Positions 1 through 41,323 of a DNA stretch of 41,323 nucleotides are shown one piece after another (position 1 is the stretch's first letter; each line of letters opens with the position of its first letter). The stretch spans positions 1-41,323 of the forward strand of contig JARLJB010000409.1 of the NCBI GenBank assembly GCA_031291415.1. The letters run 5' to 3'. Source of the DNA: Telmatospirillum sp. Its GTDB lineage: Bacteria > Pseudomonadota > Alphaproteobacteria > Rhodospirillales > Magnetospirillaceae. A program made the position numbers and the translations under genes. The notes beneath the pieces are model-generated. The model was not told the origin of the DNA and did not search any database. It worked only from the letters and a program-made list of their open reading frames with translations.

Positions 1-240
1 GGGCGACCAGACGCTTGGCCTTGACTTCGGTCGAGCGCCGATCGAAGTGGTCGGCGCCGAGATCCTGATGCTCGGTTCCGTCCTTCAGCATGTGGTAGAT
101 CGCGGTCAGCATAGAGGCGGCGACGGCGCAGATCGCTTTTTTGAGGCCACGCCGGCCGCGCAACCGGTTGAACTGGGCTTTGTAGTCGCTGTCTTTCTTG
201 CGGCTTGCCGGCGCGTAGCGGCCTTGACGGGCATAGGAGG
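1..240 (-). pseudogene. IS110-family transposase, C-terminal fragment (runs off window edge)
   Basis: Read on the minus strand, about the last 75 codons inside the window give a peptide with KKDSDYKAQFNRL, GRRGLKKAICAVA, TAIYHMLKDG and QDLGADHFDRR, ending in AKRLVA at the window edge. This pattern is typical of the C-terminal tail of IS110/IS1111 transposases, after the catalytic serine. Upstream of about position 230 the frame turns into low-complexity Pro/Gly-rich sequence from GC-rich hairpins (245-300) and no DEDD catalytic domain is visible. The copy therefore looks 5'-truncated, although its 3' end lies outside the window. IS110 elements lack long terminal inverted repeats, so the element boundary cannot be set. 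The fragment marks this left end as mobile-element territory. Confidence 0.7.
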
Positions 241-377
241 CCAGAGGGCTGGGTGAAAGCCCCCAGCGGGGGCAGAGGGGCTTGCCCCTCGGGGGCTCGG
301 CTTCTTAGTTTTCCACAGGGCGAGAGCGACAACTACCGGAAAGAAAATATCGGTATTATAGGTAGTTATAGGGTTGT

Positions 378-467
378 GCCACCATTTCCACGTGATCCGC
401 GCCACCGATTCCACGTGATCCGCGCCACCGATTCCACGTGAACCCGCCACCGATTCCATGTGGACGC
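378..467. repeat. Four tandem 22-23 bp repeats next to repA (iterons or an IS21-type end)
   Basis: Units begin at 378, 401, 424 and 446 and share the core GCCACCGATTCCACGTGATC; the first and last are the most diverged. The array ends exactly where the repA coding region ends (468). To its left are an AT-rich stretch (331-372) with inverted arms AACTACC (331-337) and GGTAGTT (360-366), and a DnaA-box-like TTTTCCACA (309-317). That layout fits a plasmid origin with iterons. Alternatively, repeats of the form GGAATCGGTGGC read on the other strand resemble the multiple transposase-binding repeats at the ends of IS21-family elements; no istA or istB is present. The sequence alone does not decide between the two. 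Confidence 0.75.
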
Positions 468-1442
468 TCATCGGTTATCCACCGTCACCGACCTTGGGGG
501 AACCGGAGGGGCAGAATGGTAGAGACGAAGCCCCGCCGGTTGACCGTCTGGTGAGTACTCATCCTCAATACGCGCGTCCTGGTAGACGTCGTGGATCGAT
601 GTCAGTACCGACCAGAAGTGCCTACGGAACGCGCGCAGCCGTGCGAATCCGCCGAATTGCTCGTGCAGCCGAGCCCAAGGCACGAACACCGATTCGCCGA
701 TGGGGATTCTGTGCAGCCGCTGTGCTAACCAGCAGTATGCGTCAAGGCCGAGCGGCGTGTGGGCCAACGTCGCCAATGCTCGTACATCTAACGGCACGGT
801 ACTCCGGTCGAGGGCTTCGAAAAACGGCTTTGCCAACCGGATCTCGGGGCATTGCCAATGGCCACGCCGCTGTAGCGGGCTCGCCCACGCCGCCGGATCC
901 AGTCCCGCCACAAGATCTGCGATTGGCGTGACGATCTGGATCGGTTGATTCTCTCGCGTCCAGCCCAACCTTATCGTCATAACCACCAGGGCGGCTAGCT
1001 GCCGCCGAAACTGCCGGATGTCGTCCCCATCGGGCGACCTGTCCAGAATCTTTTCCAAACCATGAGTCATCGACCGACCGAGTGTCACGATTGGCGACCC
1101 CGTTCGAACGGCTTCGGTAGTGATGGCTATGAGCGCTAGGCGGGCCTTGGCGCCGTACGGGAGGTCAAGCGGCACGAACTCCCCTTGAATCGCGCTGTAG
1201 GCGCTGCCGGCCTCTAGTCGTACCGTCACCGTGCCATTTCGGCGGTCCCAGCAACGGACGGCGGGCCGACTGGCTGGCAGGTAGGTCTGACAGAGGGCGG
1301 TGTGATGCGACGCGATATCAACTACCGTGTCGGGCGATATCGTGCGCGCCGCGTCGATCAGCCGTCGTTGAATCGGCCGACGCCGGAATTCCTTCATGGC
1401 GTCGTCGATTCGAACGAGCGCCATATCCGTCGCGGCAGTCAT
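468..1442 (-). CDS. repA: Plasmid-type replication initiator RepA (RepA_C family)
   Basis: A 324-residue protein resembling plasmid-encoded RepA proteins of the RepA_C family common in alphaproteobacterial replicons. Recognisable segments are GAKARLALIAITTEAVRTG (about 97-115) followed by LGRSMTHGLEKI (about 121-132), and in the C-terminal half LGLDAYCWLAQRLHRIP, FVPWARLHEQFGGFARLR and a closing LYHSAPPVPP. In this family the protein binds its origin and starts plasmid replication. The start codon overlaps the stop of the upstream helix-turn-helix gene by four bases (ATGA), so the two are translationally coupled. Its 3' end touches the tandem repeats at 378-467. No partition or transfer genes are visible, and gat and pyr genes lie nearby, so this looks like a plasmid integrated into the chromosome. 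Family assignment is from motif recognition. Confidence 0.75.
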   Translation of the reverse strand: MTAATDMALVRIDDAMKEFRRRPIQRRLIDAARTISPDTVVDIASHHTALCQTYLPASRPAVRCWDRRNGTVTVRLEAGSAYSAIQGEFVPLDLPYGAKARLALIAITTEAVRTGSPIVTLGRSMTHGLEKILDRSPDGDDIRQFRRQLAALVVMTIRLGWTRENQPIQIVTPIADLVAGLDPAAWASPLQRRGHWQCPEIRLAKPFFEALDRSTVPLDVRALATLAHTPLGLDAYCWLAQRLHRIPIGESVFVPWARLHEQFGGFARLRAFRRHFWSVLTSIHDVYQDARIEDEYSPDGQPAGLRLYHSAPPVPPRSVTVDNR

Positions 1443-1798
1443 GCCACGCCCCTCTTGCGTGGCCGGCCCGGCCGCCGAGCAGGCTCAAGCGCAACTCTGC
1501 GCTCCTCCTGCCACGCGATGATGTCGATGAGTCTGTACCGAGGAATCTGCTTTTTCCCAGCAGCGGAAAGGTTGATCCACGCCGGTCCGATTCGGCGGCC
1601 GACTCGGCGCGTCTCGCGCCGCCACGTCTGTAGCGTGGCTGCGGTGATGCCCAACCACATCGCCGCATCCGCCTCAGTGCGGGGGCGATAGAAATCCTCA
1701 GCCATCAACGACGCTGATGGCTGCGACAACACCAATGACTCATTACCGTTGTGGTCAGACACGACGAGCCTTTCAGACCTTTCGGTCCGTTGGCTCAT
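1439..1798 (-). CDS. Helix-turn-helix DNA-binding protein upstream of repA
   Basis: A 119-residue protein. Residues about 36-75 read as a winged or MerR/excisionase-like helix-turn-helix (FYRPRTEADAAMWLGI, then AATLQTWRRE), followed by a basic stretch and an arginine- and proline-rich tail (RRPGRPRKRG), which resembles an AT-hook. The N-terminal 31 residues look unstructured; an alternative ATG at 1703-1705 would give a shorter protein beginning MAEDFYRP. It ends inside the repA start codon, so the pair forms one transcription unit. By position it is probably a plasmid copy-number or replication regulator, but no specific family is recognised and its target is unknown. The 310-bp region ahead of it holds candidate operator repeats. 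Confidence 0.6.
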   Translation of the reverse strand: MSQRTERSERLVVSDHNGNESLVLSQPSASLMAEDFYRPRTEADAAMWLGITAATLQTWRRETRRVGRRIGPAWINLSAAGKKQIPRYRLIDIIAWQEERRVALEPARRPGRPRKRGVA

Positions 1799-2108
1799 CT
1801 ACCCGCCATTACCCTGGGTGCTGGGCGACCACGATGGGCAATGCCTCACGCGGCGGGGTCAGAGAGATCTCGCCGCGGGGTCGTACGCGCGGCTACCCTG
1901 ACGATTCAAGGTGGGCTCATGCTGCCCCCACCCCACACCCCACGTCAACAGGATCTTGGACGGAGGTAATATGGTGGAAGGTCACCACCAGACACCCTCT
2001 ACCACAATTCCACCACACCAGTTGGCGAAAAAACCCCTTATGGCGAACACACCCCTGGCACAGGTATGACACAGGGATAACGCGATTTTCATCTGTTTTT
2101 CAAGGAAT
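1799..2108. other. Non-coding region between the HTH gene and tRNA-Ser
   Basis: No convincing gene is seen here. The left part is GC-rich. The right part (about 1960-2100) is richer in A and has several CCAC/GTGG motifs, the short inverted pair TGGTG...CACCA around 1972-1990, and the tandem 18-bp repeat listed separately. It is the likely promoter and control region for the HTH-repA unit, and it contains the junction between the integrated element and the tRNA gene. Confidence 0.5.
2023..2058. repeat. Two tandem 18-bp repeats (candidate operator or iteron)
   Basis: Unit one (2023-2040) and unit two (2041-2058) share TGGCGAA, then a variable base pair, then an A-rich ACCCCT core, differing at 4 of 18 positions. 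They lie between the HTH-repA promoter region and the tRNA. Two copies are few for an origin, so a binding site for the HTH protein or RepA is equally possible. Confidence 0.5.
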
Positions 2109-2203
2109 TGGCGGAAGGGGGGGGATTCGAACCCCCGGTAGTCCTTGACAGACTACGACGGTTTAGCAAACCGCTGGTTTAAGCCACTCACCCACCCTTC
2201 CGC
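2109..2203 (-). tRNA. tRNA-Ser (anticodon GCT)
   Basis: On the minus strand the gene begins GCGGAAG, which pairs with CTTCCGC at the 3' end, followed by an encoded CCA (2109-2111 on the plus strand as TGG). A T-arm with GGTTCGAATCC, a long variable arm as in class II tRNAs, and an anticodon loop with GCT (complement of 2165-2167) identify a serine tRNA reading AGC/AGU. The 3' end faces the plasmid-like segment, the usual orientation when a tRNA gene is an integration site. A perfect hairpin, GCTGCCC-TAT-GGGCAGC (2212-2228), lies just upstream of the 5' end. Confidence 0.95.
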
Positions 2204-2246
2204 GGGACGTCGCTGCCCTATGGGCAGCACCGAGCTTGGATGGCAG

Positions 2247-2275
2247 GTTCTACAGAATAGCGGCGTCCACGTCAA
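2247..2275 (-). promoter_or_regulatory. Candidate promoter for tRNA-Ser
   Basis: On the minus strand TTGACG (2275-2270) and TAGAAC (2252-2247) are separated by 17 bases. The expected start near 2240 lies about 35 nt upstream of the mature tRNA 5' end, a normal leader length. This is by consensus only. Confidence 0.45.
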
Positions 2276-2401
2276 TCGGACTTACGCGGAAATCGACATT
2301 CCTTTGCTTGTGGTTGGCTACTTCTGGGGAATCTCGCGTCGGTGGCGCAATATTCGGAAACATTGATGGATCGATTGCCTGCCGCATCCGCAACAGAATC
2401 G

Positions 2402-3394
2402 TCAGCGGGACGGTTTTTCTTCCACCGTCTTGGTCAACCGCTCGGCCAGGGCCGACAGTGTTGCCGGTTGGCCATCGACCTGTCCAAGGTCGTGCAATGT
2501 TTCGACTGGCGCCGGTGCCGCCGGGCCGCCGGCTGGCGGCGCGTGACCGATGGTTTTGCCAATTCCAGCGCCCTGCCCCGCCTTGGCGGCAACCGGGAAA
2601 CGGGCGCCGTCCTGCATGGTCGATATCGACACGGCGGCAGTGACACCGCCACCGTTGCCGCCCGTTGTTCCCACAACGACTCCCACCACCCGCGGGCCAC
2701 CAGGAAGAAACGCCAGCAGGGGGCCGCCGGAACTGCCATGCACGGCTTCGCAGCTCTCCCACAACAAGGGCGTCGCCGGCGGCTGCGAAAGGACCTGGCA
2801 GCCATAGTCGAGCGTCACCTGATAGCGGTGATCCTGGCGATAGCCGGCATGACCGAGCAAAGCCGGTTGGTCGAGAGGCGCGGCGGCCAGCCACCCGGTC
2901 TGCCGACCAAGCGGTTGCGTCAGCTCGATGACCGCCCAGTCCTTGGCTTCATCGGCCGCCGAAACATGCCGATCAAAACGATAGCCGTCGGCCACGACAT
3001 AGCTTTTGGCATCGGCCACCAGAACTGCGTCGCCTTGAAAGCCCGGCACAAAATGAACGGCCGAAGCCGGCCACCAGCGCTTTTCCGCAGCAAGCCAAAG
3101 GCAGTGGGCGGCGGTCAGAACATGGCGTTCGGAAATGAGGACGGCCGAACAATAGCTGTGTCCCGCGACGTTCAGTCGCCCGACGGCGCTCCACGGATAT
3201 TCCATGCCGGGCACAGCGATCTGGCGTGGCACGGCGGCGGCTTCGGCCGCCCCGGAAACCCCGACCAGCATCATGACGCCGGCCAGGCATCCGATCTTGA
3301 TCAAACTATCCGCAGATGAACGCCAACGACGGTTTTGTCGCCACTCAGAGTCTCTGATCCGCGTCAAATTTCGTCCATCTGCGGACAACACCAA
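2402..3394 (-). CDS. Secreted trypsin-like serine protease (S1 family)
   Basis: The protein has the chymotrypsin-fold triad: His97 in LTAAHC, Asp152 in KDWAVIEL and Ser222 in HGSSGGP. GSSGG replaces the common GDSGG, keeping the catalytic serine. A hydrophobic segment at residues 31-54 (IKIGCLAGVMMLVGVSG...AEAAA) looks like a signal peptide, so it acts in the periplasm or outside the cell. The C-terminal 90 residues are Pro/Ala/Gly-rich and of unclear role. The start is uncertain: the long form begins at a TTG two bases after gatB, whereas a TTG at 3302-3304 would place the start directly before the signal peptide. It is the last gene of the gatC-gatA-gatB-protease run and may be cotranscribed. 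Its physiological substrate cannot be told from sequence. Confidence 0.85.
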   Translation of the reverse strand: MVLSADGRNLTRIRDSEWRQNRRWRSSADSLIKIGCLAGVMMLVGVSGAAEAAAVPRQIAVPGMEYPWSAVGRLNVAGHSYCSAVLISERHVLTAAHCLWLAAEKRWWPASAVHFVPGFQGDAVLVADAKSYVVADGYRFDRHVSAADEAKDWAVIELTQPLGRQTGWLAAAPLDQPALLGHAGYRQDHRYQVTLDYGCQVLSQPPATPLLWESCEAVHGSSGGPLLAFLPGGPRVVGVVVGTTGGNGGGVTAAVSISTMQDGARFPVAAKAGQGAGIGKTIGHAPPAGGPAAPAPVETLHDLGQVDGQPATLSALAERLTKTVEEKPSR

Positions 3395-3396
3395 TG

Positions 3397-4848
3397 CTAC
3401 CCCAGTTTCTTTTTCAGGATCTCGTTGACCAGGGCCGGGTTGGCTTTGCCGCCGGTCGCCTTCATCACCTGCCCGACGAAGAAGCCGAACAGCTTGTCCT
3501 TGCCGGACCGATACTGCTCGACCTTGTCGCCGTTGGCCGCCAGCACGGCGTCGATCGACGCCTCGATGGCTCCCGTGTCGGTTACCTGGCGCAACCCTTT
3601 CTCGTCGACGATGACGGCCGGCGCCTTGCCGGTTTCCACCATCAGCTCGAAGACTTCCTTGGCAAGGCGGCCCGAGATGGTGTCATCGGCGATCAGATCG
3701 ATCAGTCCGCCCAGATTGGCGGCGCTGACCGGCGGATTGTCGATGGTCCGTCCCAGACGGTTCATCGCCGCGGAAAAATCGCCCATGACCCAGTTGCAGG
3801 CCATCTTCGGATCACGCCCCTTGGCGACGCTCTCGAAGAAATCGGCGGTCGCCTGGTCGGCCACCAGCAATCCGGCGTCGTAAGCCGACAGATGATAGTC
3901 GCGGATGAAACGCTCTTTCTTCTCGTCGGGCAGTTCCGGCAATGTGGCCTTGATGGCGTCGACATAGTCCTGCGTCAGATTGAGCGGCAGCAGGTCGGGG
4001 TCGGGGAAATAGCGATAGTCATGGGCGTGTTCCTTGCTCCGCATGGAGCGGGTCTCGCCCTTGTTGGCGTCGAACAGGCGGGTTTCCTGCACCACCTGCC
4101 CGCCTTCCTCGTAAAGGTCGACCTGCCGTCGCGCCTCGTATTCGATGGCCTGATGCACGAAGCGAATGGAATTGACGTTCTTGATCTCGGCCCGCGTCCG
4201 GTAAGGTTCACCGGCCTTGCGGACCGAAACGTTGACGTCGCAACGCATCGAGCCTTCCGCCATGTTGCCGTCGCAACTGCCGAGATAGCGGAGAATCGAC
4301 CGCAGTTTGGTAATGTAGGCGGCGGCTTCCTCGGGACTGCGCATGTCGGGCTTGGACACGATTTCCATCAGCGCGACGCCCGAGCGGTTCAAATCGATGA
4401 AGGACTTGCTCGGATGCTGGTCGTGCAGGCTCTTGCCGGCATCCTGTTCGAGATGCAGCCGCTCAATGCCCACCGTTCGTGTCGAACCGTCCGGCATGTC
4501 GAGGATCACCTCGCCCTCGCCGACGATCGGATATTCGTACTGGCTGATCTGATAGCCCTGCGGCAGATCGGCGTAAAAATAGTTCTTGCGGGCGAAGACC
4601 GAGGTCAGATTGATCTTTGCCTTGAGACCGAGACCGGTCCGCACGCCCTGCTCGATGCAATATTCGTTGATGACCGGCAGCATGCCCGGCATGGCGGCGT
4701 CGACCAGCGAGACCTGCGTGTTGGGTTCGGCCCCGAAATCCGTAGCGGCACCGGAAAACAGCTTGGATTTGCTGATGACCTGGGCATGGACCTCAAGTCC
4801 GATCACCAGTTCCCAATCGCCGGTTTCACCTTCAATGACGTAGCTCAT
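3397..4848 (-). CDS. gatB: Asp-tRNA(Asn)/Glu-tRNA(Gln) amidotransferase subunit B
   Basis: A 483-residue GatB. The N-terminus reads [12 protein letters not shown] and [14 protein letters not shown], the family signature of the kinase domain that activates the misacylated tRNA. Further conserved blocks are [23 protein letters not shown] and [10 protein letters not shown], and the C-terminal YqeY-like tail binds tRNA. GatCAB converts Glu-tRNA(Gln) and/or Asp-tRNA(Asn) to the correct amides. The start is the ATG at 4846-4848, preceded by AGGAA eight bases upstream; an in-frame extension back to 5058 exists but overlaps gatA and is rejected. It follows gatA by 11 nt. Length is normal for the family and no key block is missing. 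Confidence 0.97.
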
Positions 4849-4859
4849 CGTCTTGTTCC

Positions 4860-6332
4860 TCAAATGCCAGCCGGCACGGCGGTAAAGCCGGCGGCCCGTT
4901 CCATCACCTCGGCAACCTTCAAAACCGTCTCTTCGTCGAAGGGACGGCCGATCAGTTGCAGCCCGAGCGGCAGTCCGTCGGCGGACAAACCGGTCGGCAC
5001 GGACAGGCCGGGCAAGCCGGCCAGGCTGGTGGGAATGGTGAAGATGTCGTTCAGCCACATGGTGATCGGATTGTCGTCGGTCTCCCCCTGGCCAAAGGCG
5101 GCGGACGGCGCCGTCGGCGTCAAGATCACGTCGACCGTCTCGAAGGCCTTGGCGAAATCGTCTGCGATCAGCCGGCGCACTTTCTGTGCCTTGATGTAAT
5201 AGGCATCGTAATAGCCGGCCGACAGCACATAGGTGCCGATCAGGATACGCCGGCGCACCTCTTTGCCGAAGCCGGCGGCGCGGCTCTTGGCATACATCTC
5301 ATCGAGCGTCTTACCCTCGACTCGTTTGCCGTAGCGGACACCATCGTAACGGGCGAGGTTCGATGAACATTCGGCCGGCGCCACGATGTAATAGGTCGGA
5401 AGAGCATATTTGGTGTGTGGCAGGCTGATTTCGACCGGCGTCGCTCCGGCATCCTTCAACATGCCGATGCCGTCCGCCCACAGTTTGGAGATTTCCGCCG
5501 ACAGGCCGTCCGGGCGGTATTCCTTGGGAATGCCGACTTTCATGCCGCGAATGTCGCCGGTCAGCGCCGCTTCAAAATTCGGCACGGCAACGTTGGCCGA
5601 AGTCGAATCCTTGGGATCGTAACCAACCATCGAGCCCAGCATGATCGCCGCGTCGCGAACCGTCCGCGTCATCGGCCCGGCCTGATCGAGCGACGAGGCG
5701 AAGGCGACGATGCCCCAACGCGAACAGCGGCCATAGGTCGGTTTCAGGCCGACCAGCCCGCAGAACGACGCCGGCTGGCGAATCGAGCCGCCGGTGTCGG
5801 TGCCGGTGGCCCCCATGACCAGGCGCGCCGAGACCGCCGCCGCCGAGCCGCCCGAAGACCCACCCGGCACCAGCTTGACCGAGGGATCGGACTTGCGCTT
5901 CCAGGGATTGGTTACCGGTCCGAAGGCCGACGTCTCGTTCGACGAGCCCATGGCGAACTCGTCAAGCGCCGTCTTTCCCAGCACCACCGCGCCGGCGTCC
6001 TTCAACTTGCCCGATACCGTCGATTCATAGGTCGGAACGAAGTTTTCGAGAATGCGCGAACAGGCGGTGCTGCGCACACCCTCGGTGCAGAACAAGTCCT
6101 TCATGCCGATCGGCAGGCCTTCCAACGGCCCGGCCTCGCCCTTCGCCAGCTTGGCGTCGGACAGCTTGGCCCGCTCCAGCGCCAGATCCGGCGTCTCGGT
6201 GACGAAAGCATTGAGACCGCGCGCCGCTCCAACGGCGGCCAGATGCGCCTTGGTCAATTCGACGGCGGTGAAACGTTTCGCCTTAAGCCCTTCGCGGGCC
6301 TCGGCCATGGTCAGTTTGGTCAGTTCGCTCAT
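4860..6332 (-). CDS. gatA: Asp-tRNA(Asn)/Glu-tRNA(Gln) amidotransferase subunit A
   Basis: A 490-residue amidase-signature protein that hydrolyses glutamine and channels ammonia to GatB. The Ser-cisSer-Lys triad is visible: Lys78 in [10 protein letters not shown], Ser159 in PGGSSGGSA and Ser183 in [11 protein letters not shown]. The 24-residue spacing of the two serines matches characterised GatA proteins. A GatA-type motif ([11 protein letters not shown]) follows the lysine region. It starts 3 nt after the gatC stop and ends 11 nt before gatB, so gatC-gatA-gatB is an operon in that order. No oddities are seen. Confidence 0.97.
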
Positions 6333-6335
6333 GAC

Positions 6336-6623
6336 TTATTCCACCACCTTGGGAACCACGAAAAATCCGTCGATTCGTTCCGGCGCGTTGGCCAGCACCC
6401 TCTCAGGATAGTTGCCGTCCGTCACCTCGTCCCGGCGGCGCGGCAATTCCATATGCGCGACGCTGGTCATCGGGGCGACGCCGTCGGTATTCACCTCGGC
6501 CAATTGCTCGACGAATTGCAAAATATTCGACAGTTCCCCGGCCAGATGATCCAGTTCGTCTTCACGAACCTCGAGGCGCGCCAGATTGGCGATATTTTTG
6601 ACGGTGGCTTTATCCAGTGACAT
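6336..6623 (-). CDS. gatC: Asp-tRNA(Asn)/Glu-tRNA(Gln) amidotransferase subunit C
   Basis: A 95-residue GatC, the small subunit that wraps around and stabilises GatA-GatB. Conserved blocks are VKNIANLARLEV near the N-terminus, ILQFVEQLAEVNTDGV in the middle, and the C-terminal FFVVPKVVE. The ATG at 6621-6623 gives the standard family start (MSLDKATV) with GGAG about 11 bases upstream; a longer in-frame form back to 6830 has no family match. It is the first gene of the gat operon and is divergent from the PAS-LytTR gene at 6811. The 187-bp gap must hold both promoters; none is clear by consensus. Confidence 0.95.
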   Translation of the reverse strand: MSLDKATVKNIANLARLEVREDELDHLAGELSNILQFVEQLAEVNTDGVAPMTSVAHMELPRRRDEVTDGNYPERVLANAPERIDGFFVVPKVVE

Positions 6624-6810
6624 GGGCTGCTGATCTCCGGCCTGCGGCGCCTGCCGACCGATCGGTCGGGTCGCGAACCTCAGGCTTTTCCAAGGAAATT
6701 GCCAAGATTGCCGGAAGTTAGCATCGCCCTCGGCGTGGCGCAACCCTGGGCGGGGCAGTTTCCCGGGCAATCGGCTTGCATTTCGTACCGGGACATGATG
6801 CCTTGCCCTT

Positions 6811-7521
6811 ATGCCGGAATCGCCGCCCACCAGTTTTCAGTATCGCCTGCAGCAGATCCCCGTCGGAGTGGTCACCCTCGATGGCGACCGCCGGGTCGTC
6901 TCCGCCAGTCCATTGGCCGCCGCTCTGCTGTCGAAACAGCGGGTCGACTGGCTGGGGGCCGATATTCTCGATCTGCATCCGGCCCAGGCGCGGACCAAGG
7001 TACAATGGCTGCTCGACACCGCCGAAGCCAGCCCACAGCAGCCAGCCGGCATGGTTCTCAATTTGCCGGATGGAACGCTGATCTCCCGCGTCACCGTCAC
7101 CGAAGGGATCGCCGGACGAGGCTTCTGTTTACTGTTCTATGCCACCGAGGCGCAACCGGCGACGCTGCCGCTGGCCGAACCGACGCCCTGGTTGCTCAAG
7201 CTGCCGCTTTCGGCTCACGGCGGTCTGGCTCTGATGGATGTCGCCGACGTCATTTTTCTCGAGGCCGCCGGTCACTACACCCAAGCCAGGCGCGCCAACG
7301 CCGACGCCCTTTGCACGCTGTCTCTGAGCGAATTGTCCAAGCGGCTGCCACCCGAGCATTTCTTGCGGGTCCATCGCAGCTATCTCGTCAACCTTCGCCA
7401 CGTTCAAGCGATCGAACGCCGCGACGATCAATGGCTGCTGGTCATGGCCACCGACGACTTCGCCAGGATTCCGGTCAGCCGCAGCAACATCGATGGCCTG
7501 CGCCGCCGCCTTGCCGTTTAA
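6811..7521 (+). CDS. rcoM: PAS-LytTR transcriptional regulator, RcoM-like (probable CO sensor)
   Basis: A 236-residue, single-component regulator. Residues about 8-100 form a PAS-like domain (LQQIPVGVVTLDG ... LDLHPAQAR). Residues about 130-235 form a LytTR DNA-binding domain (VIFLEAAGHYT, LSELSKRLPPEHFLRVHRSY, PVSRSNIDGLRRRL). This architecture matches RcoM, the haem-PAS/LytTR carbon monoxide sensor known from Burkholderia and Rhodospirillum. Possible haem ligands are His56 (LDLHPA) and Met81 (AGMVLNLP); their assignment is inference, and their spacing (25) is not identical to the pair described for Burkholderia RcoM. The strongest support is context: the next gene encodes CowN, a protein linked to CO tolerance, with phased direct repeats in between. 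Other PAS-LytTR regulators exist, so CO as the signal is not proven. Confidence 0.7.
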   Translation: MPESPPTSFQYRLQQIPVGVVTLDGDRRVVSASPLAAALLSKQRVDWLGADILDLHPAQARTKVQWLLDTAEASPQQPAGMVLNLPDGTLISRVTVTEGIAGRGFCLLFYATEAQPATLPLAEPTPWLLKLPLSAHGGLALMDVADVIFLEAAGHYTQARRANADALCTLSLSELSKRLPPEHFLRVHRSYLVNLRHVQAIERRDDQWLLVMATDDFARIPVSRSNIDGLRRRLAV

Positions 7522-7600
7522 GCGTCAGGACGCCCGTTCATGCGGCTCCCCCGCCGTTCGTTCATCGCCGATTGCCGTTCGTCCGCAGCTCTTTCATGAT
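7514..7600 (+). promoter_or_regulatory. Phased direct repeats upstream of cowN (candidate LytTR/RcoM operator)
   Basis: The motif CCGTT(C/T) occurs at 7514, 7534, 7554 and 7575, giving spacings of 20, 20 and 21 bp. The first copy overlaps the end of the rcoM-like gene. A related TTTCAT follows at 7592-7597. LytTR domains bind short direct repeats on one face of the helix about two turns apart, so this array is a good operator candidate for the upstream regulator. No clear -35/-10 pair stands out, as expected for an activated promoter. Confidence 0.5.
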
Positions 7601-7651
7601 GCGTCTGCCTCGGGGTCAGGAGCCACGAGAAGACAAGCGGGAACAGAAATC

Positions 7652-7957
7652 ATGAGCGACGATACCCCGACCAAATCCGAGGAACGCTATGTCAGCTTTC
7701 GCGGCATCGATTGCACCGGCAATGTCGCCAGGGTTCTCGAACATGTCTTTGCCATCATCGACGAACCGGCCAACAGCAACCCGTTCTGGGATCGCTTCAA
7801 GGAGCGCATCGCGGCGGCGGCCCATATCGAAACCCGGGTGAACGACGAACTGTGCCTGCTCTGTTCGCACACCTATTATATCGAGGAACTGTTCGAGACC
7901 CACGGCGACGAAGCCGGATTGGGGCGTCTGAAGCGTCTTGAGGAAGAATGCTGCTGA
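7652..7957 (+). CDS. cowN: CowN, protects nitrogenase from carbon monoxide
   Basis: A 101-residue protein with the CowN pattern: YVSFRGIDCTGN near the N-terminus, then a segment containing IIDEPANSNPFWDRF, a middle helix, and CLLCSHTYYIEELFE followed by an acidic C-terminal helix ending in CC. CowN is a small soluble protein of diazotrophic proteobacteria that sustains N2-dependent growth in the presence of CO by acting on nitrogenase. The start is the ATG at 7652, preceded by GGGA; an in-frame extension upstream lies in the repeat region and is not used. The gene lies 130 bp after the RcoM-like regulator, which supports CO-dependent control. It implies that the organism fixes nitrogen, though no nif genes are in this window. 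Confidence 0.88.
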   Translation: MSDDTPTKSEERYVSFRGIDCTGNVARVLEHVFAIIDEPANSNPFWDRFKERIAAAAHIETRVNDELCLLCSHTYYIEELFETHGDEAGLGRLKRLEEECC

Positions 7958-7992
7958 AAAGACCTGCGTCGGAATGGTATCACTTGGTCTTT
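7958..7992 (+). terminator. Weak stem-loop after cowN
   Basis: AAAGACC (7958-7964) pairs with GGTCTTT (7986-7992) directly after the cowN stop. The stem is only 7 bp and no T-run follows beyond the arm, so it may attenuate rather than end transcription into the chromate transporter genes. Confidence 0.35.
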
Positions 7993-8008
7993 CCTCGATT
8001 GGAAGGTC

Positions 8009-8569
8009 ATGGCTCCAGACACTGCAGACCCCTCGCCGCAAATCAGCCGCGCGCAGCTTTTTCTCGGCTTCCTTAAAATCGGCCTGCTGGGGTTCGGCGG
8101 CGTCGCGCCGGTCGCCCGCCATATCCTCGTCGAGGACCGCAAATGGTTGAGTGAAAAGGACTACGCGGCGATCTTAGGGATAGGACAGGTCCTGCCCGGC
8201 GCCAATGTCACCAATGCCTCGATCATCATCGGCGAACGCTTTCATGGTCCCTTGGGTTCGCTGATCGCCCTCTCGGGCCTGATGGCCATGCCCTTGGTCA
8301 TCCTGATCGGCCTGGCCGGTCTTTATGACCATTTTTCCGGCCTCGTGCCCGTGCATGTGGCCATCGGCGGAACGGCCGCCGCCGCCGCCGGTCTGGTCAT
8401 CGGCACCGCGCTGAAAATGGCCAAACGGTTGAAACCCTCACCCATAGCCCTGGCGTTCGGCCTTGCCGCCTTTGCCGGAGCCGGGATTTTGCGCCTCCCG
8501 CTGATCGAAACCCTTCTGGTGCTGGCACCGCTTAGTATCGCCGCCGCGGCTTGGGAAAAACGCCGATGA
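8009..8569 (+). CDS. Chromate transporter family (CHR), first half-length subunit
   Basis: A 186-residue membrane protein of the chromate ion transporter family. The signature FLKIGLLGFGGVAPVARHILVE is followed by WLSEKDYAAILGIGQVLPGAN, the conserved pair of CHR blocks, and then five to six hydrophobic segments. Half-length CHR proteins work as pairs encoded by adjacent genes, which fits the second gene overlapping by four bases. The family exports chromate or related oxyanions by exchange, although many members have no tested substrate. The start is the ATG at 8009 with GGAAGG close upstream. Its place next to cowN is probably incidental. Confidence 0.88.
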   Translation: MAPDTADPSPQISRAQLFLGFLKIGLLGFGGVAPVARHILVEDRKWLSEKDYAAILGIGQVLPGANVTNASIIIGERFHGPLGSLIALSGLMAMPLVILIGLAGLYDHFSGLVPVHVAIGGTAAAAAGLVIGTALKMAKRLKPSPIALAFGLAAFAGAGILRLPLIETLLVLAPLSIAAAAWEKRR

Positions 8570-9105
8570 AGGCCGCTCTTCTCCTGCAAATCGCCACGAC
8601 CTTCGCCGCGTTGTCGCTGGTCGCGGTAGGCGGCGCCAATGCTGTGGTTCCCGATATCCATCGCCAAGTGGTCGATATCCTGGGCTGGATGGACAACGCA
8701 ACCTTCGCCAACCTTTTCGCCATCGCCCAGGCGGCGCCTGGACCCAATGTTCTGGTCGTCAGTCTGATCGGCTGGCATATGGCCGGCTTGGCCGGCCTGG
8801 CGGTGGCGACCATCGCCATGATCCTGCCGTCGGGACTGCTGGCTTTCGCAGCCGGACGCATCCTCAACCGGCTGTCCGGCGCTCGTTGGGTGACCATCGT
8901 CAAGGCCGGACTGATCCCGCTGGCGACCGGACTGATTCTCGCCAGCGGCGTGGTCATGGTCCGCTCCGCCCACCAGGGATCGTTGACCTTGGCGATCTCG
9001 GCCTTCGCCGCGATTTTCGTTGTGGCTTGCGATTACAATCCCTTATGGGCATTGTCCGGCGGTGCCATCATCGGATTGGCCGGCTGGGCTCTCGGTTTCC
9101 AGTAG
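8566..9105 (+). CDS. Chromate transporter family (CHR), second half-length subunit
   Basis: A 179-residue partner of the preceding gene. It has LSLVAVGGANAVVPDIHRQV and ATFANLFAIAQAAPGPN, the equivalents of the CHR blocks in the first subunit, then four or more hydrophobic segments. The ATG at 8566 overlaps the upstream stop (ATGA), so the two subunits are translationally coupled and probably form a heterodimer; an upstream TTG at 8551 is less likely. Substrate specificity (chromate versus another anion) cannot be read from sequence. Confidence 0.88.
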   Translation: MKAALLLQIATTFAALSLVAVGGANAVVPDIHRQVVDILGWMDNATFANLFAIAQAAPGPNVLVVSLIGWHMAGLAGLAVATIAMILPSGLLAFAAGRILNRLSGARWVTIVKAGLIPLATGLILASGVVMVRSAHQGSLTLAISAFAAIFVVACDYNPLWALSGGAIIGLAGWALGFQ

Positions 9106-9160
9106 CGATCAACGGCTGACGGTAACCCCCGGATCCGCGCCGCCTTTTTAGGAATAAATC

Positions 9161-9631
9161 ATGCCCGTGCTTTCCGTCGCCGTCCTGAAGTCCGGACCAA
9201 CCCGCGATCAGCGGCTGTTGGGTCTTGACCTTGGCAGCAAGACCATCGGTCTCGCCCTCTCGGACGTCAGCCGGACGGTCGCCTCGCCGCTTTACACCAT
9301 TGCCCGCACGAAATTTACTAAAGACGTCAAAGAACTTTTAGACGTCATTGATTCAAAAGACGTTTATGGTTTGGTTATCGGATTGCCAGTCAGCATGGAC
9401 GGCACCGAAGGCCCGCGCTGCCAATCGGTGCGGCAATTCGGCGCCAGCCTACTGGCCATCCGCGACATGCCGGTCGCCTTCTGGGACGAACGGCTGTCGA
9501 CCGCCGCGGTCACCCGCACCTTGCTAGAGGCGGACGCCTCGCGAAAAAGACGTTCCGAAGTGGTTGACAAGATGGCTGCGGCCTACATCCTGCAAGGAGC
9601 CTTGGACGTCATGCCAGCCCGAGAACAATAA
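9161..9631 (+). CDS. ruvX: RuvX/YqgF-family Holliday junction resolvase-like nuclease
   Basis: A 156-residue RNase H-fold protein. The acidic catalytic residues of the family are all present: Asp23 in LGLDLGSKTIGLALSD, Glu110 in FWDERLST and Asp136 in VVDKMAAA. VIGLPVSMDG (about 73-82) is also conserved. YqgF/RuvX proteins are linked to 16S rRNA processing and to resolving branched DNA. The start is the ATG at 9161 with AGGAA eight bases before it; the first 15 residues are extra compared with many family members. It stands alone, with about 55 bp before it and 155 bp after it. Confidence 0.93.
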   Translation: MPVLSVAVLKSGPTRDQRLLGLDLGSKTIGLALSDVSRTVASPLYTIARTKFTKDVKELLDVIDSKDVYGLVIGLPVSMDGTEGPRCQSVRQFGASLLAIRDMPVAFWDERLSTAAVTRTLLEADASRKRRSEVVDKMAAAYILQGALDVMPAREQ

Positions 9632-9786
9632 AATCTGTCATATATTTTTTGTATTTACTGGCAGTTGCCTTTTTCTTTTCTTTCACGTAACAATGAAGGC
9701 TTATCGGACTCCCAGCAGGTTTCCCGAAATTCAGCGAGATCCCGCCCCGTTGCGGAGCGTGATCCTCGTTTCGAACGGAGACTGTT

Positions 9787-10203
9787 ATGACTACCCAGGA
9801 CGACAGCCGAAAAGCCTTCATTCCGGAGCGCCGATCTTTTCCAGCGCATACCACCATTTTCAAAGAAGGCGAGCTTGCCGACTGTGCCTACATCGTCGAA
9901 ACCGGCGATGTACAGATCACCAAGGTGGTCAACGGCCGGCGCGTCCTTCTGGGCACCCTCCATCCGTGGGAAATGTTCGGCGAGCTCGGCCTGATCGACG
10001 CCAGCCCGCGCATGGCTTCGGCGACCACCTTGAATGATACGGTCTGTATGGTCGTCTCCAAAGCCGCCATGGCGCAGATGATGGATGACGCGCCGCAAGG
10101 GCTGAACACCATCATCCACTCTCTCGTGCAGATCGTGCGAACCGCCGGCATCGATCTGGCTGAAGCCCGTTATCAGCTTCTGGAACGGGAAAAGTCCTTC
10201 TAA
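9787..10203 (+). CDS. Stand-alone cyclic nucleotide-binding domain protein
   Basis: A 138-residue protein made of one cyclic nucleotide-binding (CNB) beta-barrel domain and a C-terminal helix, with no DNA-binding or enzymatic domain. The barrel is clear: [23 protein letters not shown] near the N-terminus and [18 protein letters not shown] as the phosphate-binding cassette, with the conserved Glu and Arg. [19 protein letters not shown] fits the strands between them. The start is the ATG at 9787 with CGGAG seven bases upstream. Such single-domain proteins are common in Rhodospirillales and may sense cAMP or cGMP or act as adaptors; the ligand and partner are unknown. The 155-bp leader contains an A/T-rich stretch (9630-9690). 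Confidence 0.85.
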
Positions 10204-10205
10204 TA

Positions 10206-10241
10206 CCAAGTCTCGACGCCTAAGATTCAGTCGAGACTTGG
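10206..10241 (+). terminator. Stem-loop between the CNB gene and pyrB
   Basis: A perfect 12-bp stem, CCAAGTCTCGAC (10206-10217) with GTCGAGACTTGG (10230-10241), has a 12-nt loop and sits three bases after the CNB stop codon. There is no T-run, so it may be a Rho-assisted end, an mRNA-stabilising hairpin or part of a pyr control region. Confidence 0.5.
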
Positions 10242-10273
10242 ATGGCTCGATCGATCGTATGACCTGCACCCTC

Positions 10274-10302
10274 TTGCCGGTTGGGCGAGCCCGACATATA
10301 GT
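10274..10302 (+). promoter_or_regulatory. Promoter for the pyrB-pyrC-plsY operon (possibly leaderless)
   Basis: TTGCCG (10274-10279) and TATAGT (10297-10302) are 17 bases apart. The predicted start falls at about 10309-10310, right at the pyrB ATG (10310), and no Shine-Dalgarno sequence precedes that ATG. The transcript could therefore be leaderless. Confidence 0.5.
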
Positions 10303-10309
10303 CCGGGCC

Positions 10310-11257
10310 ATGACCCAGCCACACTTTCCTCACCGGCATCTTCTCGGCATCGAAGGCCTCGGACCGCAGGAGATCACCACATTGCTCGATCTTTCCGATC
10401 GCTATGTGGAAAAGAATCGCTCAGCCGATCGCAAGGTCAATGCGCTGCGCGGTAAGACCGTCATCAACCTGTTCTTCGAGAACTCGACGCGGACGCGGAC
10501 CAGCTTCGAACTGGCCGGCAAACGTCTCGGCGCCGATGTCATCAATATGCAGGTTTCGGCAAGCTCGGTCGCCAAGGGCGAGACGCTGATCGACACGGCG
10601 ATGACCTTGAACGCCATGCATATCGAGGTCCTGGTGGTCCGCCATCCGGATTCCGGCGCCGTCAAGCTGCTGTCGGAAAAAGTCAACTGCGCTGTGGTCA
10701 ACGCCGGTGACGGGGCTCACGAGCACCCGACCCAGGCGCTGCTCGATGCTTTGACCATCCGTCGCCGCAAAGGTCATCTTGACGGACTGACGGTCGCCAT
10801 CTGCGGCGACGTTCTGCACAGCCGGGTTGCGCGATCGAACATCCATCTGCTCAATACCATGGGGGCGCGGGTGCGCCTCGTGGCGCCGCGCACCTTGTTG
10901 CCGGCGCAGGTCGACCGGATGGGCGTCGAAGTCCACAACGACATGCTGGAGGGCCTGAAAGACGTCGACATCGTCATGATGCTGCGTCTGCAAAACGAAC
11001 GGATGCGCGGCAACTTCATTCCGTCCATCCGGGAATATTTCCACTTCTTCGGCCTCGATTACGACAAGCTGAAAGTTGCCAAGCCGGACGCTCTGATCAT
11101 GCACCCCGGACCGATGAACCGCGGTGTCGAATTGGATAGCGATCTGGCCGATGACGTCGAACGCTCGGTTATCCGCGAACAGGTGGAAATGGGCGTTGCG
11201 GTTCGCATGGCCTGTCTCGAAGTGCTGACCGAAAACCTGTCTGGAGGCAACGCCTGA
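10310..11257 (+). CDS. pyrB: Aspartate carbamoyltransferase, catalytic subunit
   Basis: A 315-residue ATCase that condenses carbamoyl phosphate and aspartate in de novo pyrimidine synthesis. The carbamoyl-phosphate loop [14 protein letters not shown] (about 55-68) is intact, followed by SVAKGET with Lys89, then [12 protein letters not shown] (about 137-148) and [10 protein letters not shown] in the aspartate domain. The start at 10310 fits the family length; an upstream TTG would add an unsupported leader. The stop and the next start overlap (TGATG), so translation of pyrC is coupled. ATCases of this type often need a PyrC or pseudo-PyrC partner for assembly, which is relevant because the adjacent PyrC is catalytically suspect. 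No regulatory subunit PyrI is nearby. Confidence 0.96.
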
Positions 11258-12564
11258 TGTCCGTCCGTGCGCCAGGCCGTGTGGCCTATATCAATGCGCG
11301 TCTTTTGGACCCCGCCAGTGGACTGGATGGTACCGGTGCGGTGCTGACCGACGGCGAGAAAATCGCCGATGTCGGCCCTGCCCTGTTCGCCGATGGCGTG
11401 CCTTCCGGCATCGAGCTCGTCGATTGTCATGGAGCGGCTCTGGCTCCGGGTCTTGTCGACATGCGCGTGCAACTGCGCGAACCGGGCGCCGAACACAAGG
11501 AAACGCTGCGGTCGGCCGGTGAAGCGGCGGTGGCCGGCGGTGTGACCTCGATGGTCTGCCTGCCCAACACCCACCCGGTCATTGATGACGTCGCCACCGT
11601 CGAATTCGTGGCGCGACGGGCCCGCCAATGCGGTTTGGCGAAAGTCTATCCCTATGCGGCCGTCACCAAGCAACTGGCCGGCGAGGAATTGGCGGAAATC
11701 GGCATGCTGGCCGAGGCTGGCGCGCTGGCCTTCACGGACGGCACCAAAGCGATCAAAAGCGCCCAGGTCATGCGGCGCGCCTTGGCCTATGCGGCGACCT
11801 TCGGCGTCCTCATCGTCCAGCATCCGGAAGAGCCCAGCCTCGCAGAGGGTGGCGCAATGAACGAGGGCGAATTGGCATCCCGCTTGGGGTTGGCCGGTAT
11901 CCCGGCAGCGGCCGAGGCCATCATGCTGGAACGTGACATCCGGTTGGTCGGGCTGACCGGCGCGCGGTACCACGCCGCGCATCTGTCGACTGCCGAGGGC
12001 GTCGCGGTAATCCGCCAGGCCAAGGAAAGAGGTCTGCCGGTCACCTGCGATACCGCCCCGCCCTATTTCGCCTTGAATGAACTGGCGGTCAGCGAGTACC
12101 GAACCTTCGCCAAATTGTCGCCGCCGCTCCGCTCGGAAGCCGACCGACAGGCCATTGTCGCAGCGATCAAGGACGGCGTTATCGATGTCATCGCCTCGGA
12201 TCACGCGCCGCAGGACCAGGACTCCAAGCGCCTGCCCTTCGCCCAGGCGGAGGCCGGTGGCGTCGGGCTGGAAACTTTGCTGGCGGTGGCTCTCGAACTT
12301 TATCACAACGGGCATCTGTCGCTGCTGCAGGTCATCGAAAAGCTGTCCTGGGGGCCGGCCCGGTTGCTCGGTCTGTCGGCCGGCCGACTGCAAATTGGCG
12401 CGGCCGCCGATCTTTTCCTATTCGATCCCGACCATGCCTGGCGCGTAGATCCCGAACGGTTCCGGTCAAAATCGAAAAACTCGCCATTCGACGGACGGCC
12501 TTTGCAGGGCAAGGTTCTGCGGACCGTCGTCGACGGCCGCACCGTCTTTTCCGGCGAGGTCTGA
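11257..12564 (+). CDS. Dihydroorotase-like protein, HxH zinc motif lost (probable PyrC')
   Basis: A 435-residue amidohydrolase-fold protein of the class I dihydroorotase family. Active enzymes have DxHxHLRxPG at the metal site; here the segment reads VDMRVQLREPG, so the two histidines are Arg70 and Gln72. Other active-site positions are retained: Asp161 (AFTDGTK), His189 (VQHPEE), His242 (AAHLST) and Asp315 (ASDHAP). Loss of the HxH pair is the hallmark of pseudo-dihydroorotases (PyrC') that serve as structural partners of ATCase in Pseudomonas. It is therefore probably non-catalytic, with a second true dihydroorotase elsewhere in the genome. The gene overlaps pyrB by one base and ends one base before plsY. 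Confidence 0.85.
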   Translation: MSVRAPGRVAYINARLLDPASGLDGTGAVLTDGEKIADVGPALFADGVPSGIELVDCHGAALAPGLVDMRVQLREPGAEHKETLRSAGEAAVAGGVTSMVCLPNTHPVIDDVATVEFVARRARQCGLAKVYPYAAVTKQLAGEELAEIGMLAEAGALAFTDGTKAIKSAQVMRRALAYAATFGVLIVQHPEEPSLAEGGAMNEGELASRLGLAGIPAAAEAIMLERDIRLVGLTGARYHAAHLSTAEGVAVIRQAKERGLPVTCDTAPPYFALNELAVSEYRTFAKLSPPLRSEADRQAIVAAIKDGVIDVIASDHAPQDQDSKRLPFAQAEAGGVGLETLLAVALELYHNGHLSLLQVIEKLSWGPARLLGLSAGRLQIGAAADLFLFDPDHAWRVDPERFRSKSKNSPFDGRPLQGKVLRTVVDGRTVFSGEV

Positions 12565-12565
12565 C

Positions 12566-13159
12566 GTGACGGGTCTGTTGGCAGCCGTTCTCGGCTATCT
12601 TGTCGGATCGATTCCCTTCGGACTGGTATTTACCCGCCTTGCCGGTCTGGGTGACATTCGCGCCATCGGTTCGGGCAATATCGGCGCCACCAATGTCTTG
12701 CGGACCGGCCGCAAGGGGCTTGCCTTCGCCACCTTGGTTTTCGATGGCGGCAAGGGCGCTTTCGCGGCTGGGATGATGGCTTGGCTGGCCGGCACCGACG
12801 CCGGATTGATCGCCGGCGTCGCCGCCGTTCTCGGCCACAACTTCCCAGTCTGGCTAAAATTCAAAGGCGGCAAAGGTGTCGCCACCACCTTCGGCGTTCT
12901 GTTGATTGCCGCCTGGCCGGTTGGGGTTGGCGCCTGTCTGACTTGGCTGGTGATCGCCGCCGCCTTTCGCATATCCTCCCTGGCGGCGCTGGTGTCCCTT
13001 GCCGCCGCGCCCGTCTACGCGCTGATTTTCGCCACGCCCGCTCATGCTCTGGCGGCCCTGGGATTGGCTGCACTGGGGTTTGTTCGTCACCGGGCAAACA
13101 TCAAGCGGCTACTGCGTGGCGAAGAGCCGCGAATCGGTCAGAAGAAACCCGCCGCCTGA
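12566..13159 (+). CDS. plsY: Acyl-phosphate:glycerol-3-phosphate acyltransferase PlsY
   Basis: A 197-residue inner-membrane acyltransferase that makes lysophosphatidic acid, the first step of phospholipid synthesis. The three family motifs are clear: GSGNIGATNVLR (about 36-47), LKFKGGKGVATTFG (about 97-110) and FVRHRANIKRLL near the C-terminus, with hydrophobic helices between. The start is a GTG one base after the pyrC stop, so it belongs to the pyr operon. In relatives the next gene is usually dprA; here 12.8 kb of accessory genes intervene. Confidence 0.95.
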   Translation: MTGLLAAVLGYLVGSIPFGLVFTRLAGLGDIRAIGSGNIGATNVLRTGRKGLAFATLVFDGGKGAFAAGMMAWLAGTDAGLIAGVAAVLGHNFPVWLKFKGGKGVATTFGVLLIAAWPVGVGACLTWLVIAAAFRISSLAALVSLAAAPVYALIFATPAHALAALGLAALGFVRHRANIKRLLRGEEPRIGQKKPAA

Positions 13160-13347
13160 CCGTCGCCCGCGCCGGAATTGGCGGACCGTCCGTACGATTC
13201 CGACCCGAAAGACTTCGGTATCCCAAGTGGAATTGACTCTGGCTCCCTTCGTTGAAGAACGAAACGCTAAAGGCCGTCGTCAGCGATCAATTTCCCCAAG
13301 GCCGGTGCCAGCGCTCATATCTGCGTCAATGGGATAACTCGAAAAAA

Positions 13348-13803
13348 TTAGTCGCACCCGAGTTCTTCCTTGGCTTCATCGTTCGTTGCAAATCGCTTCC
13401 CGGTCTTCTCCATGATCCTCTTTTGGATGTCAGACAAGGTTCGAAACTGGTAACGCTTGCACAAGGTGGTTTCCCACACATCGCCGGTTCGCGGGCTGAC
13501 AGCAAATCCACCAATGACGTCAGTCGCTCCGGCTTTCGGTGAATCGTAGGTAACGAAGAAATTCACGTAACCTGGCACGAACTCTATATTTTCAATATTA
13601 AAGCCCGGTTTGTTCACCATTAGCTTTTCATGCTGGAGTACGACCACGAGTAATTGTCTTGCCTGATCAACCGAGAGTCCAGACGGTTGAACCTGCCTCT
13701 CGTCGAAACCGCCAGTGCCCGACGTGTTCTGACCAGCAGATGGCTGGGCACTTACGACGGCAATGACGGCCAGCGCGAGCAGTATGCGGGACAACGTCAA
13801 CAT
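13348..13803 (-). CDS. Secreted small protein, probable periplasmic immunity protein
   Basis: A 151-residue protein with a clear signal peptide (LSRILLALAVIAVVSA, residues 4-19) and a mature domain of about 125 residues. It contains two cysteines (Cys115 in TTLCKRY and Cys150 at the C-terminus) that could form a disulfide. No known family is recognised. Its start codon lies inside the 3' end of the glucosaminidase-like gene (7-base overlap), so the two are translationally coupled. A secreted partner overlapping a small peptidoglycan hydrolase that has no signal peptide is the typical layout of a type VI secretion effector and its periplasmic immunity protein. That role is inferred from context only. 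Base composition is visibly lower in GC than the flanking operons. Confidence 0.65.
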   Translation of the reverse strand: MLTLSRILLALAVIAVVSAQPSAGQNTSGTGGFDERQVQPSGLSVDQARQLLVVVLQHEKLMVNKPGFNIENIEFVPGYVNFFVTYDSPKAGATDVIGGFAVSPRTGDVWETTLCKRYQFRTLSDIQKRIMEKTGKRFATNDEAKEELGCD

Positions 13804-14252
13804 GACATACGCGCCTTTATCGTGCCGATGATGTCAACCAAGTATCGTTCGAAACCGGCGCGACCGCCCGTTCGCGGATCCCCAGAATTGTAACCCGAAC
13901 GCATAAGCGCCTGAGCGAATGCGTTCGGGTCTTCTTTGTCATAGACGGCCGAACCAAACCGCGCGGCGAAAGACTTCCCGCTTTGCAAAAATGACAAATA
14001 TGTTGCCACCTTGACATTGATCGCCCCCTGCACTGGAGCTTCCCCAGCTTGGAGAGGGGCCGGCGCATGCATTGAAAAATAGTTGTTGTGTTCCTTGGCA
14101 ATGCGGCCCTGCCCATACTGTGTTTCCTCGGCGGCCAAACCAAGAATATTTTCTGTCGGCACGTGAAGTTGCTTCGCTATCATTTCCGCATCGACTCTAA
14201 ACTTGGTAACGAATGCCATAGCCACCGGACTACTACACAAATTCCTAGGCAT
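13797..14252 (-). CDS. Glucosaminidase/lysozyme-like peptidoglycan hydrolase, probable secreted effector
   Basis: A 151-residue protein resembling GH73-type glucosaminidase domains. LGLAAEETQYGQG carries a Glu (about 43) where the catalytic Glu sits, HNNYFSMHA matches the NLFGIK-type block, and the C-terminal part (SFAARFG, AFAQALMRSGYNSG, YLVDII) fits the remainder of the domain. There is no signal peptide, so it must either leave by a specialised secretion system or act in lysis. The ATG at 14250-14252 is preceded by GGAG, and an in-frame stop lies seven codons upstream, so the gene is not a cut-off end of a longer Rhs or VgrG protein. It overlaps the secreted protein gene at 13348-13803. 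No secretion genes are in the window. Confidence 0.65.
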   Translation of the reverse strand: MPRNLCSSPVAMAFVTKFRVDAEMIAKQLHVPTENILGLAAEETQYGQGRIAKEHNNYFSMHAPAPLQAGEAPVQGAINVKVATYLSFLQSGKSFAARFGSAVYDKEDPNAFAQALMRSGYNSGDPRTGGRAGFERYLVDIIGTIKARMSC

Positions 14253-14595
14253 GTCGAATGTTCTCCGCCGTTATCGCGCTCCCGCTCCTCAAGCAACCTG
14301 GTGAGCGGCATCACCGGTGATTCGCTCAATCTGCATACGGATCTGCGCAGGTCCACGCCTCCGGCTATGCCACGCGTGCGTCATAGCTGCGAACCGAAGA
14401 CCTGTCCTGTGACATTTCTGTACGGAAAGCCGTCGGTGGGGCGCCGATAATTCGCTCGAGGCCGTAGCCGCCGCGACTGGCCATGTCTCAATGAGCCATC
14501 CTCGCCAACAGCGCCCTTGTTCGCGGAAATGGCTGGTGCTATTTTGTTCATTATTACGAACCTAGTTCTATTAGAAGAACTAACAAGCGGCGGAC
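14253..14595. other. Divergent intergenic region, effector gene / rhamnonate operon
   Basis: No gene is recognised in these 343 bases. The left two thirds are unremarkable mixed sequence. The right end holds the palindromic operator candidate and the promoter of the catabolic operon listed separately. Confidence 0.5.
14546..14582 (+). promoter_or_regulatory. Two adjacent palindromes upstream of the aldolase gene (candidate IclR operator)
   Basis: GTTC-N8-GAAC (14546-14561) is followed by a perfect 7-bp inverted repeat TAGTTCT-N6-AGAACTA (14563-14582). Both contain GTTC/GAAC half-sites and their centres are 19 bp apart. They end 13 bases before the ATG at 14596 and overlap the likely promoter. 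The IclR-family gene at 18485-19285 is the obvious candidate regulator. Confidence 0.55.
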
Positions 14596-15516
14596 ATGAT
14601 GAATACAGAGAGATTCCGAGGGGTCATCCCTCCCGTTCCAACGATCGTTGACGAAACCGGCGCTCTCGACAAAAAGGGAATGGCCGTGCTGATCGAGCGC
14701 GTCGTCGCCTCCGGCGTCAACGGCATGCTCCTTCTCGGCAGCGGTGGCGAGTTCTGCCACATGAGCACGGCGCTCCGCAAAGAGGTGGCGGAATTTACGG
14801 TCAAACAAGTGGCCGGACGCATGCCCGTTCTGCTCGGTGTCGGCGCCTGCGGTACCGCCGAGGTCATCGATCTCGGGCGTCACGCGGCGTCGATCGGTGT
14901 CGATGCCGTTCTCGTCGTCAACCCCTACTATGCGAAGCTGAGCGAAGAGGCGCTTTTCCGCCATTACCAGAAGATCGCGGCAACATTAGAGGTTCCGGTT
15001 CTGCTCTACAACTTCCCGGCCCTGACCGGCCAGGAGCTGACGGTCGAACTGGTCAAGCGCCTGGCGCTGTCCTGCCCCAATATCGTCGGCATCAAGGACA
15101 CCGTCGATTCGATCAGCCACACCCGACAGCTCATCACCGACGTGAAGTCGGCAAGACCGGATTTCCTGGTGTTTTCCGGCTTCGACGAATATTTGCTCGA
15201 TACACTGATCCTCGGCGGCGACGGCGGCGTTCCGGCCTCGTCGAACTATGCGCCGGACATTTGCTGCGGCATTTACAAGGCTTTTCAAAACAACGATCTC
15301 GCCGCGATCACCGGTCTCGAGCAGCGGCTCGCCCGGCTGATGCCGATCTATTCCCTCGACACGCCCTACTTCGGCCTGGTCAAGGAGGCGATCCGTCTGA
15401 CCGGGTCCGACATTTCGACAGCAGTCCTGGCGCCCGCTCTTACCCCCACCCCGGAAACCAAGGAGAAGCTCGTCGACATTCTGACCAAGGCCGGGGTGTT
15501 GCCCAAGGCCTCTTAA
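14596..15516 (+). CDS. DapA-superfamily 2-keto-3-deoxy-sugar-acid aldolase (YagE-like)
   Basis: A 306-residue class I aldolase of the dihydrodipicolinate synthase/N-acetylneuraminate lyase superfamily. The Schiff-base lysine is Lys167 (NIVGIKDTVDS), the catalytic tyrosine is Tyr138 (LLYNFPALTGQ), and the substrate loop is LGSGGEF (47-53). The N-terminal FRGVIPPVPTI and the blocks above are closely similar to E. coli YagE/YjhH, 2-keto-3-deoxygluconate aldolases, rather than to DapA. Beside an L-rhamnonate dehydratase it most likely cleaves 2-keto-3-deoxy-L-rhamnonate to pyruvate and lactaldehyde. Two ATG codons are in tandem (14596 and 14599). It is the first gene of the operon and is separated from rhmD by 77 bases. 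Confidence 0.88.
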   Translation: MMNTERFRGVIPPVPTIVDETGALDKKGMAVLIERVVASGVNGMLLLGSGGEFCHMSTALRKEVAEFTVKQVAGRMPVLLGVGACGTAEVIDLGRHAASIGVDAVLVVNPYYAKLSEEALFRHYQKIAATLEVPVLLYNFPALTGQELTVELVKRLALSCPNIVGIKDTVDSISHTRQLITDVKSARPDFLVFSGFDEYLLDTLILGGDGGVPASSNYAPDICCGIYKAFQNNDLAAITGLEQRLARLMPIYSLDTPYFGLVKEAIRLTGSDISTAVLAPALTPTPETKEKLVDILTKAGVLPKAS

Positions 15517-15593
15517 GGAACACGGAAACTCTATAACCCACGAGCTTCCAATAGTCATGCACCAACAATCTGCGATCAGTTTGGAGGAACATC

Positions 15594-16802
15594 ATGTCGC
15601 TACCTAAAATAAAAACCGTCCGGGCTTTCTTCATGGGCGGAGCGACCGATGACAAAAAAGGAAAAGGCGGCGGCGATTATCACGACCAGCCCGGCAAGCA
15701 CTGGATCGACGACCACATCGCCACGCCGATGAGCAAATACAAGGACTATGAGCAATCCCGCCAGTCTTTCGGCATCAACGTACTCGGTACGCTGATCGTC
15801 GAGGTCGAAGCCGACAACGGCGTGAAGGGCTTCGCCATCTCGACCGGCGGCGAAATGGGATGCTTCATCGTCGAAAAGCATCTCGTGCGTTTCATCGAAG
15901 GCAAATCCGTCTGCGATATCAAGCTGATCAACGACCAGATGCTCAACGCCACCATGTATTACTCGGGGTCCGGCGGCTTGGTGTTGAACACGATTTCCTG
16001 CGTCGACCTGGCTCTCTGGGATCTTTTCGGAAAAGTCGTCGGCCTGCCGGTCTACCAATTGCTGGGCGGCGCGGTTCGTGACGAGCTGCGCTTCTACGCC
16101 ACCGGCGCGCGGCCGGATCTCGCCAAGGGTCTCGGCTTCATCGGCGGCAAAATGCCCGCTCATTGGGGACCGCACGACGGCGACGAAGGCATCCGCAAGG
16201 ACGCCGCGATGATTGCCGACATGCGCGAAAAATGCGGCCCGGATTTCTGGCTGATGCTCGATTGCTGGATGAGCCAGGACGTCAATTACGCCACCAAGCT
16301 CGCCCATGCCTGTGCGCCTTCCAATCTCAAGTGGATCGAGGAATGCCTGCCGCCGCAGCAGTTCGAGGGCTATGCCGCGCTGAAGCGGAATGTCCCGCCG
16401 GGCATGATGGTCTCGACCGGCGAACACCATGGCACGCTACAGTCGTTCCGCACATTGTCGGAAACCGGCATCGACATCATGCAACCCGATGTCGGCTGGT
16501 GTGGCGGCCTGACGACGCTCGTTGAAATCGCCGCCATCGCCAAGTCGCGCGGCCAAATGGTCGTCCCGCATGGCTCGTCGGTCTATTCGCACCATGCGGT
16601 GATCACCTTCACCAACAGCCCGTTCAGCGAGTTCCTGATGAGCAGCGCCGACAGCGCGACCTTGCGGCCGCAGTTCGATCCGATCCTGCTCAACGAACCC
16701 GTTCCGCAAAACGGCCGGATGCATAAGTCGGTCCTCGACAAGCCGGGATTCGGCGTCGAGTTGAACCCCGCTTGCGACATCAAACGGCCTTACAGCCACT
16801 GA
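15594..16802 (+). CDS. rhmD: L-rhamnonate dehydratase
   Basis: A 402-residue enolase-superfamily dehydratase that turns L-rhamnonate into 2-keto-3-deoxy-L-rhamnonate. Mg2+ ligands are Asp223 (LMLDCWM), Glu249 (WIEEC) and Glu277 (STGEHH), with catalytic His326 in [11 protein letters not shown]; each is offset by three from the numbering of the characterised Salmonella enzyme. The N-terminal [19 protein letters not shown] and the middle [12 protein letters not shown] are RhmD-specific rather than general for the superfamily, and no truncation is seen. The ATG at 15594 has GGAGGAAC a few bases upstream, a strong ribosome binding site. Its neighbours, the aldolase and the MFS transporter, complete an uptake-dehydration-cleavage route. 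Confidence 0.95.
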
Positions 16803-16813
16803 CTGTGGGTCTC

Positions 16814-16847
16814 CTTTCCCGGCCGGCATGATGGCTGGCCGGGAAAG
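16814..16847 (+). other. Intra-operon hairpin between rhmD and the MFS gene
   Basis: A perfect 11-bp stem, CTTTCCCGGCC (16814-16824) with GGCCGGGAAAG (16837-16847), has a 12-nt loop and is followed by A-rich sequence rather than a T-run. It is probably an mRNA-stabilising or attenuating element that sets the ratio of dehydratase to transporter. Confidence 0.6.
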
Positions 16848-16906
16848 GGGCTAAACAAAAACAAGAAAAATAGCGCCTTCACAATTCACTCCGGGAGGGT
16901 GAGTTC

Positions 16907-18196
16907 ATGAATACTGTCTTAGAACAGGCCGTCGTAAAAACGCGATGGCGCCTGGTACCGTTCATGTTGTCTCTTTATATTCTTGCGTTCCTCGATCGTG
17001 CGAATATTGGGTTTGCCAAACAGGCCTATCAACTCGATACAGGCCTCTCCAATGAGGCTTTTGCCTTTGGTGCCGGTATCTTTTTCGCAGCCTATGCGTT
17101 TCTCGGTGCCCCCGCCAATTTGTTGATGAAGCAGTTCGGCGCCAAACGGTGGATCGGCTGTACGACGCTGGTCTGGGGTATCCTCTCCGCCTCGATGTCC
17201 TATGCCGACAGCGAATGGAAATTTTTGGCCATCCGCACGGCCCTCGGTGCTGCCGAAGCCGGCTTCTTCCCGGGGATGATTTATCTCACGTCGCAATGGT
17301 TCCCGCAGCGTTACCGGGCCGGCGTCATGGGGCTTTTCTATATGGGTGCGCCACTGGCCCTGACCCTTGGATCACCACTGTCCGGTGCCCTTCTCGAGAT
17401 GCACGGATTCGCCGGCCGCCCCGGTTGGTATTGGATGTTCATGGTCGAAGGGCTTCTGGCCGTAATGGCCGGTTTCTGGACATTTTGCTATCTCGACGAT
17501 CAACCGTCGGAAGCGCGTTTTCTCACGCAAGAAGAACGAGGAAGCCTGCTGGCGGAACTCGCCGGAGAGGAACGAACCAAGGAAACCTCGCGGATATCCG
17601 AAGCCATGCGTGATTTTCGCGTCTGGCATCTGGCCATCATCTATATGATCATCCAGATCAGCGTCTATGGCCTGATCTTCTTCCTGCCCACCCAGGTCGC
17701 GGCACTTCTCGGCACAACCGTCGGATTTACCGCCTCCCTCGTCACCGCCATTCCCTGGATCGCGGCGTTGGCGGGCACCTACTATATTCCGCGCTATTCC
17801 GACCGGACCGGCGAAAGACGAAACATTGCCGCCGTCACCTTGCTGGTCTCGGGCATCGGCATCGGAGTTTCCGCCGTTGCCGGTCCGGTCGTGGCAATCG
17901 GCGCCCTGTGCGCCGCGGCAGCCGGCTTCATCGCCGTGCAACCGGTATTCTGGACCATGCCGACCGGTATCTTGTCCGGCCGGGCGCTTGCGGCCGGCAT
18001 CGGCTTTGTCAATATGTTCGGCGCGATCGGTGGTTTTCTCGCGCCAATCATCCGGGTCAAAGCGGAATCCTATTTCGCCAATCAGGTGGCCGGATTGCTG
18101 ACCCTGGCCATCATCGCGATTGTCGGTTCCGCCGTTATCATGATGTTAAAGCGCGTTAGGGCCCTTCCCGCTCCCGAGACCGCCGCGGCGGAATAG
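16907..18196 (+). CDS. MFS transporter, anion:cation symporter family (probable L-rhamnonate permease)
   Basis: A 429-residue major facilitator with about 12 hydrophobic segments. The first helix region reads LSLYILAFLDRANIGFAKQAY, the signature of the anion:cation symporter (ACS) subfamily that imports sugar acids, tartrate and similar compounds; RTALGAAEAGFFPGMIYLTSQWFP follows in helix 4-5. In enterobacteria the RhmT permease of this subfamily is encoded beside rhmD, so L-rhamnonate is the likely substrate here. The ATG at 16907 is preceded by GGGAGGGTGAG. A strong terminator follows at 18214, so this is the last gene of the rhamnonate operon. Confidence 0.88.
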   Translation: MNTVLEQAVVKTRWRLVPFMLSLYILAFLDRANIGFAKQAYQLDTGLSNEAFAFGAGIFFAAYAFLGAPANLLMKQFGAKRWIGCTTLVWGILSASMSYADSEWKFLAIRTALGAAEAGFFPGMIYLTSQWFPQRYRAGVMGLFYMGAPLALTLGSPLSGALLEMHGFAGRPGWYWMFMVEGLLAVMAGFWTFCYLDDQPSEARFLTQEERGSLLAELAGEERTKETSRISEAMRDFRVWHLAIIYMIIQISVYGLIFFLPTQVAALLGTTVGFTASLVTAIPWIAALAGTYYIPRYSDRTGERRNIAAVTLLVSGIGIGVSAVAGPVVAIGALCAAAAGFIAVQPVFWTMPTGILSGRALAAGIGFVNMFGAIGGFLAPIIRVKAESYFANQVAGLLTLAIIAIVGSAVIMMLKRVRALPAPETAAAE

Positions 18197-18213
18197 GAAG
18201 GCAGACATCAAGG

Positions 18214-18249
18214 CCCCGGCGACCGGGTTTCGGTCTCCGGGGTTTTTTT
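18214..18249 (+). terminator. Rho-independent terminator of the rhamnonate operon
   Basis: CCCCGG(cg)ACC pairs with GGT(ct)CCGGGG around a short loop and is followed by seven T residues (18243-18249). It lies 17 bases after the transporter stop codon. Confidence 0.85.
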
Positions 18250-18347
18250 ATCCGGCTCCAGGACCTCTGTTGCAAGTTGTCGCCAGGATCCACACAATAA
18301 TAACGGGACTTATCCCGATTGTTCCGCTGCCATCAAGATTTTGACGA

Positions 18348-18476
18348 ACCACCAAGGCACCAAGAACACCAAGAAGTATGAAATACGTTCACCACGGAGG
18401 CACGGAGAACACAGAGGAGATGTCTATTGCGCTTCGCGCATTTCAATAATCTTGGTGCTCTTGATGCCTTGGTGGT
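18348..18476. repeat. 129-bp inverted-repeat element (MITE- or REP-like)
   Basis: The 26-bp arms 18348-18373 (starting ACCACCAAGGCACC) and 18451-18476 (ending CCTTGGTGGT) are complementary with two mismatches. The interior includes a GAGGCACGGAG motif and a small palindrome near 18428-18442. It sits between the convergent transporter and IclR genes. Repeats built on ACCAAGGCACCAAG occur between genes in many unrelated bacteria; their function is unclear. Confidence 0.65.
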
Positions 18477-18484
18477 TTTAATCT

Positions 18485-19285
18485 TTAATGGCGCCCCAGC
18501 GCATGCGAGATTTCATCGGCAACGGCACAAACCCGCTTGGCAAGATCGGGGAAATCATCCGGGCCGATCTGCAGAACGGTGCCGACGGCGCTGATCGCCG
18601 CGACGGCATTGCCGCTACGATCGAAGACCGGGGCCGCGACACAGCGGATGTTGGCAAGGTCTTCTTCGTCGTCCACCGCCCACCCACGGGCCCGGACCTC
18701 GCGAAGATGCTCCCGCACCGCATCGGCGTCAGGCAGCGACTTTGGCGTTTTGCGAATCCACTCGATGTCGGCCAACAGTCTCTCCCGCTCCGCATCGGGC
18801 TGCCACGCCAGCAAAACCTTGCCGAGCGACGATCGGTAGAGCGACAGGCGTTTGCCGACCCAACTGTTGATTCTGATGTCCTGATCGGCCTCGACTTTCG
18901 CGAGATAGATGGCTTCGTGTCCTTCAAGGACACCGAGATGGCAGGTCATTCCGACCTCGCGCGCCAGTCCCTTCAGGAAGGGCGCCGCCTCCTGCTCAAT
19001 CGAGCGTTGGCTGGCCGCGATAGCGCCCAGTTCACTCAGCTTCAGCCCCAGGACGTAACCGCCCTCCGGTCCATCTTGCAAGGCGCCAAGACAACAAAGC
19101 GCACCGATCAACTGATGCGCGCTGCTTTTTGGCAAATCGAGCGTTTTCCGGATGGCGGTGAAACTTATTCCCGCCTCTCGGGACACCAGGTCCAAAACGG
19201 AAAAGGCCTTGTAGAGGGCGGGCACCGCCGGCCGGTTGGCTGTGGCGGCCGCCTCATTTGGCGCCGATGTCGGATGCTCGTTCAT
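18485..19285 (-). CDS. IclR-family transcriptional regulator
   Basis: A 266-residue regulator. Residues about 22-85 form the winged helix-turn-helix (VPALYKAFSVLDLV, ISFTAIRKTLDLPKSSAHQLIGAL), and the rest is the IclR effector-binding domain (SLYRSSLGKVLLAWQ, RGWAVDDEEDLANIRCVAAPVFD, AAISAVG). IclR regulators bind small carboxylic acids and usually control a nearby catabolic operon. Here the gene is convergent with the rhamnonate operon, whose promoter carries tandem palindromes (14546-14582), making that operon the likely target with a rhamnonate-related effector. It lies downstream of the Dcu transporter on the same strand, so that gene is an alternative target. Confidence 0.93.
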   Translation of the reverse strand: MNEHPTSAPNEAAATANRPAVPALYKAFSVLDLVSREAGISFTAIRKTLDLPKSSAHQLIGALCCLGALQDGPEGGYVLGLKLSELGAIAASQRSIEQEAAPFLKGLAREVGMTCHLGVLEGHEAIYLAKVEADQDIRINSWVGKRLSLYRSSLGKVLLAWQPDAERERLLADIEWIRKTPKSLPDADAVREHLREVRARGWAVDDEEDLANIRCVAAPVFDRSGNAVAAISAVGTVLQIGPDDFPDLAKRVCAVADEISHALGRH

Positions 19286-19335
19286 GCGCCACGAATTTAC
19301 GTTGAAACGCGCCGAATAACGAGTAAAAAGCAGAA

Positions 19336-19374
19336 CTTAGAGCGTGATGCGTCAAATCCGCATCACGCTCTAAG
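19336..19374. repeat. Perfect 16-bp inverted repeat upstream of iclR
   Basis: CTTAGAGCGTGATGCG (19336-19351) and CGCATCACGCTCTAAG (19359-19374) are exact complements around a 7-nt spacer. The AGAGCGTGATGCG core resembles an intergenic repeat seen in many alphaproteobacteria. Without a T-run on either strand, it is more likely a repeat element or operator than a simple terminator. Confidence 0.7.
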
Positions 19375-19467
19375 CTATAGTCATGTCCCTCGTCCCTGTG
19401 CGTGCATCGGCACGCTAAAGCTCAGAGCCTGCGCGCGATAAAAAGGGCGCGCAGCCCCTTCGTTTTG

Positions 19468-20793
19468 TCAGAAGAACAGCACCGACAGCCCGTAAGCGAC
19501 CACGGTGGAAACCGAGACGCCGATCAGGCCGGGGATCATGAAGCTGTGGTTCAGCAAATACGAGCCGATATGCGTCGAGCCGGTGCGGTCCATGCCGATG
19601 GACGCCAGGTCCGACGGATAGAAGCAGAAGAAGAAGTAGGCGTAGCACGAGGGAATCACGGCCAGCATCTGGTGCGTCGACAGGCCAAGCGTATAGCCGA
19701 AGGGCAACATGATCACCAGCACGGCCGCCTGACTTTTCACGAAGGCGGAGACAGCGAACATCGCCAGTGCGAAGGTCCACGGCGCGTATTGCACCATCTC
19801 CTTGATGTTGCGGATCAGGAAGTCTTGGTTGCCGCTGACGAAGCAGTCGCTCATCCAGGCGATGCCGAAGATGGCGATCACCGCGGTCATACCCGCGGAG
19901 AACACGCTGGAGTGGCCGACATCCGCCGACTTCACATTGCAGGTGAAAAGGATGAAGGCGCCGGCGCTCATCATGATGATCTGCACCACGGTGGTGAGCG
20001 GCAGCATCTTGCCGTTGTAGTGCGGCAGCAGATCGGGGAAAAGTGCGAAGATCACCACCACCAGGATGCCGCCGAAGAACATGCCCACCGAAAGTCCCGC
20101 CGTCTTTGGCAGCTCCTTGCCCAATGTGGTGACGTCCTGTTCCAGCGAGGCGCGGAAGGCGGGGTCTTTCAGACGTTCCTGGAACTCGGGATCCTTGTCG
20201 AGATCCTTGCCGCGATTCATGCTCCACAGCGCCGCCACCAGCACGCCGACGATGCCCGCGGGAATGGTAATCCGCAGGATGTCGATCAGGGTCGCGGGGT
20301 CATTGTTCTTGGCCGAAAGCGCCATGAAGCTCGTGACCGCCGCCGCCACCGGCGAGGCGGTGATGCCCATCTGCGAGGCCACCGAAGAGACGCCCATCGG
20401 CCGTTCCGGGCGGATCTTCGTCTTCAGCGCCACGTCGGCGATCACCGGCAGCAGCGAATAGACCGCGTGCCCGGTACCGACGCACATGGTCAGGAAAAAC
20501 GTGCAAAGCGGGGCGAGAATGGTGACCCGTTTCGGATGCGCGCGCAGCAGGCGTTCGGTGCGCTGCACCATCCAGTCGAGCCCACCGGCCACCTGCAGCG
20601 TGGCCGAGGCGGTGACCACCGCCAGGATGATCAGCATGACGTCGATCGGCGGACTGGCGGGAGGATTGTGGAAGCCGATGGTCAAAACAGTGACCCCGAA
20701 ACCTCCCAGCAACCCCAGGGCTATGCTTCCACGGCGAATACCGATGAGGATTGCCCCAAGTACAAGGGCAAATTCCAGCCAAAAAATTAGCAT
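19468..20793 (-). CDS. DcuA/DcuB-family anaerobic C4-dicarboxylate transporter
   Basis: A 441-residue inner-membrane transporter with 10-12 hydrophobic segments, closely similar to E. coli DcuB. Matching blocks include GSIALGLLGGFGVTVL, SPPIDVMLIILAVVTASATLQ, CVGTGHAVYSLLP, KIRPERPMGVSSVASQMGI, GKDLDKDPEF and YPSDLASIGMDRTGSTHIG. The family exchanges fumarate, malate or aspartate for succinate during anaerobic growth. The ATG at 20791-20793 is chosen because GGAAAGG lies upstream; a GTG at 20818-20820 is a longer alternative. Beside a methylmalonyl-CoA decarboxylase operon, succinate handling is a consistent theme, although the two are on opposite strands. Confidence 0.9.
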   Translation of the reverse strand: MLIFWLEFALVLGAILIGIRRGSIALGLLGGFGVTVLTIGFHNPPASPPIDVMLIILAVVTASATLQVAGGLDWMVQRTERLLRAHPKRVTILAPLCTFFLTMCVGTGHAVYSLLPVIADVALKTKIRPERPMGVSSVASQMGITASPVAAAVTSFMALSAKNNDPATLIDILRITIPAGIVGVLVAALWSMNRGKDLDKDPEFQERLKDPAFRASLEQDVTTLGKELPKTAGLSVGMFFGGILVVVIFALFPDLLPHYNGKMLPLTTVVQIIMMSAGAFILFTCNVKSADVGHSSVFSAGMTAVIAIFGIAWMSDCFVSGNQDFLIRNIKEMVQYAPWTFALAMFAVSAFVKSQAAVLVIMLPFGYTLGLSTHQMLAVIPSCYAYFFFCFYPSDLASIGMDRTGSTHIGSYLLNHSFMIPGLIGVSVSTVVAYGLSVLFF

Positions 20794-21221
20794 AATGTCT
20801 GCCTTTCCAGTCTGACCCACCGTTTGGATGAGCCTTTTATACCCTCAAAAACCATATAATTACTTATGGGTTAATCGTCTGACTTTATCGCATACCCGAT
20901 CTGCCCTGCTAAAGGCAATCAGCTGGCCGCAGTCACTGAAATCCCCCATAACCATTTTTATCATATGGATATTAAAGAGTGTATCTATCGTTTCTTTCGG
21001 ACACCCTTCAGCGTTCAATTTCTTTCATATCATAAAATTGTCCGGCCGACGGGCTGGATAGCTTTTCATTTCCGTCATCGGCACGACCGCGCACGTGCAG
21101 AGCGGCGCGCCATCGTGTAGGATTTCCGCGCGCTTGAGCTGGACGACGGATCCTTGCCCAAGACCAAGGTGATTGTCAGACGGCCGAGACAGCGGAAATG
21201 AAGGCGGAAGGAGGCCTGATC
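20794..21221. other. A/T-rich divergent region, dcu / DJ-1 gene
   Basis: No gene is supported here. Positions about 20840-21075 are much richer in A and T than the rest of the window and contain TATAAA (20836-20841, minus strand), a plausible -10 for the dcu gene. No exact FNR box (TTGAT-N4-ATCAA) was seen. The right end, 21180-21221, is the leader of the DJ-1 gene. Confidence 0.45.
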
Positions 21222-21806
21222 ATGGGTGGAAAGCGCATTCTGATGGTGGTCGGTGATTTTGCCGAAGACTACGAGACGATGGTTCCGTTCCAGGCCCTGA
21301 AGATGGTCGGCCACCATGTTGACGCCGTCTGTCCGGGGAAAAACGCCGGCCAGACGATCCGGACAGCGATTCACGATTTCGAAGGCGACCAGACCTACAC
21401 CGAAAAACCGGGCCACAACTTTGCACTGACCGCCGATTTCGCGGCAATCGACCCCGCCAGCTACGACGCCTTGCTGATTCCCGGCGGACGGGCGCCCGAG
21501 TATTTGCGCCTCGACGAGAAGGTTCTGGCTATTGTTCGCCATTTCGCCAACGCGAAAAAACCGATCGCCGCCGTTTGCCATGGACCGCAATTGTTGGCGG
21601 CAGCCGGCGTTCTGACAGGCAAAAAAGTGTCCGCCTATCCCGCTTGCGCCCCGGAAGTGGCGTTGGCAGGCGGCCAATATGCTGAAATCGCCATCGATGC
21701 TGCGGTTACTGACGGAAACCTGGTCACCGCGCCGGCCTGGCCGGCGCATCCGGCCTGGCTGGCGCAATTCTTGGCGGTTTTGGGAACGAAGATCGTTCAT
21801 TCCTGA
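21222..21806 (+). CDS. DJ-1/PfpI-family protein
   Basis: A 194-residue class I glutamine amidotransferase-like protein. The nucleophile elbow [10 protein letters not shown] has Cys119 followed by His120, and Glu15 in GDFAEDYE is the usual partner residue. [11 protein letters not shown] (about 86-96) is typical of PfpI-type members, which have been described as proteases, deglycases or stress hydratases. The ATG at 21222 is preferred over one at 21198 because GGAGG lies eight bases before it. The substrate is unknown. It is monocistronic by appearance, with 284 bp to the next gene. Confidence 0.88.
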
Positions 21807-22090
21807 AGATCGCCGACTTCGGGGAAATGTTTCAACCACGGCGGACGCAAGGGGGGCGCCCGCCGTCATCGTACTGCCGGAATGATTCCGGGGAAGCCGC
21901 AAAGTTTCCCTAGGCGCTCAATATTTGCCCCGCTCCGGCAAGGTGTCATTGGCATTTGCATCGTTGTAAGGGAAATGAAAGCTTAAGAAGCCTGACTCTG
22001 GCCGCAAGATATGGCAAGATAGAAGCGCTTGATAAGCTTCTGGCAGAAAGAACCAGGAGCGCTCGCTTTTCATCGGGGACGGCCGAAGTC

Positions 22091-23644
22091 ATGACGATCT
22101 CTGCAACATTGCTCGAAGAACTGGAAAATCGTCGCGCCAAGACCATGGCGGGTGGCGGTGAAGACAAAATCAAGGCTCGCCACAAGAAGGGGCTACTCAG
22201 CGCCCGCGAGCGCTTGGCCCTGCTTTTCCAAGAGGGCACATTCCAAGAGATAGGCACCCATGCGCAACATTCCGCCCGACAGTTCGGCATGGAAAAAAAG
22301 ACGCTGCCGGGCGACGGTGTCGTCGTCGGTACCGGCTATGTCGATGGCCGCGTTGTTGCGGCATTCGGTCAGGATTTTACCGTCGCGGCCGGGTCACTCG
22401 GTAAAATGCATGCGATGAAGATCGTCAAGGCGATGGAAACCGCCTCGCGTCTCGGAGTGCCGCTGGTTGCCTTCAAGGATTCGGGCGGCGCCCGCATCCA
22501 GGAAGGGGTGGATGCCCTCTCGGGCTACGGCCATGTGTTCTACAACAATGTCCTGTTGTCCGGTGTGGTTCCGCAGATCGCCGTGGTCTGCGGCCCCTGC
22601 GCCGGCGGGGCCGCCTATTCGCCGGCCCTGATGGACTTCATCATCATGACCAAGAACAATGCCTATATGTTCATCACCGGCCCCGATGTCATCAAGGCGG
22701 TGACCGGCAAGGCGGTGACCATGGACCAGGTCGGCAGTACCGATATGCACGCGTCGGTCAGCGGCAATGTTCATTTCATCGCCGAGGATGACACCCACGC
22801 CGTCGCTTTGGTCCACCGCCTGCTCAGCTATCTGCCGGCCAACAATTCGGAAGAGCCGCCGCATCGGCTCACCGCCGATATCAACATGACCGAGGACCCG
22901 GTCATGTGCGAGCTGATCCCTGACGATTCGTCCAAGCCGATGGATGTCTACAAGATCATCGAGCGTCTCGTCGATCCGGACGAATTTCTCGAAGTCCATG
23001 CGAGCTTTGCGGCCAATCTGGTCGTCGGATTCGGCCGCATCGAAGGCATGGTGGTCGGCATTATCGCCAATCAACCGATGGTGAAAGCCGGCGCGCTCGA
23101 TCTTGATGCGGCGGACAAGGGCGCCCGTTTCATCCGCTTCTGCAACGCCTTCAACATTCCCGTCGTGACGCTGGTCGACGTTCCCGGATTTTTGCCCGGC
23201 ATCGAGCAGGAACGCGGCGGCATTATCCGGCATGGGGCCAAGATGCTGTTCGCCTACGCCTCCTGCACGGTCCCAAAGATCACAGTCATCCTTCGCAAGG
23301 CTTACGGCGGATCCTATCTCGCCATGTGCAGCCAGGAACTGGGCGCCGATTTCGTTTATGCGTGGCCGACAGCGGAAATTGCCGTGATGGGCGCCGAAGG
23401 CGCGATCAACATCCTTTACGGAAAGGAACTGGCCGCCGCCCCGGACCGAGCTGCCAAAACCCGCGAGTTGGCGGCAGCCTATCGGGCCGAATTCGCCTCG
23501 CCCTATTTGTCGGCCAGCAATGGCTATATCACCGACGTCATCAATCCCGCAGCCACCCGCTCGATGGTTGCCCTGGCGCTCCGCAAGTCGCTGTCGAAAC
23601 GCGAAATGCGGCCTCCGAAAAAACACGGAAACATCCCGCTGTGA
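22091..23644 (+). CDS. mmdA: Methylmalonyl-CoA decarboxylase alpha subunit (biotin-dependent carboxyltransferase)
   Basis: A 517-residue carboxyltransferase of the PCC-beta/MmdA type. Acyl-CoA and carboxybiotin binding blocks are clear: LLSARERLALLFQEGTF near the N-terminus, FKDSGGARIQEGV, CGPCAGGAAYSPAL, TGPDVIKAVTGK, DVPGFLPGIEQE and KAYGGSYLAMCS. The enzyme moves the carboxyl group of methylmalonyl-CoA to biotin on the carrier subunit. The downstream membrane pump gene makes this a decarboxylase rather than propionyl-CoA carboxylase; the substrate could also be malonyl- or glutaconyl-CoA, but the length suits MmdA. The start at 22091 gives the family N-terminus (MTISATLLEELENRR); a longer frame to 21956 is less likely. 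Confidence 0.88.
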   Translation: MTISATLLEELENRRAKTMAGGGEDKIKARHKKGLLSARERLALLFQEGTFQEIGTHAQHSARQFGMEKKTLPGDGVVVGTGYVDGRVVAAFGQDFTVAAGSLGKMHAMKIVKAMETASRLGVPLVAFKDSGGARIQEGVDALSGYGHVFYNNVLLSGVVPQIAVVCGPCAGGAAYSPALMDFIIMTKNNAYMFITGPDVIKAVTGKAVTMDQVGSTDMHASVSGNVHFIAEDDTHAVALVHRLLSYLPANNSEEPPHRLTADINMTEDPVMCELIPDDSSKPMDVYKIIERLVDPDEFLEVHASFAANLVVGFGRIEGMVVGIIANQPMVKAGALDLDAADKGARFIRFCNAFNIPVVTLVDVPGFLPGIEQERGGIIRHGAKMLFAYASCTVPKITVILRKAYGGSYLAMCSQELGADFVYAWPTAEIAVMGAEGAINILYGKELAAAPDRAAKTRELAAAYRAEFASPYLSASNGYITDVINPAATRSMVALALRKSLSKREMRPPKKHGNIPL

Positions 23645-23672
23645 CCAGGAAGATATCGACGGGAGAGTTTTC

Positions 23673-24020
23673 ATGGACATGACCACGGTAATCAACGGTC
23701 TCGCCGTCATCGGCGCAGGAACCTGTCTCTATTGGGCGGTCCGGTGGTTCAATGCGCTGGTGCGCCACATCCAACCGCCGGACGAGGAAGACGCTCCGTC
23801 CGACGTCGTCAGCGACGATCGCCAACGACAGGTCGCCCATCCGTCCCAGGCAAGCGCCGCAGGACAAATCCCGCCGCAGCATATTGCGGCAATTGCCGCC
23901 GCCGTCGCAGCGATCGTCGGTACGACGTACCGCATCGTCCACATCGATGAGAGCAAAAGCGGAGCCTCGTGGTCGGCCGAAGGCCGCTGGCGGCATCAGA
24001 CATCCCACAACCCACATTGA
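23673..24020 (+). CDS. Decarboxylase delta/OadG-like membrane anchor subunit
   Basis: A 115-residue protein with one N-terminal membrane helix (VINGLAVIGAGTCLYWAVRWF, 6-26), an acidic/Gln-rich linker, and a C-terminal block (HIAAIAAAVAAIVG, then YRIVHIDES) followed by SWSAEGRWRHQTSHN. This layout matches the OadG/MmdD subunits that anchor the soluble carboxyltransferase and biotin carrier to the membrane pump; in those proteins the WxxEGR-type tail contacts the alpha subunit. The ATG at 23673 has GGGAG eight bases upstream. It lies 28 bp after mmdA and 30 bp before the biotin carrier, in one operon. Confidence 0.85.
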   Translation: MDMTTVINGLAVIGAGTCLYWAVRWFNALVRHIQPPDEEDAPSDVVSDDRQRQVAHPSQASAAGQIPPQHIAAIAAAVAAIVGTTYRIVHIDESKSGASWSAEGRWRHQTSHNPH

Positions 24021-24050
24021 AGAAGAAAGCCCGCCCTAAGGAGCTGCCAT

Positions 24051-24437
24051 ATGTCGAGGAAGTTTAAGATCAGCGTGGATGGCCAAAGCTACAACGTCGT
24101 CGTCGACGAGTTGACCGGAGATGGCGTAGAAACGCCTCCCCCCGCGGCCACGGCACACGCCGTCGCGGCGCACGCCGCCGTTGCCGCCCCGCCGCCGGTC
24201 CAGAGCACCGTCTTGGCGGCCGCACCAGGCGATGAGGTGGCGCCGTTGGCGGGCGTCGTCGAATCCATCGAGGTCGCGGTCGGCACAAAAATTCAGGTCG
24301 GCGACCGGATCGCCGTCATCGAGGCGATGAAGATGAAGACGGATGTCTTCGCCAAACACGGCGGGACTGTCACCAGAATCGCCGTCAAAGTGCATGAAGG
24401 CGTGGAAACAGGCCAAGTCCTGCTGTCCGTCGGCTGA
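24051..24437 (+). CDS. mmdC: Biotin carboxyl carrier subunit (gamma)
   Basis: A 128-residue biotin carrier. The N-terminal 20 residues form a short beta segment (FKISVDGQSYNVVVDE), then an Ala/Pro/His-rich flexible hinge (about 28-60), then the biotinyl domain. The biotin-accepting Lys94 lies in IEAMKMKTDV, preceded by LAGVVESIEVAVGTKIQVGD. It shuttles the carboxyl group from the alpha subunit to the membrane beta subunit, where CO2 is released. AAGGAG lies seven bases before the ATG. Confidence 0.95.
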   Translation: MSRKFKISVDGQSYNVVVDELTGDGVETPPPAATAHAVAAHAAVAAPPPVQSTVLAAAPGDEVAPLAGVVESIEVAVGTKIQVGDRIAVIEAMKMKTDVFAKHGGTVTRIAVKVHEGVETGQVLLSVG

Positions 24438-24517
24438 TTGTTCCGGATGACTGTCGGTATATGCCCGAAAACATCGCTTTTGCTTTCGGGCCGAATCCTG
24501 GAAAAGGAGAACCGGGG

Positions 24518-24682
24518 ATGATCGTTCCAGATACCCTCGACGGCGCGATACTGCTCAGCGTTATCGATTTTACTCTATCCATCGTGATGATTTCAGGCAT
24601 CGGTGTGATTCTCGCCCTCTTCCCCCTGCTCAACCGCCTTGGCAAGGTCGATGAAGAAGCGATTCGCCAAGGGCATCATTGA
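24518..24682 (+). CDS. Small single-pass membrane protein in the decarboxylase operon
   Basis: A 54-residue protein with one long hydrophobic helix (LLSVIDFTLSIVMISGIGV, residues about 11-29, extending to LALFPLL) and a short charged tail (LGKVDEEAIRQGHH). The ATG at 24518 is preceded by AAGGAG seven to twelve bases upstream, so translation is well supported; an earlier in-frame ATG at 24461 lacks such a site. It lies between the biotin carrier and beta-subunit genes. Veillonella methylmalonyl-CoA decarboxylase has a 55-residue epsilon subunit, but that protein resembles the end of the delta subunit and this one does not. It may be an accessory or assembly subunit. No family is recognised. 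Confidence 0.7.
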   Translation: MIVPDTLDGAILLSVIDFTLSIVMISGIGVILALFPLLNRLGKVDEEAIRQGHH

Positions 24683-24788
24683 ACGACCAGAGCGATGACA
24701 TTGGATCGAAGCGCTATCGCTTTGCTCCAACGCCTGAATCGTCCTCATTTTCATTGAGATAGCGCCGATCGCAGACGAGGGGAAGATC

Positions 24789-25919
24789 GTGTTCGAACAG
24801 CTCGTATCATTTGCCAAAGCTCTGGAGCAGCAAACAGGCCTCGCCCAGTTCTGGTGGGGCAATGTGGTGATGATCGCCGTTGGCATCGCCATGATTTATC
24901 TCGCGGTAAAAAAAGGCTACGAACCTCTGCTGCTGGTCGGCATCGGTTTTTCCTGCATCATTTCCAATGTGCCGGGATCGGACCTGATTTTGCCAGGAGG
25001 CCTGTTCAACTACGCCTATCAGGGCGTCGCCCTGTTGATCATCCCGCCGTTGATCTTCTTTGGCGTCGGCGCCATGACCGACTTCGGTCCGATGATCGCC
25101 AATCCCAAGCTTGTCATTCTGGGCGCCGCCGCCCATCTCGGTATCTTCGTCGCCCTGATCGGCGCCAAGGCGCTGGGATTCACCCTGAACGAGGCCGGCG
25201 CGATCGGCATCATCGGCGGTGCCGACGGGCCGATGGCCATTTTCGTTACCATGAAGCTTGCCCCTCACCTGCTGCCGCAGGTTTCGGTCGCGGCTTATTC
25301 ATACATGGCGCTGATGCCGCTGATCCAGCCGCCGGTGATGCGTCTGTTGACGACAAGGCAGGAACGCCTGATCGTCATGAAGCAGTCGCGCAAGGTCAGC
25401 CGTCTTGAGAGAATAGCCTTCCCGATCGTCATCGGTGTTCTCGTCAATCTGTTCTTCCCGCCCGTCGCGCCGCTGATCACCATGCTGATGCTGGGCAACC
25501 TGTTCCGCGAAGTCCTGGTCACCGACCGACTGGCCAAGACAGCCGCCAACGACGTGATGAATGTCATCATCATCATCCTCACGGTGGCCATCGGCTCGAC
25601 CATGGCCGCTGATAAATTCCTCACCATCAAGACGATCGAAATCGTTGTCCTAGGTCTTGTCGCCTTCCTCTTCGGCACCGCTTCCGGGGTCGTCGGCGCC
25701 AAGGTGATGAACCTTTTCCTCAAGGACAAGATCAACCCGCTGCTGGGATCCGCCGGCATCGCCTCGGTGCCGATCGCCGCCCGGGTTTCCCACATCGTCG
25801 CCCTCCAGGAAAACAAGGAAAACTATCTGATCTACCATGCCATGGGGCCGAACCTCGCCGGCGTGTTCGGAACCGCCATTTCCGGCGGTATCATGCTGGC
25901 CTTGCTGGGAGTCAAATGA
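24789..25919 (+). CDS. mmdB: Na+-translocating decarboxylase beta subunit
   Basis: A 376-residue polytopic membrane protein of the OadB/MmdB/GcdB family, which decarboxylates carboxybiotin and pumps Na+ outward. The functional region IGIIGGADGPMAIFVT contains Asp146, equivalent to the essential aspartate of the Klebsiella OadB pump, and later segments (SYMALMPLIQPPVMRLLTT, PLLGSAGIASVPIAARVSH, YHAMGPNLAGVFGTAI) match the rest of the family. The start is a GTG with GAGGGGAAG upstream, 106 bp after the small membrane protein gene. It is the last gene of the operon; dprA follows after 91-100 bp without a clear terminator. Confidence 0.94.
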   Translation: MFEQLVSFAKALEQQTGLAQFWWGNVVMIAVGIAMIYLAVKKGYEPLLLVGIGFSCIISNVPGSDLILPGGLFNYAYQGVALLIIPPLIFFGVGAMTDFGPMIANPKLVILGAAAHLGIFVALIGAKALGFTLNEAGAIGIIGGADGPMAIFVTMKLAPHLLPQVSVAAYSYMALMPLIQPPVMRLLTTRQERLIVMKQSRKVSRLERIAFPIVIGVLVNLFFPPVAPLITMLMLGNLFREVLVTDRLAKTAANDVMNVIIIILTVAIGSTMAADKFLTIKTIEIVVLGLVAFLFGTASGVVGAKVMNLFLKDKINPLLGSAGIASVPIAARVSHIVALQENKENYLIYHAMGPNLAGVFGTAISGGIMLALLGVK

Positions 25920-26019
25920 CGACGGGACAGAGGTTGTCTGTCACGCGGGATCGTCGCGGGTATGCTTGAAAGCACAATGTTCTTGACTTGTTCTTGCACA
26001 TTCCGCAAGGATGCGCCTC

Positions 26020-27132
26020 ATGGTTGAGCATGACCACACCTTCAGCGACAGCGAACGCCGTGATCGGCTTCGTCTTTACCGCAGCGAAAATGTCGGCCCG
26101 GCAACGTTTTTCCAATTGCTGAAACGCTTTGGAACGGCGGCCCGGGCTCTTGAGGCACTGCCGGATATGGCACGCCGCGGCGGCATTCGTCGCGGCATCG
26201 CCATCTGTTCTGTCGCCAACGCCGAACGGGAGATGGAGCGCCTCCAACGTTTGGAGGCGCATGTCGTCTTCGATGGCGAAACTGCGTTTCCGGCGGCCCT
26301 CAGTCCGCTCGAAACGGCGCCTGTGCTCACCTTGCGTGGCAACGCCAACCTGCTCCACCGCCCGACCGTCGCAATGGTCGGTGCCCGCAATGCCTCAGCC
26401 CTCGGCCGTCGGATGGCCAGGAATCTTGCCCTCGACCTCGGTCAGAACGGTTTCACGGTGGTCTCGGGCATGGCTCGCGGCATCGATGCCGCCGCCCATG
26501 AGGCAGCCTTGCCGACCGGAACCGTCGCCGTGCTGGCCGGTGGAGTCGATGTCGTCTATCCGGAAGAAAACCGCAGCCTATATGAACGTCTTTGCCTCGG
26601 CGGTTGCGTCATTTCCGAAATGCCACCCGGCATGCAGCCGCAAGCCAGCCACTTTCCGCGTCGGAACCGGCTTATCGCCGGATTGTCACAAGGCGTCGTC
26701 GTCGTCGAGGCCGCCCCCAAGTCGGGATCTCTCATCACCGCGCGTTTCGCCCTCGACCAGGGACGCGAAATTTTCGCCGTACCAGGATCGCCGTTCGATC
26801 CCCGTTGTCAGGGAACCAATGCACTGATCAAGCAGGGAGCGATCCTCACGGAATCCGCCGTAGACGTCCTTGATGTCCTCGCTCCGCCTGGCGCCAGGCG
26901 GATTTCCACACCGTCGCCAATCGTCATCGAATCGAACGAACCTGCCGATGACGACCTTGCCAAAGCTCGCAAAATAATCGTGCCGACGATGGGGGCTGCC
27001 CCCGTGACGGTTGACGAAATCATCCGTCAATGCCAATTGTCACCCGCCGTAGTCTCGATGGTCTTGGTCGAGCTCGAACTCGCGGGGCGGCTGGAGCGTC
27101 ATCGGGACAACCAGATTTCGCTGCTGCCGTAA
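26020..27132 (+). CDS. dprA: DNA processing protein DprA
   Basis: A Rossmann-fold protein that loads RecA on incoming single-stranded DNA. An N-terminal SAM-like region (LRLYRSENVGPATFFQLLKRF) precedes the core with VAMVGARNASALGRRMA, VVSGMARGIDAAAHEAAL, VLAGGVDVVYPEEN, FPRRNRLIAGLS and SGSLITARFALDQGR. The C-terminal about 60 residues form a winged helix (DML1-like; VTVDEIIRQCQLSPAVVSMVLVELELAG). The ATG at 26020 has AAGG at an acceptable distance; the ATG at 26011 directly follows the same AGG and adds three residues. In relatives dprA follows plsY directly and precedes topA; here it is cut off from plsY and must have its own promoter or read-through from mmdB. Confidence 0.94.
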   Translation: MVEHDHTFSDSERRDRLRLYRSENVGPATFFQLLKRFGTAARALEALPDMARRGGIRRGIAICSVANAEREMERLQRLEAHVVFDGETAFPAALSPLETAPVLTLRGNANLLHRPTVAMVGARNASALGRRMARNLALDLGQNGFTVVSGMARGIDAAAHEAALPTGTVAVLAGGVDVVYPEENRSLYERLCLGGCVISEMPPGMQPQASHFPRRNRLIAGLSQGVVVVEAAPKSGSLITARFALDQGREIFAVPGSPFDPRCQGTNALIKQGAILTESAVDVLDVLAPPGARRISTPSPIVIESNEPADDDLAKARKIIVPTMGAAPVTVDEIIRQCQLSPAVVSMVLVELELAGRLERHRDNQISLLP

Positions 27133-27170
27133 GACAGAACAGAACCTTATCCAGGCACATTTGGAAACTC

Positions 27171-29885
27171 ATGAAAATCGTCGTCGTCGAATCGCCCGCT
27201 AAGGCGAAAACCATCAACAAATATCTCGGTTCCGATTACACGGTCCTAGCCAGCTGGGGGCATATTTGCGATTTGCCCGCCAAAGATGGCTCCGTCCGGC
27301 CCGATGACGATTTCAGCATGGACTGGGAAATCGACGCCAAATCGGAAAAACACATCCGCGACATCGCCCAGGCGGTCAAGAAGTCCGACGGCTTGATTCT
27401 CGCAACCGACCCGGATCGCGAGGGAGAAGCCATCTCCTGGCATGTGTATCGTGTCCTCGAAAGCCGTAAGGCCTTGAAGGGCATCGACGTCAAGCGCGTG
27501 GTCTTCAACGAGATCACCAAAACGGCCATTCTTGAAGCCATGCGCAATCCCAGGGACCTGGACCAGGAATTGGTCGACGCCTATCTGGCGCGGCGGGCTC
27601 TGGATTATCTGGTCGGCTTCACGCTGTCGCCGGTCCTGTGGCGCAAGCTGCCGGGATCACGCTCGGCCGGTCGGGTGCAGTCGGTCGCGCTTCGGCTGAT
27701 CTGTGAACGCGAAGGCGAGATCGAGAACTTCCGGGCCCAGGAATACTGGACCGTCGAAGCCGATTTCCTGAGCACGCGCCAGGCCCAGATCGGCGCCCAG
27801 CTGACCCGTCTGGACGGCACCAAGCTCGACAAGTTCGACCTCGGCACCGAAGCGGCCGCCAAAACCGCCGTGGACAAAGTCCTGGCGGCTCACTTTCATG
27901 TCGAGACGGTCGAACGCAAGCAGGCCAAGCGCCATCCCTACCCGCCCTTTACGACGTCGACCCTGCAGCAGGAGGCGTCGCGCAAACTGCTCCTGCCGGC
28001 CAGCCGCACCATGCAGGTGGCGCAACGGCTTTACGAAGGCATCGACATCGGTGGCGAAACCGTAGGTCTCATAACCTATATGAGAACTGACGGCGTACAG
28101 ATGGCGGCGGAAGCCATCGGCGCCGCCCGTGCCCTGATCGAACAGCAATATGGCGCACCCTACCTGCCTTCGGCGCCCCGGGTATACAAGACCAAGGCGA
28201 AGAACGCTCAGGAAGCCCACGAAGCGATTCGTCCCACCGACGTCTCGCGCCGGCCGCAGGATGTCGCGCCCTACCTCGACCGCGAGCAACTGAAGCTTTA
28301 CGAGCTGATCTGGCGGCGCACGGTGGCCAGCCAGATGGAAAGCGCCCTGCTCGATCAGGTGGCGGTCGACATCGGGTCGGAAGACGGGAAAATCGCCTTC
28401 CGCGCAACGGGTTCCGTCGTCAAATTCGATGGCTTTCTCACCCTCTACCGCGAGGACCGGGACGATTCGGACGACGACGAGGGCGACAAGCTGCTGCCCG
28501 ACGTCAATGAAGGCGAGACGATGGAGCGCAAGGATCTGCGCAAGCTTCAGCATTTCACACAGCCGCCGCCGCGCTATTCGGAAGCCAGCCTGGTCAAGAA
28601 GCTCGAAGAGCTGGGTATCGGCCGGCCGTCCACTTATGCCTCGATCCTTTCCGTGCTGCAGGAACGCAGCTATGTGCGTCTCGACGCGCGCCGGTTCATC
28701 CCCGAAGACCGCGGACGGGTGGTTACCGCCTTTCTTGAGAATTTCTTCAACCGCTATGTCCAATACAATTTCACCGCCGAGCTGGAGGACCAGCTCGATG
28801 ACGTTTCCGGTGGAAGGTTGGACTGGAAAAGCGTGTTGCGGACCTTCTGGCAGCATTTTTCGGCGGCCGTGGAGGGAACCCGCGAACTCAGGGTCTCGCA
28901 GGTTCTGGAAACGCTGGACAAGGAGTTGGGGCCGCATTTCTTCCCGGCCGATGCCAGCGGCCACGATCCCCGCACCTGCAAACTATGCAACACCGGTCGG
29001 CTCAGCTTGAAACTGGGCAAGTTCGGCGCCTTCATCGGCTGCTCGAACTATCCCGAGTGCCGTTTCACCCGGCCTTTGACGATCGCCACCAACGGCGACG
29101 GCACCGCCGCCGACGAGGCGGCCGACGGACCGAAGGAGCTGGGTCTCGATCCCGCCAGCAACCAGATGGTCACTTTGAAGAAGGGCCCCTATGGCCACTA
29201 TGTCCAGTTGGGTGAATCCGAGGACAAAAAAGTCAAACCAAAAAGGGTAAGCCTTTACAAAGGGTTGGATCCTGTTGACGTCACGCTGGACAAGGCGCTG
29301 AAACTGCTTGCGCTGCCACGTCCGATCGGCACGCATCCGGAAACCGGCGAGCCGATCACCGCGGGAATCGGCCGGTTCGGGCCCTACCTCAAACACGGCG
29401 CCATCTATAAATCGCTCGGCCGCGACGACGACGTTCTCGAAATCGGCATCAACCGGGCCGTCGAAGTGCTGGCCACCGCCAAGGGAAAGGCTCGCACCCC
29501 CGGTAAAACGCTGGGAGAGCACCCCAGCGACAGTAAACCGGTGGTCCTCAATTCGGGGCGGTTCGGGCCCTATGTCAGCCACGCCGGCATCTATGCCAAT
29601 CTGCCGCGCGGCAGGGACGACGTGACTCTCGAGGAGGCCCTGGCCCTGCTGGCCGCCAAGGCAGCCAAAGGCGGAACCAAAGGCAAAGCCGGCAAGGCGA
29701 AAGCCGCGCCCAAGGCAAAGGCTGCTGTCGCGGAAAAAGCCGATGGCGCCGACGTCCCCGCCACCAAGGCAAAGGCCAAGGCAAAACCAAAAGCCAAGCC
29801 CAAGACCGCTTCAACAACGGCTTCCAAAGTCAAGAAAACGCCGACAAAATCGAAGGCCACCAGCAAATCTCCGGCGCAGGAGTGA
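27171..29885 (+). CDS. topA: DNA topoisomerase I
   Basis: A 904-residue type IA topoisomerase that relaxes negative supercoils. The Toprim domain begins KIVVVESPAKAKTINKYLG with Glu7, and Asp80/Asp82 lie in ATDPDREGEAISWH. The catalytic tyrosine is Tyr303 in LITYMRTDGV. After the core there is one Cys4-type zinc finger (CKLCNTGRL ... GCSNYPECRF) and several topoisomerase C-terminal repeats (GPYGHYVQLGE, GRFGPYLKHG, GRFGPYVSHAG), then a long Lys/Ala-rich tail of about 70 residues that should bind nucleic acid. The ATG at 27171 gives the standard start; an in-frame extension into dprA is rejected. It follows dprA by 38 bp. Confidence 0.97.
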   Translation: MKIVVVESPAKAKTINKYLGSDYTVLASWGHICDLPAKDGSVRPDDDFSMDWEIDAKSEKHIRDIAQAVKKSDGLILATDPDREGEAISWHVYRVLESRKALKGIDVKRVVFNEITKTAILEAMRNPRDLDQELVDAYLARRALDYLVGFTLSPVLWRKLPGSRSAGRVQSVALRLICEREGEIENFRAQEYWTVEADFLSTRQAQIGAQLTRLDGTKLDKFDLGTEAAAKTAVDKVLAAHFHVETVERKQAKRHPYPPFTTSTLQQEASRKLLLPASRTMQVAQRLYEGIDIGGETVGLITYMRTDGVQMAAEAIGAARALIEQQYGAPYLPSAPRVYKTKAKNAQEAHEAIRPTDVSRRPQDVAPYLDREQLKLYELIWRRTVASQMESALLDQVAVDIGSEDGKIAFRATGSVVKFDGFLTLYREDRDDSDDDEGDKLLPDVNEGETMERKDLRKLQHFTQPPPRYSEASLVKKLEELGIGRPSTYASILSVLQERSYVRLDARRFIPEDRGRVVTAFLENFFNRYVQYNFTAELEDQLDDVSGGRLDWKSVLRTFWQHFSAAVEGTRELRVSQVLETLDKELGPHFFPADASGHDPRTCKLCNTGRLSLKLGKFGAFIGCSNYPECRFTRPLTIATNGDGTAADEAADGPKELGLDPASNQMVTLKKGPYGHYVQLGESEDKKVKPKRVSLYKGLDPVDVTLDKALKLLALPRPIGTHPETGEPITAGIGRFGPYLKHGAIYKSLGRDDDVLEIGINRAVEVLATAKGKARTPGKTLGEHPSDSKPVVLNSGRFGPYVSHAGIYANLPRGRDDVTLEEALALLAAKAAKGGTKGKAGKAKAAPKAKAAVAEKADGADVPATKAKAKAKPKAKPKTASTTASKVKKTPTKSKATSKSPAQE

Positions 29886-29940
29886 TGACCAGATCATGGG
29901 CCGCTGTTTTCCGTTCCAATGACCTGAGAGGGGCCCTGTC

Positions 29941-32178
29941 GTGAGCAAGCCACCGAAGCAGGTTCCGCTCCCCACGCGCCAACAGCTCCTCGATTTCATT
30001 CGCGAATCGCCGGGCCGCGTGGGAAAACGCGAAATCGCCCGCGCCTTTCATATGACCGGAGAAAACCGCAGCGTTCTCCGTGAGATGATCAAGGACCTTG
30101 AAAAATCAGGTTCGATCGAACGCGGTCATGGCAAGCGCTTCGCGCATCCCGGCGCCTTGCCCGACGCCATGGTGCTGGAAATTTCCGGCGTCGATGACGA
30201 CGGAGAATTGCTGGCCAAACCCTTGACCTGGACGGAAGAAACCCGTCCGCCGAAGATCTTCATGGCCCCCGGCCGGCGCGGTGAAAGCGCGCTTGGCGTC
30301 GGCGATCGCGTTCTCGCCCGCCTCCGGCGCCTGCGCGAGGGCATTTACGAAGCCCGCGCCGTCCGCCGCATCACCGCCGGACCGGCCAAGGTTCTTGGCG
30401 TCTTCGAGCGAACGGCCGCTGGATCGGGTCGCCTGCGCCCAACCGATCGCCGCCAGAAAATGGACTATACGATTCTGGATGCCGATTCACTTGCCGCCCA
30501 GCACGGCGAACTGGTCCTCGCGGAGATCCTGCCGGGCGGCCGTGCCTATGGACTGCGGCCGGCGAAGGTGGTCGAACGCCTGGGCAGCATGGATAACCCC
30601 CGGACCGTCAGTCTGGTCGCCATCCAGACACATGACATTCCTTGCGAATTTCCCGCAGAGGCGCTGGCCGAGGCGGAAGCCTCAGCCGCGGCGCCGGCGG
30701 ATCGGCGCGACGATCTCCGCCCCATCCCTCTGATCACCATCGACGGCGAGGATGCGCGGGATTTTGACGACGCCGTATGGGCCGAGGCGACGGACGATGG
30801 CGGCTGGCACATTTTGGTGGCCATCGCCGATGTCGCCTGGTACGTCCGTCCCGGTGATGCCCTGGACCGCGAAGCCTTCAAACGCGGCAATTCGGTCTAT
30901 TTCCCCGACCGCGTCGTGCCGATGTTGCCCGAGGCGCTATCCAACGGATGGTGTTCGCTGAAACCCAATGAGGACCGCCCCTGCCTCGCCGTGCATCTTT
31001 GGATCGACAATGAGGGGCACAAACAAAAGCATCGTTTCGTTCGCGGAATAATGCGGTCGGCTGCCAGATTGACCTACGAGCGCGTCCAGCAGGCGATCGA
31101 TGGCTCGCCCGACGATGACACCGCCCCCTTGGTCGAACCCATCCTGAAGCCGCTCTACGGCGCCTGGAAGGCCCTGTTCGCGGCCCGCGAAAGGCGCGGT
31201 GTCCTCGACCTCGACCTGCCTGAGAGAAAAGTGATCATCGGAACCGACGGCCGGGTGGAGACCGTCATCCCGCGGCCGCATTACGACAGCCACCGCCTGA
31301 TCGAGGATTTCATGATCGCCGCCAATGTGGCTGCGGCCGAGCAGATCGAGGCTTTGAACCGTCCCTGCATGTACCGGGTCCATGACCTGCCGTCGCGGGA
31401 AAAGCTGGAAGGGCTCCGCGATTTTCTGACGACCGTCGGCCTCTCCCTGGCCAAGGGGCAGGTCCTGCGCGCTTCCGCCTTCAACCAGATCCTGGCGGCC
31501 GCCAAGGACACGCCGGAAGCCCATTTGATCAACGAAGTGGTTTTGCGAAGCCAGGCGCAGGCTGTCTACAGCCCGGAAAATATCGGGCATTTCGGGTTGG
31601 CTCTGGCCCGCTACGCGCATTTCACCTCGCCGATCCGTCGCTACGCCGATCTTCTCGTGCATCGGGCCCTGATCGAAGGGCTGGCTCTTGGCGACGGAGG
31701 TCTTCCTGCCGACAGTTGGGAGCGCTTCGCTGAAATCGGCGAGCATATCTCCCTGACCGAACGTCGGGCGGCGGCAGCCGAACGCGACGCGCTGAACCGT
31801 TTCACCACGCTGTTCCTCGCCGATCGTGTCGGGGCCCATTTTGCCGGCCGGGTCAACGGTGTCACCCGCTTTGGCCTCTTCGTGACCTTGGACGAAACGG
31901 GCGCCGATGGACTGATGCCGGTGTCCTCGCTCCCGGACGACTATTACGTCCACGACGAGGTCCGTCATTGCCTGGTCGGCAAGCGCTCCGGCCTGACATT
32001 CAGTCTGGGCGACATCGTCACTGTCGCCCTGGCCGAAGCCAATTCGTTGACCGGCAGTCTTCTCTTTCAGCTTGTCGACGGCGGCCACGTCGTTCCCGGA
32101 AGGCGCCCGACAGGCCAATCCCCGCGTGGAAAACCGCGGGCGATCCGCGAGAAACGGACGGCAAAGCGGCGAAAATGA
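29941..32178 (+). CDS. rnr: Ribonuclease R
   Basis: A 745-residue 3'-5' exoribonuclease that degrades structured RNA. An N-terminal winged-helix-like region (KREIARAFHMTGENRSVLREM) precedes two cold-shock domains. The RNB catalytic core has the Asp cluster at 268, 274, 276 and 277 in ITIDGEDARDFDDAV, and later RYAHFTSPIRRYADLLVHR. An S1 domain (HFAGRVNGVTRFGLFVTLDE) and a basic tail close the protein. The start is a GTG with GAGGGG upstream, 55 bp after topA, so the genes probably share a transcript, as is usual in the group. Confidence 0.96.
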   Translation: MSKPPKQVPLPTRQQLLDFIRESPGRVGKREIARAFHMTGENRSVLREMIKDLEKSGSIERGHGKRFAHPGALPDAMVLEISGVDDDGELLAKPLTWTEETRPPKIFMAPGRRGESALGVGDRVLARLRRLREGIYEARAVRRITAGPAKVLGVFERTAAGSGRLRPTDRRQKMDYTILDADSLAAQHGELVLAEILPGGRAYGLRPAKVVERLGSMDNPRTVSLVAIQTHDIPCEFPAEALAEAEASAAAPADRRDDLRPIPLITIDGEDARDFDDAVWAEATDDGGWHILVAIADVAWYVRPGDALDREAFKRGNSVYFPDRVVPMLPEALSNGWCSLKPNEDRPCLAVHLWIDNEGHKQKHRFVRGIMRSAARLTYERVQQAIDGSPDDDTAPLVEPILKPLYGAWKALFAARERRGVLDLDLPERKVIIGTDGRVETVIPRPHYDSHRLIEDFMIAANVAAAEQIEALNRPCMYRVHDLPSREKLEGLRDFLTTVGLSLAKGQVLRASAFNQILAAAKDTPEAHLINEVVLRSQAQAVYSPENIGHFGLALARYAHFTSPIRRYADLLVHRALIEGLALGDGGLPADSWERFAEIGEHISLTERRAAAAERDALNRFTTLFLADRVGAHFAGRVNGVTRFGLFVTLDETGADGLMPVSSLPDDYYVHDEVRHCLVGKRSGLTFSLGDIVTVALAEANSLTGSLLFQLVDGGHVVPGRRPTGQSPRGKPRAIREKRTAKRRK

Positions 32179-32274
32179 CTTTTTTTGGTTTTTTTCTGTA
32201 CCGAAGTGGGGCAGCCCGGACATAATCCCCTCAGTGTCTGTCCTGACTTTCTATCAGCGAGCGTCTCGAACGCG

Positions 32275-33861
32275 ATGGATGTTCACCGTTGGATCGTCGC
32301 CGGCCTGTTTTTTCTGGCCTGCGTTTTTACTCCGGCCAGTCAGGCGGGGGTCAGCAGTGCCGACCCGACGATCAGCAGCCCGCAAACCGAACGGGTTCTG
32401 GCCTACGGGTTGCACGCCATCAACGATCGCTATCTCACACGTGTGATTATCGGCAACGTCGCCTTCGAGGGCATGCGCGGGCTCGGGACAATCGATCCGT
32501 CGGTCAGCGTCGAACGGCTGCCTAATCGCCATGTGCTCCTGCGTTACCGGGACGACCGTGTCGCCGATTTTTCCGCGCCGGGCGACAATGACGTCGAAGG
32601 TTGGGCCGATCTGATCGTCAGGGCCGGTCGTTACGCGGCGGCCCATTCAAGCGCCTTGCAAAGCGCCAACCGCGAAAAATTCTACGAGGCGGTGTTCGAC
32701 GCCGCCCTGTCCAAGCTTGATATCTTCTCGCGATATGCCGGAGCCAGAGAGGCTGCGGAACATCAGGCGGCCCGTAACGGATTTGGCGGTATCGGCGTCC
32801 GTTTCGAACTGCATCCGGAAGATATTCATCTGACCGAGGTCATGCCGGGAACGCCTGCGGCGGAGGGACATCTCGCCGTCGGAGATCACATCACAGCGAT
32901 CGACGGAACGCCGCTCGCCGGCCTCAGCCAGGATACCATCTCCCAACGCCTGCGCGGTCCGGTCGGTTCATCCATCGCTCTCAGCGTCGTCAAAAAGCCG
33001 TCTGCGCCGGCAAGCCAGGTCACGCTCAAGCGCAGTCTCATCGTCCCGCCGACCGTCAGCATGACGATGAAGGATGGCATCGCCGTTATTGCCATATCCA
33101 GTTTCAACAGCAAGACCGGCGCCAGCACGGCCGCTGAACTGAAAAAAGCCAAGACCGGCAACGCGCTCAAAGGCGTCATCCTTGATCTTCGTGGCAATCC
33201 CGGGGGACTGCTGGACCAAGGCGTCGCCGTCGCCGACCTGTTCATCGCCCACGGTCCCATCGTTTCCGCCCGTGGGCGCCATCCCGACTCGGTGCAGGCC
33301 TATGAAGCGCAGCCGGGAGATCCCGGCGAGGATGTACCGGTCGTCGTCCTGGTGGACGGCGGCACCGCCTCTGCCGCCGAGATCGTCGCCAGCGCCTTGC
33401 AGGACGCCGGACGCGCCGTGCTCGTCGGCACCAACAGCTACGGCAAGGGCACCGTCCAGACGGTCAAGGCACTGCCCAACAAAGGCGAATTGACCCTCAC
33501 CTGGTCGCGCTTCCACAGCCCAAGCGGCTACGCTCTGCACGGCCTCGGGGTCTTGCCGACCATTTGCACGGCGGACGAGAAAGCGTCGGTCGCGAGCCTG
33601 CTGGCGCCCCTTCGCGAGGGCCATAGCGCCGTCATTGCCAACATCGCCATGTGGCGGGCCAGCAGCATCGAGGACCAGGACGGTCGGCGCCAGCTCCGTA
33701 GCGTCTGTCCGGCCGCCAAACAGACCGACCTGACGCTCGATGTCGAAGTGGGACGTGATCTGCTTGCCGATCACCAGCTCTTTGCCCATACTCTCGCCCT
33801 CACGGCATCGCAATCGACGGCCTCGACGGCCTCTCCGCACCTGCCGGTAAAACAGCATTGA
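32275..33861 (+). CDS. S41-family C-terminal processing peptidase, CtpA-like
   Basis: A 528-residue periplasmic protease. The signal peptide (WIVAGLFFLACVFTPASQAG, residues 6-25) is followed by about 120 residues of family-specific N-terminal helices, a PDZ domain (about 170-245; GFGGIGVRFELH, LTEVMPGTPAAE, AVGDHITAIDG), and the peptidase core (ILDLRGNPGGLLDQGV). The Ser/Lys dyad is Ser366 (DGGTASAAEIVAS) and Lys391 (NSYGKGTVQ), 25 residues apart as in other CTPs. The ATG at 32275 is chosen because it sits directly before the signal peptide; a longer frame from 32185 adds unrelated residues. Substrates may be lipoproteins or cell-wall hydrolases but cannot be named. Confidence 0.92.
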   Translation: MDVHRWIVAGLFFLACVFTPASQAGVSSADPTISSPQTERVLAYGLHAINDRYLTRVIIGNVAFEGMRGLGTIDPSVSVERLPNRHVLLRYRDDRVADFSAPGDNDVEGWADLIVRAGRYAAAHSSALQSANREKFYEAVFDAALSKLDIFSRYAGAREAAEHQAARNGFGGIGVRFELHPEDIHLTEVMPGTPAAEGHLAVGDHITAIDGTPLAGLSQDTISQRLRGPVGSSIALSVVKKPSAPASQVTLKRSLIVPPTVSMTMKDGIAVIAISSFNSKTGASTAAELKKAKTGNALKGVILDLRGNPGGLLDQGVAVADLFIAHGPIVSARGRHPDSVQAYEAQPGDPGEDVPVVVLVDGGTASAAEIVASALQDAGRAVLVGTNSYGKGTVQTVKALPNKGELTLTWSRFHSPSGYALHGLGVLPTICTADEKASVASLLAPLREGHSAVIANIAMWRASSIEDQDGRRQLRSVCPAAKQTDLTLDVEVGRDLLADHQLFAHTLALTASQSTASTASPHLPVKQH

Positions 33862-33947
33862 CCTCAGGACAGCCAACGCCGCGCAAACGGACAGCGCTCC
33901 AGGGATCGGTTCGAAAAGACAACAAACGAGATTTTGCACATCTCTTC

Positions 33948-33975
33948 TTGACACCAGCGACTGAGCCTGTATTTT
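33948..33975 (+). promoter_or_regulatory. Promoter for rpmG
   Basis: TTGACA (33948-33953) is an exact -35 consensus, and TATTTT (33970-33975) lies 16 bases later. The predicted start lies about 35 bases before the rpmG ATG. Confidence 0.7.
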
Positions 33976-34017
33976 CCGCCGCCTGGAGTCGTCACTAAGC
34001 ATTCGGGATTTTTGAAA

Positions 34018-34185
34018 ATGGCTAAGCCCGCCACCATCCTTATCAAGCTGCTCAGCACCGCTGGCACCGGCTTTTTCTACGTGGCGAAGAAAAACCCGCG
34101 TAAGACGACCGAGAAGCTTGAATTCCGTAAGTACGATCCGGTCGTGCGTAAGCATGTCGCCTTCAAGGAAGCGAAGATTAAATAA
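34018..34185 (+). CDS. rpmG: 50S ribosomal protein L33
   Basis: A 55-residue protein beginning [20 protein letters not shown] and continuing [20 protein letters not shown], with a basic C-terminus ending EAKIK. This is the L33 family in its cysteine-free (zinc-independent) form, typical of alphaproteobacteria. The gene has its own consensus promoter and a terminator 27 bases after the stop, so it is a monocistronic unit. It is convergent with the DivK-like receiver gene. Confidence 0.96.
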
Positions 34186-34211
34186 TTCGCCTCTTAACGG
34201 CCGAAGATCAG

Positions 34212-34242
34212 AACGCCCGCTCAACAGCGGGCGTTTTCGTTT
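34212..34242 (+). terminator. Rho-independent terminator after rpmG
   Basis: AACGCCCGCT (34212-34221) pairs perfectly with AGCGGGCGTT (34226-34235) around a 4-nt loop, followed by TTCGTTT. Confidence 0.88.
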
Positions 34243-34293
34243 GTCCTGGAGCGTGTTTATTTAGCCCTCGCCAGGCGCGCGCCTCAACGGCCG

Positions 34294-34725
34294 CTATAGA
34301 GCGTCACACCCGGCTGGGGTTCCGACGAAACCGGCCACGGTCCACAGAAAACCATCGATCGAAATCGGTTTCGAGAGATAACCGTCGCAACCGCCGGCGC
34401 GAATTCGCTCTTCGTCGGTACTCAAGGCATAGGCCGTCACCGCCACCACCGGAATGTGTCGCAGCTTAGGATCCTCCTTGACGATTCTGGTTACTTCCAG
34501 GCCAGACATGTCGGGAAGCTGAATATCCATCAAAATCAGATCGGGATATTGCGACCGGACGGTGTCGATCGCCTCACGGCCGCTCCTGCTTTGCAGCGTC
34601 CGGTATCCCCGCATTTCCAAAAGATCGTGCAAAAGCTTCATGTTCAGATCGTCGTCTTCGACGATCAGAATGGTCTTCCCCGACCTATCGGCGCGATCGC
34701 CTGAACGGTCCGATCCAGATATCAT
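34294..34725 (-). CDS. Single-domain response regulator, DivK-like
   Basis: A receiver domain with no output domain. The acidic pair lies in ILIVEDDDLNMKLLHDLLE, the phospho-acceptor aspartate in DLILMDIQLPDMSGLE (Asp67 counted from the chosen start), the Thr in VVAVTAYAL and the Lys in YLSKPIS. The sequence is close to Caulobacter DivK, which controls cell-cycle progression through the DivJ/PleC kinases. The ATG at 34723-34725 is preceded by GGGAGA; another ATG four codons upstream is possible but less well placed. DivK genes often lie by pleD and rpmG; here rpmG is adjacent but no pleD is visible. The extra C-terminal residues (GFVGTPAGCDAL) are unusual. Confidence 0.85.
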   Translation of the reverse strand: MISGSDRSGDRADRSGKTILIVEDDDLNMKLLHDLLEMRGYRTLQSRSGREAIDTVRSQYPDLILMDIQLPDMSGLEVTRIVKEDPKLRHIPVVAVTAYALSTDEERIRAGGCDGYLSKPISIDGFLWTVAGFVGTPAGCDAL

Positions 34726-34795
34726 GTTTTCTCCCATTTTCTGGAAAGCGACCCTGCCGGGGACACCGCCTGGCGGCGACCAGGCGGATGGATGA

Positions 34796-35182
34796 TCATT
34801 CTCTCTGCCGCTTTTCCAAGATGGCCGCCGCCGCCAGCGCCAACCATCCCAGGATAAAGGCGCTGCCGCCGAAGGGGGCCACCCAGGCCACCGGCAGCGA
34901 TGTCAACGCCAACCCATAAAGGGCACCACAGAACAAAAGCGTGCCGGCAACGAACAGGATCCCGGCCAGACAGGCCAAGCGCCCATCCCCCCGTTGCAGA
35001 CCCGCCAGGGCGAGAAGCGCCAGGGCGTGGTACATCTGATAGCGGCTGGCCTTGTCGACCCATTGCGCCGCTTCCGGAGCATCGGGGAAACCATGTGCCG
35101 CGTAGGCGCCAAACCCGACGGCCATAGCCCCGCTCAATCCGCCTAAAAAAAGCCACAGCCGGGCCACGCCATGCCGATCCAT
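34796..35182 (-). CDS. DUF423 family membrane protein
   Basis: A 128-residue protein with four predicted membrane helices and the DUF423 (YgdD-like) pattern: LFLGGLSGAMAVGFGAYAAHG at the N-terminus, YQMYHALALLALAGL in the middle and VAPFGGSAFILGWLALA near the end. The family is widespread and its function is unknown. The ATG at 35180-35182 lacks a strong ribosome binding site. It is separated from the upstream Crp-like gene by a terminator, and from the DivK-like gene by 70 bases. Confidence 0.9.
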   Translation of the reverse strand: MDRHGVARLWLFLGGLSGAMAVGFGAYAAHGFPDAPEAAQWVDKASRYQMYHALALLALAGLQRGDGRLACLAGILFVAGTLLFCGALYGLALTSLPVAWVAPFGGSAFILGWLALAAAAILEKRQRE

Positions 35183-35199
35183 TTTGCTACCTCAAGACG

Positions 35200-35228
35200 A
35201 AAAAAAGGGGCCGAGTCAAACTCGGCCC
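35200..35228 (-). terminator. Rho-independent terminator of the crp-like gene
   Basis: On the minus strand GGGCCGAG (35228-35221) pairs with CTCGGCCC (35215-35208) around a 5-nt loop and is followed by a run of T residues (35206-35201). It lies about 110 bases after the Crp/Fnr-type stop. Confidence 0.85.
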
Positions 35229-35340
35229 AAGTTGCTCTTGAGGGAAAAAGATACTGGACAACAGCACGACGCTATCGCCGGTATCAGAGTCCACCATACC
35301 ATTTCCGCATCGGCACGCAGTGACGGACATCACACATTCC

Positions 35341-36072
35341 TCAATTTCCGCGCACGTCCTCAACCAGCATGGCCAACCGCGATATGTTGCGCACCACCAG
35401 GGAGTTCTTTTTTCGCTCAACGATCCCGCTGCGCGCCAAATCATTAAGCACGCGCGCCACCGTTTCGCGGGTCGTGCTGACCCGGCTGGCGATATCGGCG
35501 TGTAGCGGAATAGGGGTAATGGCAGCGCTTTGTCCATCATTGGGAGAAGACAGCGCCTGGCGCAGCAACTCGGCGTGAACCCGGTTATTGGCGCCCAAGG
35601 TGCTCAGGTCCATGATCCGTTCGGTCGCCTGGCGGACCATGCGCGCCAACCGCTTCATGATATCCAGTCCGATCAACGGTTTCCGTCCAAGCAGATCGAG
35701 GAACACGTCGTAGGGCATCGCGGCGGTCACCGCTTCCCCGCCTTGCGCCATCACGAAAGCCGATCGAGGTCCGCCATCAAGGGCCGCCAACTCCCCGAAA
35801 AACCCACCAGCCGGAATATCGTCCAGAGCGACTTCGCGGCCTGAGAGCGAATAATTGACGACACGCACGGTGCCCTCGATGACGAAGAAGACGTCACGGC
35901 TCTCACTTTGTCCGTCGATGATATGCTCGCCTGCCGCGAAGCGGCGGAACCGGCATTGGCGGACCAACTGGTCACGCTCCGCCTGCGTCAAGGATTTCAG
36001 CAGCGGCGTTCCGTCGAAACTGGCATTTGCGTCATGAACCATCGTCTGGCCCGCGAGAATATGGATCGCCAT
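35341..36072 (-). CDS. Crp/Fnr-family transcriptional regulator
   Basis: A protein of up to 243 residues with an N-terminal cyclic nucleotide-binding fold (FAAGEHIIDGQSESRDVFFVIEG, and the cassette FFGELAALDGGPRSA) and a C-terminal Crp-type winged helix (IASRVSTTRETVARVLNDLAR). It lacks the N-terminal cysteine cluster of oxygen-sensing FNR, while the Arg of the phosphate-binding cassette is kept, so a Crp-like ligand response is more likely. The start is uncertain: the ATG at 36070-36072 follows a TATAGT with no Shine-Dalgarno sequence, and the ATG at 36040-36042 is an alternative. It lies 35 bp after purU on the same strand. Its regulon is unknown. Confidence 0.9.
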   Translation of the reverse strand: MAIHILAGQTMVHDANASFDGTPLLKSLTQAERDQLVRQCRFRRFAAGEHIIDGQSESRDVFFVIEGTVRVVNYSLSGREVALDDIPAGGFFGELAALDGGPRSAFVMAQGGEAVTAAMPYDVFLDLLGRKPLIGLDIMKRLARMVRQATERIMDLSTLGANNRVHAELLRQALSSPNDGQSAAITPIPLHADIASRVSTTRETVARVLNDLARSGIVERKKNSLVVRNISRLAMLVEDVRGN

Positions 36073-36107
36073 ACTATAGACAAAAGGCAGGCTTGACGAG
36101 AGGACGA

Positions 36108-36968
36108 CTATTTGAAGACAACGGTTTTCCCGCCGTTCATCAGGACGCGGTGCTCGATGTGGTAACGCACCGCCCGTGACAGAACGACGTTTTCGATGTC
36201 ACGCCCCATGGCGACAAGATCGTCGGGCGTATGTTTGTGATCAACGCGCTCGACCGCCTGATCGATAATTGGGCCTTCGTCGAGATCAGTTGTCACATAA
36301 TGCGCCGTGGCACCGATCAGCTTAACCCCCCGGGTATGGGCTTGATGGTAGGGCTTCGCCCCTTTGAAGCTGGGCAGGAAGGAATGATGGATGTTGATGC
36401 AATGCCCAGACAGCTGCGCGCAAAGCTCCGGCGAAAGAATCTGCATGTAACGCGCCAGAACCACCAAATCGGGATCCAGATCGTCGAGAAGCGCCATCAG
36501 CGCCCGCTCCTGCGCCGTCTTGTCCGCTTTGTTCACCGGCAGATAGTGGTAGGGAATTTCGTTCCACTCCACCAGGGAACGCATTTCCGAGTGGTTGGAG
36601 ATCACCGCAGGAATTTCGATCGGCAAAGATCCGGTGTGGTAACGGTGCAAAAGATCGTTGAGGCAATGGCCGAATTTCGACACCAGGATGACCACCCTCG
36701 CCTTCTGATCGCCGTCATGCATCCGCCAAATCATCTGGAACCGCTGAGCGATCAGCGAAAATCGCTTCTCGAGTTCGTCCACTGACGGGGCCAGCGCTCC
36801 GGGAACGAACACGCAACGCATGAAAAAGCGTTTGGAAAAGGGATCGCCATATTGAGCAGCCTCGGTGATGAAAGCGTCGTGCTCGCTCAAGAATCCGGAA
36901 ACGGCGGCAACGATGCCGACGGTATCGGGACAGGTGATGGTCAAGATGATCGTGTGCTTGCCGTTCAT
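36108..36968 (-). CDS. purU: Formyltetrahydrofolate deformylase
   Basis: A 286-residue PurU that hydrolyses 10-formyl-THF to formate and THF, balancing one-carbon pools. An N-terminal ACT domain (ILTITCPDTVGIVAAVSGFL, 8-27) is followed by the formyltransferase-fold domain with VILVSKFGHCLNDLL, INIHHSFLPSFKGAKPYHQA (catalytic Asn/His), GATAHYVTTDLDEGPIIDQ and RDIENVVLSRAVRYHIE. The ATG at 36966-36968 has GGAGG seven bases before it, decisive against an in-frame extension to 37196. No folate-pathway neighbours are present. It probably shares a transcript with the downstream Crp-like gene. Confidence 0.96.
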   Translation of the reverse strand: MNGKHTIILTITCPDTVGIVAAVSGFLSEHDAFITEAAQYGDPFSKRFFMRCVFVPGALAPSVDELEKRFSLIAQRFQMIWRMHDGDQKARVVILVSKFGHCLNDLLHRYHTGSLPIEIPAVISNHSEMRSLVEWNEIPYHYLPVNKADKTAQERALMALLDDLDPDLVVLARYMQILSPELCAQLSGHCINIHHSFLPSFKGAKPYHQAHTRGVKLIGATAHYVTTDLDEGPIIDQAVERVDHKHTPDDLVAMGRDIENVVLSRAVRYHIEHRVLMNGGKTVVFK

Positions 36969-37255
36969 GCGAACCTCCGTTCGAATCCCTCTCGTAGCCG
37001 ATGACAGGCGCCGCGCCAAGTGCTTAGTTCCACCAGAGACGCTTTCCCGGCACGGTTTGACGCGAGACAAGCAGGTCTTGCCCGCGTCCTTTCGCAACGT
37101 CTTGCTTTTTCGTTCAGGATTGGGGATGGTCTGCCTGACCCATGACTGGCGGGACGGCGGTAACCAAGAAAGCCGACGGACACCAACCGGATTCATTCGG
37201 GTGAACGACTTTGGGGCCGTTAACGGCCGTCCCCTTGCGAGACTGGGAGCAAGCT

Positions 37256-37597
37256 ATGAAGACCGTCTACTTCAAATCCGGCGACGCCGAATGGAAATAC
37301 GAGCTGGATGACAAGGAACACGAACAGATCATCCACGGCATCATCCAGGACGGCACGGATTTCGAGGAGATGCTTGATGAATCTCTCGAAATCCTGCGCG
37401 ATGTTTCCGCGATGGACGACGACGAACTGGACGAGGACGACCAGATCGATCAAACCATCTCCGTAGCCTTTATATGGCATTACTTCAACAGCCTGCCGGA
37501 AGATCAGGGCCGTATCGACGGCGACATCGTGGTCATCGAGGATGACGACGGAACCGGCGTTTCGATTCTCTCCGCCGAGGAAGCCATCGAAAACTAA
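37256..37597 (+). CDS. Small acidic protein of unknown function
   Basis: A 113-residue, strongly acidic protein (many Asp/Glu, for example DDDELDEDDQID in the middle) beginning MKTVYFKSGDAEWKYELDD. It has no signal peptide, cysteine or membrane helix, and no family is recognised. The ATG at 37256 is preceded by GGGAGC seven bases upstream, and a strong hairpin follows the stop, so it is an independent, probably expressed unit. A 14-bp palindrome, GGCCGTTAACGGCC (37215-37228), lies in the leader and could be an operator. It is divergent from purU; 287 bp separate them. Confidence 0.7.
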   Translation: MKTVYFKSGDAEWKYELDDKEHEQIIHGIIQDGTDFEEMLDESLEILRDVSAMDDDELDEDDQIDQTISVAFIWHYFNSLPEDQGRIDGDIVVIEDDDGTGVSILSAEEAIEN

Positions 37598-37628
37598 TGG
37601 CACGTTTCATCTAGAGAGAAACGTGCCA
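37598..37628 (+). terminator. Stem-loop after the acidic protein gene
   Basis: A perfect 11-bp stem, TGGCACGTTTC (37598-37608) with GAAACGTGCCA (37618-37628), has a 9-nt loop and begins one base after the stop codon. No T-run follows; a Rho-assisted or bidirectional end is likely. Confidence 0.6.
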
Positions 37629-37755
37629 TCCAGCCCAAGCGGCGGCTTGAGTCTGCCGGAAGCGAAGGCATCGCATAGAGCGCGATGCGAACAGCCGGCC
37701 TTCCTGGTTCAGTGGCACAACCAAATGCCACGGAACCAGGTCTTCCGGCATTGCT

Positions 37756-38466
37756 TTACGGAGCTGAAGACAGCGCGAACACTACCGGCACCTCTACTTC
37801 GATTCCTCCGTGCGGAGGCGGCGGAAGGCGCTCCAAATGCCGAATGATCCGGACCGCCTCCACCTCCAATAAGCCATCCTCATCGCCACCAACCAACCTG
37901 ACGGAGTTCTCTGGTACGCGTCCGTCGTCCGAAATGGCAAAATGCACGAACACGCGTCCGGACAATCCCAAGCGGCGAGCGGCCGCGGGAAATCGCACCG
38001 CGTCCTGAATCAAACTGCGGACTTTCGCCAAATAGGCGTCCATGGTCCCTCCCCGGCCGTCACCGTCCCCGGCCTTCGCGGGCGCCGTTCCTGTGCCTGT
38101 CGCCACATGGGCCGGCCCGGTGCCGACCGTCGCGGCCGCCGGAACGCCATTGGCTGTAACGATCAGAGAATCCGGCATTGAGGGCTGAGACGTCACCGGC
38201 CGCGGCGGTGCCGGCAGGGAGATCGGGCGTGGACGTTGCACCGCCCAAAGTTGCCGAATCACTGTCGGCGCGGCCGCCAGCGGGAATTTTGGTTCCAAGA
38301 TGGGAACAGGATCACGGGGCTTTGGCGGCACGGCGAAGACGATGACCACCTTTTCCCGCGGTGCGACCCTGGTCGGTTTTGACTCGTGCCAAAAGCAGCC
38401 GATCAGCAGCGCATGCAACAGCACGGTCAGCACGGCGGGCCGCCAGCGGGCTCGACACGATGTCAT
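37756..38466 (-). CDS. tonB: TonB energy-transducing protein
   Basis: A 236-residue TonB-family protein. One N-terminal membrane anchor (PAVLTVLLHALLIGCFW, about 10-26) is followed by a proline-rich periplasmic spacer (for example VFAVPPKPRDPVPILEPKFP) and a C-terminal TonB domain (YLAKVRSLIQDAVRFPAAARRLGLSGRVFVHFAISDDGRV). It transmits proton-motive energy from ExbB/ExbD to outer-membrane receptors. The ATG at 38464-38466 directly precedes the anchor; an in-frame GTG at 38581-38583 would add 39 residues and is less likely. ExbB and ExbD are absent from the window. It is divergent from the receptor gene at 39044, so it is probably its dedicated partner; both promoters carry related palindromes. 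Confidence 0.87.
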   Translation of the reverse strand: MTSCRARWRPAVLTVLLHALLIGCFWHESKPTRVAPREKVVIVFAVPPKPRDPVPILEPKFPLAAAPTVIRQLWAVQRPRPISLPAPPRPVTSQPSMPDSLIVTANGVPAAATVGTGPAHVATGTGTAPAKAGDGDGRGGTMDAYLAKVRSLIQDAVRFPAAARRLGLSGRVFVHFAISDDGRVPENSVRLVGGDEDGLLEVEAVRIIRHLERLPPPPHGGIEVEVPVVFALSSAP

Positions 38467-38606
38467 CGAGAACCCACCGCCCAGGCGGATACCCAACAGT
38501 CTGCCAACCGCTTCGGCAGCATTTTCTTGCAACCACTCCGTTTCAAATGGCGCCACGGCACTGCCGCCACACCCAGCCACCACCGGCCTAACAAACGATT
38601 GACCAA

Positions 38607-38636
38607 CTTATATCCAGTTAGATATAACGGCGTCAA
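38607..38636 (-). promoter_or_regulatory. tonB promoter with an embedded Mo-box-like palindrome
   Basis: On the minus strand TTGACG (38636-38631) and TATAAG (38612-38607) are 18 bases apart. Between and across them lies TTATATC-N6-GATATAA (38608-38627 on the plus strand), continuing to GATATAACG. The right half matches the TATATAACG half of the Mo-box at 38957-38965 in 8 of 9 bases; the left half is poorer. A repressor bound here would block the promoter. Confidence 0.5.
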
Positions 38637-38930
38637 AGATAATGGCCACGGACCAAAACGGCCAATGTTTTTCTGTCATCCGAAAAAACAATTGAAGCAT
38701 AAATGTGCCAAAGGCTTATCCACGAGCATCCCGCACCTCACGAATCCGGTAGCCTGCTGCCTCTGGCATGTTGGAATAGATGGGAAACCTGCGTTCTGGA
38801 GGTCTCTTATCATGAGAGATCTCAGATGATACCTCTGGAAGCTCAGGAATGAGCCGGCATCAATATTTGATTTTTATTACATTATTTGCGTACGCGATCG
38901 AAATACGTGCATAAACGTCACACTGTGTCC
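38637..38930. other. Central part of the tonB/receptor intergenic region
   Basis: No gene is recognised in this part of the 577-bp divergent region. It contains nested short hairpins around 38799-38835 (GAGGT...ACCTC outside ATCAT...ATGAT) and an A/T-rich block at 38868-38930 before the receptor promoter. No known riboswitch consensus was identified. Confidence 0.4.
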
Positions 38931-38965
38931 TTGTGCACTTCGTTATATACGTTATATATATAACG
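38931..38965 (+). promoter_or_regulatory. Receptor promoter with a perfect Mo-box palindrome
   Basis: CGTTATATA (38941-38949) and TATATAACG (38957-38965) are exact inverted repeats separated by 7 bases; an inner 16-bp perfect palindrome (38950-38965) overlaps the right arm. This matches the form of ModE/Mop binding sites (Mo-boxes, CGnTATATA-N6/7-TATATAnCG) known from Rhodobacter and related bacteria. A plausible -35 TTGTGC (38931-38936) and -10 within the A/T repeat (38954-38960) put the site over the core promoter, 79 bp before the receptor ATG. Confidence 0.65.
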
Positions 38966-39043
38966 CTCATGCTTTGGTGAATTTGCGGTGAAAAATGCAC
39001 CCCGGCGAACGGGGGGCGACATCGCGCCAAGAATGGGGAAATA

Positions 39044-41083
39044 ATGATGAAATGGGCGTCTTTGCTAACGACGGTCGCGGTCTGTGCCGTGGCCGCTCCG
39101 GCATATGCTGACGATGTCGGCAAGGTCTTCGGCTTGGGTCAAGTTACGACGACGGCGACCGTGCCGGATGGATCCGAATATGGTGGGGCGAGCGTCTCCC
39201 AGGACGAGTTGCGCGAGTTCAACCGTGATACGCTCGACAAGGCGCTGACACTGGTCCCCGGCGTGTCGATCAACTCCACCGGCGGCCGTAACGAAGCGAA
39301 CATGTGGATCCGCGGCTTCAACCACTGGCAAATTCCACTCAGCATCGATGGCATTCCTGTCTACCTGCCCTATGACAACCGTCTGGACCTCAGCCGTTTC
39401 ACGACGTCGGCCATCAGCGAGATTCAGATAACCAAGAGCTACACCTCGGTTATCGACGGCCCCGGAGCCATGGGCGGTTCGGTCAACCTGGTGAGCCGCC
39501 AAGTCTCGAAGCCGCTCGAAGGAGACGTGCGCTTCGGCACCAGCTTCGACGGCAACGGTGCTTTCAACGGCTTGGTAACCGACATCTTCACCGGCACCAA
39601 GCAGGACAAGTGGTACGTCCAGGCCTCGGGTACCGAGAACTACAAGAACCACTGGGCGCTGTCGGACGACTACACCGCCAACAAGTATGAGAACGGCGGC
39701 AACCGCAACATGTCCTATTCCCAGGACTACAATATCAATGTGAAGGCCGGCTTCACGCCGTCGGCCGATGACGAATACAGCCTGAACGTCATCAACCAGA
39801 ACGGCGACAAGGAAACCCCGCCGCCCACGACCGCCTCCACCAGCAAGTTCTGGACATGGCCGGACTGGGACAAGCAGAGCGTCTTTTGGCTGTCGAAGAC
39901 CAGCCTGGACGACCACGGGTCCTACGTGAAGGTCAAGGCCTACTACGACCGCTTCTACAACGTCCTGAAAATGTGGGACAACTCCAACTACAACACGATG
40001 AACAACAAGGGGTCCGAGATCAGCACCTACGACGACCGGGGTGCCGGCGGCAGCGCCGAATTGAGCGAGATGCTGTTCGACGGGCGGGACAATCTGCGTC
40101 TGGCTACGCATTTCCGCTGGGACCAGCACAACGGTCAGGACCGCGGCAACATGCTGAAGGCCAATTCATGGCTGGCCCAGCCATGGACCCATGCCGCCGA
40201 GAACACCTATTCCGAGGCGATCGAGAACACCTTCCATCCGGCCAAGGCGTGGGATCTCACCGCCGGCTTCGCCTACGATTACAGGCAGATGATCGATGCC
40301 GACGCCTGGAACACGTCGTCCAGCGGCAGCAAGCTGATCCATGTGAACTATGTGCAGTCGGACAAGCATGCGATCAACCCGCAGGCCGCGATCGCCTACC
40401 ACTTCGGCAATGCCGGCGTCGCCCATTTCAGCGTGTCCGACCGGACACGCTTCCCCACCCTGTTCGAAATGTTCAGCAGCCGCTTCGGCAGCGCGACGGG
40501 CAATCCCTATCTGCAGCCGGAGAAGACCGTCAACTTCGAGACGGGAGTGGCCGAAACGTTCGGGCAGACCCGCCTCGGCGTCAACCTGTACCGCAGCCGC
40601 GTAATGGATGCCATCGAGTCGGTGGCGGTGACCAGCACGACTTCGCAGAACCGGAACGTCGGCACGGAAGTCCATCAGGGTTTCGAACTGGAGGCTTCAA
40701 GCCAGGTCCTGCGTGATCTGGAAATCGGCGCCAACTATTCCTATCTGCAGCGGACGCTCACGACCTACTCCGGCATCCTGGCGACCGAGACGCCGAAACA
40801 CCACATCTTCGGCTATGCCAACTGGAAGCCGGTCGACGGCTTGTCGGTGGTTCCCAGTGTGGAAATCGGCGGCAAACGCTGGCTGCAAAGCTCTACCAAC
40901 AATTACAATTACTTCCGCGGCGGCGACATGGCCGTGGCCAACCTCAAGGTCGGCTACGACGTGACCAATAATCTCAATATCGAGATCGGCGCCAACAATA
41001 TCTTCGACGCCAACTATATGGTCGAGGACGGCTATCCGGCGCAGGGCCGCAACTACTTCGCCAATATGCGTGTGACGTTCTAA
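39044..41083 (+). CDS. TonB-dependent outer-membrane receptor
   Basis: A 679-residue TonB-dependent receptor. The signal peptide (WASLLTTVAVCAVAAPAYA, residues 4-22) is followed by a possible TonB box (GQVTTTATV, about 32-40), a plug domain (DTLDKALTLVPGVSINSTGGR, then NEANMWIRGFN, and SVIDGPGAMGGSVNLVSR), and a 22-strand barrel rich in aromatic residues ending in NMRVTF with the C-terminal Phe expected for an outer-membrane protein. The start has two ATG codons (39044, 39047) after GGGGAAAT. The ligand cannot be told from sequence, but the promoter Mo-box points to molybdate, a molybdenum chelate or a related metal complex. It is divergent from a tonB gene with a similar operator. Confidence 0.93.
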   Translation: MMKWASLLTTVAVCAVAAPAYADDVGKVFGLGQVTTTATVPDGSEYGGASVSQDELREFNRDTLDKALTLVPGVSINSTGGRNEANMWIRGFNHWQIPLSIDGIPVYLPYDNRLDLSRFTTSAISEIQITKSYTSVIDGPGAMGGSVNLVSRQVSKPLEGDVRFGTSFDGNGAFNGLVTDIFTGTKQDKWYVQASGTENYKNHWALSDDYTANKYENGGNRNMSYSQDYNINVKAGFTPSADDEYSLNVINQNGDKETPPPTTASTSKFWTWPDWDKQSVFWLSKTSLDDHGSYVKVKAYYDRFYNVLKMWDNSNYNTMNNKGSEISTYDDRGAGGSAELSEMLFDGRDNLRLATHFRWDQHNGQDRGNMLKANSWLAQPWTHAAENTYSEAIENTFHPAKAWDLTAGFAYDYRQMIDADAWNTSSSGSKLIHVNYVQSDKHAINPQAAIAYHFGNAGVAHFSVSDRTRFPTLFEMFSSRFGSATGNPYLQPEKTVNFETGVAETFGQTRLGVNLYRSRVMDAIESVAVTSTTSQNRNVGTEVHQGFELEASSQVLRDLEIGANYSYLQRTLTTYSGILATETPKHHIFGYANWKPVDGLSVVPSVEIGGKRWLQSSTNNYNYFRGGDMAVANLKVGYDVTNNLNIEIGANNIFDANYMVEDGYPAQGRNYFANMRVTF

Positions 41084-41098
41084 TCCAGCCATTTCGGG

Positions 41099-41127
41099 CC
41101 CGGTGTGGGGACTGCCCTCGCACCGGG
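41099..41127 (+). terminator. Stem-loop after the TonB-dependent receptor
   Basis: CCCGGTG (41099-41105) pairs with CACCGGG (41121-41127); additional pairing inside (GGGG with CCCT) is possible. There is no T-run, so the assignment as terminator is tentative. Confidence 0.45.
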
Positions 41128-41274
41128 AGAGTTCGTTTAGGCGCTCAAGGCCTTATACCAACGGCAATAAGTGCAGCCGCGCCGCCGATGCGGCGGAAGC
41201 CCAGGCGGACGGATGTCCGCCACCCGGCGTTTCGTGTCTTGAAAATTTGGTAAGAATGTCTGTCCGTAAGGATG

Positions 41275-41304
41275 AACGCGGGGGGATGGCCATCCCCCCG
41301 CGTT
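41275..41304. repeat. 30-bp perfect palindrome near the window end
   Basis: AACGCGGGGGGATGG (41275-41289) is the exact complement of CCATCCCCCCGCGTT (41290-41304) with no spacer. It is probably a terminator-like hairpin for a gene beyond the window edge; about 145 bases before it, GC-rich palindromes (near 41193-41207) also occur. No gene is seen in 41128-41323. Confidence 0.6.
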
Positions 41305-41323
41305 CGGCGGCACGGAGACCGAA

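Follow-up and report, generated by a model that had tools for sequence, protein, structure and literature searches.

The 41,323-nucleotide stretch of DNA analysed here (the window), which is the whole of contig C255 in the genome of a soil bacterium of the genus Telmatospirillum, probably holds a molybdenum-starvation uptake module, in which a TonB-dependent receptor for molybdenum, as molybdate or as a chelate, would be repressed by ModE. The initial annotation had read a tonB/receptor pair in this window as molybdenum-regulated, and this overall reading is supported by ModE and Mop in the genome, by operators before the orthologous receptors and by linkage of these receptors to mod genes. 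Computation gives good support to control of the receptor by a ModE-type regulator, the binding itself being predicted, and molybdenum is the likely cargo of this putative molybdenum receptor.

The region between the minus-strand tonB and the receptor gene (38467–39043) contains a Mo-box-like operator at 38941–38965 in the receptor promoter, CGTTATATA-N7-TATATAACG, which can also be written as CGNTATAT-N9-ATATANCG. Nested in it is an exact 16-bp palindrome, CGTTATATATATAACG (38950–38965; letters checked), and 78 bp separate its end from the receptor ATG at 39044. The exact inverted repeat claimed for this promoter was confirmed and is unique in the genome. The pattern CGTTATATA-N7-TATATAACG has 1 match in the window and 0 in 100 shuffles, is found at one place only when the whole genome (7,144,923 bases) is scanned, and has a chance expectation of about 1e-8 in the intergenic region, given its own base composition. 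If up to 3 mismatches are allowed, the N9 pattern matches 4 forward places genome-wide against 2 for the reversed control, so only the exact match stands out. Compared with the Mo-box CGNTATAT-N8-ATATANCG, the receptor operator has 0 arm mismatches and a spacer of N9 instead of N8, and the N9 spacer is also found at modA in several genomes of the same clade. The E. coli ModE consensus is given as ATCGNTATATA-N6-TATATANCGAT in PMC545781, and a nearly identical one appears in PMC2700814. Judged by its letters, the operator of the receptor family is the same element as the published consensus, which bears out the ModE-type form proposed for the receptor palindrome.

On the other side of the region, tonB (37756–38466, minus strand) encodes 236 aa from ATG 38466, with a TonB_C domain (PF03544) and a TIGR01352 score of 42.1 bits (cut-off 27.1); the open reading frame begins at GTG 38583, and ATG 38466 is preferred as the start. 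Its possible promoter (38607–38636, minus strand; letters checked) consists of TTGACG (38636–38631), 18 bp and TATAAG (38612–38607). The weaker Mo-box-like palindrome described over this divergent promoter, ACTTATATC-N6-GATATAACG (38606–38629; the N8 form with 2 mismatches), is present and placed as described, overlapping TATAAG and filling the spacer toward TTGACG, but it is not significant by sequence alone. Genome-wide, the N8 pattern with 2 mismatches has 32 forward matches, compared with 22 and 18 when the pattern is reversed, so this site is only suggestive, its case resting on position, and it is much weaker evidence than the receptor operator. Neither proposed promoter was listed by a sigma-70 promoter scan, which requires a final T in the -10 element (TATAAG has none) and gave 1 other site, with 0.9 expected by chance. 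The receptor here has a TonB partner encoded divergently, and tonB also lies near the receptor in several relatives.

The palindrome is also present upstream of orthologous receptors, where the initial annotation had proposed to look for it. Receptor orthologues in two genomes of the same genus are 71% and 63% identical, and a search at the family level found the receptor in 10 of 55 genomes, the Telmatospirillum genome included. All 10 have a site within 3 mismatches, either before the receptor itself (8 genomes; G000, G051, G052, G047, G043, G036, G035 and G029) or before its operon (G014 and G015). In the latter two, genes for a solute-binding protein and a di-haem oxidoreductase precede the receptor gene within its operon, and the site upstream of this operon has 0 and 1 mismatch, respectively.

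For a wider view, 80 of 174 relatives were kept from a scan of named genomes, and each was scored by its best match to CGNTATAT-N8/9-ATATANCG (14 fixed letters) in up to 400 bp upstream of the receptor. A site is found within 1 mismatch in 22 of the 80, within 2 in 43 and within 3 in 63. Controls gave far fewer. With 2 mismatches allowed, sites turned up at 3 of 800 other positions within these loci, in 1 of 800 shuffled sequences and in 2 of 420 promoters belonging to other long ORFs of the loci; with 3 allowed, the figures were 13 of 800, 8 of 800 and 4 of 420, respectively. When exact 6-bp inverted repeats with gaps of 0–20 were counted blind, CTATAT-N8-ATATAG ranked first, in 38 of 80 loci, and the runner-up, at 9, is part of the same element. 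The 80 receptors fall into 10 clusters at 50% identity, two of which hold 66 of them, so these relatives are not independent. By cluster, 4 of 10 representatives have a site within 2 mismatches and 8 of 10 within 3, and 6 of 10 clusters have at least one member within 2 mismatches. No site at up to 3 mismatches occurs in up to 400 bp upstream at 17 of the 80 loci (L051, L058, L072, L074, L077, L088, L089, L095, L104, L106, L109, L110, L111, L112, L122, L127 and L128). L051 and L058 have the site before the operon instead, and the upstream DNA of L122 is only 133 bp long.

A ModE or Mop protein, which the proposed regulation calls for, was sought in the Telmatospirillum genome, and both are present. 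The full-length ModE (C145) has an HTH and two TOBE/Mop domains, and mop lies on C365 together with modA and modC, with modB (named from its translation) between the two; two short ModE-HTH proteins are encoded on C229 and C134. The genome's own modE is preceded by a site with 3 mismatches. The expectation that the palindrome recurs at mod, nif and anf genes holds for modA of several relatives, but at modA of the Telmatospirillum genome itself the promoter shows just a weak N9 site with 4 mismatches, and no Mo-box-like site was seen at the anf regulator. The nitrogen-fixer hint of the initial annotation was partly borne out. AnfD (1102 bits) and AnfG (180 bits) both score above their cut-offs and point to an iron-only nitrogenase, and there are a second nitrogenase-like cluster and the N-terminal parts of two more nifH genes running to contig ends. 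With anfD, anfG and several nifH, this genome is likely that of a diazotroph; CowN, the other part of the hint, was not confirmed, being absent among the ORFs covered by a non-exhaustive scan.

Linkage and co-occurrence also tie the receptor to molybdenum genes. A ModE-type gene (encoding a protein of about 140 aa) lies within about 7 kb of the receptor in 24 of 80 loci and a ModA homologue near it in 6 of 80; in G029, modA and the receptor gene point away from each other, and the sites lie in the region that they share. Of 50 genomes with the receptor that were checked for ModE (50 of the 80, a non-random choice, with kinship ignored), 48 have it. At a laxer threshold, ModE was found in 120 of 387 genomes of the class, and 2 of 6 receptor-bearing genomes in the class sample were without it. 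Both ModE and the site are missing in L104 and L089, and 14 of the 16 site-less loci with a tested genome have ModE.

Spacers of the receptor and modA sites could be compared in 13 of 20 genomes, namely those with both sites within 3 mismatches and within 400 bp, and they gave 6 N9/N9 pairs, 7 N8/N8 pairs and 0 mixed pairs; register ties appear when the comparison is repeated with free gaps. The Azospirillum genome G459, which was excluded, has an N8 receptor site with 3 mismatches and its nearest good modA site, an N9, 931 bp away, and would be a mixed pair if this -931 site were counted. Because the spacer agreement comes down to two clades, it counts as consistent but not as independent evidence.

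The spacers bear on which protein may read the operator. Many N8 relatives seem to have an HTH-only ModE (judged from frame lengths, with one example domain-scanned), so that molybdenum sensing in them is only presumed. If the operator were read by such a relative of ModE, sensing a signal other than molybdate, the whole system would stand outside molybdenum control. This explanation would fit the ModE-type proteins of about 140 aa encoded at 24 of the 80 loci and the two short ones in the Telmatospirillum genome, as well as the single-domain ModE proteins of Desulfovibrio and Desulfotalea, for which PMC545781 describes the sensing as unclear. We consider it quite unlikely here, as long ModE frames occur in the Telmatospirillum genome and in the N9 relatives tested, and the modA promoters of relatives share both the element and its spacer with the receptor.

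A small periplasmic protein gives a further link to molybdenum. Its relatives lie near the receptor in 58 of 80 loci, mostly divergent from it, and in L059 and L087 the operator sits between the starts of the two genes. In L057 and L126, the relative of the small protein forms the C-terminal portion of ModA (BLASTP E 3e-12 for L057). The small protein has no Pfam match (one tested) and no meaningful NCBIfam match (four tested), and its predicted structure is mostly beta (pLDDT 88.8).

The receptor gene itself (39044–41083, plus strand) encodes 679 aa with Plug and barrel domains, of a family without a name; in a profile search it stayed below every NCBIfam cut-off listed. Its model is an ordinary plug-barrel (pLDDT 84.4, pTM 0.83). 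Foldseek gives the copper transporter OprC as the best match, and a gene of MauG/MbnH type accompanies the receptor at 40 of the 80 loci (one protein domain-scanned); a redox step or a copper reading is therefore possible. In the latter, the receptor would take up copper or a methanobactin-like compound, with the MbnH/MauG-type di-haem neighbour and the small partner resembling the sets of MbnP, MbnH and a TonB-dependent transporter; pairs of MbnP and MbnH near MbnT-type transporters are described in PMC3621798. However, one di-haem protein scored below the MbnH cut-off (284 against 363 bits), the four small partner proteins scanned matched no MbnP model, and VIA-align placed FecA and BtuB above OprC. 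OprC-type copper receptors have a copper site of Cys and Met, whereas the window receptor lacks Cys after residue 25, and in an alignment of 42 family members no column reaches 85% conservation of Cys or of Met. The operators and the mod linkage would also be left unexplained, and a copper receptor is accordingly improbable. Invariant in the 42 sequences are Arg 82, 113, 221, 358, 467, 469 and 612, Lys 131 and 234, His 362, and Trp 270, 272 and 275, a set which would suit an anionic or catecholate ligand. Among anionic ligands, tungstate has to be weighed as the main cargo in place of molybdate. ModE and ModA-type proteins bind both, and no sequence feature separates these oxyanions; the nitrogenase set in the genome argues against tungstate, which we regard as a highly improbable main cargo.

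Other Mo-box-like sites in the genome extend the putative molybdenum regulon. The one at C270:67901–67925 (N9, 1 arm mismatch) precedes genes for a second TonB receptor (TBDR2), a Peripla_BP_2 protein and a FecCD permease, and this operon continues with an ATPase, ExbB, ExbD and a TonB-like protein, named by eye from translation. Another, at C207:3625–3648 (N8, 0 mismatches), lies ahead of a DUF2478/DUF4213/DUF364 gene, with a putative role in heavy-metal chelation, and of a gene for a Peripla_BP_2 protein; after these come genes whose translations were identified by eye as a FecCD-type permease and an ATPase. The binding protein of the C207 operon matches Haemophilus HI_1472 (E 2e-15), its third-best PDB match behind 4pag and 4ovk, and a relative of it downstream of the receptor in T. 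siberiense also has HI_1472 as its third-best PDB match (E 3e-14). We take HI_1472 to be MolA, and these solute-binding proteins would then resemble that of the MolABC system (HI_1470-1472), with the difference that HI_1472 is only the third-best PDB match for both. To our knowledge, no outer-membrane receptor belongs to MolABC. Two further sites (C231 and C59) have no sensible target gene.

TBDR2, the receptor in the C270 operon, exceeds the cut-off for siderophore receptors and is closest, among PDB sequences, to pyochelin receptors. Together with anfD and anfG in the genome, it lends some weight to the explanation that ModE controls receptors for iron or xenosiderophores, where molybdenum shortage would bring the iron-only nitrogenase into use and thereby raise the demand for iron. 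A parallel is found in Azotobacter vinelandii, in which strong activation of three TonB siderophore receptors, together with ABC genes, runs via VnfA1 and occurs only when both Mo and V are lacking (PMC9542535). The likeness lies in TonB receptors that come with ABC operons and are made without Mo and V; the control differs, being exerted by a sigma-54 activator instead of a ModE operator. The window receptor, in contrast with TBDR2, misses the cut-off of TIGR01783 (TonB-dependent siderophore receptor; 131.5 against 223.5 bits), members of its family sit with mod genes and have the ModA-fused partner in two loci, and an iron-only nitrogenase alone would not explain the operator in so many sphingomonads. 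For the window receptor, an iron cargo is therefore unlikely.

The preferred reading, a receptor for molybdenum, can be put as a sequence of steps. When molybdate is sufficient in the cytoplasm, molybdate-bound ModE would sit on the receptor palindrome and block transcription, and it might also occupy the weaker palindrome of the tonB promoter. When molybdate is scarce, ModE would leave the DNA, and the receptor and its dedicated TonB would be made. The receptor, working with TonB, would actively carry molybdenum, as molybdate or as a Mo-chelate, to the periplasm, from which it would be passed to ModABC or to an ABC transporter of MolABC type under Mo-box control. As a wider and more tentative proposal, the receptors may form a dedicated molybdenum family of TonB-dependent receptors in Sphingomonadales, Rhodospirillales, Rhizobiales and some Gammaproteobacteria. 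Their partner would be the small periplasmic protein, for which fusion to ModA is possible, and a MauG-type di-haem enzyme would often accompany them. The molybdenum regulon of Telmatospirillum might then include two TonB systems along with an importer of MolABC-like type, for Mo-chelates (molybdophores), and N9 operators might be read by full-length ModE and N8 operators by its HTH-only relatives.

The operator has the sequence (consensus in PMC545781) and the symmetry of the Mo-box operators in the ModE regulon of E. coli (ModE) and R. capsulatus (MopA/MopB). The likeness extends to the repressor with an HTH and two TOBE domains in the Telmatospirillum genome and to the modA promoters of relatives, which bear the operator. 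Unlike in that regulon, the operator here precedes TonB-dependent receptors and perhaps tonB, and the spacer in this lineage is one base longer (N9). We know of no TonB receptor in the classical ModE regulon, and a literature search of limited scope found no published description of a TonB receptor controlled by ModE. Fur-controlled siderophore receptors, Zur-ZnuD and OprC share with the present system the plug-barrel fold (FecA, BtuB and OprC being close folds), the TonB partner and the logic of metal starvation, but here the operator is of ModE type, the conserved residues are Arg, Lys and Trp instead of Cys and Met, and no NCBIfam cut-off is reached. An outer-membrane step in molybdate acquisition is likewise described for the H2-T6SS/ModA/IcmP system of Pseudomonas aeruginosa, which differs in relying on secreted ModA and the outer-membrane metalloproteinase IcmP (PMC8602904, PMC11734730). 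TonB receptors are reported to be up in N2-fixing Zymomonas (PMC8600466).

With a family of receptors that stand under ModE-type operators and are tied to ModA, there is a concrete gene for testing TonB-dependent molybdenum uptake. Molybdate is usually thought to reach ModABC by diffusion through porins, and we know of no receptors for the Mo-siderophore complexes of nitrogen fixers. Such uptake would bear on how nitrogen fixers in molybdenum-poor acid peat and soil obtain their molybdenum.

The gene of a small periplasmic protein lies close to the TonB-dependent receptor in one relative's locus (L059:6313-6846), and its relatives are found in 57 further receptor loci. This unnamed protein carries an HGxGPxCxxIRK-like motif and is fused to the molybdate-binding protein ModA in two loci (L057 and L126); none of its scanned members could be assigned to a Pfam or NCBIfam family.

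When receptor-bearing genomes were compared, long ModE frames (265-300 aa) seemed to accompany operators with an N9 spacer, while short, HTH-only ModE appeared mostly with N8 operators. Three genomes (G459, G460 and G480) are exceptions, combining a long ModE frame with an N8 operator. No clear operator was found upstream of four Acetobacter receptors (L074, L106, L109 and L128), even though a ModE-type gene is present in their genomes.

In the Telmatospirillum genome, a second Mo-box-headed operon (contig C270, L138:6902-14001) contains a siderophore-type TonB receptor, a Peripla_BP_2 protein and a FecCD permease. Its other members, named by eye, are an ATPase, ExbB, ExbD and a TonB-like protein, the last of which extends past the segment read. 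On contig C207 (L140:3625-8300), a perfect N8 Mo-box precedes a gene with the domains DUF2478, DUF4213 and DUF364, together with a MolA-like ABC transporter of the FecCD type. The contig of the window receptor also encodes a chromate-transporter domain protein (8009-8569); chromate, too, is a group 6 oxyanion.

Nitrogenase and nitrogenase-like genes are located on contig C196 of the Telmatospirillum genome (L178:2028-5843 and 13436-18596), where a NifA-like regulator accompanies iron-only nitrogenase genes. These are adjoined by a nitrogenase-like HDK set, perhaps a methylthio-alkane reductase; neither its D nor its K protein reached a profile cut-off.
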